From a virus: a DNA stretch of 37,163 bases. Shown here piece after piece: positions 1 to 37,163 of the stretch; positions within the stretch are counted from its first letter, which is position 1, and every line of letters begins with the position of its first letter. A model generated the notes under the pieces. The model saw nothing but the letters and a program-made list of their open reading frames with translations, searched no databases and was not told where the DNA came from. Both the position numbers and the translations under genes were made by a program. Location of the stretch: positions 1 to 37,163 of IMG/VR virus record IMGVR_UViG_3300025424_000005. One strand, 5' to 3'.

Positions 1-99
1 ATACCCCCGTAAGGTGGCTAAAAAGGATGCTGAAAAAGCATGGAAAAAACTTAGCCCAGAAAATCGACAGCTTGCTATTAAAGCTATCGACTTACATAT
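1..99. repeat. Terminal direct repeat, left copy
   Basis: Bases 1-99 are identical to bases 37065-37163. An exact repeat at both ends of a contig usually marks an assembly overlap of a circular or circularly permuted molecule. It falls inside a coding sequence that becomes continuous when the ends are joined, which supports circularity rather than a biological terminal repeat. Confidence 0.95.
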
Positions 100-358
100 T
101 CAATATTGGGAACTCCAAAACACAGATAGAGCCTACATTCCCTATCCCGCAAGTTGGCTCAACGGCTACAGATTTGAAGATGAAATCACCCTCGAAGCCC
201 CAAAGGAAAAAGAAATCCCCTGGACTTCAACTGAAGAACTTACAATCAAAAAAGGTAAAGAAATCGGTTTAAACCCGTATGCTGGAGAATCACTCTGGGA
301 ATACAGACAACGAATATCGGGTGCGTTGCGTAGTAAGACAACTAATAGTATGGCGTAG
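2..358 (+). CDS. DnaT/O-like replication protein, 3' part (joins 37042..37163)
   Basis: Continuation of the frame opened at 37042. The 'AWKKLSPENRQLAIKAI' helix and the 'YIPYPASWLNGYRFEDE' block are typical of the C-terminal region of phage replication proteins that recruit the host helicase. Those proteins usually carry an N-terminal winged-helix origin-binding domain. Here the protein is only 126 residues, so that domain is absent or lies on another gene. With no phage helicase, primase or polymerase visible, it probably hands the origin to host replication enzymes (inference). An apparent start at base 14 is only an internal GTG. Confidence 0.75.
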   Translation, partial: YPRKVAKKDAEKAWKKLSPENRQLAIKAIDLHIQYWELQNTDRAYIPYPASWLNGYRFEDEITLEAPKEKEIPWTSTEELTIKKGKEIGLNPYAGESLWEYRQRISGALRSKTTNSMA

Positions 359-518
359 GCAATGGGGATTGAAAGTATTTCGTGAATACATTGATAAAAC
401 CAAATTTGAACATCAGGTCTGGGAATTGTTTTATGAGCAATACAAACTTGGCAATACTGGAAAGGATGGCGAATGGTTGAACAATGGATCGTTGCCGCAA
501 CAGGCATTGGATATTTAA
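279..518 (+). CDS. Small conserved phage protein (DUF7696-like)
   Basis: 79 residues, overlapping the end of the replication gene by 80 bases. The segment NEYRVRCVVRQLI...FREYID resembles small phage proteins of the DUF7696 type, which have an EYR..C..R..L motif followed by helices. I favour the ATG at 279 because the NEYR part lies upstream of the alternative GTG at 321. No good ribosome site is visible, so it may depend on translation of the upstream gene. Function unknown. Confidence 0.5.
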   Translation: MLENHSGNTDNEYRVRCVVRQLIVWRRQWGLKVFREYIDKTKFEHQVWELFYEQYKLGNTGKDGEWLNNGSLPQQALDI

Positions 519-619
519 TTACTGGAATACTGCAATTTCAAAAAGGCGCAACCGCCAACGCTATTATTTGGATTGGTTACGCTATTGGTCAAACAGGACT
601 TTGGTTAAACCTTAAATGA
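473..619 (+). CDS. Small membrane protein, two hydrophobic segments
   Basis: A 48-residue protein beginning MVEQWIVAATGIGYLITG. It has two hydrophobic stretches, residues ~5-20 and ~27-45, separated by a short polar turn containing QKGA. This predicts a hairpin inner-membrane protein. It overlaps the preceding gene by 46 bases, and its TGA overlaps the ATG of the next gene (ATGA at 616). Small two-helix membrane proteins of this style are common in phage early regions. Function unknown. Confidence 0.6.
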   Translation: MVEQWIVAATGIGYLITGILQFQKGATANAIIWIGYAIGQTGLWLNLK

Positions 620-948
620 AATTTGATAATGAACTGCAATCTATTTTTGAAGAAATAGAACGCAACTTTGAAGCATTTAGTGATGCAAAAGGCACTTTAG
701 CTCAACTGGAAGTATATAAATCATCACTTAAAAGTATTATGATGAAGCGTAGTGGTGAAAACACAGTTGGCGCACAAGAACGGGAAGCATATGCCAGTCA
801 AGACTATGTGCAATTAGGTCACGATATAGGTTTAGCAACAAAAGAAGCAGAACGATTAAAATGGATTCTCGAACTATCCAAAATGCGCTTTGATGCCTGG
901 CGCACATTACAGGCTTCCAATCGACATATTGAAAAGATCACACTATGA
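616..948 (+). CDS. Conserved phage protein, helical/coiled-coil
   Basis: 110 residues, mostly charged alpha-helix. The C-terminal half (QEREAYASQDYV...EAERLKWILELSKMRFDAWRT) resembles a phage family often found beside recombination nucleases and HNH genes; I know no assigned function. Start and stop both use the ATGA overlap, with the small membrane gene upstream and the 57-residue gene downstream, so it sits in a translationally coupled chain. Confidence 0.65.
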   Translation: MKFDNELQSIFEEIERNFEAFSDAKGTLAQLEVYKSSLKSIMMKRSGENTVGAQEREAYASQDYVQLGHDIGLATKEAERLKWILELSKMRFDAWRTLQASNRHIEKITL

Positions 949-1118
949 GAGATTATGCAGAACCAATGATTCGTATGACAATTCTTACCAAGAAACTGCA
1001 TGATGCTTTTTTGAAAAACAAACGCCAAGATGCGGTATTGATTTCAAGTGATATTGTTGATATTGCTCAAGAGTTGGAAGATTTGGCGATTGAATTAGGT
1101 AAAGAAAAAATACATTGA
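945..1118 (+). CDS. Small helical protein, unknown function
   Basis: 57 residues (MRDYAEPMIRMTILTKKLHD...). It starts inside the stop of the previous gene (ATGA) and its own TGA overlaps the ATG of the following zinc-protein gene at 1118. This tight packing is the main reason to call it. The sequence is charged and probably all-helical, with no recognised motif. Confidence 0.6.
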   Translation: MRDYAEPMIRMTILTKKLHDAFLKNKRQDAVLISSDIVDIAQELEDLAIELGKEKIH

Positions 1119-1402
1119 TGTATCGAAATAAACGGTTGCTGGAAGTTGTACGCCAGCTTCCGTGTCAACATTGCGGTATTGAAGATGGCACAATCGTTGC
1201 GGCACATTCCAATCAGCTTAGAGATGGCAAAGGTCGAGGACTTAAAGCCCATGATTATCGGATTGCGGCCTTGTGCTTTAAGTGCCACACGGAGTTGGAT
1301 CAAGGCGCGATATGGTCAAAAGCCGAAAGGGTATCGGTCTTTGAGGATGCACACCGTAAAACCATTGGTGAACTTTTTGAACGCCAACTTTTAAAGCTCT
1401 AG
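1118..1402 (+). CDS. DUF1364-like zinc-binding putative nuclease
   Basis: 94 residues. The order CxxC (C16, C19), AAH (H30) and CFKCH (C53, C56, H57) with the intervening GRGLKAHDY segment matches the DUF1364 family of lambdoid phages, which is related to HNH/Ref-like recombination nucleases. It probably binds one zinc and acts on DNA; activity is inferred from the family. The ATG at 1118 is preferred to a TTG one codon earlier. The gene ends convergently, overlapping the SprT-like gene by 12 bases. Confidence 0.7.
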   Translation: MYRNKRLLEVVRQLPCQHCGIEDGTIVAAHSNQLRDGKGRGLKAHDYRIAALCFKCHTELDQGAIWSKAERVSVFEDAHRKTIGELFERQLLKL

Positions 1403-1750
1403 CGGATCAAATCCCAATTCATCTGCAACCATTTTGCATCGTGTTCTAAATGCTTTACCGTGATGCGCCCATTTATCGCCTTTTAAACGGTGAAAAGACA
1501 TATGTACGGCTTCATGGGCAAGCGTAGTTAGGGTTGTATACAAATGCCCACATCTGGCGGCTGATACAGTAATAGTATGTTCGTACTCGCCACCAGTATC
1601 GTGCATATATGTACCTAAAGCATCTTTGTCATAGGTAACTTGAAAATCAATTTCTTCTGGCAAAGGCATTTTCCATTTAGTAAACGGATAGCAACAATAT
1701 AGAGTTGCATACATATTGCGTAAGATTTCTGGTGATAGCCGCATAATCAA
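1391..1750 (-). CDS. SprT-like zinc metalloprotease
   Basis: 119 residues on the minus strand. The motif TLAHEAVH gives the HExxH zinc site (H79, E80, H83) and HHGKAF (~96-101) supplies the usual downstream HG..F ligand of SprT-like domains. In bacteria and eukaryotes such domains cut proteins, for example in DNA-protein crosslink repair. The phage substrate is unknown. It overlaps the end of the metallophosphoesterase gene by 4 bases (ATGA), so the two form a small minus-strand operon embedded in a plus-strand region. Confidence 0.75.
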   Translation of the reverse strand: MIMRLSPEILRNMYATLYCCYPFTKWKMPLPEEIDFQVTYDKDALGTYMHDTGGEYEHTITVSAARCGHLYTTLTTLAHEAVHMSFHRLKGDKWAHHGKAFRTRCKMVADELGFDPLEL

Positions 1751-2706
1751 ACTCCGTGTATCTTGCCCCTAAACTCTACTTCATCCTCGCCCCAAACCCT
1801 AATGATTTCTGGCATAAGCAATCTTGATCGTTCAAATGACATCATTACAAAGCCAGAATTCCAATCTTTAGGCGTATCTTCCGTGTAATTGAATTGTGGG
1901 CCATTTGGATCAGCTAATGTGCCAGTCTGGATTCCATATCTTGTACCGTTGTAATCATTGAAAGGTATTACAGAAAGCACATGAGTATGACCAGTAGCCA
2001 TGCTAACGCCAGCATTAACTGTATTATTTCTTCCACCAGTCCATCCACCTTTCCAGCGATGTTTAATTGCTACATCTTCATTAATCCAAACAGACCAACA
2101 CGGTTGCCACATTGGGAAATACTCTTTTAACGATGTACCTGGCACACCTTCAAATGCTGGCAAGAAATTAACCACATTGGTTGTAAATCGTTGGTCATGG
2201 TTGCCCATTGGCCAAAACAACTTTGCGCCCCGTGCAACCTTTTCAATTTCACCCAAATAATGCTGACAACACTCTAATTCTTCTTTTACCGATGGCAACT
2301 TATCGAAATCCATTCTAGGATGACGGCTGATCCCAGCACCATCAAAAGCGTCACCATTGCATATAATTGCCGTTGGCTTAAATTCTTTAATTGATTCCAG
2401 CAAAGCCTTGAAAGCGGTGGTAGTAATATCAGGCCAAAAATGAGCATCGCTAAAAACAATAACACGGCCTTTTTCAAGATCAAACCCCCTTCTTGTATGT
2501 CCTTCTGTTTGTTGTATTTTTTTCTTTAATTCAACCCGTTGATCATTAAATGTAGGCAATGCAATGCCATGTCTTGTTTCAATAGACCGCCTACGGTTAT
2601 AAATTGATCTTACATCTTGTTTATGTATTTCTGCAAACTTCTGCGGACTTCCTATCTTTTTCCACTCACTTATAAATTCTTCATCGCTTAAATAATAGCC
2701 AGGCAT
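1747..2706 (-). CDS. Metallophosphoesterase with N-terminal HTH-like segment
   Basis: 319 residues. Calcineurin-like motifs occur in order: SDAH (D87, H89), NGDAFDG (G118-D119), GNHDQ (168-172), a histidine near 216 (KHRW) and GHTH (239-242). Residues ~1-60 (SPQKFAEIHKQDVRSIYNRR) look like a helix-turn-helix. The family hydrolyses phosphodiesters or monoesters with two metals; in a phage it could process DNA, nucleotides or RNA ends. I chose the ATG at 2706, which has a GGGGGAT ribosome site, over the longer frame to 2775 that would overlap the divergent gene at 2763. Confidence 0.85.
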   Translation of the reverse strand: MPGYYLSDEEFISEWKKIGSPQKFAEIHKQDVRSIYNRRRSIETRHGIALPTFNDQRVELKKKIQQTEGHTRRGFDLEKGRVIVFSDAHFWPDITTTAFKALLESIKEFKPTAIICNGDAFDGAGISRHPRMDFDKLPSVKEELECCQHYLGEIEKVARGAKLFWPMGNHDQRFTTNVVNFLPAFEGVPGTSLKEYFPMWQPCWSVWINEDVAIKHRWKGGWTGGRNNTVNAGVSMATGHTHVLSVIPFNDYNGTRYGIQTGTLADPNGPQFNYTEDTPKDWNSGFVMMSFERSRLLMPEIIRVWGEDEVEFRGKIHGV

Positions 2707-2762
2707 ACGAATCCCCCATGTGGTAAAGTTACATAATAATAACGCACATTTAATACAAATCA
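2707..2762. promoter_or_regulatory. Divergent intergenic region with AT-rich promoter-like sequence
   Basis: The 56-bp gap between the leftward metallophosphoesterase and the rightward VRR-NUC gene is rich in TAATA stretches that could serve as -10 elements in either direction. No convincing -35 box is visible, so only a general promoter region is proposed. Confidence 0.3.
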
Positions 2763-3065
2763 ATGAGTTACGCAAAGCGAACAGACAAAAACCAACAAGA
2801 AATTATGGATGCGCTAAGAAAATATGGCGCAGTTGTTGTTGATTTATCAAAATGTGGTGCTGGAGTGCCAGATTTATTGGTCGGCTATAAAAACAAACAC
2901 ACAATATTGATGGAAGTGAAATCGTCACCCAAAGCGTTGCACACAAAGCCACAGTTGGCATTTTTAGCTAAATGGACTGGTGGGCCATTGGTACGGGTTG
3001 ATAATGTGGAATCTGCAATACGGGTTTTAAAAATGATTGACTTGGATGACGATGGCAGATGTTAA
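2763..3065 (+). CDS. VRR-NUC domain nuclease
   Basis: 100 residues. GVPDLL (P36-D37), then ILMEVKS (E51-V52-K53) and a downstream Q64 form the PD-(D/E)xK core of the VRR-NUC family. Standalone phage members cut branched or structured DNA and are thought to act like Holliday-junction resolvases. It probably resolves recombination or replication intermediates before packaging (inference). It overlaps the next gene by 7 bases. Confidence 0.85.
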   Translation: MSYAKRTDKNQQEIMDALRKYGAVVVDLSKCGAGVPDLLVGYKNKHTILMEVKSSPKALHTKPQLAFLAKWTGGPLVRVDNVESAIRVLKMIDLDDDGRC

Positions 3066-3349
3066 GAAAAAAACCCAAAAAGCCAACTAAAGGGTCAAAA
3101 TATCACCATCAAGACCAAACGACTAAACACATCAAAAATGTGCCAAAAATTGGGTTGGCGCATCATTTTAAAGAACATGGCGTACATCATGTAGCCAATA
3201 AACCAAAAGACCCATTAAAGCGGCATGAACATATTGCTGGTTTGCATAAAATCAAATCGCATCACCCACATTTGCCAAAATCCTATTTTGCAACGCCACC
3301 AGCGAAGATTGCCAAACCCACAATGCCCAAAAAACCCCGAAAAGGTTGA
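3059..3349 (+). CDS. Small His/Lys-rich basic protein
   Basis: 96 residues, extremely rich in Lys, His and Pro (KKPKKPTKGSKYHHQDQ at the start, KPTMPKKPRKG at the end). It overlaps the VRR-NUC gene by 7 bases. The composition suggests binding to nucleic acid or metal, but there is no recognised domain and this is inference only. An alternative ATG at 3052 closes after 12 codons and is not used. Confidence 0.55.
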   Translation: MLRKKPKKPTKGSKYHHQDQTTKHIKNVPKIGLAHHFKEHGVHHVANKPKDPLKRHEHIAGLHKIKSHHPHLPKSYFATPPAKIAKPTMPKKPRKG

Positions 3350-3378
3350 TATAATACATATATTCAAAAGGATAATAT

Positions 3379-3612
3379 ATGGCAAATGCGGCAAACAAAG
3401 TAAGACAAACATTTATTGACAAAGGTGTTTCTCAAACTTTACAAAACATTAGAGAAGCAAACCCAGATTTAAAACCTAATGAAATATCAATGGCTTTATG
3501 TTATTTGCGAAAAGCACGACATTTAAGCCGTGATTTAGTGGAATCCACATCAAAAGGTCGCAAACAAGTCTGGCTTTATACTTATCACCAAACAAAGTTG
3601 CCAAAGGATTAA
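3379..3612 (+). CDS. Small putative winged-helix protein
   Basis: 77 residues with a strong AAAGGATAATAT ribosome site. The sequence NPDLKPNEISMALCYLRKARHLSRD followed by a KGRKQVWLYTY strand looks like a winged-helix or MarR-like DNA-binding fold: the helix pair, then a short beta wing. It could be a small phage regulator; this rests on pattern reading only. A TATAAT at 3350-3355 just upstream may be a -10 box but lacks an obvious -35. Confidence 0.55.
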   Translation: MANAANKVRQTFIDKGVSQTLQNIREANPDLKPNEISMALCYLRKARHLSRDLVESTSKGRKQVWLYTYHQTKLPKD

Positions 3613-3613
3613 T

Positions 3614-4039
3614 ATGCCAGTTGTTAAAAAATCTGATGGATGGTATTTTGGAAGCAAAGGCCCATTTGCGACCAAATCTAAAGCCATGCAAATTGCGGTT
3701 GCCGCCCACGCCAGCGGATTTAAAGAAGAAGGCAAGAAAAAAGGCGCAATGACATTTGGGCTAGATTTTAACGGTACATACAATGTTGATCCTAAATTTT
3801 GGAATGTATTTATTGAACTTTGCCGCTTAAGAAAAGACGAAGTGTATTGCGTTACTCATAGTACCGATCCAGACGAAAATAAAGAATTATTAGGCTCAAT
3901 CGGACAAATCATTGGTGAAGATCATTGCATATTTGCTGATGGTCATGCCAAGATGGAAGCCGTAAAAGCATTAGGCATTGAAATTGATGTTTGGATTGAT
4001 AACAACCCAATTCATATATTCCAAGACCCAGGATATTAA
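3614..4039 (+). CDS. Fused protein: small N-terminal phage module plus HAD-like domain
   Basis: 141 residues. Residues 1-45 (GWYFGSKGPFATKSKAMQIA...) match a short module seen on various phage proteins. From residue ~47 it looks like a haloacid-dehalogenase-type fold: FGLDFNGT (motif I), VTHS (motif II position), a lysine region near 110-115 and IDNNP (motif IV). In motif I the second aspartate of DxD is replaced by Asn, so the general acid/base of phosphatases is missing and catalysis may be altered or lost. The internal Met at ~46 could be a second start. Substrate unknown. Confidence 0.6.
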   Translation: MPVVKKSDGWYFGSKGPFATKSKAMQIAVAAHASGFKEEGKKKGAMTFGLDFNGTYNVDPKFWNVFIELCRLRKDEVYCVTHSTDPDENKELLGSIGQIIGEDHCIFADGHAKMEAVKALGIEIDVWIDNNPIHIFQDPGY

Positions 4040-4041
4040 AA

Positions 4042-4263
4042 ATTAAGAAAAAAGTAATTCGGGTTACATATGAAGCCCGATATAAAGAATTATTACAAGA
4101 TTATCAGCGTGTTTTGCATAAATTAGGTGAGCAAACTAAGCGAATTATTAACTTACAAAACCTATTGCGTGAAGCGGCTGAATTAATGGAAATCAATGCC
4201 ATACCTACCAAACAACCAAAAGTGCGAAACACTAGGTTGCAAAAACGCAAGATCAAAGTTTAG
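4042..4263 (+). CDS. Putative small coiled-coil protein with non-ATG (ATT) start
   Basis: The frame is open for 74 codons and reads like real protein (VIRVTYEARYKELLQDYQRV, then LGEQTKRIINLQNLLREAAELM), a charged helix suited to coiled coil. There is no ATG, GTG or TTG near its beginning. An ATT at 4042 is 8 bases after AGGA (4030-4033), correct Shine-Dalgarno spacing, so a rare ATT start is possible. It fills the gap between the HAD-like gene and HNH gene and overlaps the latter by 68 bases. Confidence 0.4.
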   Translation: MKKKVIRVTYEARYKELLQDYQRVLHKLGEQTKRIINLQNLLREAAELMEINAIPTKQPKVRNTRLQKRKIKV

Positions 4264-4642
4264 TATTCATTGCATTGAACACGGTGGCCGTGATGTTTGG
4301 CGATTTGCCCCAAAAGAACACAGAGCAGAGAACAACGCCTATTACCAAACGCCTACATGGAAAACTATGCGAACAATGCAACTTGGCAAACAACCGTTAT
4401 GCCAGGCTTGCTTATGCAAAGGAATTATTAACTCAGCCAAGCATATAGACCATCTATTCGCTTGGTCACAGATAGGCAGTCATGCCTTTTACAACAACAT
4501 ATTACAAAGTCTATGTGCTGAGTGTCATAGTTCAAAGACAGCACTAGAACAGAATGGTGTATATCGTCACTACACAAGCGATGGCATCAAAGACTATGCT
4601 ATCCACGACTACAAGTCGATCGTGGCTCACAGCCCTGTTTAA
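4196..4642 (+). CDS. HNH endonuclease
   Basis: 148 residues. Zinc pair CxxC (C69, C72), HIDH (83-86) as the first catalytic motif, the Asn near 101, and LCAECHSSKT (C107, C110, H111) as the closing HNH element. An HNH gene immediately before the terminase genes is a classic phage arrangement; such enzymes work with terminase in cutting concatemeric DNA for packaging. An additional N-terminal C10/C15/C26/H29 cluster may bind a second zinc. Confidence 0.85.
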   Translation: MPYLPNNQKCETLGCKNARSKFSIHCIEHGGRDVWRFAPKEHRAENNAYYQTPTWKTMRTMQLGKQPLCQACLCKGIINSAKHIDHLFAWSQIGSHAFYNNILQSLCAECHSSKTALEQNGVYRHYTSDGIKDYAIHDYKSIVAHSPV

Positions 4643-4732
4643 TGCCCAATACGCATAGGTTGGGAAGCATTGCTAGAAACTTAAATAATGTGGATGTTTT
4701 AAAAAGCAAGCACGGGGGCTAATTTTCTACAA

Positions 4733-4761
4733 AAGACAAAGTATGAGGGGGGGTATATAAT
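4733..4761 (+). promoter_or_regulatory. Candidate promoter before terminase
   Basis: AAGACA (4733-4738), 17 bases, TATAAT (4756-4761) in the 126-bp gap before the terminase genes. Transcription would begin near 4768, almost at the ATG at 4769, implying a leaderless or near-leaderless message. A GAGGGGGGG run at 4745-4753 is the only ribosome-site-like sequence but is too far from the ATG. The rest of the gap (4643-4732) shows nothing I recognise. Confidence 0.3.
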
Positions 4762-4768
4762 AATACGC

Positions 4769-5215
4769 ATGGAAAACAAACCAACTGAGTTGCGCTTAGT
4801 CGAAGGGAATTCCCTAAGTGCGAATTTGCGTAAAAGAATTCCCCATGCGGAGTGGATGGAAAATCCTTTAGCCTGGGACAAAAAGAAATTTACCCAAGAA
4901 ACTGCCAATTACATATATGACAGTTACGGGATATATGATGACCAGAACAAACATACGCTAAGTATGCTGGCAGACCAGATTGAAACCTATGTGAATTGTA
5001 ATATTGGTTTAATTGGTGCAGACCTAATAGTATCTACCAACGATGGCAAAACCCTTGCACCAAATCCGTTGATTAGTATTAGGGATAAGACATTGACACA
5101 GATTGTAAGGCTGATGAACGAATTAGGGCTAACCCCTAAGTCCAAGTTAGTAAAGACTAATATAAGAAAAGAATCGCCAGTTGCAAGATTAGCCGCTGGC
5201 CCATTGGCTAGATGA
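4769..5215 (+). CDS. Terminase small subunit (P27-like)
   Basis: 148 residues. A mixed helical protein ending with LGLTPKSKLVK (~135-145 region), the hallmark C-terminal motif of the P27/TIGR01558 small-terminase family. It recognises the viral DNA start site and loads the large subunit. Its stop overlaps the start of the large terminase (ATGA at 5212), ensuring coupled expression. Confidence 0.85.
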   Translation: MENKPTELRLVEGNSLSANLRKRIPHAEWMENPLAWDKKKFTQETANYIYDSYGIYDDQNKHTLSMLADQIETYVNCNIGLIGADLIVSTNDGKTLAPNPLISIRDKTLTQIVRLMNELGLTPKSKLVKTNIRKESPVARLAAGPLAR

Positions 5216-6873
5216 ATTGGGAATTAGGGGTTCAATACGCACACGATGTAGTCGATGGCAAAATTAATGTTTGCCGAAATGTTCGTGCATCCTGTCAACG
5301 ATTTTTAGATCAATACGCTAATACAGAATGGGACTGGATTTTTGATTATAGGTTTCCCGCCCATGTGTTAGATGTTGCATCGCACATGAAACACACTAAA
5401 GGCCCTGATGCTGGCAAGCCAATAGTATTAGACCCATTCCAAATTTTCTTTATTTGTGCCGTTTATGGATTCCGTAAAAAGACGGATGTATCTAAACGGA
5501 TGGTCACGGATGTAATACTATACATTCCCCGTAAAGCTGGTAAGTCGACACTAACGGCCATCATTGCACTTTACGAATTAAAGTTTGGCGAAGTCGGTGC
5601 AGAAGTTTTTACTCTGGCAACTAATCGTGAACAAGCAACCATTGTGTTTGATGCCGCCAAAGGATTTATTGAAAACTTACCGCCAGAAGCTCAATCATGG
5701 TTTGAAGTCAGCAAATACGAAATTAAAAACTCTGGCGATTCACAATCAATGTTTAAGGCGTTATCCCGTGACACCAAAAAGACGGGTGACGGTAAAAACC
5801 CATCATGCGTAATCGTGGATGAAGCCGCCCAGATTGTAGATCGCAACTCTATCGAAGTATTACATTCTGGTATGGTTGCCCGTCAAAATCCATTGCGTAT
5901 ATACATCACTACTGCCAGCTTTACTAAAGACACCAAGTTTTATGAAGATATGTCGATGTTTGAATCAATGCTTAATGGCGAAGCAACTGACAACCCAAGA
6001 TGGTTTGGTTTGCTTTATGGCCTAGACCCAGAAGATGACTGGAAAGACCCTAAGACCTGGGCAAAGGCTAACCCCATGCACGGCATATCTGTATTTGAAG
6101 ATGCGATTGCTCAACGATGCGAAGAAGCCAAACACAAGCCAGCCGCACTTAATGAATTCTTATGCAAGACACTTAACATATTTGTTAGTGCCAATAGCGC
6201 ATGGATTGACCGCAATTATTGGGATGAATCTGCCGATGTATTGCCAGCCCAAGACCCAGAAGCCGTATTTATCGGATTTGACTTAGCGGCCACCCGTGAC
6301 TTAAATGCCGTATGCACTTTAAAGCGTTATCAAGAAAACGAATACTTTGCTGAGTTTCAATTCTTTTTGCCAGAAGCCGCACTTGAGTTAATACCCAAGC
6401 ATTATCTGGATATATTTGAAGTAGCCATCCAATCTGGGATTCTCAAGCTGACCGAAGGTAATGTAATGGATGATCGGGAGATTAGCGAATTCATCAAAAA
6501 CCAATGTGAAAAGTATGATGTAAAAGAGGTAGGTTACGATGCTTACAATGCCGCTTCTATGGTTGCTCGTTTGCATGATGCTGGTATTCCTGTAAAAAAG
6601 GTTGGACAGGGGATGGCCGTGTTAAATAATCCTTCCAAGTATGTAGAAAAGCTAATAATGAACCATCAAATTAAACACGATGGTAACCCATTTGTAGGAT
6701 GGCAACTAGGAAATTGTGAAGTGTATGAAGATGTGAACGGAAATATCAAGGTTCGCAAGAACGAATCTGACAAATCAGCCAAAGTTGACGGGATTATTGC
6801 CATGATTATTGCCGCCCATTGCAGTTTAGATAACCCTTTTGTATCAAATTCATTCGGATTCAGAAGTTTTTGA
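5212..6873 (+). CDS. terL: Terminase large subunit
   Basis: 553 residues, normal length for the Terminase_1 type. The N-terminal ATPase has the Walker A-like PRKAGKST (106-113), Walker B CVIVDEAA (catalytic E204) and the coupling ITTAS (~232). The C-terminal nuclease has three acidic positions: FDLAAT (D357), GYDAYN (D443) and KVDGIIA (D526). It translocates DNA into the prohead through the portal and cuts concatemers. It lies directly upstream of the portal gene, as in HK97-like phages. Confidence 0.95.
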   Translation: MNWELGVQYAHDVVDGKINVCRNVRASCQRFLDQYANTEWDWIFDYRFPAHVLDVASHMKHTKGPDAGKPIVLDPFQIFFICAVYGFRKKTDVSKRMVTDVILYIPRKAGKSTLTAIIALYELKFGEVGAEVFTLATNREQATIVFDAAKGFIENLPPEAQSWFEVSKYEIKNSGDSQSMFKALSRDTKKTGDGKNPSCVIVDEAAQIVDRNSIEVLHSGMVARQNPLRIYITTASFTKDTKFYEDMSMFESMLNGEATDNPRWFGLLYGLDPEDDWKDPKTWAKANPMHGISVFEDAIAQRCEEAKHKPAALNEFLCKTLNIFVSANSAWIDRNYWDESADVLPAQDPEAVFIGFDLAATRDLNAVCTLKRYQENEYFAEFQFFLPEAALELIPKHYLDIFEVAIQSGILKLTEGNVMDDREISEFIKNQCEKYDVKEVGYDAYNAASMVARLHDAGIPVKKVGQGMAVLNNPSKYVEKLIMNHQIKHDGNPFVGWQLGNCEVYEDVNGNIKVRKNESDKSAKVDGIIAMIIAAHCSLDNPFVSNSFGFRSF

Positions 6874-6906
6874 TGTAAAATCGTTAGGAAATGTAAGGGA
6901 AAAATC

Positions 6907-8391
6907 ATGGGAATGTTAGATATATTCAATAAAGATAAATACAATTTGCCCAAAAATGAGGTGCAAACATCAGAAGTTTCCGTGCAAAACCTTAACGAAA
7001 ACAATACTCTATTTGGTCAAACCCAGCTAGGTAACCAAATATTACGCCAGAATCAAGGCGGTCAACAAGGCGCAAACTTCCAATTACTGTATGTAACTAC
7101 AGCATCGGCCACCAATGCGGGTCGAGTTGTGGATATGTCGGTGCTATCCCGTAATAGTACGGTAATGTCTTGTGCCAATATGATTGCTAGAGCATTAGCG
7201 CAATGTTCATTAACAGTCATGTATAAGACTGATGATGGCACTTTTGAAGATTGTTTAAAGTCTGATAAATCTGGCACACGGGATAAAAACAAAGCAAAAC
7301 AGACATTAAATCTATTAACTGAGCCAAATAACTTTCAAAACCAATATGAGTTTTGGTATCAATGGGCATTATGGTATTCCCTAGCTGGTGAAGTATTTAC
7401 ATTGTTATACCGTAAAGACCAAAAAGACCCTAACCAAACCCCGATTGAGTTATATAACCTTGATGCAACTCTAATTACCGTTCAAGCCAGCCCAGCCCGT
7501 TATCCGACATACCGTGTTTCTACACCAACATACGGATTTAACAAGGATGAGCCATTGGCCGCTTATCAGGTAATACATTGCACCGAAGCCCCGTGGCAAG
7601 GTTCTGCTGGTTTTAACAAAGGTATTTTGGCAACTGAATTAGTGGCACTTGATACTGATATTGACTTGTATGCTAACTATGTCATGCAAAATGGCGCAAA
7701 GCCATCTGGCATTTTCAGCACAACTCAAGTAATTCCAGACAGCAAATTTAAAGAAATTGCCGCCAGACTAAAAGAAGCATGGTCTAGCATGACTGGTAGC
7801 CGCCCAAGCGATTTGAGCAAGCCAGGTCAAGGAATGTTGCTAGATCAAGGCATGACTTATACGCCAGTCCATATGCTGACATTGCAAGATGCCGAAGCCA
7901 GCAAATTAAAAGATCAAACCACTAAGCGTATTTGTGCATTGTTTGGCGTACCAGCACAATTATTAGGTTTGGAAATGGGTAAATATAATAATACTCAAAC
8001 ATTATTGGATGAGTTTTATAAAACTACCATGTACCCAATGATTATTAATATTGAGCAAAAATTCAAAATGGGATTATTAAAAGGTTATCCAAACCTTGCA
8101 ATCCGTTTTGATACTAAGGATTTCTTGAAGGGTGCGGCATTAGACCAAATGAATTTTGTTAATGCTGGCGTTGCTGGTGGCATTATGACCCCAAATGAAG
8201 CCCGTGAATATTTGAATATTGCCAAAATTGATGGCGGTGATGAATTAGGTGGCGTTAATACACAAAAATTATCATCTACAGATATACCAGTAACATCGAA
8301 AACAGCTAAAATTATTCCAGGCACAAGCCCACAAGATACTGGTGGTGGCGGGGGCAATCAAACCCGCAAAATGAATATTGGCACAACTTAA
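6907..8391 (+). CDS. Portal protein (HK97 family)
   Basis: 494 residues, with AAGGGAAAAATC before the ATG. The segment beginning ~60 (SRNSTVMSCANMIARALAQC), the long helical domain and the LLGLEMGKYNNTQTLLDEFY region are typical of HK97-type portals, which form the 12-mer ring for DNA entry and head-tail joining. The C-terminus is a flexible Gly/Thr-rich tail (GGGGGNQTRK). Its stop overlaps the next ATG. Confidence 0.93.
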   Translation: MGMLDIFNKDKYNLPKNEVQTSEVSVQNLNENNTLFGQTQLGNQILRQNQGGQQGANFQLLYVTTASATNAGRVVDMSVLSRNSTVMSCANMIARALAQCSLTVMYKTDDGTFEDCLKSDKSGTRDKNKAKQTLNLLTEPNNFQNQYEFWYQWALWYSLAGEVFTLLYRKDQKDPNQTPIELYNLDATLITVQASPARYPTYRVSTPTYGFNKDEPLAAYQVIHCTEAPWQGSAGFNKGILATELVALDTDIDLYANYVMQNGAKPSGIFSTTQVIPDSKFKEIAARLKEAWSSMTGSRPSDLSKPGQGMLLDQGMTYTPVHMLTLQDAEASKLKDQTTKRICALFGVPAQLLGLEMGKYNNTQTLLDEFYKTTMYPMIINIEQKFKMGLLKGYPNLAIRFDTKDFLKGAALDQMNFVNAGVAGGIMTPNEAREYLNIAKIDGGDELGGVNTQKLSSTDIPVTSKTAKIIPGTSPQDTGGGGGNQTRKMNIGTT

Positions 8392-8588
8392 TGACAATAA
8401 AAGATAGATTGGATTCAATGATTAGGCGGTTTAATGCTAAACTGCCGATAAAATCAAAAAAATCTCATATAATATACGACATCGATTACTCGATTAAAGA
8501 TGGGATTATAAATGAATCAAAACCTGACAGTCGTTTGCGAAGCACAACTAAGCCTAGAAAAACAAGGCAAAGAATCCCAAAATCCTAG
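8391..8588 (+). CDS. Small basic protein between portal and protease
   Basis: 65 residues starting in the portal stop (TAATG), which suggests coupled translation, then overlapping the protease gene by 77 bases. The sequence is basic with no known motif. The 120 bases before the protease ATG include TATAAT near 8469, so part of this stretch may be regulatory instead. Real expression is uncertain. Confidence 0.35.
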   Translation: MTIKDRLDSMIRRFNAKLPIKSKKSHIIYDIDYSIKDGIINESKPDSRLRSTTKPRKTRQRIPKS

Positions 8589-9312
8589 CGGCAATATTGT
8601 TGCCCGTGTTACTACATGGGGTAAGCGTGAGGGCGCAGACGGTAGAAAGTTTAACTATCAGCCTGACGGCTTTGCTGAATGGGCAGAACAGTTTAAATCT
8701 GAGGGTAAACCATTACCAATGTTTCTAAACCATAACGACATGGGTATGCCAGTCGGTCAATGGAATGAATTTAACTTTGATAAAGATGGCATGGTTGCTA
8801 AAGGCAATCTATTTATGAATACTTCTACTGGTTCTGACCTTTACGAAGTATTGAAATCATCTCCAAATCTATTTGGTGGCGTTTCAGTTGGCGCATACGC
8901 AGATGAAGCGTGTTGGGTTGGTGCTGATGGTGAGCCAATGGATGATGATAACGATGATGATGAATCCTATTTTCAGATTACTAAAGGTGGTTTGCGGGAA
9001 GTTTCTGTAGTTATGTACCCAAACAATCCTAATGCTGAAATTCAAAGATTAGAGTGTTTTGATGCCGAAGGGCATTTAAATCCTCGCTTAGTTGAACAAG
9101 CCTTGCGTGATGCTGGCCTGTCCAAGAAAGGTGCGACCACCGCATCTTCCGTCTTTAAAAAGATTCTTGAATTGCGTGATGCAAACAAGGAAGTTATTAA
9201 AGAAACACCACAACCAAGTGAGTTGGAAGCGGTGGTAAACGAAGCTGATACAGTTCTTAAAGCCCTAGAGGAAAGAGAATTGTTAAAGGCATTATCTAAA
9301 CGCATCAAATAA
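8512..9312 (+). CDS. Prohead maturation protease (S78, HK97 family)
   Basis: 266 residues. The catalytic triad can be placed: MFLNHND (H74), GGVSVGAY (S125) and REVSVVMYP (E163), in the usual herpesvirus-like serine-protease order. It cleaves the N-terminal scaffold arm of the major capsid protein inside the prohead and then itself. The C-terminal ~80 residues are charged and helical, likely scaffold-like. It sits in canonical position between portal and capsid. Confidence 0.92.
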   Translation: MNQNLTVVCEAQLSLEKQGKESQNPSGNIVARVTTWGKREGADGRKFNYQPDGFAEWAEQFKSEGKPLPMFLNHNDMGMPVGQWNEFNFDKDGMVAKGNLFMNTSTGSDLYEVLKSSPNLFGGVSVGAYADEACWVGADGEPMDDDNDDDESYFQITKGGLREVSVVMYPNNPNAEIQRLECFDAEGHLNPRLVEQALRDAGLSKKGATTASSVFKKILELRDANKEVIKETPQPSELEAVVNEADTVLKALEERELLKALSKRIK

Positions 9313-9321
9313 GGAAATATC

Positions 9322-10677
9322 ATGTCTGACAAAATCATTGAAAAGTTAGATGCTATCGAAGCATCAAACGAATCTAAGATTCAAGAAGTAAAAACTGAAG
9401 CAGTTGCCGCTATTGAAGCCGCTAAAGCTGAAATGGATGAGAAGTTAGAAACCATTAAAGCCCGTGTTGCTGAAATCAATACTGCACCTTCTATCATCAA
9501 ACCAGCTAAAACCATCAAAGAAGATGTAAACAAGATGGTTCGTGAGCAACTCAAAAAGTTTGCTAAAAAAGGTTCGATGGAAAAAGAACTCAAGATGTTT
9601 GAAGATGAATCACAATATCAAGCATACTTAACTGAGAGTTCATCTTTAACTGGTGGTGGTTACAACATCGGTGGTCGTACAGCTTACGATCCTGTGTTCC
9701 ATACACTCCGTTTGATTAACCCTATGCGTGGCCTTTCCCGTAATGTAACAACTGATGGCTCTACTTATCAGTTCCGTGCAAAAACTGGTAATGCCGGTGC
9801 TTTCTGGGGTTATCCAGTAAACAACAACACATCTAGTGGCCCTAACCCAACAACTGAATCTACAGTTATTTGGCAACAAGTTCTTCAAGACTTGAATGTC
9901 CAGTTCCCAATCCGTACTGCGGCACTTGATGATATTGATGGTTTAGAAGCCAATGTGGTTGATGATATGTTGATGGAATTTAGCCAGCAAGAAGGCTTGT
10001 CCATGATTAAAAACAACGATCAAACCGATTCCCCAAATACATACGGTGGAACACAAGGTTTGCGTGGTTTGAATCAATATGCTAACTACGGTGCTAATGG
10101 TACTTATACTGGCGGCACAATCACTACTGGTGCGTTCGGTACTTCTGGTATTGCTACTAGCAACGGTTTGAACAGCTTGGCTGTATATGACCAATTAACT
10201 ACTAACGGCAACACAGTTGGTGCGGCAAATGTAACTTATCAAGATTTGATTAACTTCATTTACAACTTGCCACAACAATACTGGACACCTACAGCGAAAT
10301 TCTTGGTAAACCCAATCTTCTTGGCACAAATCCGTGGCTTGAAAGATTCTAACGGCACACCAATTTTCGAAAGAATGCACCCAGGCGATGCTGATGGTAT
10401 CGTTGGCCGTATGTTGGGCTTTGATGTTGTAGTCAATAAATATGTTGATAATCCAAGCGAGTTCTCTGGTAACACAGCGGCTAACTTGTTCCCAATGTAT
10501 TTCGGTGACTGGCAACGAGGCCATACCATTGTTGATCGCTTAAACATGGTTCTCCGTAGATATGATCAGACCCTCCCAGGCTACATAACTTTCTATGGCG
10601 AAAAACGTCTAGCAACCAGCAACGTCGACCCGCTAAGTATTATTGCTTACCGTTCTACCGCAACAGCAACAGCGTAA
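9322..10677 (+). CDS. Major capsid protein 1 (HK97 fold, with delta-domain arm)
   Basis: 451 residues with an AAGGAAATATC ribosome site. Residues 1-~100 are a charged coiled-coil like the HK97 delta domain, which acts as an internal scaffold and is removed by the protease. From ~103 (LTESSSLTGGG) the HK97-type shell domain begins. The FPIRTAALDDIDG and MEFSQQEGLSMIKNNDQ blocks and the C-terminal TFYGEKR...PLSIIAYR segment fit HK97-like capsids. A homologous capsid gene follows. Confidence 0.93.
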   Translation: MSDKIIEKLDAIEASNESKIQEVKTEAVAAIEAAKAEMDEKLETIKARVAEINTAPSIIKPAKTIKEDVNKMVREQLKKFAKKGSMEKELKMFEDESQYQAYLTESSSLTGGGYNIGGRTAYDPVFHTLRLINPMRGLSRNVTTDGSTYQFRAKTGNAGAFWGYPVNNNTSSGPNPTTESTVIWQQVLQDLNVQFPIRTAALDDIDGLEANVVDDMLMEFSQQEGLSMIKNNDQTDSPNTYGGTQGLRGLNQYANYGANGTYTGGTITTGAFGTSGIATSNGLNSLAVYDQLTTNGNTVGAANVTYQDLINFIYNLPQQYWTPTAKFLVNPIFLAQIRGLKDSNGTPIFERMHPGDADGIVGRMLGFDVVVNKYVDNPSEFSGNTAANLFPMYFGDWQRGHTIVDRLNMVLRRYDQTLPGYITFYGEKRLATSNVDPLSIIAYRSTATATA

Positions 10678-10684
10678 TAAAGGC

Positions 10685-10707
10685 GGGGTGGTTCAAAAGA
10701 CCACCCC
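10685..10707 (+). terminator. Strong hairpin between the two capsid genes
   Basis: GGGGTGGT (10685-10692), loop of 7, ACCACCCC (10700-10707): a perfect 8-bp GC-rich stem starting 7 bases after the first capsid gene ends. The following sequence is only moderately U-rich (AACTTAATCTTTT), so it may be a partial terminator or an RNA-stabilising 3' end that makes the first capsid protein more abundant than the downstream paralog. Confidence 0.6.
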
Positions 10708-10729
10708 AACTTAATCTTTTGGAAGAAAT

Positions 10730-11761
10730 ATGAAAAACCAACTAATCCTAGAAGCAATCAAATCAGCCCTTACCGATAAAAACGGTAAAGAGGTTAAGGT
10801 GAACTTAAAAGAAGCATCCACCCTTACTGGCTCTGGCTCTGGGGTTGGTGGCCGTGTTATTTATGATGATGCGTTTGCATCTTTGCGTATGGCTAACCCA
10901 TTGCGGGTATCAAGCCGAGAAATTACAACGATTGGTTCAGATCAGGCTTTTGTAGTAAAGACTGGTAACGCAACCAATCCTACAAATCCCTGGGGTTATC
11001 CAGTTAATGTGAATACTGGTAGCCCAAACATTGCTACATCATTCTGGCAATTACCTTTACAAGCCATTACAGCGCAGTTGCCAATCCGTACTGCCGCAAT
11101 GGATGACATTAACAACCTTGATCCAGCCGTTGTTGGCGATTTAATGTTGGAATTTAGCCAACAAGAAGCATTGTCAATGATCCAAAATAACGATCAAGCT
11201 GGTTCTGGCACTACATCAACTGGTGCAACCAATGGTTTGCGTGGCTTAAACTACTATCCAAGCGGATCAACTGCCGCATTTGGTACAAGCGGTTCTGGCG
11301 CAACAAACGGTTTGCACACAGTTAAAACTGTAAGCACCGCTACTGGCGGCACAATCGTTTATAACGACATTGCATCCCTAGCATCTGCATTGCCAGCCCA
11401 ATATTGGGGTTTGCCAGGTACAGCATGGCATATGCACCCAAATACTATCCTTGCATTGCGTGAATTAACCAGTTCTACTGGTCAGCCACTCTTTGTTGAA
11501 GTTGGTGATTCTGATGGTGGCGCAGTTGCTCATGTATTTGGTTTCCCAGTTATTCCTAACCCATATATGCAAGTGGTTGGAAGCGGAAACTTCCCAATCT
11601 ATTTGGCCAACTGGGATAAGTTCGTAACTATCGTGGATCACGAAGAATTTAGCATCCAGCGTTTAGAGCAAACACAACCAGGCACAGTAACCCTGTATGC
11701 TGAAAAGCGTGTATGCTCAACAATTCGTGATGTATTTGCGGGTGTCCGTTTAGAATCATAA
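10730..11761 (+). CDS. Major capsid protein 2 (paralog lacking the scaffold arm)
   Basis: 343 residues. Homology to the first capsid protein begins near residue 26 (LKEASTLTG against LTESSSLTG) and continues to the C-terminus. LPIRTAAMDDINNLDP and LEFSQQEALSMIQNNDQ match almost residue for residue. The ~77-residue N-terminal delta-like arm is absent, so the product looks already processed. It may form a special capsid position such as pentons, or a minority shell subunit (inference). The DNA of the two genes is also visibly similar, consistent with duplication or uptake from a relative. Confidence 0.9.
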   Translation: MKNQLILEAIKSALTDKNGKEVKVNLKEASTLTGSGSGVGGRVIYDDAFASLRMANPLRVSSREITTIGSDQAFVVKTGNATNPTNPWGYPVNVNTGSPNIATSFWQLPLQAITAQLPIRTAAMDDINNLDPAVVGDLMLEFSQQEALSMIQNNDQAGSGTTSTGATNGLRGLNYYPSGSTAAFGTSGSGATNGLHTVKTVSTATGGTIVYNDIASLASALPAQYWGLPGTAWHMHPNTILALRELTSSTGQPLFVEVGDSDGGAVAHVFGFPVIPNPYMQVVGSGNFPIYLANWDKFVTIVDHEEFSIQRLEQTQPGTVTLYAEKRVCSTIRDVFAGVRLES

Positions 11762-11768
11762 GGCCAAT

Positions 11769-12437
11769 ATGCCATTAGATAGTTATACCAACGGGCCGTA
11801 CTTAGGTACAGTCCGTAACCCCTTTAGCTATGAAAAGATTGAGCAAACTAGCCGAGATATAAGCAGTTCTTGGCTAAGTTTGGATCAAATCCTACAACAG
11901 CTTAATTTGGTTGGCGATACCAGCCAAGCAGATTATCTGTTTGGGCTTGAATTAGCGACCCGTATGGCTATTGAAGATTATCTTGGGATGTCCATATTCT
12001 CCGTAAGCTATAAAGTCTATTACGGGGCTTTTAATGGCATGAGTGGCACACAAGTTATGCTGGATTTGCCAGAAGTCGGACAAGACAACGGGGCAATACC
12101 AGGCGTAGTAATTAATACCGTTGGTTATTACACAAGTGATACAACACCATCATTTGTTTTAATCCCTTCTGATCAATATTTCTATGATCCTACTGGCAAT
12201 AAAGTGATTGTTAGCGGTATTCCAAGCGAAGTAAACCAGTTTATTAGCAATCCGATTGTTGTTACCTATACTTTGGCGGCTAATCCTTTGGCTAGTTACC
12301 CAGTTATTCAGCAAGCTGGTTTATTACTTTTGACCCATCTTTATAACAACCGTAGCGATACCACCGTTGGCCAGTTGGCTAAGTTGCCATTTGGCGTAGA
12401 TCAGCTTTTACGCCCATACAAGCCACTTGTTCTTTAG
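11769..12437 (+). CDS. Head-tail connector (gp6-like, phiE125 gp8 type)
   Basis: 222 residues. The C-terminal pattern PVIQQAGLLLLTHLYNNRSD followed by LPFGVDQLLRPYKP is characteristic of the phiE125 gp8/HK97 gp6 adaptor family, whose helical core docks under the portal. Here there is also a central beta-rich segment (~75-165). It directly follows the capsid paralogs and precedes a homing endonuclease. Confidence 0.8.
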   Translation: MPLDSYTNGPYLGTVRNPFSYEKIEQTSRDISSSWLSLDQILQQLNLVGDTSQADYLFGLELATRMAIEDYLGMSIFSVSYKVYYGAFNGMSGTQVMLDLPEVGQDNGAIPGVVINTVGYYTSDTTPSFVLIPSDQYFYDPTGNKVIVSGIPSEVNQFISNPIVVTYTLAANPLASYPVIQQAGLLLLTHLYNNRSDTTVGQLAKLPFGVDQLLRPYKPLVL

Positions 12438-12439
12438 TT

Positions 12440-12979
12440 ATGTTTTATACATACGCCCATATAACTTCTGATACAAATAGAATCTTTTACATAGGCAAAG
12501 GTTCTGGTAATAGATTGCTTAGAAAAGATGCAAGAAATAAGCATTGGCATAATACTGTTTTAAAACATGGTTATAAGGCCAATAAATTAGCAACATGGAA
12601 AACTGAAAAAGAAGCGTTTGAACACGAAAAATTGCTTATTTCTTGTTTTAAAGATATGGGTTATAAATTAGTGAATCAATCTGCTGGCGGTGATGGCAAT
12701 GGACCTCAAGGTGGTTTAAGTTTTAAAGGCAAAAAACACACCAAAGAATCTATAGAAAAATGCCGAATGATTCATAAAGGCATTGCAAAAAGCAAAGAAC
12801 ATAATTTAAAAAATTCAGAAGCACATAAAAAGAAAGTAAAGGTTAATGGCATAATTTATCCAAGTTGGAGTGACGCTAGTAAATCTACTGGAATTCCAAT
12901 CGGTAGTATTAGGTATCTTATAAAATGCAAGCCTACTACTGGGAAATGGGCTAAATTTACTTTGGAATCGGTGCTGTAA
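12440..12979 (+). CDS. GIY-YIG homing endonuclease with NUMOD motifs
   Basis: 179 residues. FYTYAH...RIFYIGKGSGNR (2-25) is the GIY-YIG core with the catalytic Arg near 25 and Glu in FEHEKLL (~61-63). Residues ~92-125 (GGLSFKGKKHTKESIEKCR) match the NUMOD3 DNA-binding repeat. Residues ~133-161 (VNGIIYPSWSDASKSTGIP) match NUMOD1. It starts 3 bases after the connector stop and ends exactly at the next start, so it is a free-standing homing gene inserted without breaking the structural operon. Its codon use looks more AT-rich than its neighbours. Confidence 0.9.
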   Translation: MFYTYAHITSDTNRIFYIGKGSGNRLLRKDARNKHWHNTVLKHGYKANKLATWKTEKEAFEHEKLLISCFKDMGYKLVNQSAGGDGNGPQGGLSFKGKKHTKESIEKCRMIHKGIAKSKEHNLKNSEAHKKKVKVNGIIYPSWSDASKSTGIPIGSIRYLIKCKPTTGKWAKFTLESVL

Positions 12980-13324
12980 ATGGCAATCGCCCGTTTTGAA
13001 AATGTGGATGTTAATAATGTCGCTATATCAGTTGATGATATGGGTCAAACTAACACCGTATTGACTAAGTGGTTTACCACCAGGGCTAAAGTCATGGATG
13101 TTCGTAACGATTTGACCATCCCAAAGGATGAACGGGTTTATCAAAATCATGTGAAATTCATGCTTAATTACACTCCCAATACCGTCACAATGTCCACAGA
13201 TCAAGTGGATTATGCGTTTGCATGGCGTGGGAATGATTGGCGTATTGCTGATGTCAATGAAGCTAATGACAAAATGAGCATTACATTTACTTGTTACCGT
13301 AACGATCCACAGACACAAGTATGA
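12980..13324 (+). CDS. Probable head-closure / head-tail adaptor protein
   Basis: 114 residues, mostly beta. The C-terminal part (DYAFAWRGNDWRIADVNEAND...ITFTCYR) has the 'V.W.G..W.V..V' pattern of small SPP1 gp16/HK97 gp7-type head-closure proteins. The assignment is supported by position between the gp6-like connector and the tail-terminator gene, not by a strong motif. Its stop overlaps the next gene's ATG (13321). Confidence 0.55.
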   Translation: MAIARFENVDVNNVAISVDDMGQTNTVLTKWFTTRAKVMDVRNDLTIPKDERVYQNHVKFMLNYTPNTVTMSTDQVDYAFAWRGNDWRIADVNEANDKMSITFTCYRNDPQTQV

Positions 13325-13737
13325 GCCAGAATAATCCAGCCGTATATAGCAAAGCCGTTCAATATCAGCTTAAATCTATTGTGGGCAATACAATTCCCGT
13401 ATATGCCGTATTTAACCGTGATTTTGCTAAACAGCCTAAATTTATTACTTGGCAATTAAGAAATATTCACCAGCCAGTATATACAGGGCAAAACCAGAAT
13501 AATAAGGGCATTGATCGCCCCGTCTTTCAGATTAATGTGTTTGCACAAGATCAGAATGATGCTTTTAATATATCAAATACTATATTACAATCATTGCACG
13601 GATATAATGGGCAATTTGGTGGTTCAAGCGGGTTTTATATAGCCAAAGCAGATGTAGTTTGGTTGTATAATACTTATGATGATACAGTAAAGTTAAACCA
13701 TATTATTATGGATTGCACTTTAGACATTCCAACATAA
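13321..13737 (+). CDS. Probable tail terminator / completion protein
   Basis: 138 residues. The layout is AVQYQLKS..., a middle WQLRNIHQPVYTG segment, then RPVFQINVFAQDQNDAFNISNTI. This is the DUF3168-like pattern of tail-completion proteins, with a beta strand ending in 'FQIN.FA.d...A' followed by a helix. It would cap the tail tube and join it to the head. Position just before the major tail protein supports this. Confidence 0.6.
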   Translation: MSQNNPAVYSKAVQYQLKSIVGNTIPVYAVFNRDFAKQPKFITWQLRNIHQPVYTGQNQNNKGIDRPVFQINVFAQDQNDAFNISNTILQSLHGYNGQFGGSSGFYIAKADVVWLYNTYDDTVKLNHIIMDCTLDIPT

Positions 13738-13775
13738 TATAATTTTATTAACTTTTTATTTTTGAAGGATTAAAA

Positions 13776-14297
13776 ATGGCTCTCCCAAATCAAGTGTTAC
13801 CTGGGTTTTCGGCATCGTTATGGTGTCAAACTAGCGCAACTCCAACACCATTAACTCTTACTCAGTTATCTACTTGGACTGGCGAAGTTGCTTCTATCGT
13901 TGGTACAGTTGCTAACGGTACTGGCTCTGGTGGCGAACAATTAAATGTTGAAGCAATCCCTAAGTTTGGCCAAGATGATGCTTCTGCAAACTTTTATGTT
14001 GCTGGTAGCCGTCAGTCTGATGTTATCCCAACACAAAGCAAACCAACTTCAATGACAATCGTTGCCGCATGGAATCCAAGCGATGCTGGTCTATTGTTAA
14101 TGCGTGGCGATGCTTACAGCGGAATTATTGATCGTACATTCGTTATTGCCGCAGTTGATGGCGCAAACACAGTAGCATATGCCTTTACTGGCCGTGTTTC
14201 TGAGTTCACTATCGACAATGCACCTAACGCAGAAGCGAAATGCACATTCACGATTCATCCTCGTGGCAATCAATACGGTTGGTCAAATAACACCTAA
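13776..14297 (+). CDS. Major tail protein
   Basis: 173 residues with a strong GAAGGATTAAAA ribosome site, suiting a highly expressed gene. It is beta-rich (SKPTSMTIVAAWNPSDAGLLLMRG...FTGRVSEFTIDNAP), a pattern close to siphovirus tail-tube proteins: a 'D.A...L' block, then a final strand pair. It lies between the tail terminator and the chaperone genes, exactly where the tube protein is expected. Its stop overlaps the next ATG. Confidence 0.85.
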   Translation: MALPNQVLPGFSASLWCQTSATPTPLTLTQLSTWTGEVASIVGTVANGTGSGGEQLNVEAIPKFGQDDASANFYVAGSRQSDVIPTQSKPTSMTIVAAWNPSDAGLLLMRGDAYSGIIDRTFVIAAVDGANTVAYAFTGRVSEFTIDNAPNAEAKCTFTIHPRGNQYGWSNNT

Positions 14298-14461
14298 TGC
14301 AAGTTAAATTTGCAAACGGTTTAATATACAATGCCAGCACTCTTGATGAAGCAATCAAGAAGTGTCTGGCTAGTGGACATGACCCATTTAAACCAGTAAT
14401 TATTGAATCAGAACAAGAAAATACAACTATAGAGCATGATGAAGATACAGAACAATTCTGA
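14297..14461 (+). CDS. Small acidic protein after the tail-tube gene
   Basis: 54 residues (MQVKFANGLIYNAST...), starting within the tail-tube stop (TAATG). It has a short N-terminal beta segment, a helix LDEAIKKCLASG and a strongly acidic end (EHDEDTEQF). The tight coupling argues it is real. Function unknown; possibly a tail-assembly accessory protein. Confidence 0.55.
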   Translation: MQVKFANGLIYNASTLDEAIKKCLASGHDPFKPVIIESEQENTTIEHDEDTEQF

Positions 14462-14669
14462 TTTAGCAAATTATTTAACTTATTTAGCTGGTCAAGCCGA
14501 TTCTGGTGTTAAAGATTGGTTTGGTTGGCAACAACAAAAACTAATGGGCGTTGATTTGGCTTATCAAATCGCTTCCCATCATGCAGATAAGCTAACGCCA
14601 GACGAAATTACTTTATTCGTTAAAAAACTCAATAATTCTATTTTTGAGCATTTAATTAAGCCAAAATGA
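14436..14669 (+). CDS. Small helical protein in the tail operon
   Basis: 77 residues; an ATG pair at 14436/14439 is possible. It overlaps the preceding small gene by 26 bases and the next gene by 4 (ATGA). The sequence (SDLANYLTYLAGQADSGVKDWFGW...LTPDEITLFVKKL) is amphipathic helix with no recognised domain. It may be structural-accessory. Confidence 0.55.
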   Translation: MMKIQNNSDLANYLTYLAGQADSGVKDWFGWQQQKLMGVDLAYQIASHHADKLTPDEITLFVKKLNNSIFEHLIKPK

Positions 14670-15190
14670 AAACTACATTCAAATTTGAGGGATTCCAAGA
14701 ATTTGAACAATTAATTAATCAAATTGAAGATGATTTTGGCCCTAAAGACCAAAACAACATTTTGCGTAATGGCGCAAGAAAAGCAATGAAACCAGCTTTA
14801 GCAACTGCAAAAGAGTTAGTGCGTAAAGATACTGGACAGTTAGCGGCAACCCTTCAAATCGAAGCCAGAAAGCCTACAAACAAGGATAAACACTCAAGAT
14901 ATGTCAGTCCTACTGAAATCGTCATAGCAAGGGTTTCTGTAGCCCCTGGCAGTAAGTTTCACCCTAAAACATTTCATAACTTGCATAGCCATAAAGGTGC
15001 AATTAAACAATATGCCGTTATGGATGCCAGAACCGTTGCCAATGAATTTGGTACTGCTAAAATGCCAGCAAAGCCATTTTTGCGCCCAGCTTTGGAAACA
15101 AACTCACCAGCAATCTTAGCTTCATTAAGTCAAGATATGGGCGGGGCATTAGAAAAATATAGATCAAAACACATGAAGGATATGAAATGA
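14666..15190 (+). CDS. HK97 gp10-like neck/tail protein
   Basis: 174 residues. FKFEGFQEFEQLINQIEDD at the start, an alpha-helical ARKAMKPALATAKELVR and the C-terminal FLRPALETN resemble the HK97 gp10 family (minor tail/neck, PF04883). In most relatives this gene lies before the major tail gene; here it follows it. It overlaps the tail-chaperone gene by 4 bases. Confidence 0.75.
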   Translation: MKTTFKFEGFQEFEQLINQIEDDFGPKDQNNILRNGARKAMKPALATAKELVRKDTGQLAATLQIEARKPTNKDKHSRYVSPTEIVIARVSVAPGSKFHPKTFHNLHSHKGAIKQYAVMDARTVANEFGTAKMPAKPFLRPALETNSPAILASLSQDMGGALEKYRSKHMKDMK

Positions 15191-15672
15191 GCCAATTTGC
15201 AAATGCTTTAGGCAAACGATTTGTTGAAAACCAAGAATTAGTGCGTACTCGTTCATTTGAAATGAATGGGCATACTTTCCAAATCAAAGTGCCAACCACA
15301 TTGGAATTTGAAGCCATTACGGAAAGAATTAAGCAAGTTGATGAAGATAAAGTTAATAAATATTATTTAGAACTATCTAAACCATTTATTGAAAATAAAA
15401 CCGATTTTGAAAAAGAAAATGTTGATTTTCAAGAAAATGATGTATTTGTTAAAGGCAGATCATTAAAAGAAACCGCCAAAAATAAAGTAATTACTGAAAA
15501 TCGTATTACTGAAATGTTTAAGTTAATCGTGCCAGAAGATAAATCTTTTGATATGAATACTATTACATACGATATGGTAGAGGAATTATTCCCATTTTCT
15601 ATTCAATTAGAGGTAGTGGACAATATCACCAGAACCATTAGCCCAAGTTACGAATCTTCAAAGGGAAAGTAA
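15187..15672 (+). CDS. Tail assembly chaperone (gpG-like)
   Basis: 161 residues, acidic and helical, between the neck protein and the tape measure, the standard place for the gpG-type chaperone that coats the tape measure during tail growth. The last sense codons are AAG GGA AAG before TAA, which embed a GGGAAAG slippery heptamer, so a fraction of ribosomes should continue into the overlapping T frame. Confidence 0.85.
   Translation: MSQFANALGKRFVENQELVRTRSFEMNGHTFQIKVPTTLEFEAITERIKQVDEDKVNKYYLELSKPFIENKTDFEKENVDFQENDVFVKGRSLKETAKNKVITENRITEMFKLIVPEDKSFDMNTITYDMVEELFPFSIQLEVVDNITRTISPSYESSKGK
15663..15669 (+). other. Programmed -1 ribosomal frameshift site
   Basis: GGGAAAG in the zero-frame phase G GGA AAG, immediately before TAA at 15670-15672. 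This is the same heptamer and phase used by lambda for the G to GT shift. After a -1 slip the ribosome reads GTA at 15669 and continues to 16019. Confidence 0.88.
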
Positions 15673-16019
15673 CTGGGTCGATTCGTAGGCAAACAAAGGC
15701 TTATATCCTTGCTCACGGGTCTGACCCAAACCAAATAGATGAAGAAACATTTACCGACATTTGCGTTATGTACGCAGATGGATTAATTGGCAATCGTGGA
15801 ATCTTGGAAGTATTAGGCACATTGACCGCTGGTCATTTTAATTCGTTATTGCCAAAAGGTAAGCCAAGTTATAAATTGCAAGATATAATACCCAGAGTGT
15901 ATGGGTATATTTACCCGCCATTAACAGAACAAGATAAAAAGGATCAAGCTAATCAGCAATTATTAACATTTATGTTAATGAGTCCAAAAGTACCAGAAAG
16001 TCTGTTAAAAGGAAAATAA
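15669..16019 (+). CDS. gpT-like extension of the tail chaperone (made by -1 frameshift)
   Basis: From 15669 this frame encodes 116 residues with no good own start near its beginning (the first ATG is at 15768, mid-domain). Fused by frameshift to the 161-residue gpG part, it gives a ~277-residue GT protein. The segment (RRQTKAYILAHGSDP...NRGILEVLGTLTAGHFNSLLPKG) fits a small helical/T domain that binds tail-tube subunits. It ends where the tape-measure gene begins. Confidence 0.85.
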   Translation, partial: VTGSIRRQTKAYILAHGSDPNQIDEETFTDICVMYADGLIGNRGILEVLGTLTAGHFNSLLPKGKPSYKLQDIIPRVYGYIYPPLTEQDKKDQANQQLLTFMLMSPKVPESLLKGK

Positions 16020-17942
16020 ATGGCAAATATCGCAAGTCTTGGGGTCAAGTTAGGCATAGATACAGCCGACTTTACGCAAGGCATCGAAAAAGCCAAAGAA
16101 GCCTTACAGAATTTCAAAGAACGGGCTGGCGAATTACTGTCCGTTGCCGCATTTGCTGAAATGGCAAATAAAGCAATGGAATATGCCGATTCCGTTGTTA
16201 AAACCGCAAAAGCCAATGATGTAGCGGTTGCATCCGTTTTAAACTTATCATCTGCCTTAATGAAAAATGGCGGGGATGCGGAAGAAACCAGCCGTATTTA
16301 TTCTGGATTTACTCAAAAAATTGAATCTGCCGCATTAGGTAGTGGCAAAGTTCAAGAAGCATTTGCCAGATTGGGCGTTTCCCTAAAAGACTTAAAAACG
16401 CTATCTGAGGAAGATTTATTTAATAAAACCGTACAAGGTCTTGCAAAAATGCAAGATTCTGCGGAACGCAACGGTTTGGCGTTTCAAGTTTTGGGTCGTG
16501 GCATTAGGGGCGTTGATATTAAAGGTTTGGCGGCAGACCTTGAAGAAGGTCGTGGCGAAATGGATAAGTATGCCCAAGCTGTTACCCAGGCACACGAATT
16601 AAGCATTAAATTAAAAGAAGCATCACATCAACTTACATTAGAATTTACTAACGCAGTATTTCCATCGTTATTACAACTTTATGATGCGTTGCACAAAGAT
16701 GCCAGCGCAATTCAGTTTTTTGGTGATGTATTGCAAACAACTGCCGAAACTGTTTCTGTGGTCTTTAAATATACCGCTACAGTTATTGTTGGATTTTTTA
16801 CAGAAATACAAGGCGTTATTGCGGCCACAACCGATGCTATACATGGTGATTTTTCTAAGGCTTTGCAAGACCTAAAAGACTATGACGATAAAGTCAAAAA
16901 GATGGCTGAATCCGATGAGGAATTTGCCCAGAAGATTTTAAATCGTTCAAAAGAAGCACCAAAACAACAGTCACAAGAAGCTGTAAATCGCACAGTAACG
17001 CCAGCGGGTCAAAAACAATTATTGGCGGCACAAGATTTATCAAAAGAATATGAACGCCAAGCGGCTATTCAGTTTCAATTATTGACTGCTAAAGAATCAG
17101 AAACACAGCTTACTAAAAATCAAAAAGATTATGTAGCTGAAATTACCAAAGTCTTGGCAGAAATGCAAAAGGCTTTGGACAATGTGGACAAAAAGATTGC
17201 CACAACTGATCCAACGACTGCGGCTGGTCAGCGTACCATTGCAATGCTCAAGGATCAAAAACAGCAAATTATTGATACTGCCCAGACTTATGTTCAAAAG
17301 ACCGAAGATGAAGTATTGGCAACTCAAGCATATCAACAATCATTTAGCTATGGTTGGCAAAAAGCATATGAACAATATATAGAAAATTCTGATAATGCCG
17401 CTATGCAAGCGCAAAAAATGTTTAGTGCAATTACTAATACGATGACTAATGCGCTAGATCAATTCGTTCAAACTGGTAAATTAAACTTTGGCGATTTGGC
17501 AAAAAGCATTATTAATGATTTGTTAAAGATTGAATTGCAAGCTCAAGAAATGAAATTATTTGCCGCAATGGGCGGTGGATTTGGTGGATTGTTTAGCGGT
17601 GGTTTGTTTGCTGGTGGAGCATCAACACCAGGGGGAGCATATTCTGCTGATTTTATGACTGCCGCTGGTGGTGGTGATTTAACTCCTGGTATGCCAGCTA
17701 TAGTTGGTGAAAATGGCCCAGAGTTGGTTATTCCTCAAACTGGCGGTACAGTTGTGCCAAACAATAAATTAGCAGATGTTATGGGCGGCTCAAATCAACC
17801 ATCTGTAATGTATAACGGCCCATATATTGCCAATATGTCTGCTATTGATACTCAATCGGCTACACAATTTTTGGCTAGAAATCAAACCGCAGTATGGGCG
17901 GCTAATCAATCTGCCCAACGATCATTACCGCAAAGTAGATAA
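16020..17942 (+). CDS. Tail tape measure protein
   Basis: 640 residues, starting at the base after the T-frame stop. The N-terminal LGVKLGIDTADFTQGIEKAKE is the usual beginning of lambda-H-like tape measures. There are long coiled coils (~330-440) and hydrophobic segments around 230-270. The C-terminal end is Gly-rich (MGGGFGGLFSGGLFAGG) with an IVGENGPELVIP motif common in such proteins. Protein length sets tail length; 640 residues predicts a tail of very roughly 95 nm at ~1.5 angstrom per residue (inference). Confidence 0.93.
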   Translation: MANIASLGVKLGIDTADFTQGIEKAKEALQNFKERAGELLSVAAFAEMANKAMEYADSVVKTAKANDVAVASVLNLSSALMKNGGDAEETSRIYSGFTQKIESAALGSGKVQEAFARLGVSLKDLKTLSEEDLFNKTVQGLAKMQDSAERNGLAFQVLGRGIRGVDIKGLAADLEEGRGEMDKYAQAVTQAHELSIKLKEASHQLTLEFTNAVFPSLLQLYDALHKDASAIQFFGDVLQTTAETVSVVFKYTATVIVGFFTEIQGVIAATTDAIHGDFSKALQDLKDYDDKVKKMAESDEEFAQKILNRSKEAPKQQSQEAVNRTVTPAGQKQLLAAQDLSKEYERQAAIQFQLLTAKESETQLTKNQKDYVAEITKVLAEMQKALDNVDKKIATTDPTTAAGQRTIAMLKDQKQQIIDTAQTYVQKTEDEVLATQAYQQSFSYGWQKAYEQYIENSDNAAMQAQKMFSAITNTMTNALDQFVQTGKLNFGDLAKSIINDLLKIELQAQEMKLFAAMGGGFGGLFSGGLFAGGASTPGGAYSADFMTAAGGGDLTPGMPAIVGENGPELVIPQTGGTVVPNNKLADVMGGSNQPSVMYNGPYIANMSAIDTQSATQFLARNQTAVWAANQSAQRSLPQSR

Positions 17943-17944
17943 AT

Positions 17945-18628
17945 ATGGCAGATATAAGCACCATTCTGGCAATGTCAGAACAAGTAACGATTATGGATCA
18001 ACGATTGGTTGGGCAAGCCATTAGCCGTAACCAGCGTATTTCTACATCTGAAATTGTGTCTGTTATCCCATTTCAATTTACTTTTAAGCCAAACTCATAT
18101 CAGCTTTACAGCCAAAATCGTAGTCTATTGGCTAATTTGCGTTACTACGATAAGTCATTAGAGCAATATCTTAATTTTGCATCTACTGGATGGGTAAATT
18201 ACATTGCGTATCAAGGTGACATGACATCGATACAAATTGCCGCTTGTCAATGGCAAACCGCATCATCTGGGCAAAATCTAGTATTAGGTAGTTTGCCTTC
18301 TATTTCTTCAACTTCTTTTATTGTAAAGGCTGGCGATTTTTGCCAGGTTGATCGTTATGCTTATATTGCTACCGCTGATGTTATGCGTGGTTCTGGGACT
18401 ACCGTTACTATTCCTGTTCACCGCACCTTATTAACAACTTTGGTATCACCAGAATATGCGGTTATTGGGCAATATGGCACAACCGTTGCATTAGGTGGCA
18501 ATACTTATACTGGTTGCACCTTTCCAATCATTTTGCAACAATACCCAACTTATAATTTAATCCCAATGACCAATGATAGTTTTATACAATGGTCTGGGCC
18601 ATTTAAGGCATTTGAATCGGTATTATGA
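17945..18628 (+). CDS. Tail-tip protein after the tape measure
   Basis: 227 residues, mainly beta, in the place of the lambda M/L or distal tail genes. EIVSVIPFQFTFKPNSYQLYSQNR and a C-terminal FIQWSGPFKAFESVL segment suggest a structural domain ordered around the tail tube. I do not recognise a specific family; the tail role rests on position and beta-rich composition. Its stop overlaps the next ATG. Confidence 0.65.
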   Translation: MADISTILAMSEQVTIMDQRLVGQAISRNQRISTSEIVSVIPFQFTFKPNSYQLYSQNRSLLANLRYYDKSLEQYLNFASTGWVNYIAYQGDMTSIQIAACQWQTASSGQNLVLGSLPSISSTSFIVKAGDFCQVDRYAYIATADVMRGSGTTVTIPVHRTLLTTLVSPEYAVIGQYGTTVALGGNTYTGCTFPIILQQYPTYNLIPMTNDSFIQWSGPFKAFESVL

Positions 18629-19218
18629 GCCAAGTAATAGCACCAATACAAAATACTAACAATATTCGATATGCGGATTTTGTGCGTATTGTTACGCCAT
18701 CTACAGAATATCGTTTTTCTACTGCACCAACAGCAATTACTGTTTCAGCAGTTGATTCTCAGCCTTTTGACGGATTAGGGCAGTTAATTGGGATTGGTAA
18801 AGTTCAGCGGGACATTAAATCTACTGCCAATCAAACCACAATTACTTTGGTAGGTATTGATACAGCCCTTTTGGGCGTGGTGCTAAATGGTAATTTAAAA
18901 GGCGCACAAATTACCATGTGGAAAGGTTTTTTCAATACTGATGGCTCTTTAATTACATCTGGTGGTGCTGGCGGTCTTTATCAGTATTTTTATGGATTTA
19001 TTAATACTTTCAACATTGGCGAACAATGGATGGAAGAAGTGCGTATGTATGTGGGTACGGTAACAGTTAGTGCCGCAAACATTCAAATGATTTTACAAAA
19101 CAGAACGGTTGGTCGATTTACTAATGATTCAAGCTGGGAATATTTCACCCCTGGCGATACATCAATGAATCGAGTGGCCACTATATCGACAATATATTAT
19201 GCTTTTGGAAAGCAATGA
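18625..19218 (+). CDS. Minor tail / hub-associated protein
   Basis: 197 residues. A beta-rich protein with FDGLGQLIGIGKVQRDIKST in the first half and a C-terminal NRTVGRFTNDSSWEYFTPGD. The latter recalls the 'GR.TN...F.PGD' ending of minor tail proteins related to lambda L or DUF2163-like proteins. It is coupled to both neighbours by ATGA overlaps. It probably connects the tail end to the J-like hub. Confidence 0.6.
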   Translation: MSQVIAPIQNTNNIRYADFVRIVTPSTEYRFSTAPTAITVSAVDSQPFDGLGQLIGIGKVQRDIKSTANQTTITLVGIDTALLGVVLNGNLKGAQITMWKGFFNTDGSLITSGGAGGLYQYFYGFINTFNIGEQWMEEVRMYVGTVTVSAANIQMILQNRTVGRFTNDSSWEYFTPGDTSMNRVATISTIYYAFGKQ

Positions 19219-19637
19219 TACGGTACGCAAATAAATTTGATTTTGATGCAATTTACAAGATATTAGAACACTTTTGCCAAACACATCGATTTGAAATATT
19301 AAAAGATGAAGCAAAGTGGTCAAGGGATTATGTAGGTAAGCAATTAAGTATGATTCTGGCTGGTGCTGGATTTATATTAATTGCAGAAGATTTAAGTGGT
19401 GTTTTAGTCGCAATGAAAGCTCCGTGTTTTTTTATTGAAGGGGAATATTCGCTACATGAGATTATGTGGCATAGCACAAACGACAAAACATCATTAAAGC
19501 TGTTTAAGAAGTTTATTGAAATTGGTACAGAAATGAAGAAAACTGGCGAAATAAAAGAAGCGCATTTTTCCTGTTTTACTGATTCTGATTTCAGTAGATA
19601 TGGTGCAACTAAGTTACAGAACACTTGGAAAATATAG
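19215..19637 (+). CDS. GNAT-like acetyltransferase fold protein
   Basis: 140 residues. The order fits the GNAT fold: an N-terminal helix pair (IYKILEHFCQTH), a central GFILIAEDLSGVLVA strand pair, a LHEIMWH strand, a helix SLKLFKKFIEIG and a C-terminal YGATKLQNTWKI strand. The canonical Q/RxxGxG acetyl-CoA loop is not visible; STNDKTS is at that place. It occupies the position of the lambda K/I genes between minor tail and J. It may modify host or virion proteins, or be a repurposed structural protein. Confidence 0.6.
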   Translation: MIRYANKFDFDAIYKILEHFCQTHRFEILKDEAKWSRDYVGKQLSMILAGAGFILIAEDLSGVLVAMKAPCFFIEGEYSLHEIMWHSTNDKTSLKLFKKFIEIGTEMKKTGEIKEAHFSCFTDSDFSRYGATKLQNTWKI

Positions 19638-19638
19638 C

Positions 19639-22600
19639 ATGGGTGGCGGTGGTGGCGTTTTAGGTGCGATTGTTGGTGCTGTTATTGCCATTGTTGGCGT
19701 AGTAACAGGGCAACCAGAATTAGTGATGATGGGTCTAACCATGACTGCATCATCTATTGTGTCGGCTTTAACCGCACCAAAAGCCCCAACTAGCAACGGA
19801 ACAACTCAGTTAAATACTGGCACTAATTTACAGATTCAACCAGCAACAAATAACAAACTGCCAATCGTTTATGGCAACTGTTATGTAGGCGGGACAATTA
19901 CTGATCTTTCAATTACTTCTGACAATCAAAATTTATATTATGTTCTTTCACTCTGCGAAGTTACGGGCAATGGTTCGGATTCCATTGCTTATGGCAATAT
20001 CTATTATGGTGGTAAGTTGTGCTTGTTTAGCGGCCTTACTTATACTGATTCGAGTGTTAGCATTGCCACTATTTCTGGCAATACTATTACTTACTCTGGC
20101 ACATTATCTATACCCGTCACTTCTGGTTTATTGGTTTCATTTGCTAACTCTGGCTCACCAATTTATTACACAGTAAGCGGTATCAATACTGTTACCAAAA
20201 CAATCATATTAAACAAATCGATTGACCCATCAGTAAGCATTGGTAACGAAATGTATGCGGTTAATCCTGGTCAAAATACCAGTACCGCAGTTACAGGATT
20301 GGTTGATCCCGCTACGGGATTAGTAGATGCCAAAGTAAATGGGTATTTAAATATATATTTGTATAGCAATGGTTCTTACAATCCCGTAAATAGCAGTCAA
20401 TCGGCTATTAGCGTAATGCAAGCATCTGGACTTACTTATCAATGGAACAACAGTAAGTTAATGACTAATTGTGCATTTGCTATTGTGCATTTAACTTATA
20501 ATGCCAATGCTGGTATTACATCTATTGCCCAAACACAATTTGAAGTCATTAATTCGCGAATAGCACCAGGCGATGTTATTTATGATTATTTGACTAGCAC
20601 CGTATATGGCGGGGCAATTCCAGCATCACAAATTGATACCGATAGTTTGACTGCGTTAAATACTTATTGCGCCCAGACTATTACATTTAATAACTATCTT
20701 GGCGTACCAGAAACACAGCCAAGATTTACTTTTAATGGCGCAATAGATACCACTCAAAACATATTAGACAATGTGCAAAGCATTGTAAATTGTTGCGATT
20801 GTTTACTTAAATACAATGAAATTTACGGAGTTTGGTCAGTTATTGTTAATCAGCCAACTTACAGCGTGGCTATGGATATTAACGATAGCAATATGGTTTC
20901 TGCTATTCAAGTTGTATCTTTAGATATTTCTAATACTTATAACATTGCTCAATGCCAATTCCCAGACATTAGCCTAAATAGTTCATTTAATACCAGCACG
21001 GTTAATTTGTCTTTAGTTGCACCATCATTGCTTTATCCAAATGAGCCACAAAACGCCCAGACCATTCAACTGCCATTAGTCAATAATGATGTGCAAGCCC
21101 AGCTTTTAGCCACACGATTCTTAAAAGCGGCACGGATGGATTTGCAGATTACTTGCACCGTAAACTATATTGGTTTGGAATTGGAAGCGGGTGATATTGT
21201 TACGGTTACCAATGCCAATTATGGTTTTGTGGCAAAGCTATTTAGAGTAATTAAAGTAGAGCAAAACTTTGCGCCAGATGGCACAATTTCTGTGGCATTG
21301 ACTTTATTGGTTTATGACCCATCGGTTTATGACGATGCCAGCGTTACTCAGTATCAGCCACAGCCTAATAGCGGATTGCCAGCACCTAACAGTTTTGGTA
21401 CGATTCCAGCCCCAACGATTGCCAACTCAAACCCAACTGCGGCAAGCCCATCATTCCAAGTTGATATAACCACCAGTAGTGCTGGTATTGTCGAGTATGC
21501 CGAGGTTTGGTATTCAGCCTATTCCAATCCAACGCCATCACAATTAATGTTTGCTGGTACAACTGCCGTACAGCCTAAAGGTATTCCATATGGCAATTCA
21601 ACCGCATTACCGCCAGTAACTTTAACTGGCATCCCCGCTGGAAGTTGGTATTTCTTTAGCCGTATGGTTAATTCGCTAGAAACATCGCTATATAGCCCAG
21701 CCAGCACGGTATTTAATTGGAAACCTACTACCATCCAATATACCCAAAAATATCTTCTTGTGGCTTATGCTGATGATGTGATTGGTACAGGATTTAGTCT
21801 TAGCCCTAGAGGTAAATCGTATTATGGTTTATTAAACTCTAGCACTTATAGCCCAGTTTTGACCCCATCATCGTATGTATGGTTTCCAGCCAATCCCGTA
21901 TTCGGTAATTCTGGCACATTAAATTATTTGGTTTATAACAACCGTACAGGCAGATTATTTAGTTTTGGTACAAGTACCGCTGGATTTGCCGCTGGTACGG
22001 CTTTATTTGTGCCGTCTAATTCTGCCCTTTATGATCCTTCTGCCTGGTCAGCTTTGGAAGATGGCATCAACTATATTGATTTGGATGTCAGAACGGGTCA
22101 GCTTACAGCCACAGGCACAACTACCGTAGGTACTGGCGAAATTGCCGTATTAAACAATCCAGATGGCACGATTGTTGCCGCCCTACAGCAATACCTAAAC
22201 TTTGGTGGTGCATACACAAAAACGGCATCAGCGGCAACAATTACCGTAGATATTTATGGGCGTGTAGTCGGATTTGAACCACCCGATATATTTGATTACA
22301 CCGCACAATTCTTCAATGCTTCTGCTGGTCAAACCGTATTTAGTGTTACTAGAGGTTCTGGATATATTACGGGGCAATGTTTTGTATTTCAAAACGGCTG
22401 TAAATTAGAACCATCCGAATATACCGATGGCGCAAGCACGGTTACATTGAATGTTGGCGCAACTCTTTACGATATTATTACAATTATTTCGTTTAAATCC
22501 AGCAATACATCAACTGGCGTATATGCTTCATTTAGCTATAACCAGGCTACATTGACCGCCCAATCTAGCTACACAGCATCAGGGTTTACCCTAGTTAGCG

Positions 22601-22965
22601 GTAATGAGTTGCTATTCTTAAACGGCACAGTAGTTAATCAAAATGATTACAGTATTACTGGTCAAACTATTACATTTTTATCAGGCATTACATCTGGTCA
22701 ATTACAGATTATCCAATGGACAAATAATAATTTAAGCGTACCGAATGGCACACCAGTTAACACGGTAATACAAACCATTATTGGTCAAACTACTTATTCA
22801 TTTGCATTTGATCCATTTGCCTTTAATTTGTACGAAAATGGAGTATTATTACTAGAATCAACGGATTACACAGTCGGTTCTGGCACATATACATTAGCAA
22901 ATAGCCCTACAACAACAGCGAATACTATGTTACAACAAACCTTTGCGAGAACTGGTGCAGTATGA
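19639..22965 (+). CDS. Tail-tip hub / J-like host-specificity protein
   Basis: 1108 residues from the ATG at 19639 (MGGGGGVLGAIVG...), a start preferred over 19600, which overlaps the previous gene. An N-terminal hydrophobic stretch (7-45) is followed by NKLPIVYGNCYVGGTITDL, typical of J-like hubs. Next come beta domains, then a 'D.A..LATRFLKAARM...E.GDIVTVTNANYGF' block like phage tail-attachment proteins, and a fibronectin-type region near residues 590-690. The last ~215 residues hold three related beta modules (see findings). It forms the tail tip and fibre base. Confidence 0.85.
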   Translation: MGGGGGVLGAIVGAVIAIVGVVTGQPELVMMGLTMTASSIVSALTAPKAPTSNGTTQLNTGTNLQIQPATNNKLPIVYGNCYVGGTITDLSITSDNQNLYYVLSLCEVTGNGSDSIAYGNIYYGGKLCLFSGLTYTDSSVSIATISGNTITYSGTLSIPVTSGLLVSFANSGSPIYYTVSGINTVTKTIILNKSIDPSVSIGNEMYAVNPGQNTSTAVTGLVDPATGLVDAKVNGYLNIYLYSNGSYNPVNSSQSAISVMQASGLTYQWNNSKLMTNCAFAIVHLTYNANAGITSIAQTQFEVINSRIAPGDVIYDYLTSTVYGGAIPASQIDTDSLTALNTYCAQTITFNNYLGVPETQPRFTFNGAIDTTQNILDNVQSIVNCCDCLLKYNEIYGVWSVIVNQPTYSVAMDINDSNMVSAIQVVSLDISNTYNIAQCQFPDISLNSSFNTSTVNLSLVAPSLLYPNEPQNAQTIQLPLVNNDVQAQLLATRFLKAARMDLQITCTVNYIGLELEAGDIVTVTNANYGFVAKLFRVIKVEQNFAPDGTISVALTLLVYDPSVYDDASVTQYQPQPNSGLPAPNSFGTIPAPTIANSNPTAASPSFQVDITTSSAGIVEYAEVWYSAYSNPTPSQLMFAGTTAVQPKGIPYGNSTALPPVTLTGIPAGSWYFFSRMVNSLETSLYSPASTVFNWKPTTIQYTQKYLLVAYADDVIGTGFSLSPRGKSYYGLLNSSTYSPVLTPSSYVWFPANPVFGNSGTLNYLVYNNRTGRLFSFGTSTAGFAAGTALFVPSNSALYDPSAWSALEDGINYIDLDVRTGQLTATGTTTVGTGEIAVLNNPDGTIVAALQQYLNFGGAYTKTASAATITVDIYGRVVGFEPPDIFDYTAQFFNASAGQTVFSVTRGSGYITGQCFVFQNGCKLEPSEYTDGASTVTLNVGATLYDIITIISFKSSNTSTGVYASFSYNQATLTAQSSYTASGFTLVSGNELLFLNGTVVNQNDYSITGQTITFLSGITSGQLQIIQWTNNNLSVPNGTPVNTVIQTIIGQTTYSFAFDPFAFNLYENGVLLLESTDYTVGSGTYTLANSPTTTANTMLQQTFARTGAV

Positions 22966-23429
22966 CAAATGCGTATAACTTATCCCAATTAGCAAACCAT
23001 GTTAATGCTTCTGGGCAATTAGATTTAACTTCTGGCGTTGCCAATGATTTGCCAATTTCTAGCGGTGGTACGGGCGCGGCATCAGCATCAGCCGCCAAAA
23101 TAGCACTACAAATTATTACCGCTTTAACTGGTTCTGAAATTTTGCCAGTAGGTACAACCGCCCAACGGGATGTAAGCCCCGCATCGGGATATATACGGTT
23201 TAATACTGATACATTACAGTTTGAAGGATATAATGGCAGTCAATGGACAGCGGTTGGCGGTGGTGCAACTGGCGGTGGATCAGATCAAATATTTGTATTA
23301 AATGGTCAAACTATTACTGCTAATTACACTATTCCATCTGGTTCTAATGCTTCAACCGCTGGTACAGTTACCATCAATACTGGGATTGTTGTTACTGTTT
23401 CAACGGGTAGCCGTTGGGTAATCGTTTAA
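22962..23429 (+). CDS. Tail-fibre-like protein with shared tip domain
   Basis: 155 residues, coupled to the hub gene by an ATGA overlap. It has ISSGGTGAAS (a fibre motif, ~32-41), GTTAQRDVSPASGYIRFNT (~64-82) and a C-terminal module from ~110 to the end, which finishes TGSRWVIV. The same C-terminal module ends the 963-residue fibre. The short length suggests an N-terminal adaptor plus a tip that trimerises on the hub. Confidence 0.75.
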   Translation: MTNAYNLSQLANHVNASGQLDLTSGVANDLPISSGGTGAASASAAKIALQIITALTGSEILPVGTTAQRDVSPASGYIRFNTDTLQFEGYNGSQWTAVGGGATGGGSDQIFVLNGQTITANYTIPSGSNASTAGTVTINTGIVVTVSTGSRWVIV

Positions 23430-23438
23430 GGATAAATT

Positions 23439-23810
23439 ATGGCTGGCACACTAGTCGCAAACACAATCAATACAGATACAGGTCTATTTAGCACTAATAA
23501 TGCTTATTTAGGTATTGCTAAAGCATGGGTAAATTTTGTAGGGCAAACTGGTGTAGTAAATAACGCATTTAATGTATCTTCCATAACAAGAAACGGTACT
23601 GGCGATTACACAGCAAACTTTACGACTGCTATGCCTAATGCAAATTATGTAGTTGCTGGTTCTGCCGTTGGTTCTTCAAATTCAAGTTATTTAGGAAATA
23701 TTGCTTCACAAGGTACAGCCACATCTACAACTGCTTGTAGATTTGTATTTCAATATGCGGCAAGCACTTACGACCAAAACCCTATTGGTGTAGTATTTTT
23801 TGGCTCATAA
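23439..23810 (+). CDS. Small adhesin-like protein, MAGT paralog A
   Basis: 123 residues with an AAGGATAAATT ribosome site. It begins MAGTLVANTINTDTG and carries AKAWVNF followed by SSITRNGTGDYTANFTTAMPNANYVV, a beta-sandwich pattern common at the tips of fibres of aquatic phages. It is homologous to the gene at 23868. Likely a receptor-contacting or decoration domain (inference). Confidence 0.7.
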   Translation: MAGTLVANTINTDTGLFSTNNAYLGIAKAWVNFVGQTGVVNNAFNVSSITRNGTGDYTANFTTAMPNANYVVAGSAVGSSNSSYLGNIASQGTATSTTACRFVFQYAASTYDQNPIGVVFFGS

Positions 23811-23820
23811 AGGATAAATC

Positions 23821-23868
23821 ATGGCAGGAACAATCTACCTAGTAACAAATAATTTAGGAGAAGCATAA
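23821..23868 (+). pseudogene. 15-codon remnant of a MAGT-type gene
   Basis: A perfect AAGGATAAATC ribosome site and ATG lead into MAGTIYLVTNNLGEA and then TAA, which overlaps the ATG of the next full paralog. The first four residues match the adjacent genes, then the sequence diverges and stops. It looks like the scar of a deleted or recombined paralog, or a small leader for coupling. Confidence 0.55.
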
Positions 23869-24242
23869 TGGCGGGCACGATTGTCGCTGACACCTTACAA
23901 GATGGTGCTGGTAATAGCACTTCAATGGATAATGCCATTTATGGTAGTGCAAAAGCTTGGGTTAACTTTACAGGTTCATCCGCAACAATTAATGGTTCTT
24001 ATAATATTAGTTCTGTAACTAGAAATAGCACAGGAAATTACACTATTGCATATACAACTGCTTTATCTAATTCAAATTATTCTGTTTTAGTTTGCGGCAA
24101 TAGAACTGCTGGTTCACCAACAGATAATTTTTCAGCATCATTTTGGAGTCCTTCAACTACTGGAGTAAGCGTATGCACCGCTGGCCCAACAAGTGTAAGC
24201 TATTATGACGCAAATTTAGTTACTGTCGCAATATTTAGATAA
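23868..24242 (+). CDS. Small adhesin-like protein, MAGT paralog B
   Basis: 124 residues (MAGTIVADTLQDGAG...). It shares the MAGT start, the AKAWVNF motif and the SSVTRNSTGNYTIAYTTALSNSNY block with the gene at 23439, then differs completely at the C-terminus. Conserved N-half and divergent C-half are expected for interchangeable receptor-binding parts. It starts in the stop of the 15-codon remnant. Confidence 0.7.
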   Translation: MAGTIVADTLQDGAGNSTSMDNAIYGSAKAWVNFTGSSATINGSYNISSVTRNSTGNYTIAYTTALSNSNYSVLVCGNRTAGSPTDNFSASFWSPSTTGVSVCTAGPTSVSYYDANLVTVAIFR

Positions 24243-24255
24243 TCAAGGATAAAAA

Positions 24256-24648
24256 ATGGCTCAAATAATCATTCATGCAAACTCCAATGGTGGAGTATCT
24301 GTAACAGTTCCAACAGGCGAAATTTCTGTTCAAGAAGTCTTAGCAAAAGACTGCCCTGCTGGTGCAATCATTGTTGATGCTTCTACTCTGCCACAAGGTG
24401 CAGATTCGTCTTTTTTTGATGCTTGGGAATTGTCAGGTTCTACAGTATCAGTAAACTTTGAAAAAGCTAAAGCAATCAAGCTGGCACAATTTAATGCTAA
24501 TGCTGTTGCTGAAGCCCAAAAGCGACAACTTAATACTCTAGCTAGTATCGAAAATGCTGTTAGCGATGCAGACTTTACTGCTAGTCTAGTCGCTGGTCGT
24601 ACTGCTATTGCTAGTGCAACAACTACTGCCGAATTAGTGGCTATTTAA
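24256..24648 (+). CDS. Fibre-associated protein / possible assembly chaperone
   Basis: 130 residues, AAGGATAAAAA ribosome site. The N-half is beta (IIIHANSNGGVSVTVPTGEIS). The C-half is helical (FEKAKAIKLAQFNANAVAEAQKR...ASIENAVSDADF), resembling small tail-fibre-assembly or capping proteins placed beside fibre genes. No exact family recognised; context supports a role in fibre assembly. Confidence 0.5.
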   Translation: MAQIIIHANSNGGVSVTVPTGEISVQEVLAKDCPAGAIIVDASTLPQGADSSFFDAWELSGSTVSVNFEKAKAIKLAQFNANAVAEAQKRQLNTLASIENAVSDADFTASLVAGRTAIASATTTAELVAI

Positions 24649-24657
24649 GGACATATT

Positions 24658-25161
24658 ATGTCAGTATCTTTATATGGTAGTGGACAGACTGTAGTTCAGG
24701 TGGTAAGTGTTACTTTAAATACCACTTTTTCTGCATCTGTTGCAACTGGAGGTCAAAGCGGAGATGTAACTGGATTAACTCCATCAATTACTCCTTTATC
24801 TTCGTCAAATAAAATATTAGTACTGGTAAACCTTACTGGTGGAACTAATGGTGGTATTTATAATTTTGCTTTGTTTAGAAACGGCTCTCAATTAACTGCG
24901 GCATCAGGAGCATCTGCTGGTAGTAGGCTTTTAATTTCTAGTAGTGCTGGAAGTGGCGGCACTGGTTCAGAAGAATGCTGTGCTTTCAATTATTTAGATT
25001 CCCCAGCAACTACATCTACCGTTACTTATAGCGTTAGATTAGGTGCTGATACTGGTTCAACTCAAACGCTTTATATAAATCGAAGCAATGATGATGCAAA
25101 TGCTGGTTATGCAAACCGTGGTGCTTCAACAATTACTTTAATGGAGATAGCTTATGTTTAA
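24658..25161 (+). CDS. Beta-rich fibre/adhesin-like protein
   Basis: 167 residues, AAGGACATATT ribosome site. It is Gly/Ser/Thr-rich, with ITPLSSSNKILVLVNLTGG, an NFALFRNGSQL hairpin and a final RGASTITLMEIAYV strand. This is a beta-sandwich pattern seen in phage receptor-binding tips and unknown structural proteins. It overlaps the next gene by 8 bases. Confidence 0.55.
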   Translation: MSVSLYGSGQTVVQVVSVTLNTTFSASVATGGQSGDVTGLTPSITPLSSSNKILVLVNLTGGTNGGIYNFALFRNGSQLTAASGASAGSRLLISSSAGSGGTGSEECCAFNYLDSPATTSTVTYSVRLGADTGSTQTLYINRSNDDANAGYANRGASTITLMEIAYV

Positions 25162-25402
25162 TCATAATGCTGTTTATGCTTTATATCCAAATGTAAAATC
25201 TATTTCTGATATTGCAGGTGCTTTTGATGAAAATGGAAACAAAGTTGAAATTGACTTAAACGCAATGGCTACTAAAGCTGCTGAACTTCAAGCCGCTAAA
25301 GCACAAGCAGAACAAGATGCTGCAAACCATAAGTCTTCTGCACTAGCTAAACTAACTGCACTTGGTTTAACTCAAGATGAAGTAAAAGCCTTATTGGGCT
25401 GA
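25154..25402 (+). CDS. Small protein with helical C-terminus, fibre region
   Basis: 82 residues. Residues 1-35 (FNHNAVYALYPNVKSISDIAGAF) contain a short beta/turn part. The rest is an Ala-rich helix ending in SALAKLTALGLTQDEVKALLG, a SHOCT-like helical hairpin. The style resembles chaperones or caps of neighbouring fibre genes. The 66-bp gap that follows shows no feature I recognise. Confidence 0.5.
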   Translation: MFNHNAVYALYPNVKSISDIAGAFDENGNKVEIDLNAMATKAAELQAAKAQAEQDAANHKSSALAKLTALGLTQDEVKALLG

Positions 25403-25468
25403 TAAAATAAGACATGATTTAAAGCCGCCTGTGAGGGCATAGGGGCTATATCGAGAATTGGATTAATC

Positions 25469-25957
25469 ATGGCAATGTTCAGTCAGAATACTATTACGCA
25501 AATCAGCGGATTTGATAACCCCTGTATTGCTGGTGAATTGGTTTGGGAACAACAAACTTATTGGAATTTAGACATCGTAGGCTCTGATGGTGTAACGCCA
25601 TTAGATTTAACATCTGCCACAATTGATGCACAAATCATTCGTAGAACAGTTACAAATCTTCAAGATTCAAGATATGGCTTGTCGTTTGATATTGGTGATT
25701 ACAGCCCAACTCCAACGCCTATCAGTCTTACTATTACAAATGAAGTTGCCGCACAAGGCAAATTTACTTTAGTTATTAACGATTCAACTTGGGGATTAAT
25801 GTCTGATGATCCAGAATTAGATATTGGCGCACAAGACTGCGTAGCCTATTCTGGTCGCATCAAAATCAGTTTTCCCGCATCAGGATCAAACCCCGCTAAT
25901 GATTACATCATCTTCTTGTTGTTTTTGATCCGCTCTGATGGCATTGTTGTGGAGTAA
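25469..25957 (+). CDS. Structural/fibre-base protein before the collagen-like fibre
   Basis: 162 residues. A beta-rich domain (QQTYWNLDIVGSDGVTPLDLTSATIDAQIIRR ... GRIKISFPASG) like the BppU/baseplate upper-protein N-terminal fold that carries fibres. It lies 2 bases before the long fibre gene, so it probably is its partner or adaptor. Confidence in the family is limited. Confidence 0.55.
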   Translation: MAMFSQNTITQISGFDNPCIAGELVWEQQTYWNLDIVGSDGVTPLDLTSATIDAQIIRRTVTNLQDSRYGLSFDIGDYSPTPTPISLTITNEVAAQGKFTLVINDSTWGLMSDDPELDIGAQDCVAYSGRIKISFPASGSNPANDYIIFLLFLIRSDGIVVE

Positions 25958-25959
25958 TC

Positions 25960-28851
25960 ATGGGTATAAAAGTTAATGTAACGGATCAAAATAATGTGTC
26001 CGTGTCTGTAGTGCCACAAGCACGGCAGACAGTTAAAGTTACTACCCCGCCAAATCAGACGATTAGCATTAATCGTGGTTTAGTTGGCCCACAAGGTTTA
26101 AGCGGTTACTCAGGTTATAGTGGTCAATCTGGTCAATCAGGATTTAGTGGATATTCTGGTCAAAATGGCGTTATTGGACACGATGGCGCATCTGGATATT
26201 CTGGTTATAGTGGATATAGTGGATCAGGAATATCTGGGTACTCTGGATATTCTGGAATGGGTTACTCTGGCTATTCTGGTTATAGTGGCTATTCTGGTCA
26301 ATCTGGCGCAAGCACAAGCGGCTACTCTGGATATTCTGGATTTTCTGGTCAATCTGGTTTTAGTGGATTAGGCGTAAGTGGTTGGTCTGGATTTAGCGGC
26401 ACTTCTGGCTGGTCAGGATTTAGTGGGTATTCTGGTTCTGGTATTTCTGGCTATTCGGGCTATAGCGGAATTAGCGGGTATAGCGGTGCTAGTGGCATTT
26501 CTGGATTCTCTGGTTACAGCGGAATAAGCGGTGCAGTTGGACAATCTGGTATTTCTGGCTATTCTGGTTTTTCTGGAATGAGTGGTCAGCAAGGTACATC
26601 GATCAACATTAAAGGCACGGTTGCCACACCAGCGGATTTGCCTTTAGTTGGCAATCTTCCAAACGATGCTTACATTGTTTCTTCCAATGGCGATCTTTAT
26701 GTATGGTCTGGCACAACTTGGAACAATGTAGGTGAAATTGTAGGGCCACCAGGCACATCTGGTTATTCTGGTTTTTCGGGTTACTCTGGCATTTCTGGTT
26801 ACAGCGGTTTCTCAGGCATTTCTGGATATTCTGGTTACTCTGGTATATCTGGTTATAGCGGAAGCGGTGTAAGCGGTTATAGTGGCTTTTCTGGATATTC
26901 TGGGTCTGGTGTATCGGGTTGGTCTGGATTTAGCGGTATAAGCGGTTTTAGTGGATTCTCAGGCTATTCTGGTAGCGGTGTTTCTGGTTACTCAGGATTT
27001 AGCGGTATTTCGGGTTATTCTGGCGCAGTTGGACAATCAGGTACAAGTGGATATTCTGGATATTCTGGAATTAGCGGTTACTCTGGTAGCGGAGTATCAG
27101 GATATAGCGGCTACTCAGGAATAAGTGGGCAAAATGGACTATCAGGCTATAGTGGTATTTCTGGATTTAGTGGCTATTCTGGTATTAGTGGTTACTCTGG
27201 TTCTGGCGTATCAGGATATTCTGGATATTCGGGTAGCGGCATTAGTGGATATTCTGGCTATTCTGGTATTTCTGGGTATAGCGGAATTAATGGTGCATCA
27301 GGTTATTCTGGAATAAGTGGTTACTCTGGCATCAGCGGATTCTCTGGATATTCTGGCATTAGCGGATATTCGGGTAGTGGTGTAAGTGGATATAGCGGTT
27401 ACTCAGGCTATAGCGGATCAGGTGTATCTGGATATTCTGGCTACAGCGGCATTTCTGGTTATTCTGGTAGTGGCGTTTCTGGTTATAGCGGTTACAGCGG
27501 CTACTCAGGAATTAGCGGATTCTCTGGTTATAGCGGTAGTGGTGTTTCTGGCTACTCTGGTTACAGCGGATATTCTGGCTCTGGCGTAAGTGGCTATTCT
27601 GGATATTCTGGAATTTCTGGATATTCTGGCGCAGTTGGTCAAAGTGGCTATTCTGGAATTTCTGGTTACTCAGGATTTAGTGGTCAAAACGGTGGCGGTG
27701 GCGTACAAGGCTTTTATGGTTCTTTTTATGACACAACCAATCAAACTGCCGCAAATACAACAACAGCTTATGTTGTAAACATTGGTAGTCAATTTGAAGC
27801 TAATGGCGTAAGCATTGTTTCTGGTAATCAAATTAAATTTGCAAATGCTGGTACATACAATCTTGAATATTCATTGCAATTTGCAAATTCAGATTCCAAT
27901 GGCGATAATGTCGATGTATGGCTAAGAAAAAATGGTTCTGATGTTGCAGATAGTAATTCTATTTACAATGTGCCAGGTACAGCGCATGGCGGTGCTGGTG
28001 CGTTAATTGCCGCAGTTAATTATGTTTTAACAGTTTCAGCTGGTGATTATTTGCAATTAGCTTGGGCAGTTTCTAATACAAGCATTTCTATTACAACAAC
28101 TAGCGCACAGACTGGGCCAACTGTGCCAGTAACGCCAGGTGTAATTGTTACCGCAACTCAAGTAATGTATACCCAATCAGGTTACAGCGGTATAAGCGGT
28201 TATTCTGGCTTTAGCGGTATATCTGGCTACTCAGGCATATCAGGCTATAGCGGTTCTGGAGTGTCAGGCTATAGCGGATATTCTGGTTCTGGCGTAAGCG
28301 GTTATTCTGGATATAGCGGTTACTCAGGCGCAGTTGGCACATCAGGCTATTCTGGCTTTAGCGGAATATCTGGTTATTCTGGAACAAATGGTACTAATGG
28401 CGCATCTGGCTATAGCGGATATTCTGGCTACTCTGGATCGGGCATTAGTGGCTATAGTGGATATAGCGGTTATTCTGGTTCTGGAATTTCTGGTTACTCA
28501 GGCTTTTCTGGTTCTGGTATTAGCGGTTATTCTGGTTATTCTGGTGCAACTGGCGCAACTGGCACAAGTGGATATAGTGGCTATAGCGGTGCTACAGGCG
28601 CACAAGGTACAAGCGGCTACTCTGGTTTTTCTGGATATAGCGGATCAGGTATTTCTGGTTATTCTGGATTCTCAGGATATTCTGGTACTGCAACATTGGC
28701 CGCTGGTGGCGTTGTATTGGAAAACGGTCAAACCATTACAAGCAATTACACAATGACCAGCGGTAAAAATGGCATGAGTGCTGGTAAGATCACAATTAAT
28801 ACTGGAGTTACGGTAACAATTCCTACTGGATCAAGGTGGGTAATCGTTTAA
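25960..28851 (+). CDS. 963-residue collagen-like (Gly-X-Ser) fibre
   Basis: Residues 1-~43 form a beta N-terminal adaptor. Three collagen-like rods follow at ~44-210, ~266-576 and ~739-910, in which almost every third residue is Gly and the triplets are mainly GYS, GFS, GIS and GVS. Between them lie a small globular insert (~211-265, ADLPLVGNLPNDAYIV...) and a jelly-roll-like domain of ~160 residues (577-738, FYDTTNQTAANTTTAYV...). The C-terminal tip (911-963) matches that of the 155-residue fibre. Proline is nearly absent, so the triple helix would rely on other stabilisation, perhaps glycosylation. A glycosyltransferase gene follows. Confidence 0.88.
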   Translation: MGIKVNVTDQNNVSVSVVPQARQTVKVTTPPNQTISINRGLVGPQGLSGYSGYSGQSGQSGFSGYSGQNGVIGHDGASGYSGYSGYSGSGISGYSGYSGMGYSGYSGYSGYSGQSGASTSGYSGYSGFSGQSGFSGLGVSGWSGFSGTSGWSGFSGYSGSGISGYSGYSGISGYSGASGISGFSGYSGISGAVGQSGISGYSGFSGMSGQQGTSINIKGTVATPADLPLVGNLPNDAYIVSSNGDLYVWSGTTWNNVGEIVGPPGTSGYSGFSGYSGISGYSGFSGISGYSGYSGISGYSGSGVSGYSGFSGYSGSGVSGWSGFSGISGFSGFSGYSGSGVSGYSGFSGISGYSGAVGQSGTSGYSGYSGISGYSGSGVSGYSGYSGISGQNGLSGYSGISGFSGYSGISGYSGSGVSGYSGYSGSGISGYSGYSGISGYSGINGASGYSGISGYSGISGFSGYSGISGYSGSGVSGYSGYSGYSGSGVSGYSGYSGISGYSGSGVSGYSGYSGYSGISGFSGYSGSGVSGYSGYSGYSGSGVSGYSGYSGISGYSGAVGQSGYSGISGYSGFSGQNGGGGVQGFYGSFYDTTNQTAANTTTAYVVNIGSQFEANGVSIVSGNQIKFANAGTYNLEYSLQFANSDSNGDNVDVWLRKNGSDVADSNSIYNVPGTAHGGAGALIAAVNYVLTVSAGDYLQLAWAVSNTSISITTTSAQTGPTVPVTPGVIVTATQVMYTQSGYSGISGYSGFSGISGYSGISGYSGSGVSGYSGYSGSGVSGYSGYSGYSGAVGTSGYSGFSGISGYSGTNGTNGASGYSGYSGYSGSGISGYSGYSGYSGSGISGYSGFSGSGISGYSGYSGATGATGTSGYSGYSGATGAQGTSGYSGFSGYSGSGISGYSGFSGYSGTATLAAGGVVLENGQTITSNYTMTSGKNGMSAGKITINTGVTVTIPTGSRWVIV
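26095..28695 (+). repeat. Degenerate coding repeat of the Gly-X-Ser fibre
   Basis: Hundreds of 9-base units encoding GYS-like triplets, broken by two non-repetitive segments (about 26590-26755 and 27690-28175). The protein repeat is almost perfect, but the DNA alternates TCN and AGY serine codons and all glycine codons. Long exact DNA repeats are therefore rare. Confidence 0.85.
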
Positions 28852-28863
28852 TAATATAAAAAT

Positions 28864-30438
28864 ATGACAAAACAAGATGAAATAAATGAGTTGATGAACA
28901 ACTATGAACGGGCGGTATTCTTAAAGGGTGACGAAGTTTATCCTAGAGAATCCACCCGTTATTTTTGGGCTAAAGATAATCTTTTAGGCAAAAAAATATT
29001 AGAGATTGGTTGCTCTAATGGTTATGGCCGACAGTTTTTGCCAAAAGACATTGAATATACAGGGTTAGATTACGACCCTAAAATCATTGAAAACGCCAAA
29101 GCACAAGGATGGGATGGTATTAACAAATTTGTTAATGCCGACATCAACACTTATCCACTAGAACAATACGACACCATCATTGCTTTTGAAGTGATTGAAC
29201 ATCTGGACAATGGGCTAGAAATTGTAAAGTTATTACAAAAGCATTGTAAAGTTTTGTTAATTACTTGCCCCTGGAATGAACCAAAAGGGTTTTGGGGTGA
29301 ACATCATAAGTTACACGGAATCAACGAAAGCCATTTTCAAGGTTTTGATATTTCTTATATTGGGGAACATGGGCAGATTACAAGTTACCCGCAACCCATT
29401 AATGAACACAATCGTTTTAATCTAATGATTGCCAAATGGGACAAAGCGGCACAAAGGAAAGAAATTTTATGTTCTGTGGCTACTAGAGGGCGTTATACAA
29501 CGACTTTGCCAATGGTTTTGATGGCTATAGCCAATCAGACTAAAACCCCTGATAAGTTAGTTATTTTTGACGATAACGACAATCCCGAAGATATGCGGGA
29601 AAACCCTATATACCAGCATATATTTCAAATATTGGATTACAAGAAAATTGCATGGGAATGGTTATTTGCCGACAAAAAAGGTCAGCATCATATCCATCAA
29701 AAAGCGAATGAGATGGGCTACAAATGGGTTTGGCGTGTAGATGATGATGCTATTCCAGAACCCAATGTATTAGAACAGCTTTATACCTATGCAAGCGAAG
29801 TGTCTAAAGTTGGCGATCCAATAGGCGCAGTTGGTGGGTCAATTTTGACTTTACCAGCAATATTTGATACATCAAAATCTACAGGAAAAATTGCCGACAT
29901 TGATAAAGAACCCAATATTCAATGGGGAATTATCAATAAATCAGATTTTGTAGAGCATTTGCATTGCTCATTCTTATATCGTGCTGGCGTATATGACTAT
30001 AACTTAGGTTTATCCCGTGTAGCCCATCGGGAAGAAACGCTATTTACTTATGGATTGCATCAAAAAGGATATAAATTACTGGTTGCCCCTCATGCAGTAA
30101 CTTGGCATTTAAAAGCGCAAGGCGGCATAAGGTCTGAAACAAATGAAGGGATGTACGCCCATGATGAACAAATTTTTAGAAATACACTACAGCTTGCCGA
30201 CTACACCGTTGTTGTGCTTAATTGCGGGGCTGGTGATCATATCGTGTTTTCTCATGTGCTACCTGATATACATAACCCTATGGTATTTACTTGCTATCCA
30301 GAAATCGTGCCAGGCAGATCAATAGCAGAAGCACAAGCATTGTTTGAGGATTTAGACCGCTGGAATATCTATAAAAAGATGGCGCAATGGGATTGGAAAG
30401 ACAGTTTAGAAAATGCTTATAGAAAGCTGTATCTATGA
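28864..30438 (+). CDS. Fusion: methyltransferase, GT2 glycosyltransferase and N-half of a GT9-like domain
   Basis: 524 residues. The ~30-190 region is a class I SAM methyltransferase (ILEIGCSNG 45-53, D69, EVIEH 109-113). The ~200-440 region is a GT-A/GT2 domain with SVATRGRYTTTLP, FDDND, the metal-binding VDDDAIP (D293-D295) and an HREETLF (~388-394) acceptor-side motif. The ~446-524 part (VVVLNCGAGDHIVFSHVLPD) looks like the N-terminal half of a GT9/heptosyltransferase GT-B fold. It immediately follows the fibre gene with a poor ribosome site, suggesting linked translation. Likely role: glycan synthesis on the fibre or host surface glycan alteration. Confidence 0.8.
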   Translation: MTKQDEINELMNNYERAVFLKGDEVYPRESTRYFWAKDNLLGKKILEIGCSNGYGRQFLPKDIEYTGLDYDPKIIENAKAQGWDGINKFVNADINTYPLEQYDTIIAFEVIEHLDNGLEIVKLLQKHCKVLLITCPWNEPKGFWGEHHKLHGINESHFQGFDISYIGEHGQITSYPQPINEHNRFNLMIAKWDKAAQRKEILCSVATRGRYTTTLPMVLMAIANQTKTPDKLVIFDDNDNPEDMRENPIYQHIFQILDYKKIAWEWLFADKKGQHHIHQKANEMGYKWVWRVDDDAIPEPNVLEQLYTYASEVSKVGDPIGAVGGSILTLPAIFDTSKSTGKIADIDKEPNIQWGIINKSDFVEHLHCSFLYRAGVYDYNLGLSRVAHREETLFTYGLHQKGYKLLVAPHAVTWHLKAQGGIRSETNEGMYAHDEQIFRNTLQLADYTVVVLNCGAGDHIVFSHVLPDIHNPMVFTCYPEIVPGRSIAEAQALFEDLDRWNIYKKMAQWDWKDSLENAYRKLYL

Positions 30439-30866
30439 TATTAATTGCCCCATTTGCCAAACCATTAATGAATGGTAAAACTAATCCAAAAAATTACCCT
30501 TATTGGAAAGAATTGTTAGCATTAATTTCTGAGGAAGTTGTGCAAGTCGGAGTTGATGGCGAAGAACAGATAACCCAGCAGTTTCTAAAGAATTTGCCAA
30601 TCGCCAGATTGCGTGAATTAATTGCTGAGTGCCGCATCTGGATTGGTTGTGATAGTTTTTTTCAACATCTAGCATGGGATTGTCAAAAGCCTGGCGTTGT
30701 ATTATGGTCTGTGTCTGATCCATTAATCTATGGGCATCCAGAAAATACTAATTTACTAAAGTCCCGTGATTATCTTGCCCAGAATCAATTTCTCTGGTGG
30801 GATTTTACTGAATATAACCCTGATGCGTTTTTAAAACCCGAAGAAGTGATAAAATACATTCTGTAA
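30435..30866 (+). CDS. C-terminal half of a GT9-like glycosyltransferase
   Basis: 143 residues, ATGA overlap with the preceding fusion. MILIAPFAKP...NYPYWKELLALI starts like the second Rossmann domain of GT9 enzymes, and IWIGCDSFFQHLAWDCQKPGV (~68-88) matches the conserved D-S-x-x-x-H-L-A motif of ADP-heptose:LPS heptosyltransferases. Together with residues 446-524 of the upstream protein it would complete a GT-B fold, so the two chains may associate. Confidence 0.7.
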   Translation: MILIAPFAKPLMNGKTNPKNYPYWKELLALISEEVVQVGVDGEEQITQQFLKNLPIARLRELIAECRIWIGCDSFFQHLAWDCQKPGVVLWSVSDPLIYGHPENTNLLKSRDYLAQNQFLWWDFTEYNPDAFLKPEEVIKYIL

Positions 30867-30916
30867 TATATCGGACAATATAATATATCAATCAACCCTT
30901 TATTTATGGTTTTGCT

Positions 30917-31129
30917 ATGTCCGATTTTCAAATTGACCCAATTAAATATGGCCAGTTATGGCAAAAAGTCGAAGCAATGGAAGGTGAACTTCTGGAGATT
31001 CGAAAAGACTTAAAAGAGTTAGTTGCCTTAGCCAATAAAAGTCGTGGTGGGTTTTGGATGGGAATGGCAATAGTTTCAGCCATTAGTGGATTTATTAGCT
31101 TTATTGCTGGTTTTTATCATGCAAAATGA
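30917..31129 (+). CDS. XhlA-like membrane protein of the lysis cassette
   Basis: 70 residues. An N-terminal coiled coil (LWQKVEAMEGELLEIRKDLKELV) and a C-terminal transmembrane segment (~45-65, FWMGMAIVSAISGFISFIAGF), the layout of haemolysin XhlA/lysis-accessory proteins. It is the first gene of a coupled cluster (ATGA overlaps) leading to spanins and muramidase. TATAAT at 30879-30884 upstream could be a -10 box without a good -35. Confidence 0.65.
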   Translation: MSDFQIDPIKYGQLWQKVEAMEGELLEIRKDLKELVALANKSRGGFWMGMAIVSAISGFISFIAGFYHAK

Positions 31130-31308
31130 ATAAAAACTATAGGCAAGTATTAATTTGGCTTTTAGTTTATGTAGTGGCAATATCGGCAACAATAGGATCG
31201 CTTTGCATATTAGACTGGATTCCATGTCTTGATACGGGAGATACCCGTCAATGGACAATGCAATTAATTGCTGTGGTAGTGGCTTTATTAGCTGGTAATC
31301 AAAAATGA
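31126..31308 (+). CDS. Small two-helix membrane protein, lysis cassette
   Basis: 60 residues with hydrophobic segments ~8-27 and ~42-57 separated by a polar loop containing two Cys. ATGA overlaps on both sides. It may be a holin, antiholin or pinholin component; the sequence alone does not decide. Confidence 0.6.
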   Translation: MNKNYRQVLIWLLVYVVAISATIGSLCILDWIPCLDTGDTRQWTMQLIAVVVALLAGNQK

Positions 31309-31535
31309 ACGAAATATTTACTCATATTCTTACTGGAAAAGATAATCAAACCCACGATATTGCTCGTTGGGCTTGGATGCTTGGCTTTGTAGTGGTAGCA
31401 ACTGCCGCAATCTATTTAATATATGCTGGCCACGAAATTAGCCTTACAGAACTTGCTGGTGCTTTGGGCATTGTTTCTGGCTCTGGTGCGGCATCTGTGG
31501 CCGCTAAACAAATGTCTGGCGCAGAACCCCAATAA
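31305..31535 (+). CDS. Putative holin
   Basis: 76 residues. HDIARWAWMLGFVVVATAAIYLIY gives a transmembrane helix (~21-41), and ELAGALGIVSGSGAASVAAK (~50-69) gives a second, weaker helix. This pattern is common in small phage holins located before spanin and endolysin. It would form the inner-membrane lesions that release the muramidase. Confidence 0.65.
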   Translation: MNEIFTHILTGKDNQTHDIARWAWMLGFVVVATAAIYLIYAGHEISLTELAGALGIVSGSGAASVAAKQMSGAEPQ

Positions 31536-31981
31536 TGTTTAAAAATATACTTAGCTATGGGCTAAATCTAATAGGCGGCTCAAGTGTCCAAACTTACATA
31601 TATATTGCTCTTTTATTTGGGGGCTTTGGGGCTGGTTTTTATGTGGAACATTTGCGTTTTTCTAATTATCAAATACAAGTCGAACAAGCCGCCAAAGCAC
31701 AAGAAGCACACAACGAAGCAGTCAAAAAACAACACGAAATAGTAACGAAAGGTATTCAAGATGAATATGATGCGAAACTTAGTTTATTGCGCCAGTATTA
31801 CTCTAATGGGGTGCGCCAGCCCAGTAGCAGTACCGCAAGCCCCCTTTCCACAACCGCCAGCATCGCTAATGCAAGTGCCGCCTACAATCAACTTGCTTAC
31901 CAATGCAGTCAAACAACCTTAATGTTGGTGGAATTACAAAAATGGCTAACAAAACAAATTGGTATAGCAAATGATCAATAA
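31535..31981 (+). CDS. Rz-like inner-membrane spanin
   Basis: 148 residues. A single N-terminal transmembrane segment (~17-37, YIYIALLFGGFGAGFYV) is followed by a long periplasmic coiled coil (YQIQVEQAAKAQEAHNEAV...) and a Ser/Thr-rich linker, the design of i-spanins. An Rz1-like lipoprotein gene is nested in its +1 frame. Together they fuse inner and outer membranes at the last step of lysis. Confidence 0.8.
   Translation: MFKNILSYGLNLIGGSSVQTYIYIALLFGGFGAGFYVEHLRFSNYQIQVEQAAKAQEAHNEAVKKQHEIVTKGIQDEYDAKLSLLRQYYSNGVRQPSSSTASPLSTTASIANASAAYNQLAYQCSQTTLMLVELQKWLTKQIGIANDQ
31761..31922 (+). CDS. Rz1-like outer-membrane lipoprotein spanin, embedded
   Basis: A 53-residue frame, +1 relative to the Rz-like gene and wholly inside it. 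It encodes MNMMRNLVYCASITLMGCAS: a signal peptide and a lipobox (LMGC, Cys18). The mature part is Pro-rich (PVAVPQAPFPQPP), exactly as in lambda Rz1. Nesting in the +1 frame is the lambda arrangement. Strong structural evidence despite the short length. Confidence 0.88.
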   Translation: MNMMRNLVYCASITLMGCASPVAVPQAPFPQPPASLMQVPPTINLLTNAVKQP

Positions 31982-32513
31982 CTTTGAAAAAAGCCTAGAG
32001 TTGGTATTAAAGTCAGAAGGTGGATTTACTGATAACCCTAAAGACCCTGGCAATCACTTAGATGATGGTAGACAAGGTTGTACCAACTTAGGCGTTACCC
32101 AGAAAGCATGGGAAGAATTTGTAGGCCATAAAGTATCAACTGCCGATATGAAGGCACTGACACCAGAAAAAGTAGCACCGTTTTATCAGCAAAAATACTG
32201 GAATCCCGTGTACGGCCAAATGCTAAGTAAGGGTATTGATTATTTATGCCTAGATTTCGCTATCAATGCTAGCCCTGGGCGTTGCGTAAAGACCTTGCAA
32301 TCTGCCATTGGTTGCGTACCAGATGGCGTAGTTGGCCCAAGAACAATGGAATTAATTAAGCAAGCTGATCCAGCCGATTTAATTAATAAATTTAGTGATG
32401 CAAAAATACGGTTTTATGAAGGACTGCCAACTTTCCCTACATTTGGTAAAGGCTGGTTATCAAGGGTTGAAACAGTCCGTAAAGCCGCATTAGAAATGCT
32501 TAACGAATCCTAG
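31971..32513 (+). CDS. GH108-family endolysin (N-acetylmuramidase)
   Basis: 180 residues. EGGFTDNPKDPG (catalytic Glu16) followed by TNLGVTQKAWEEF is the signature of glycosyl hydrolase family 108. QSAIGCVPDGVVGPRTMELI (~110-130) is the C-terminal peptidoglycan-binding domain. It cuts the murein glycan. No signal peptide is visible, so holin-dependent release is expected. It overlaps the spanin gene by 11 bases and ends convergently, overlapping the minus-strand gene by 14. Confidence 0.93.
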   Translation: MINNFEKSLELVLKSEGGFTDNPKDPGNHLDDGRQGCTNLGVTQKAWEEFVGHKVSTADMKALTPEKVAPFYQQKYWNPVYGQMLSKGIDYLCLDFAINASPGRCVKTLQSAIGCVPDGVVGPRTMELIKQADPADLINKFSDAKIRFYEGLPTFPTFGKGWLSRVETVRKAALEMLNES

Positions 32514-32703
32514 ATACTTTTGCTTTTTTAAGCACCATTTCGTATTCTTCTTTGGCTTTATCATCAAGTTTACGCAAGGGCAACTCTTGATAAAACTTCC
32601 ATTTCTTTTGGTACTCAGGTAATTCTGATGGTGGAATCCAGCCATGTTGCCGCCACCTTTGAGTAATATCAGTACCGCTAACTGTCCAAATGTAATCATT
32701 CAT
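32500..32703 (-). CDS. Small phage protein, start of the minus-strand module's distal end
   Basis: 67 residues (MNDYIWTVSGTDITQRWRQHGWIPPS...). The ATG at 32703 is preferred over 32718 because AAAGGTG lies at the correct distance before it. The TVSGTDITQRWRQHGWIPPSELP part, with Trp and Pro residues, is a compact fold I do not recognise. It is the last gene of the leftward early transcript. Confidence 0.55.
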   Translation of the reverse strand: MNDYIWTVSGTDITQRWRQHGWIPPSELPEYQKKWKFYQELPLRKLDDKAKEEYEMVLKKAKVSRIR

Positions 32704-32714
32704 ATTTTCACCTT

Positions 32715-33068
32715 TCATTGACTTGCCTTTAATTCTTTTAATTCAAATAATCCATCCCTTTCTGGTTTGATGGCCAAATATAGTCTAGCTAAATACGGTG
32801 ATGCGTTATTGCTAATTTTAAAGCCATTTGGGTTGATTCTTGATCGTTGCTCGGCTTCTTCAATTTTGGATTGATGCCGCAAAAAAGCACATAAATCCCG
32901 TGCTGAATGATGCCTAATACCCAAATCCCAGATTTTATTGGCTTCATTAAAGAACGCTACTAATATATGCCAATTACTTTCTACCCAATCGCCAAAGTCT
33001 AAACGGTAGATATCTGGGTCACTTTTTATAATATTTCTAACTTTTTCTTTCTTATCTTCTGGAATCAT
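32715..33068 (-). CDS. Conserved phage protein, unknown function
   Basis: 117 residues. The pattern ESNWHILVAFFNEANKIWDLG, then RHHSARDLCAFLRHQS, then NNASPYLARLYLAIKPERDGLFELK resembles a widespread phage protein family recognised by 'H.s......R' and a final 'FE.R'-like motif; function unknown. ATGA overlap with the upstream 31-residue membrane gene. Confidence 0.6.
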   Translation of the reverse strand: MIPEDKKEKVRNIIKSDPDIYRLDFGDWVESNWHILVAFFNEANKIWDLGIRHHSARDLCAFLRHQSKIEEAEQRSRINPNGFKISNNASPYLARLYLAIKPERDGLFELKELKASQ

Positions 33069-33160
33069 TTTGATTCAATCCATATTAGGCCAATCATTAA
33101 AAAAATTGCAATCCAAGTGCAAATCCCAGTTAATGCCATTAAAGTAAAAAATACACTCAT
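33065..33160 (-). CDS. 31-residue membrane peptide
   Basis: MSVFFTLMALTGICTWIAIF followed by more hydrophobic residues and WIESK; one transmembrane helix covers nearly the whole chain. GGGGATCACG precedes the ATG. Start and stop both overlap neighbouring genes by 4 bases (ATGA), which argues for genuine, coupled translation of this very small gene. Confidence 0.55.
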   Translation of the reverse strand: MSVFFTLMALTGICTWIAIFLMIGLIWIESK

Positions 33161-33324
33161 CGTGATCCCCATAATTGAATTTCGAGTTGCTCAACTTGTT
33201 GCATGAGCCATTTATTTTTGGTTTCTAAAAACTTCACTTTTTCTTGCAACTCTACAATTTTGTTTGCGTTTTCAAATAACAATGTTTGAATATCTTGCCG
33301 ATCTTCTGTAGTAAATGTAGTCAT
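33157..33324 (-). CDS. 55-residue coiled-coil protein
   Basis: MTTFTTEDRQDIQTLLFENA followed by a heptad-like helix (NKIVELQEKVKFLETKN) to the end. It is coupled by ATGA to the membrane peptide downstream, and AAAGGCACAATGAA precedes the start. Role unknown; possibly a partner of the membrane peptide. Confidence 0.55.
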   Translation of the reverse strand: MTTFTTEDRQDIQTLLFENANKIVELQEKVKFLETKNKWLMQQVEQLEIQLWGSR

Positions 33325-33325
33325 T

Positions 33326-33532
33326 TCATTGTGCCTTTCTTAGTATTGCTATCTGACAATCTAAATATTCTTGACTTACTTCAATACCTTCATAAGACAA
33401 CATATTTTTTAGAGCTTTATTTTCATACATTAAAGCTAATGCTTCTTTGGTTTCTTTGATTAATGAATCTTGAAGATTAATAATCTTTTCTAGTGCTTCT
33501 CCGTATGGTGTTAAAGGTGAATTAGTGTTCAT
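33326..33532 (-). CDS. 68-residue helical protein with AILRKA ending
   Basis: MNTNSPLTPYGEALEKIINL... is amphipathic helical throughout and ends CQIAILRKAQ. The last residues resemble the C-terminus of its upstream neighbour (FARAILRKANEK), and the genes overlap by 4 bases. They may be related by partial duplication. Function unknown. Confidence 0.55.
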   Translation of the reverse strand: MNTNSPLTPYGEALEKIINLQDSLIKETKEALALMYENKALKNMLSYEGIEVSQEYLDCQIAILRKAQ

Positions 33533-33813
33533 TTCTCATTAGCCTTTCTTAATATTGCTCTAGCAAAATCAATTAACTCAGTATCTTCCACGATGTAATC
33601 TGCTTCAAAACCAAACTTAGTAAATTTATCGTGAACTATTTTTAAAATATCCCTATCGCTAATTGTTAGTGTCTTTGCTGGATGGGTATAGAGTGGAATA
33701 TCATCCCATTTTGCTGATTCAGCTTGATAGCTAAATTGATGTAATGGATTTTGCACAATGATTGGTTTCCCATATTCGCCCTGTCTAATCCACGCTACTG
33801 GTTTATTATTCAT
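33529..33813 (-). CDS. Conserved phage early protein (PVAWI...PLYTHP)
   Basis: 94 residues. The N-terminal KPVAWIRQGEY and DDIPLYTHPA blocks form a short module found at the start of many phage and prophage proteins of unknown role. The C-half is helical (DRDILKIVHDKFTKFGF...DFARAILRKA). Coupled to the downstream gene by ATGA. Confidence 0.65.
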   Translation of the reverse strand: MNNKPVAWIRQGEYGKPIIVQNPLHQFSYQAESAKWDDIPLYTHPAKTLTISDRDILKIVHDKFTKFGFEADYIVEDTELIDFARAILRKANEK

Positions 33814-33814
33814 A

Positions 33815-34027
33815 TCAATCCTTAAATTTCAAAATTGGCTTGTTTAATGATTCCAATATCCATTGGCAATATTGCTTTAATTCGTCAACCGTTTCACCGC
33901 CTACAGTTGCGGCAGTATGACCCATTGGTTTGCCCATTGAATCGTAATAGACTTCCCGCACTTCAATGTATGGTTGACCAGGCAAATCGGGATCATCTAA
34001 ATGCACTAACCTTAAATTCCAAGTCAT
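33815..34027 (-). CDS. Conserved small phage protein
   Basis: 70 residues. WNLRLVHLDDPDLPG, the central YIEVREVYYDSMGKP strand pair and a terminal GETVDELKQYCQWILESLNKP helix match a frequently seen small phage protein of unknown function. ATGA overlap with the Cys-rich gene upstream. Confidence 0.65.
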   Translation of the reverse strand: MTWNLRLVHLDDPDLPGQPYIEVREVYYDSMGKPMGHTAATVGGETVDELKQYCQWILESLNKPILKFKD

Positions 34028-34260
34028 AATAATTCTTCCTGTCCATCAACAATTTTGCGTAGGTCTAAATCCTCATCCTTAAATATTTTTACAAATAAAC
34101 TACGAGTAGGATTACGATCAACATCCAAATAACAAAATCCGCTAACAATATAACGAAGAAAATGAGTGCAAGCCCAATCATGCGCTTTACAATCGTTATG
34201 GAATCGGCAATCATCACAAGGGCATTTCTCATCAAAAAGGCTTTGGACACCCTTTCTCAT
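34024..34260 (-). CDS. Cys-rich putative zinc-binding protein
   Basis: 78 residues with Cys at positions 13, 15, 18, 24 and 31 and three His (CPCDDCRFHNDCKAHDWACTH), likely binding zinc or an iron-sulfur cluster. The rest is acidic. Its ATG overlaps the stop of a 25-codon Pro-rich ORF. Function unknown; small Cys-rich early phage proteins often bind host proteins. Confidence 0.6.
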   Translation of the reverse strand: MRKGVQSLFDEKCPCDDCRFHNDCKAHDWACTHFLRYIVSGFCYLDVDRNPTRSLFVKIFKDEDLDLRKIVDGQEELL

Positions 34261-34334
34261 TTGCGATCCTTTGGCGGTTGTTTGTTATGGGATGGATAGG
34301 ATGGATATGCTGGCATTACAGGCGGCACTCTCAT
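34257..34334 (-). CDS. 25-residue Pro-rich peptide (tentative)
   Basis: MRVPPVMPAYPSYPSHNKQP and five more residues, TGA at 34257-34259. Start and stop overlap neighbours by ATGA-type joints. The Pro/Tyr/Ser content may indicate a linker or binding peptide. It could be only the spacer between two genes. Confidence 0.35.
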   Translation of the reverse strand: MRVPPVMPAYPSYPSHNKQPPKDRK

Positions 34335-34414
34335 CAAAATCCCCAGCCAAACATAACGCCAAGAATTACGCCAAGAATAATTACGCCAATCCAGTCAATA
34401 AGTTTTTGTTTCAT
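34334..34414 (-). CDS. 26-residue membrane peptide (tentative)
   Basis: MKQKLIDWIGVIILGVILGV and six more residues form one hydrophobic helix. TAGGGGAATCAAA before the ATG resembles the ribosome sites of several other minus-strand genes. ATGA overlap with the next ORF supports it. Confidence 0.45.
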   Translation of the reverse strand: MKQKLIDWIGVIILGVILGVMFGWGF

Positions 34415-34502
34415 TTTGATTCCCCTAAAAAACGCAACATTGCATACCGTCAGAATAATACTATTACAACTTTATCATACTAGGGGAAACCCTAATAAAG
34501 GT
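34415..34502 (-). promoter_or_regulatory. Candidate promoter of the distal minus-strand genes
   Basis: Reading leftward, TTGTAA, 17 bases and TATGCA precede the 26-residue membrane peptide gene. The match to a sigma-70 type promoter is weak, and a TATGAT further upstream is an alternative -10. Confidence 0.25.
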
Positions 34503-34551
34503 GGTGGCGATTATCCCGTGAAGGATCGGGGGAATCCAGACAACCGCCACC
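34503..34551 (-). terminator. Compound hairpin after the exonuclease gene
   Basis: Outer stem GGTGGCG (34503-34509) with CGCCACC (34545-34551). Inner stem ATTATCCCG (34510-34518) with CGGGGGAAT (34527-34535), one mismatch and one wobble. It begins 5 bases past the exonuclease stop on the minus strand. The T-run beyond it is weak, so it may be a terminator or an RNA-processing/stability element. Confidence 0.45.
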
Positions 34552-34555
34552 GTGA

Positions 34556-35317
34556 TTAGATTAATTTGTTGCGAATACGGTAAAACTCAAGTAATCGGAC
34601 AAAACATTCCCATCCCAAATCCAAGTCGGATGGGTCTATAGGGATTAGTTTAACCTTATTTTGCTTGGCATTGACATACAGAATGGCGCAATCCGCATTT
34701 GGCATTTTTAAACCCTGTCTGTAAGCCGCCAGTTGCATCTGATGGTCAAACATTACATCAACTTTATCTAGGTCTTTTTCTGTGGTTTTTACATCACAGA
34801 CCGCCCCATTGAAACCGACATATGGCTTGGCGTGTAAATCCACCTTGCCGCCAAACTTATCATTGCCAAAACTATGTTCTGGAAGCCATGCACAAGCACT
34901 AAAATGGTCTTGTAAGGCTTTTTCTACTTCAAAGCAATACAAAGGTACTTGTGGAAGATAAACACCTTCCATAAACGATTCTATGATGCCGTGAATATTT
35001 GTACCCCGTTCTGCGGCTTGTTTGCTAGTTTCTCGCGAATCTTGCATAACACGGGTAAGCCAATCAGATTCCGATTCATTAGGAAATCTGGGCAAAGTTA
35101 AAGCGGATAGCAATAACTGTTCGTTTTTCCACCGAGTTAATCCAGGGCGATCTATCTGCTGGATGATTGTGGTTACTGACGGTACTAAATTTAGTTTTTT
35201 TGCATCCCGCAAAGTTGTATTGCGTTCAACCCCATTCGCACCGATTATGCGATAGGCTGGTGTACCGTTGGTTTCGTACCAATGGCCTGATTCTGCATTA
35301 TTGTCTTTTACTATCAT
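34556..35317 (-). CDS. PD-(D/E)xK exonuclease, RecB/Cas4-like
   Basis: 253 residues with a GGGGGAAT ribosome site. The motifs are in order: RGTNIHGIIE (H109), FGGKVDLH (D160), AVCDVKTTE (D175, K177) and HQMQLAAYRQ (Q195, Y199). These define the RecB/Cas4-like PD-(D/E)xK exonucleases used by phages in recombination or nucleotide recycling. It is near the SSB-like gene, the usual pairing. No annealing protein is recognised nearby. Confidence 0.85.
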   Translation of the reverse strand: MIVKDNNAESGHWYETNGTPAYRIIGANGVERNTTLRDAKKLNLVPSVTTIIQQIDRPGLTRWKNEQLLLSALTLPRFPNESESDWLTRVMQDSRETSKQAAERGTNIHGIIESFMEGVYLPQVPLYCFEVEKALQDHFSACAWLPEHSFGNDKFGGKVDLHAKPYVGFNGAVCDVKTTEKDLDKVDVMFDHQMQLAAYRQGLKMPNADCAILYVNAKQNKVKLIPIDPSDLDLGWECFVRLLEFYRIRNKLI

Positions 35318-35412
35318 ATATTCCCCCGAAATTTAAGGTGGGCTACTCACAATCTCTTAGCCGTTCGCTTCCTATAGCTATAGGCTGAATAACATTGCTT
35401 TCGCCCAAAAAC
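35318..35412. promoter_or_regulatory. Intergenic region with perfect 14-bp palindrome
   Basis: A 95-bp gap between two minus-strand genes. CCTATAGCTATAGG (35371-35384) reads the same on both strands and resembles an operator or dimer-binding site. It lies 54 bases upstream of the exonuclease start, suited to control of that gene. Confidence 0.4.
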
Positions 35413-35613
35413 TTATTGTTGCATCATCATAATACGCTGATATTCTGCTAGGTCTGTTACTTGATCCGCACATGACCGAATTACCGTATTTATAACGCTA
35501 ATCAAGCCATCACGGGTCATAGCAATCAATTCCCGTTCTTCATCAACATTGTAAGATTCTACAATTTTTGTTTCTGTTTTTTGGTTAATTACATCAGTAA
35601 ATACGGTATTCAT
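35413..35613 (-). CDS. Small helical protein, unknown function
   Basis: 66 residues, AGGAGTTGAT ribosome site. MNTVFTDVINQKTETKIVES then an acidic helical part ending AEYQRIMMMQQ. It lies 8 bases after the SSB-like gene, so is co-transcribed. No motif recognised. Confidence 0.6.
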   Translation of the reverse strand: MNTVFTDVINQKTETKIVESYNVDEERELIAMTRDGLISVINTVIRSCADQVTDLAEYQRIMMMQQ

Positions 35614-35621
35614 ATCAACTC

Positions 35622-36233
35622 CTAGAATGGAACATCATCATCAACAATCGGATTTTGGTCAACGCTATTTGACCATTCCGCTGATTTCTTAATAATGTCT
35701 TGTACCCACGGCCACAATTTCTCAAAAGAATCTTTTGTGTATTTCTTTAAATCAAACAAAACAATTTCGTTATGGGTTTTAGGGAATCCAGCTTTAACAA
35801 TCATGGATGGAACTTGTGATAAAGCATCTAAGTTGGCGTATGTTTTGCCATTCCATTGATTGTGTACCACATTCACCATTGCCCATTTATCCAACATAGC
35901 CTTCATATCAAACGGCAAATCGACACCTTTAACCAACTTCTTGCCTTTCCAGCTTTCAATGTCTAAACGCAATCTTGCCGCTTCATTCATTGAAAAGGTG
36001 TATTTCTTATTAATCACCAATGGTTTGCCTTCAATTTCTAATGGGCCATTGCTATCTTCACCAAACAATTCAAAGCTAATCATTACTTTGTGTTGTTGTT
36101 TTGCAGATGGTTGACCATTCTCGATAAAATTTACCGTCTGGTGTCCTAAATCGATAATGCTAAAACATCTACCCAGATAGCTACCTGGTTCAATCTTTCT
36201 AAATTCTTGAGTTGGTGTATCGTCAATAATCAT
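35622..36233 (-). CDS. Single-stranded DNA-binding protein-like
   Basis: 203 residues. An OB-like beta core (SYLGRCFSIIDLG ... HKVMISFELFG ... KKYTFSMNEAARLRLDIESWKGK ... WAMVNVVHNQWNGKTYANLDAL) matches the phage SSB-like family that copies gp2.5-type function. The last residues, VDDDVPF, reproduce the acidic C-terminal tip by which SSBs bind partner proteins. It would protect ssDNA in replication and recombination and cooperate with the exonuclease downstream. Confidence 0.8.
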   Translation of the reverse strand: MIIDDTPTQEFRKIEPGSYLGRCFSIIDLGHQTVNFIENGQPSAKQQHKVMISFELFGEDSNGPLEIEGKPLVINKKYTFSMNEAARLRLDIESWKGKKLVKGVDLPFDMKAMLDKWAMVNVVHNQWNGKTYANLDALSQVPSMIVKAGFPKTHNEIVLFDLKKYTKDSFEKLWPWVQDIIKKSAEWSNSVDQNPIVDDDVPF

Positions 36234-36415
36234 TTTTTTGCCTTATTAAATATGTTGTTAAATTCGTCAAATACTTCTGTTAGCAATGTTGTTGCATATG
36301 GCTTCTGATAACCAGCCGCATACTTCAACGCCATAATTTCGCTTTTACTGGGCAACTCGCCCTTATCTAGCTTTTCAAATGCTTCATTTACTTCATACGA
36401 CAATTCGTCATTCAT
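36230..36415 (-). CDS. Small early protein at the head of the leftward operon
   Basis: 61 residues, AAGGATAAGAT ribosome site. Acidic N-half (MNDELSYEVNEAFEKLDKGE), then KSEIMALKYAAGYQKPYATTLLTE. ATGA overlap with the SSB-like gene. As first gene after the divergent region it is expected to be transcribed earliest. Function unknown. Confidence 0.65.
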   Translation of the reverse strand: MNDELSYEVNEAFEKLDKGELPSKSEIMALKYAAGYQKPYATTLLTEVFDEFNNIFNKAKK

Positions 36416-36459
36416 ATCTTATCCTTTCTTTCCAATATATTACACTAATTTAAGGATAG

Positions 36460-36489
36460 TTGCACCTTTTTTAGTTTTGTGTTTATAAT
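36460..36489 (+). promoter_or_regulatory. Sigma-70-like promoter for a small RNA
   Basis: TTGCAC (36460-36465), 18 bases, TATAAT (36484-36489). The best promoter match in the divergent region. Transcription would begin near 36496 and meet the terminator at 36622. Confidence 0.55.
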
Positions 36490-36495
36490 CACATC

Positions 36496-36623
36496 AGCGG
36501 AGTGGAATCTGTGTAGTTTTTTGGCTAGGCGGGCTCTTAAGGCCTGATCTGAGTGTTTATTAAATGATCCTAAGCCCATTTACTAAGCAATTCCATCTTA
36601 GATCAGACCTTAAGGGCTTTTTC
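36496..36623 (+). ncRNA. Candidate ~128-nt phage small RNA
   Basis: It lies between a promoter (TTGCAC-18-TATAAT) and an intrinsic terminator, and has no open reading frame. Besides the terminator stem, GGGCT (36531-36535) could pair with AGCCC (36573-36577), and TGGAAT (36503-36508) with ATTCCA (36590-36595). The second pairing crosses the terminator stem, so alternative folds or a pseudoknot are possible. No match to a known RNA family is recognised. Confidence 0.45.
36533..36622 (+). terminator. Long-stem intrinsic terminator
   Basis: A 21-bp stem pairs 36533-36553 with 36597-36617, with one C-A mismatch and two G-U pairs, and encloses a 43-nt loop. TTTTT (36618-36622) follows directly. 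It should stop rightward transcripts well before the gene at 36899. Confidence 0.75.
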
Positions 36624-36635
36624 TATTTCTGCTGG

Positions 36636-36816
36636 TTCTGATTGGCGGCTCTAACGACATCGTAGCGATCAGAATACAAGCGTTACTAGTAGGGTAAGTG
36701 GATGTAATAGCGCAAGATCGGTGGCGAAGTTAGTGCCGATTCCACGAAAGACTGACGGGTTCTGCGATTCCGAGAAGGAACACAGTTGAAGGCAAATCTA
36801 GGTAGGCTAGGTTTGC
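36636..36816 (+). ncRNA. Densely structured RNA region, five consecutive hairpins
   Basis: No plausible gene, but five helices follow one another. H1: 36636-36644 with 36666-36674 (9 bp). H2: 36680-36686 with 36704-36713 (7 bp, 3-nt bulge). H3: 36716-36721 with 36736-36741. H4: 36751-36754 with 36783-36786, stacked on 36759-36762 with 36778-36781. H5: 36792-36801 with 36807-36816 (10 bp, one wobble, 5-nt loop). It may be a structured leader or an independent RNA, or part of a replication origin. Checked for tRNA features: not convincing. Confidence 0.45.
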
Positions 36817-36842
36817 TCATCCTCAAAGGAACTTGTAATACA

Positions 36843-36864
36843 TAACTAAGATAGTTACTATACA
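36843..36864 (+). promoter_or_regulatory. Operator-like dyad overlapping a -10 box
   Basis: TAACTA-AGA-TAGTTA (36843-36857) is a perfect inverted repeat placed 1 base before TATACA (36859-36864). It lies 35 bases upstream of the early gene at 36899. The geometry fits a promoter that a dimeric regulator can block, though no repressor gene is recognised. Confidence 0.45.
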
Positions 36865-36898
36865 AACTTAACTTCTGTCTAATAACAAAGGATAAATT

Positions 36899-37163
36899 AT
36901 GAAAATCACAGTAGAACACATGGAAGAATTGCCAGATGGCGGTGCAATTTGTGTAGTGCATTATGATGAGGAAGCCTTACAGTTTTTGGTACAAAAAGGC
37001 GTAGTTGCGGCAATCAAAGAAGGTATAGAACAGGAGAAAGAATGTTTGAGGAATTCTACAAAAAATACCCCCGTAAGGTGGCTAAAAAGGATGCTGAAAA
37101 AGCATGGAAAAAACTTAGCCCAGAAAATCGACAGCTTGCTATTAAAGCTATCGACTTACATAT
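36899..37163 (+). CDS. Small phage early protein, first gene of the rightward arm (continues across the junction)
   Basis: ATG at 36899 follows a strong AAGGATAAATT ribosome site. The protein begins MKITVEHMEELPDGG and the first ~48 residues look like a compact acidic phage protein ending around EQEKE. I know no function for it. The frame does not close there. It runs through the junction and stops at base 272 of the window start (145 codons), overlapping the next gene, which begins at 37042 in another frame, by almost 300 bases. The extra ~95 residues are lysine-rich and low in information, so only the N-terminal part may matter. It is the first gene after the 483-bp regulatory region and probably opens the early + strand operon. 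Confidence 0.65.
   Translation, partial: MKITVEHMEELPDGGAICVVHYDEEALQFLVQKGVVAAIKEGIEQEKECLRNSTKNTPVRWLKRMLKKHGKNLAQKIDSLLLKLSTYI
37042..37163 (+). CDS. DnaT/O-like replication protein, 5' part (joins 2..358)
   Basis: ATG at 37042 is preceded by AGGAGAAAGA, a very good ribosome site. Joined across the circle the product is 126 residues. It starts MFEEFYKKYPRKVAKKDAEK, matching the familiar 'F..FY..YPrKv.K..A.kaW' block found near the C-terminus of phage replication initiators and DnaT/DnaD-like helicase loaders. The window boundary splits the gene artificially. Confidence 0.8.
   Translation, partial: MFEEFYKKYPRKVAKKDAEKAWKKLSPENRQLAIKAIDLH
37065..37163. repeat. Terminal direct repeat, right copy
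   Basis: Exact copy of bases 1-99. Removing one copy gives a 37,064-bp circle in which the reading frame beginning at 37042 runs on into the frame ending at 358. Confidence 0.95.

Follow-up and report, generated by a model that had tools for sequence, protein, structure and literature searches.

A phage RNA of the Betaproteobacteria-1 family (RF02932) with two predicted pseudoknots and twin variable boxes

Introduction

What is encoded by the 181 nt at 36636-36816 of this virus record, a non-coding stretch packed with stems between a leftward recombination operon and rightward replication genes, and what might it do for the phage? The window, by which we mean the whole 37,163 nt of DNA that were analysed, is the entire virus record, and its 99-bp direct terminal repeat (1-99 and 37065-37163) implies that the record is circular or complete. 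The original prediction, made from the letters alone, was of five consecutive hairpins in a non-coding region into which no tRNA would fit, possibly a new phage RNA. The non-coding region and its five stems are borne out, and ARAGORN likewise finds 0 tRNA or tmRNA genes in the window.

Results

A cmscan search of the whole window returned a single RNA, a match to RF02932 ("Betaproteobacteria-1") at 36635-36760 on the + strand that spans model positions 1-120 of 120 and scores 94.6 bits against a gathering score of 49.4 bits; no other family reached threshold. The match takes in the first 126 nt, roughly the first two thirds of the 181-nt stretch, and the consensus hairpins P1, P2 and P3 are all kept, with compensatory changes. 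The same cut-off is exceeded by 43 of 44 homologous records. On this comparative evidence we conclude that the stretch is a genuine structured RNA and a member of an already catalogued family: the expectation of a structured phage RNA holds, but not its novelty. Nor does the conserved RNA end at 36816, since it continues to about 36832; two relatives hardly differ from the window over 36635-36832, while the upstream hairpin diverges. The Betaproteobacteria-1 RNA was reportedly described by Weinberg in 2017; we found no assigned function for RF02932, and our literature search gave no usable description of the family.

Homologs were collected from viral and genome collections with the core pattern GGTGGCGAAGYTAGYGCC, which matched at least 119 viral stretches and 52 genome stretches. 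The P3 partner is carried by 156 matches of both scans, and 16 matches were left out, including a few that are probably real copies truncated at the end of a contig. The RNA is found in more than 100 viral contigs. Used as a DNA query for near or distant matches, the window matched none of the phage records; the sole phage-record relative found, Acidovorax phage AP1, an isolate that infects Paracidovorax, was reached by querying with other family members.

The covariation proposed as a check is clearly present. In 71 structure-aligned homologs, a structure of P1, P2, P3 and two pseudoknots (PKa and PKb) has 91.9% of its cells paired, compared with 64.1% after shuffling, double changes occur in 26 of 32 base pairs, and the covariation score is 0.707, compared with 0.184 after shuffling and 0.09-0.12 after sliding. 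PKa and PKb alone score 0.671 against 0.174, and the covariance model behind the alignment had been fitted to neither pseudoknot. An alignment-free swap test agrees for the five helices P1, P2, P3, PKa and PKb, with P3 weakest because it hardly varies, and G-U pairs at several positions indicate that the RNA is on the + strand. Folding energy, the other proposed check, gave the opposite answer: the minimum free energy (MFE) of the 181 nt falls inside the shuffled range (z -0.21; 74 of 200 shuffles were as good) and by itself would not have supported a structured RNA. Pseudoknots, though, are invisible to the MFE calculation.

Comparison of the homologs shows the P3 loop engaged in two pseudoknots with upstream segments, by which P2 and P3 are interlocked (Table 1). 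The five stems are P1-P5, and they do not form the plain row of hairpins originally drawn. The predicted 10-bp stem at 36792-36816 is exactly P5 (36792-36801 with 36807-36816), and its arms covary. A stacked helix of ACTG/CAGT and GTTC/GAAC, in contrast, finds no support: in nearly all homologs ACTGAC (36751-36756) pairs instead with GTTAGT (36729-36734), and GTTC/GAAC is not conserved among them. A closing helix between TGAAGG and the box 2 region was rejected, as it shows no covariation.

Table 1. Coordinates of the RNA, its parts and its surroundings in the window.
Feature	Position	Strand	Evidence or remark
Exonuclease-like gene	34556-35317		Leftward operon
PHROG_862 protein	35622-36233		Leftward operon
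Promoter-like TTGCAC-18-TATAAT	36460..36489	+	Read from sequence; good -10, weak -35
Rod-like hairpin with U-run, terminator-like	36531..36622	+	Directly 5' of RNA; z -4.45
Whole conserved structured RNA (Betaproteobacteria-1 and 3' extension)	36635..36832	+	RF02932 match; 3' extension conserved in homologs, near-invariant in close relatives
P1 hairpin	36635-36644 with 36666-36675	+	10/10 pairs changed on both sides; 93.3% of cells paired
P2 hairpin	36680-36685 with 36708-36713	+	6/6 pairs with double changes; 86% of cells paired
PKa pseudoknot	GUGGA 36698-36702 (P2 loop) with UCCAC 36741-36745 (P3 loop)	+	Covariation and swap test; double changes in 5/5 pairs; 86.7% paired
PKb pseudoknot	AUCGG 36717-36721 with CCGAU 36736-36740	+	3 covarying and 2 invariant pairs; 93.1% paired
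Most conserved core, GGUGGCGAAGYUAGYGCC	36720..36737	+	Search pattern; invariant alignment columns
P3	36729-36734 with 36751-36756	+	98.8% of cells paired; 2 pairs with double changes
P4 stem	Around 36760-36764/36783-36790 (span 36760..36790)	+	Arms covary; swap test 0/2000
P4 apical hairpin	UUCC 36768-36771/GGAA 36777-36780	+	Read from sequence
Box 1, variable sequence X = AAGGAAC	36775..36781	+	Identical to box 2; P4 apex
P5 hairpin, 10 bp, loop GUAGG	36792..36816	+	Predicted fold; arms covary, 0/2000 permutations
Box 2, second copy X = AAGGAAC	36826..36832	+	Just 3' of P5; coupled with box 1
88-aa ORF	Start 36899	+	Downstream of RNA
Replication initiator	Start 37042, continues 2-358 across record ends	+	PHROG replication initiation matches, both halves

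The two boxes match each other within one RNA and not between RNAs, a coupling that in 68 non-redundant RNAs was equalled by 0 of 5000 permutations. At least 6 nt are common to both boxes in 48 of the 68 RNAs, whereas swapped pairs reach this in 14% of cases; for at least 8 nt the figures are 18 of the 68 and 0.9%. The boxes of four RNAs found later (L242, L258, L266 and L270) share at least 7 nt each, their strings being AACGGGTAACA, GAGTAGTG, TCAGTGT and CAGGGAT. The window's X occurs nowhere else in the phage genome, so that the window offers no repeated target. An intramolecular switch in which the boxes compete for the 5' strand of P4 found no support, box 2 not covarying with that strand. 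Given boxes that are identical, not complementary, and this lack of competition, the simplest reading is an outside partner or pairing of the RNA with template DNA.

In its genomic setting the RNA keeps company with replication genes. A recognised one lies within 3.5 kb in 41 of the 56 viral loci with enough flank, and in 40 of those 41 all replication genes are co-directional with the RNA. Its placing takes three forms: after a Cro-like gene or rod terminator and before a replication initiator; after a ParB-like, helicase and primase set, as in phage AP1; or ahead of a helicase-primase. One contig, L214 (IMGVR_UViG_3300020042_005735), carries a pair of divergent helicase-primase modules separated by two RNA copies, themselves divergent. 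The promoter-like sequence of the window is mostly conserved in two relatives and falls below the threshold of a consensus scan. A U-tailed rod similar to that of the window immediately precedes the RNA in 21 of 43 viral loci, compared with 1-4 of 43 at control positions, and looks like a second conserved structured element. Box 2 is followed by an AT-rich inverted repeat at 36834-36866 (TTGTA...TACAA, TAACTA/TAGTTA), missing in the relative L003, which is possibly the operator named in the original prediction.

The RNA also occurs as a separate locus in chromosomes of Burkholderiales and Rhodocyclales; the chromosomal relatives accepted as real, on the strength of the core and the 3' arm of P3, belong to these groups. 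Upstream of the core, the Paraburkholderia and Caballeronia copies have about 140-200 nt in common, including a GTATAC element; downstream of it the shared stretch is about 165 nt. These copies have no conserved neighbour gene, and their neighbours are often convergent. This sharing of flanks but not of neighbours weighs most in favour of a free RNA. A search for defence genes around the chromosomal copies gave no recurring defence family, and a role as an island attachment site was rejected: partial copies exist, but their breakpoints and order are inconsistent. Two of the partial copies, L138 and L173, have the same starting point, 20 nt before the core, and another, in L202, lies directly 3' of a DnaE2-like gene. 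By hand count, 12 of 17 genomes searched have a Ku, SRAP or DnaE2-like gene no more than about 15 kb from a chromosomal copy, a neighbourhood seen in the Paraburkholderia/Caballeronia loci L177, L178, L182, L184, L186, L189, L193, L195 and L202; LigD likewise recurs near those copies. This proximity may be explained by shared descent of one region. Divergent sister RNAs with the core TGGCGAAGMTAGAGSC (L198:1581-1701, L199:9980-10280 and L200, - strand, about 10000) occur in the same Burkholderiales genomes, and L198 also matches the covariance model built here.

Discussion

Why should a phage RNA carry the same variable sequence twice? We tentatively favour, at less than even confidence, a trans-acting non-coding RNA that is released from the early replication-operon transcript and whose twin boxes bind one partner. 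Polymerase moving rightwards would read through the upstream rod terminator and transcribe an RNA of about 200 nt together with the early genes of the replication operon; the RNA would then fold and be released or protected as a free RNA working in trans. The two copies of X would serve one partner, which may be a protein or a nucleic acid, as a two-site docking element, and differences in that partner between phages would drive the paired change of the boxes. With competition for the P4 5' strand unsupported, an outside partner is what is left, and the chromosomal copies, with their own shared flanks and no conserved neighbour gene, argue for action in trans. Against a free RNA, the RNA in phages is embedded in a co-directional operon that leaves it hardly any space for a promoter of its own, an arrangement that fits a cis element equally. 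The lack of a further copy of the window's X in the phage genome also counts against this reading.

Such an element could modify RNA polymerase, as do the HK022 put RNA and lambda nut: as an early segment of the rightward operon's transcript, it would help polymerase to pass terminators into the replication genes. We consider both the general idea and this course of events rather unlikely. The position is suitable, after a promoter-like site or Cro-like gene, beside a terminator-like rod and before replication genes, the HK022 putR site likewise lying downstream of its promoter, about 270 nt from the PR start site (PMC9378689), and a pair of similar boxes could serve as binding sites for a phage-specific N-like factor. 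The rod terminator, however, is upstream of the RNA, and the window has no excess of terminators downstream. Nearly all matching virus records of one sample have one copy, not one per early operon (among them only G024 and G030 have two), in another group the primase gene precedes the RNA, and the stand-alone chromosomal copies lack a conserved downstream operon.

The identity of the boxes bears more directly on a replication-origin RNA, a transcript that stays paired to template DNA as an R-loop or primes replication. Identity, not complementarity, is what RNA-DNA pairing in cis would need: as RNA, box 1 has the sequence of the non-template strand at box 2 and so could base-pair with the template strand of that site, and replication initiator, helicase or primase genes recur nearby. 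An identity of 6-11 nt is short, however, and the free-standing chromosomal copies are hard to reconcile with an origin, so that we regard this as improbable. The boxes could also be guide and target, box 1 RNA pairing with template DNA at the identical box 2; we give this little credence, and equally little to the proposal that box 2, about 45-75 bp downstream, would then be the site of a programmed cis R-loop by which phage DNA replication is started or controlled. If true, the guide and target arrangement would more generally define an RNA of a new kind, one whose recognition element is duplicated and able to evolve. A role as 5' leader or riboswitch-like element, governing how the gene after it is translated, would suit the window's phage family, in which the RNA precedes the 88-aa ORF and the replication initiator, but the gene that follows is not conserved from group to group, the neighbours of chromosomal copies are convergent, and the existence of free-standing relatives speaks against a leader that serves one gene and nothing else; the chances of such a role seem slim. 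That the hairpins arose by chance and have no function, as an MFE no better than that of shuffles would allow, is already refuted by covariation well above the shuffled and slid values, as well as opposed by the Rfam match, and has next to no probability.

The presence of RF02932 in more than 100 viral contigs, mostly beside replication genes, gives concrete, testable handles on this family, as do the double-pseudoknot core and the duplicated variable box. Should the boxes be recognition elements, they would make this RNA a phage regulator or replication RNA that is widespread and of a type not yet described.

How does it compare with known systems? GOLLD and ROOL are, like it, structured phage or prophage RNAs with elaborate secondary structure and a function of unknown kind, but they are much longer, at about 660-830 nt, and often lie near tRNA islands (PMC12286853), whereas the window has no tRNA; membership was rejected, RF02932 alone among Rfam models having reached threshold. 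The HK022 put RNA is similarly a phage RNA of an early transcript, 3' of an early promoter region, but it comprises about 70 nt and two stem-loops (PMC9378689). The window RNA, at about 200 nt with five stems, two predicted pseudoknots and free-standing copies in chromosomes, departs from it in size and stem-loop number and was not assigned to it. The closest likeness is to RF02932 itself, with a full-length match above the curated cut-off, P1-P3 in common and betaproteobacterial copies in the genome collection. Compared with the RF02932 covariance model only, the conserved RNA described here is about 70 nt longer, taking in P4, P5 and box 2, and its anatomy, as read from the homologs, goes beyond that model in its two pseudoknots and twin boxes.
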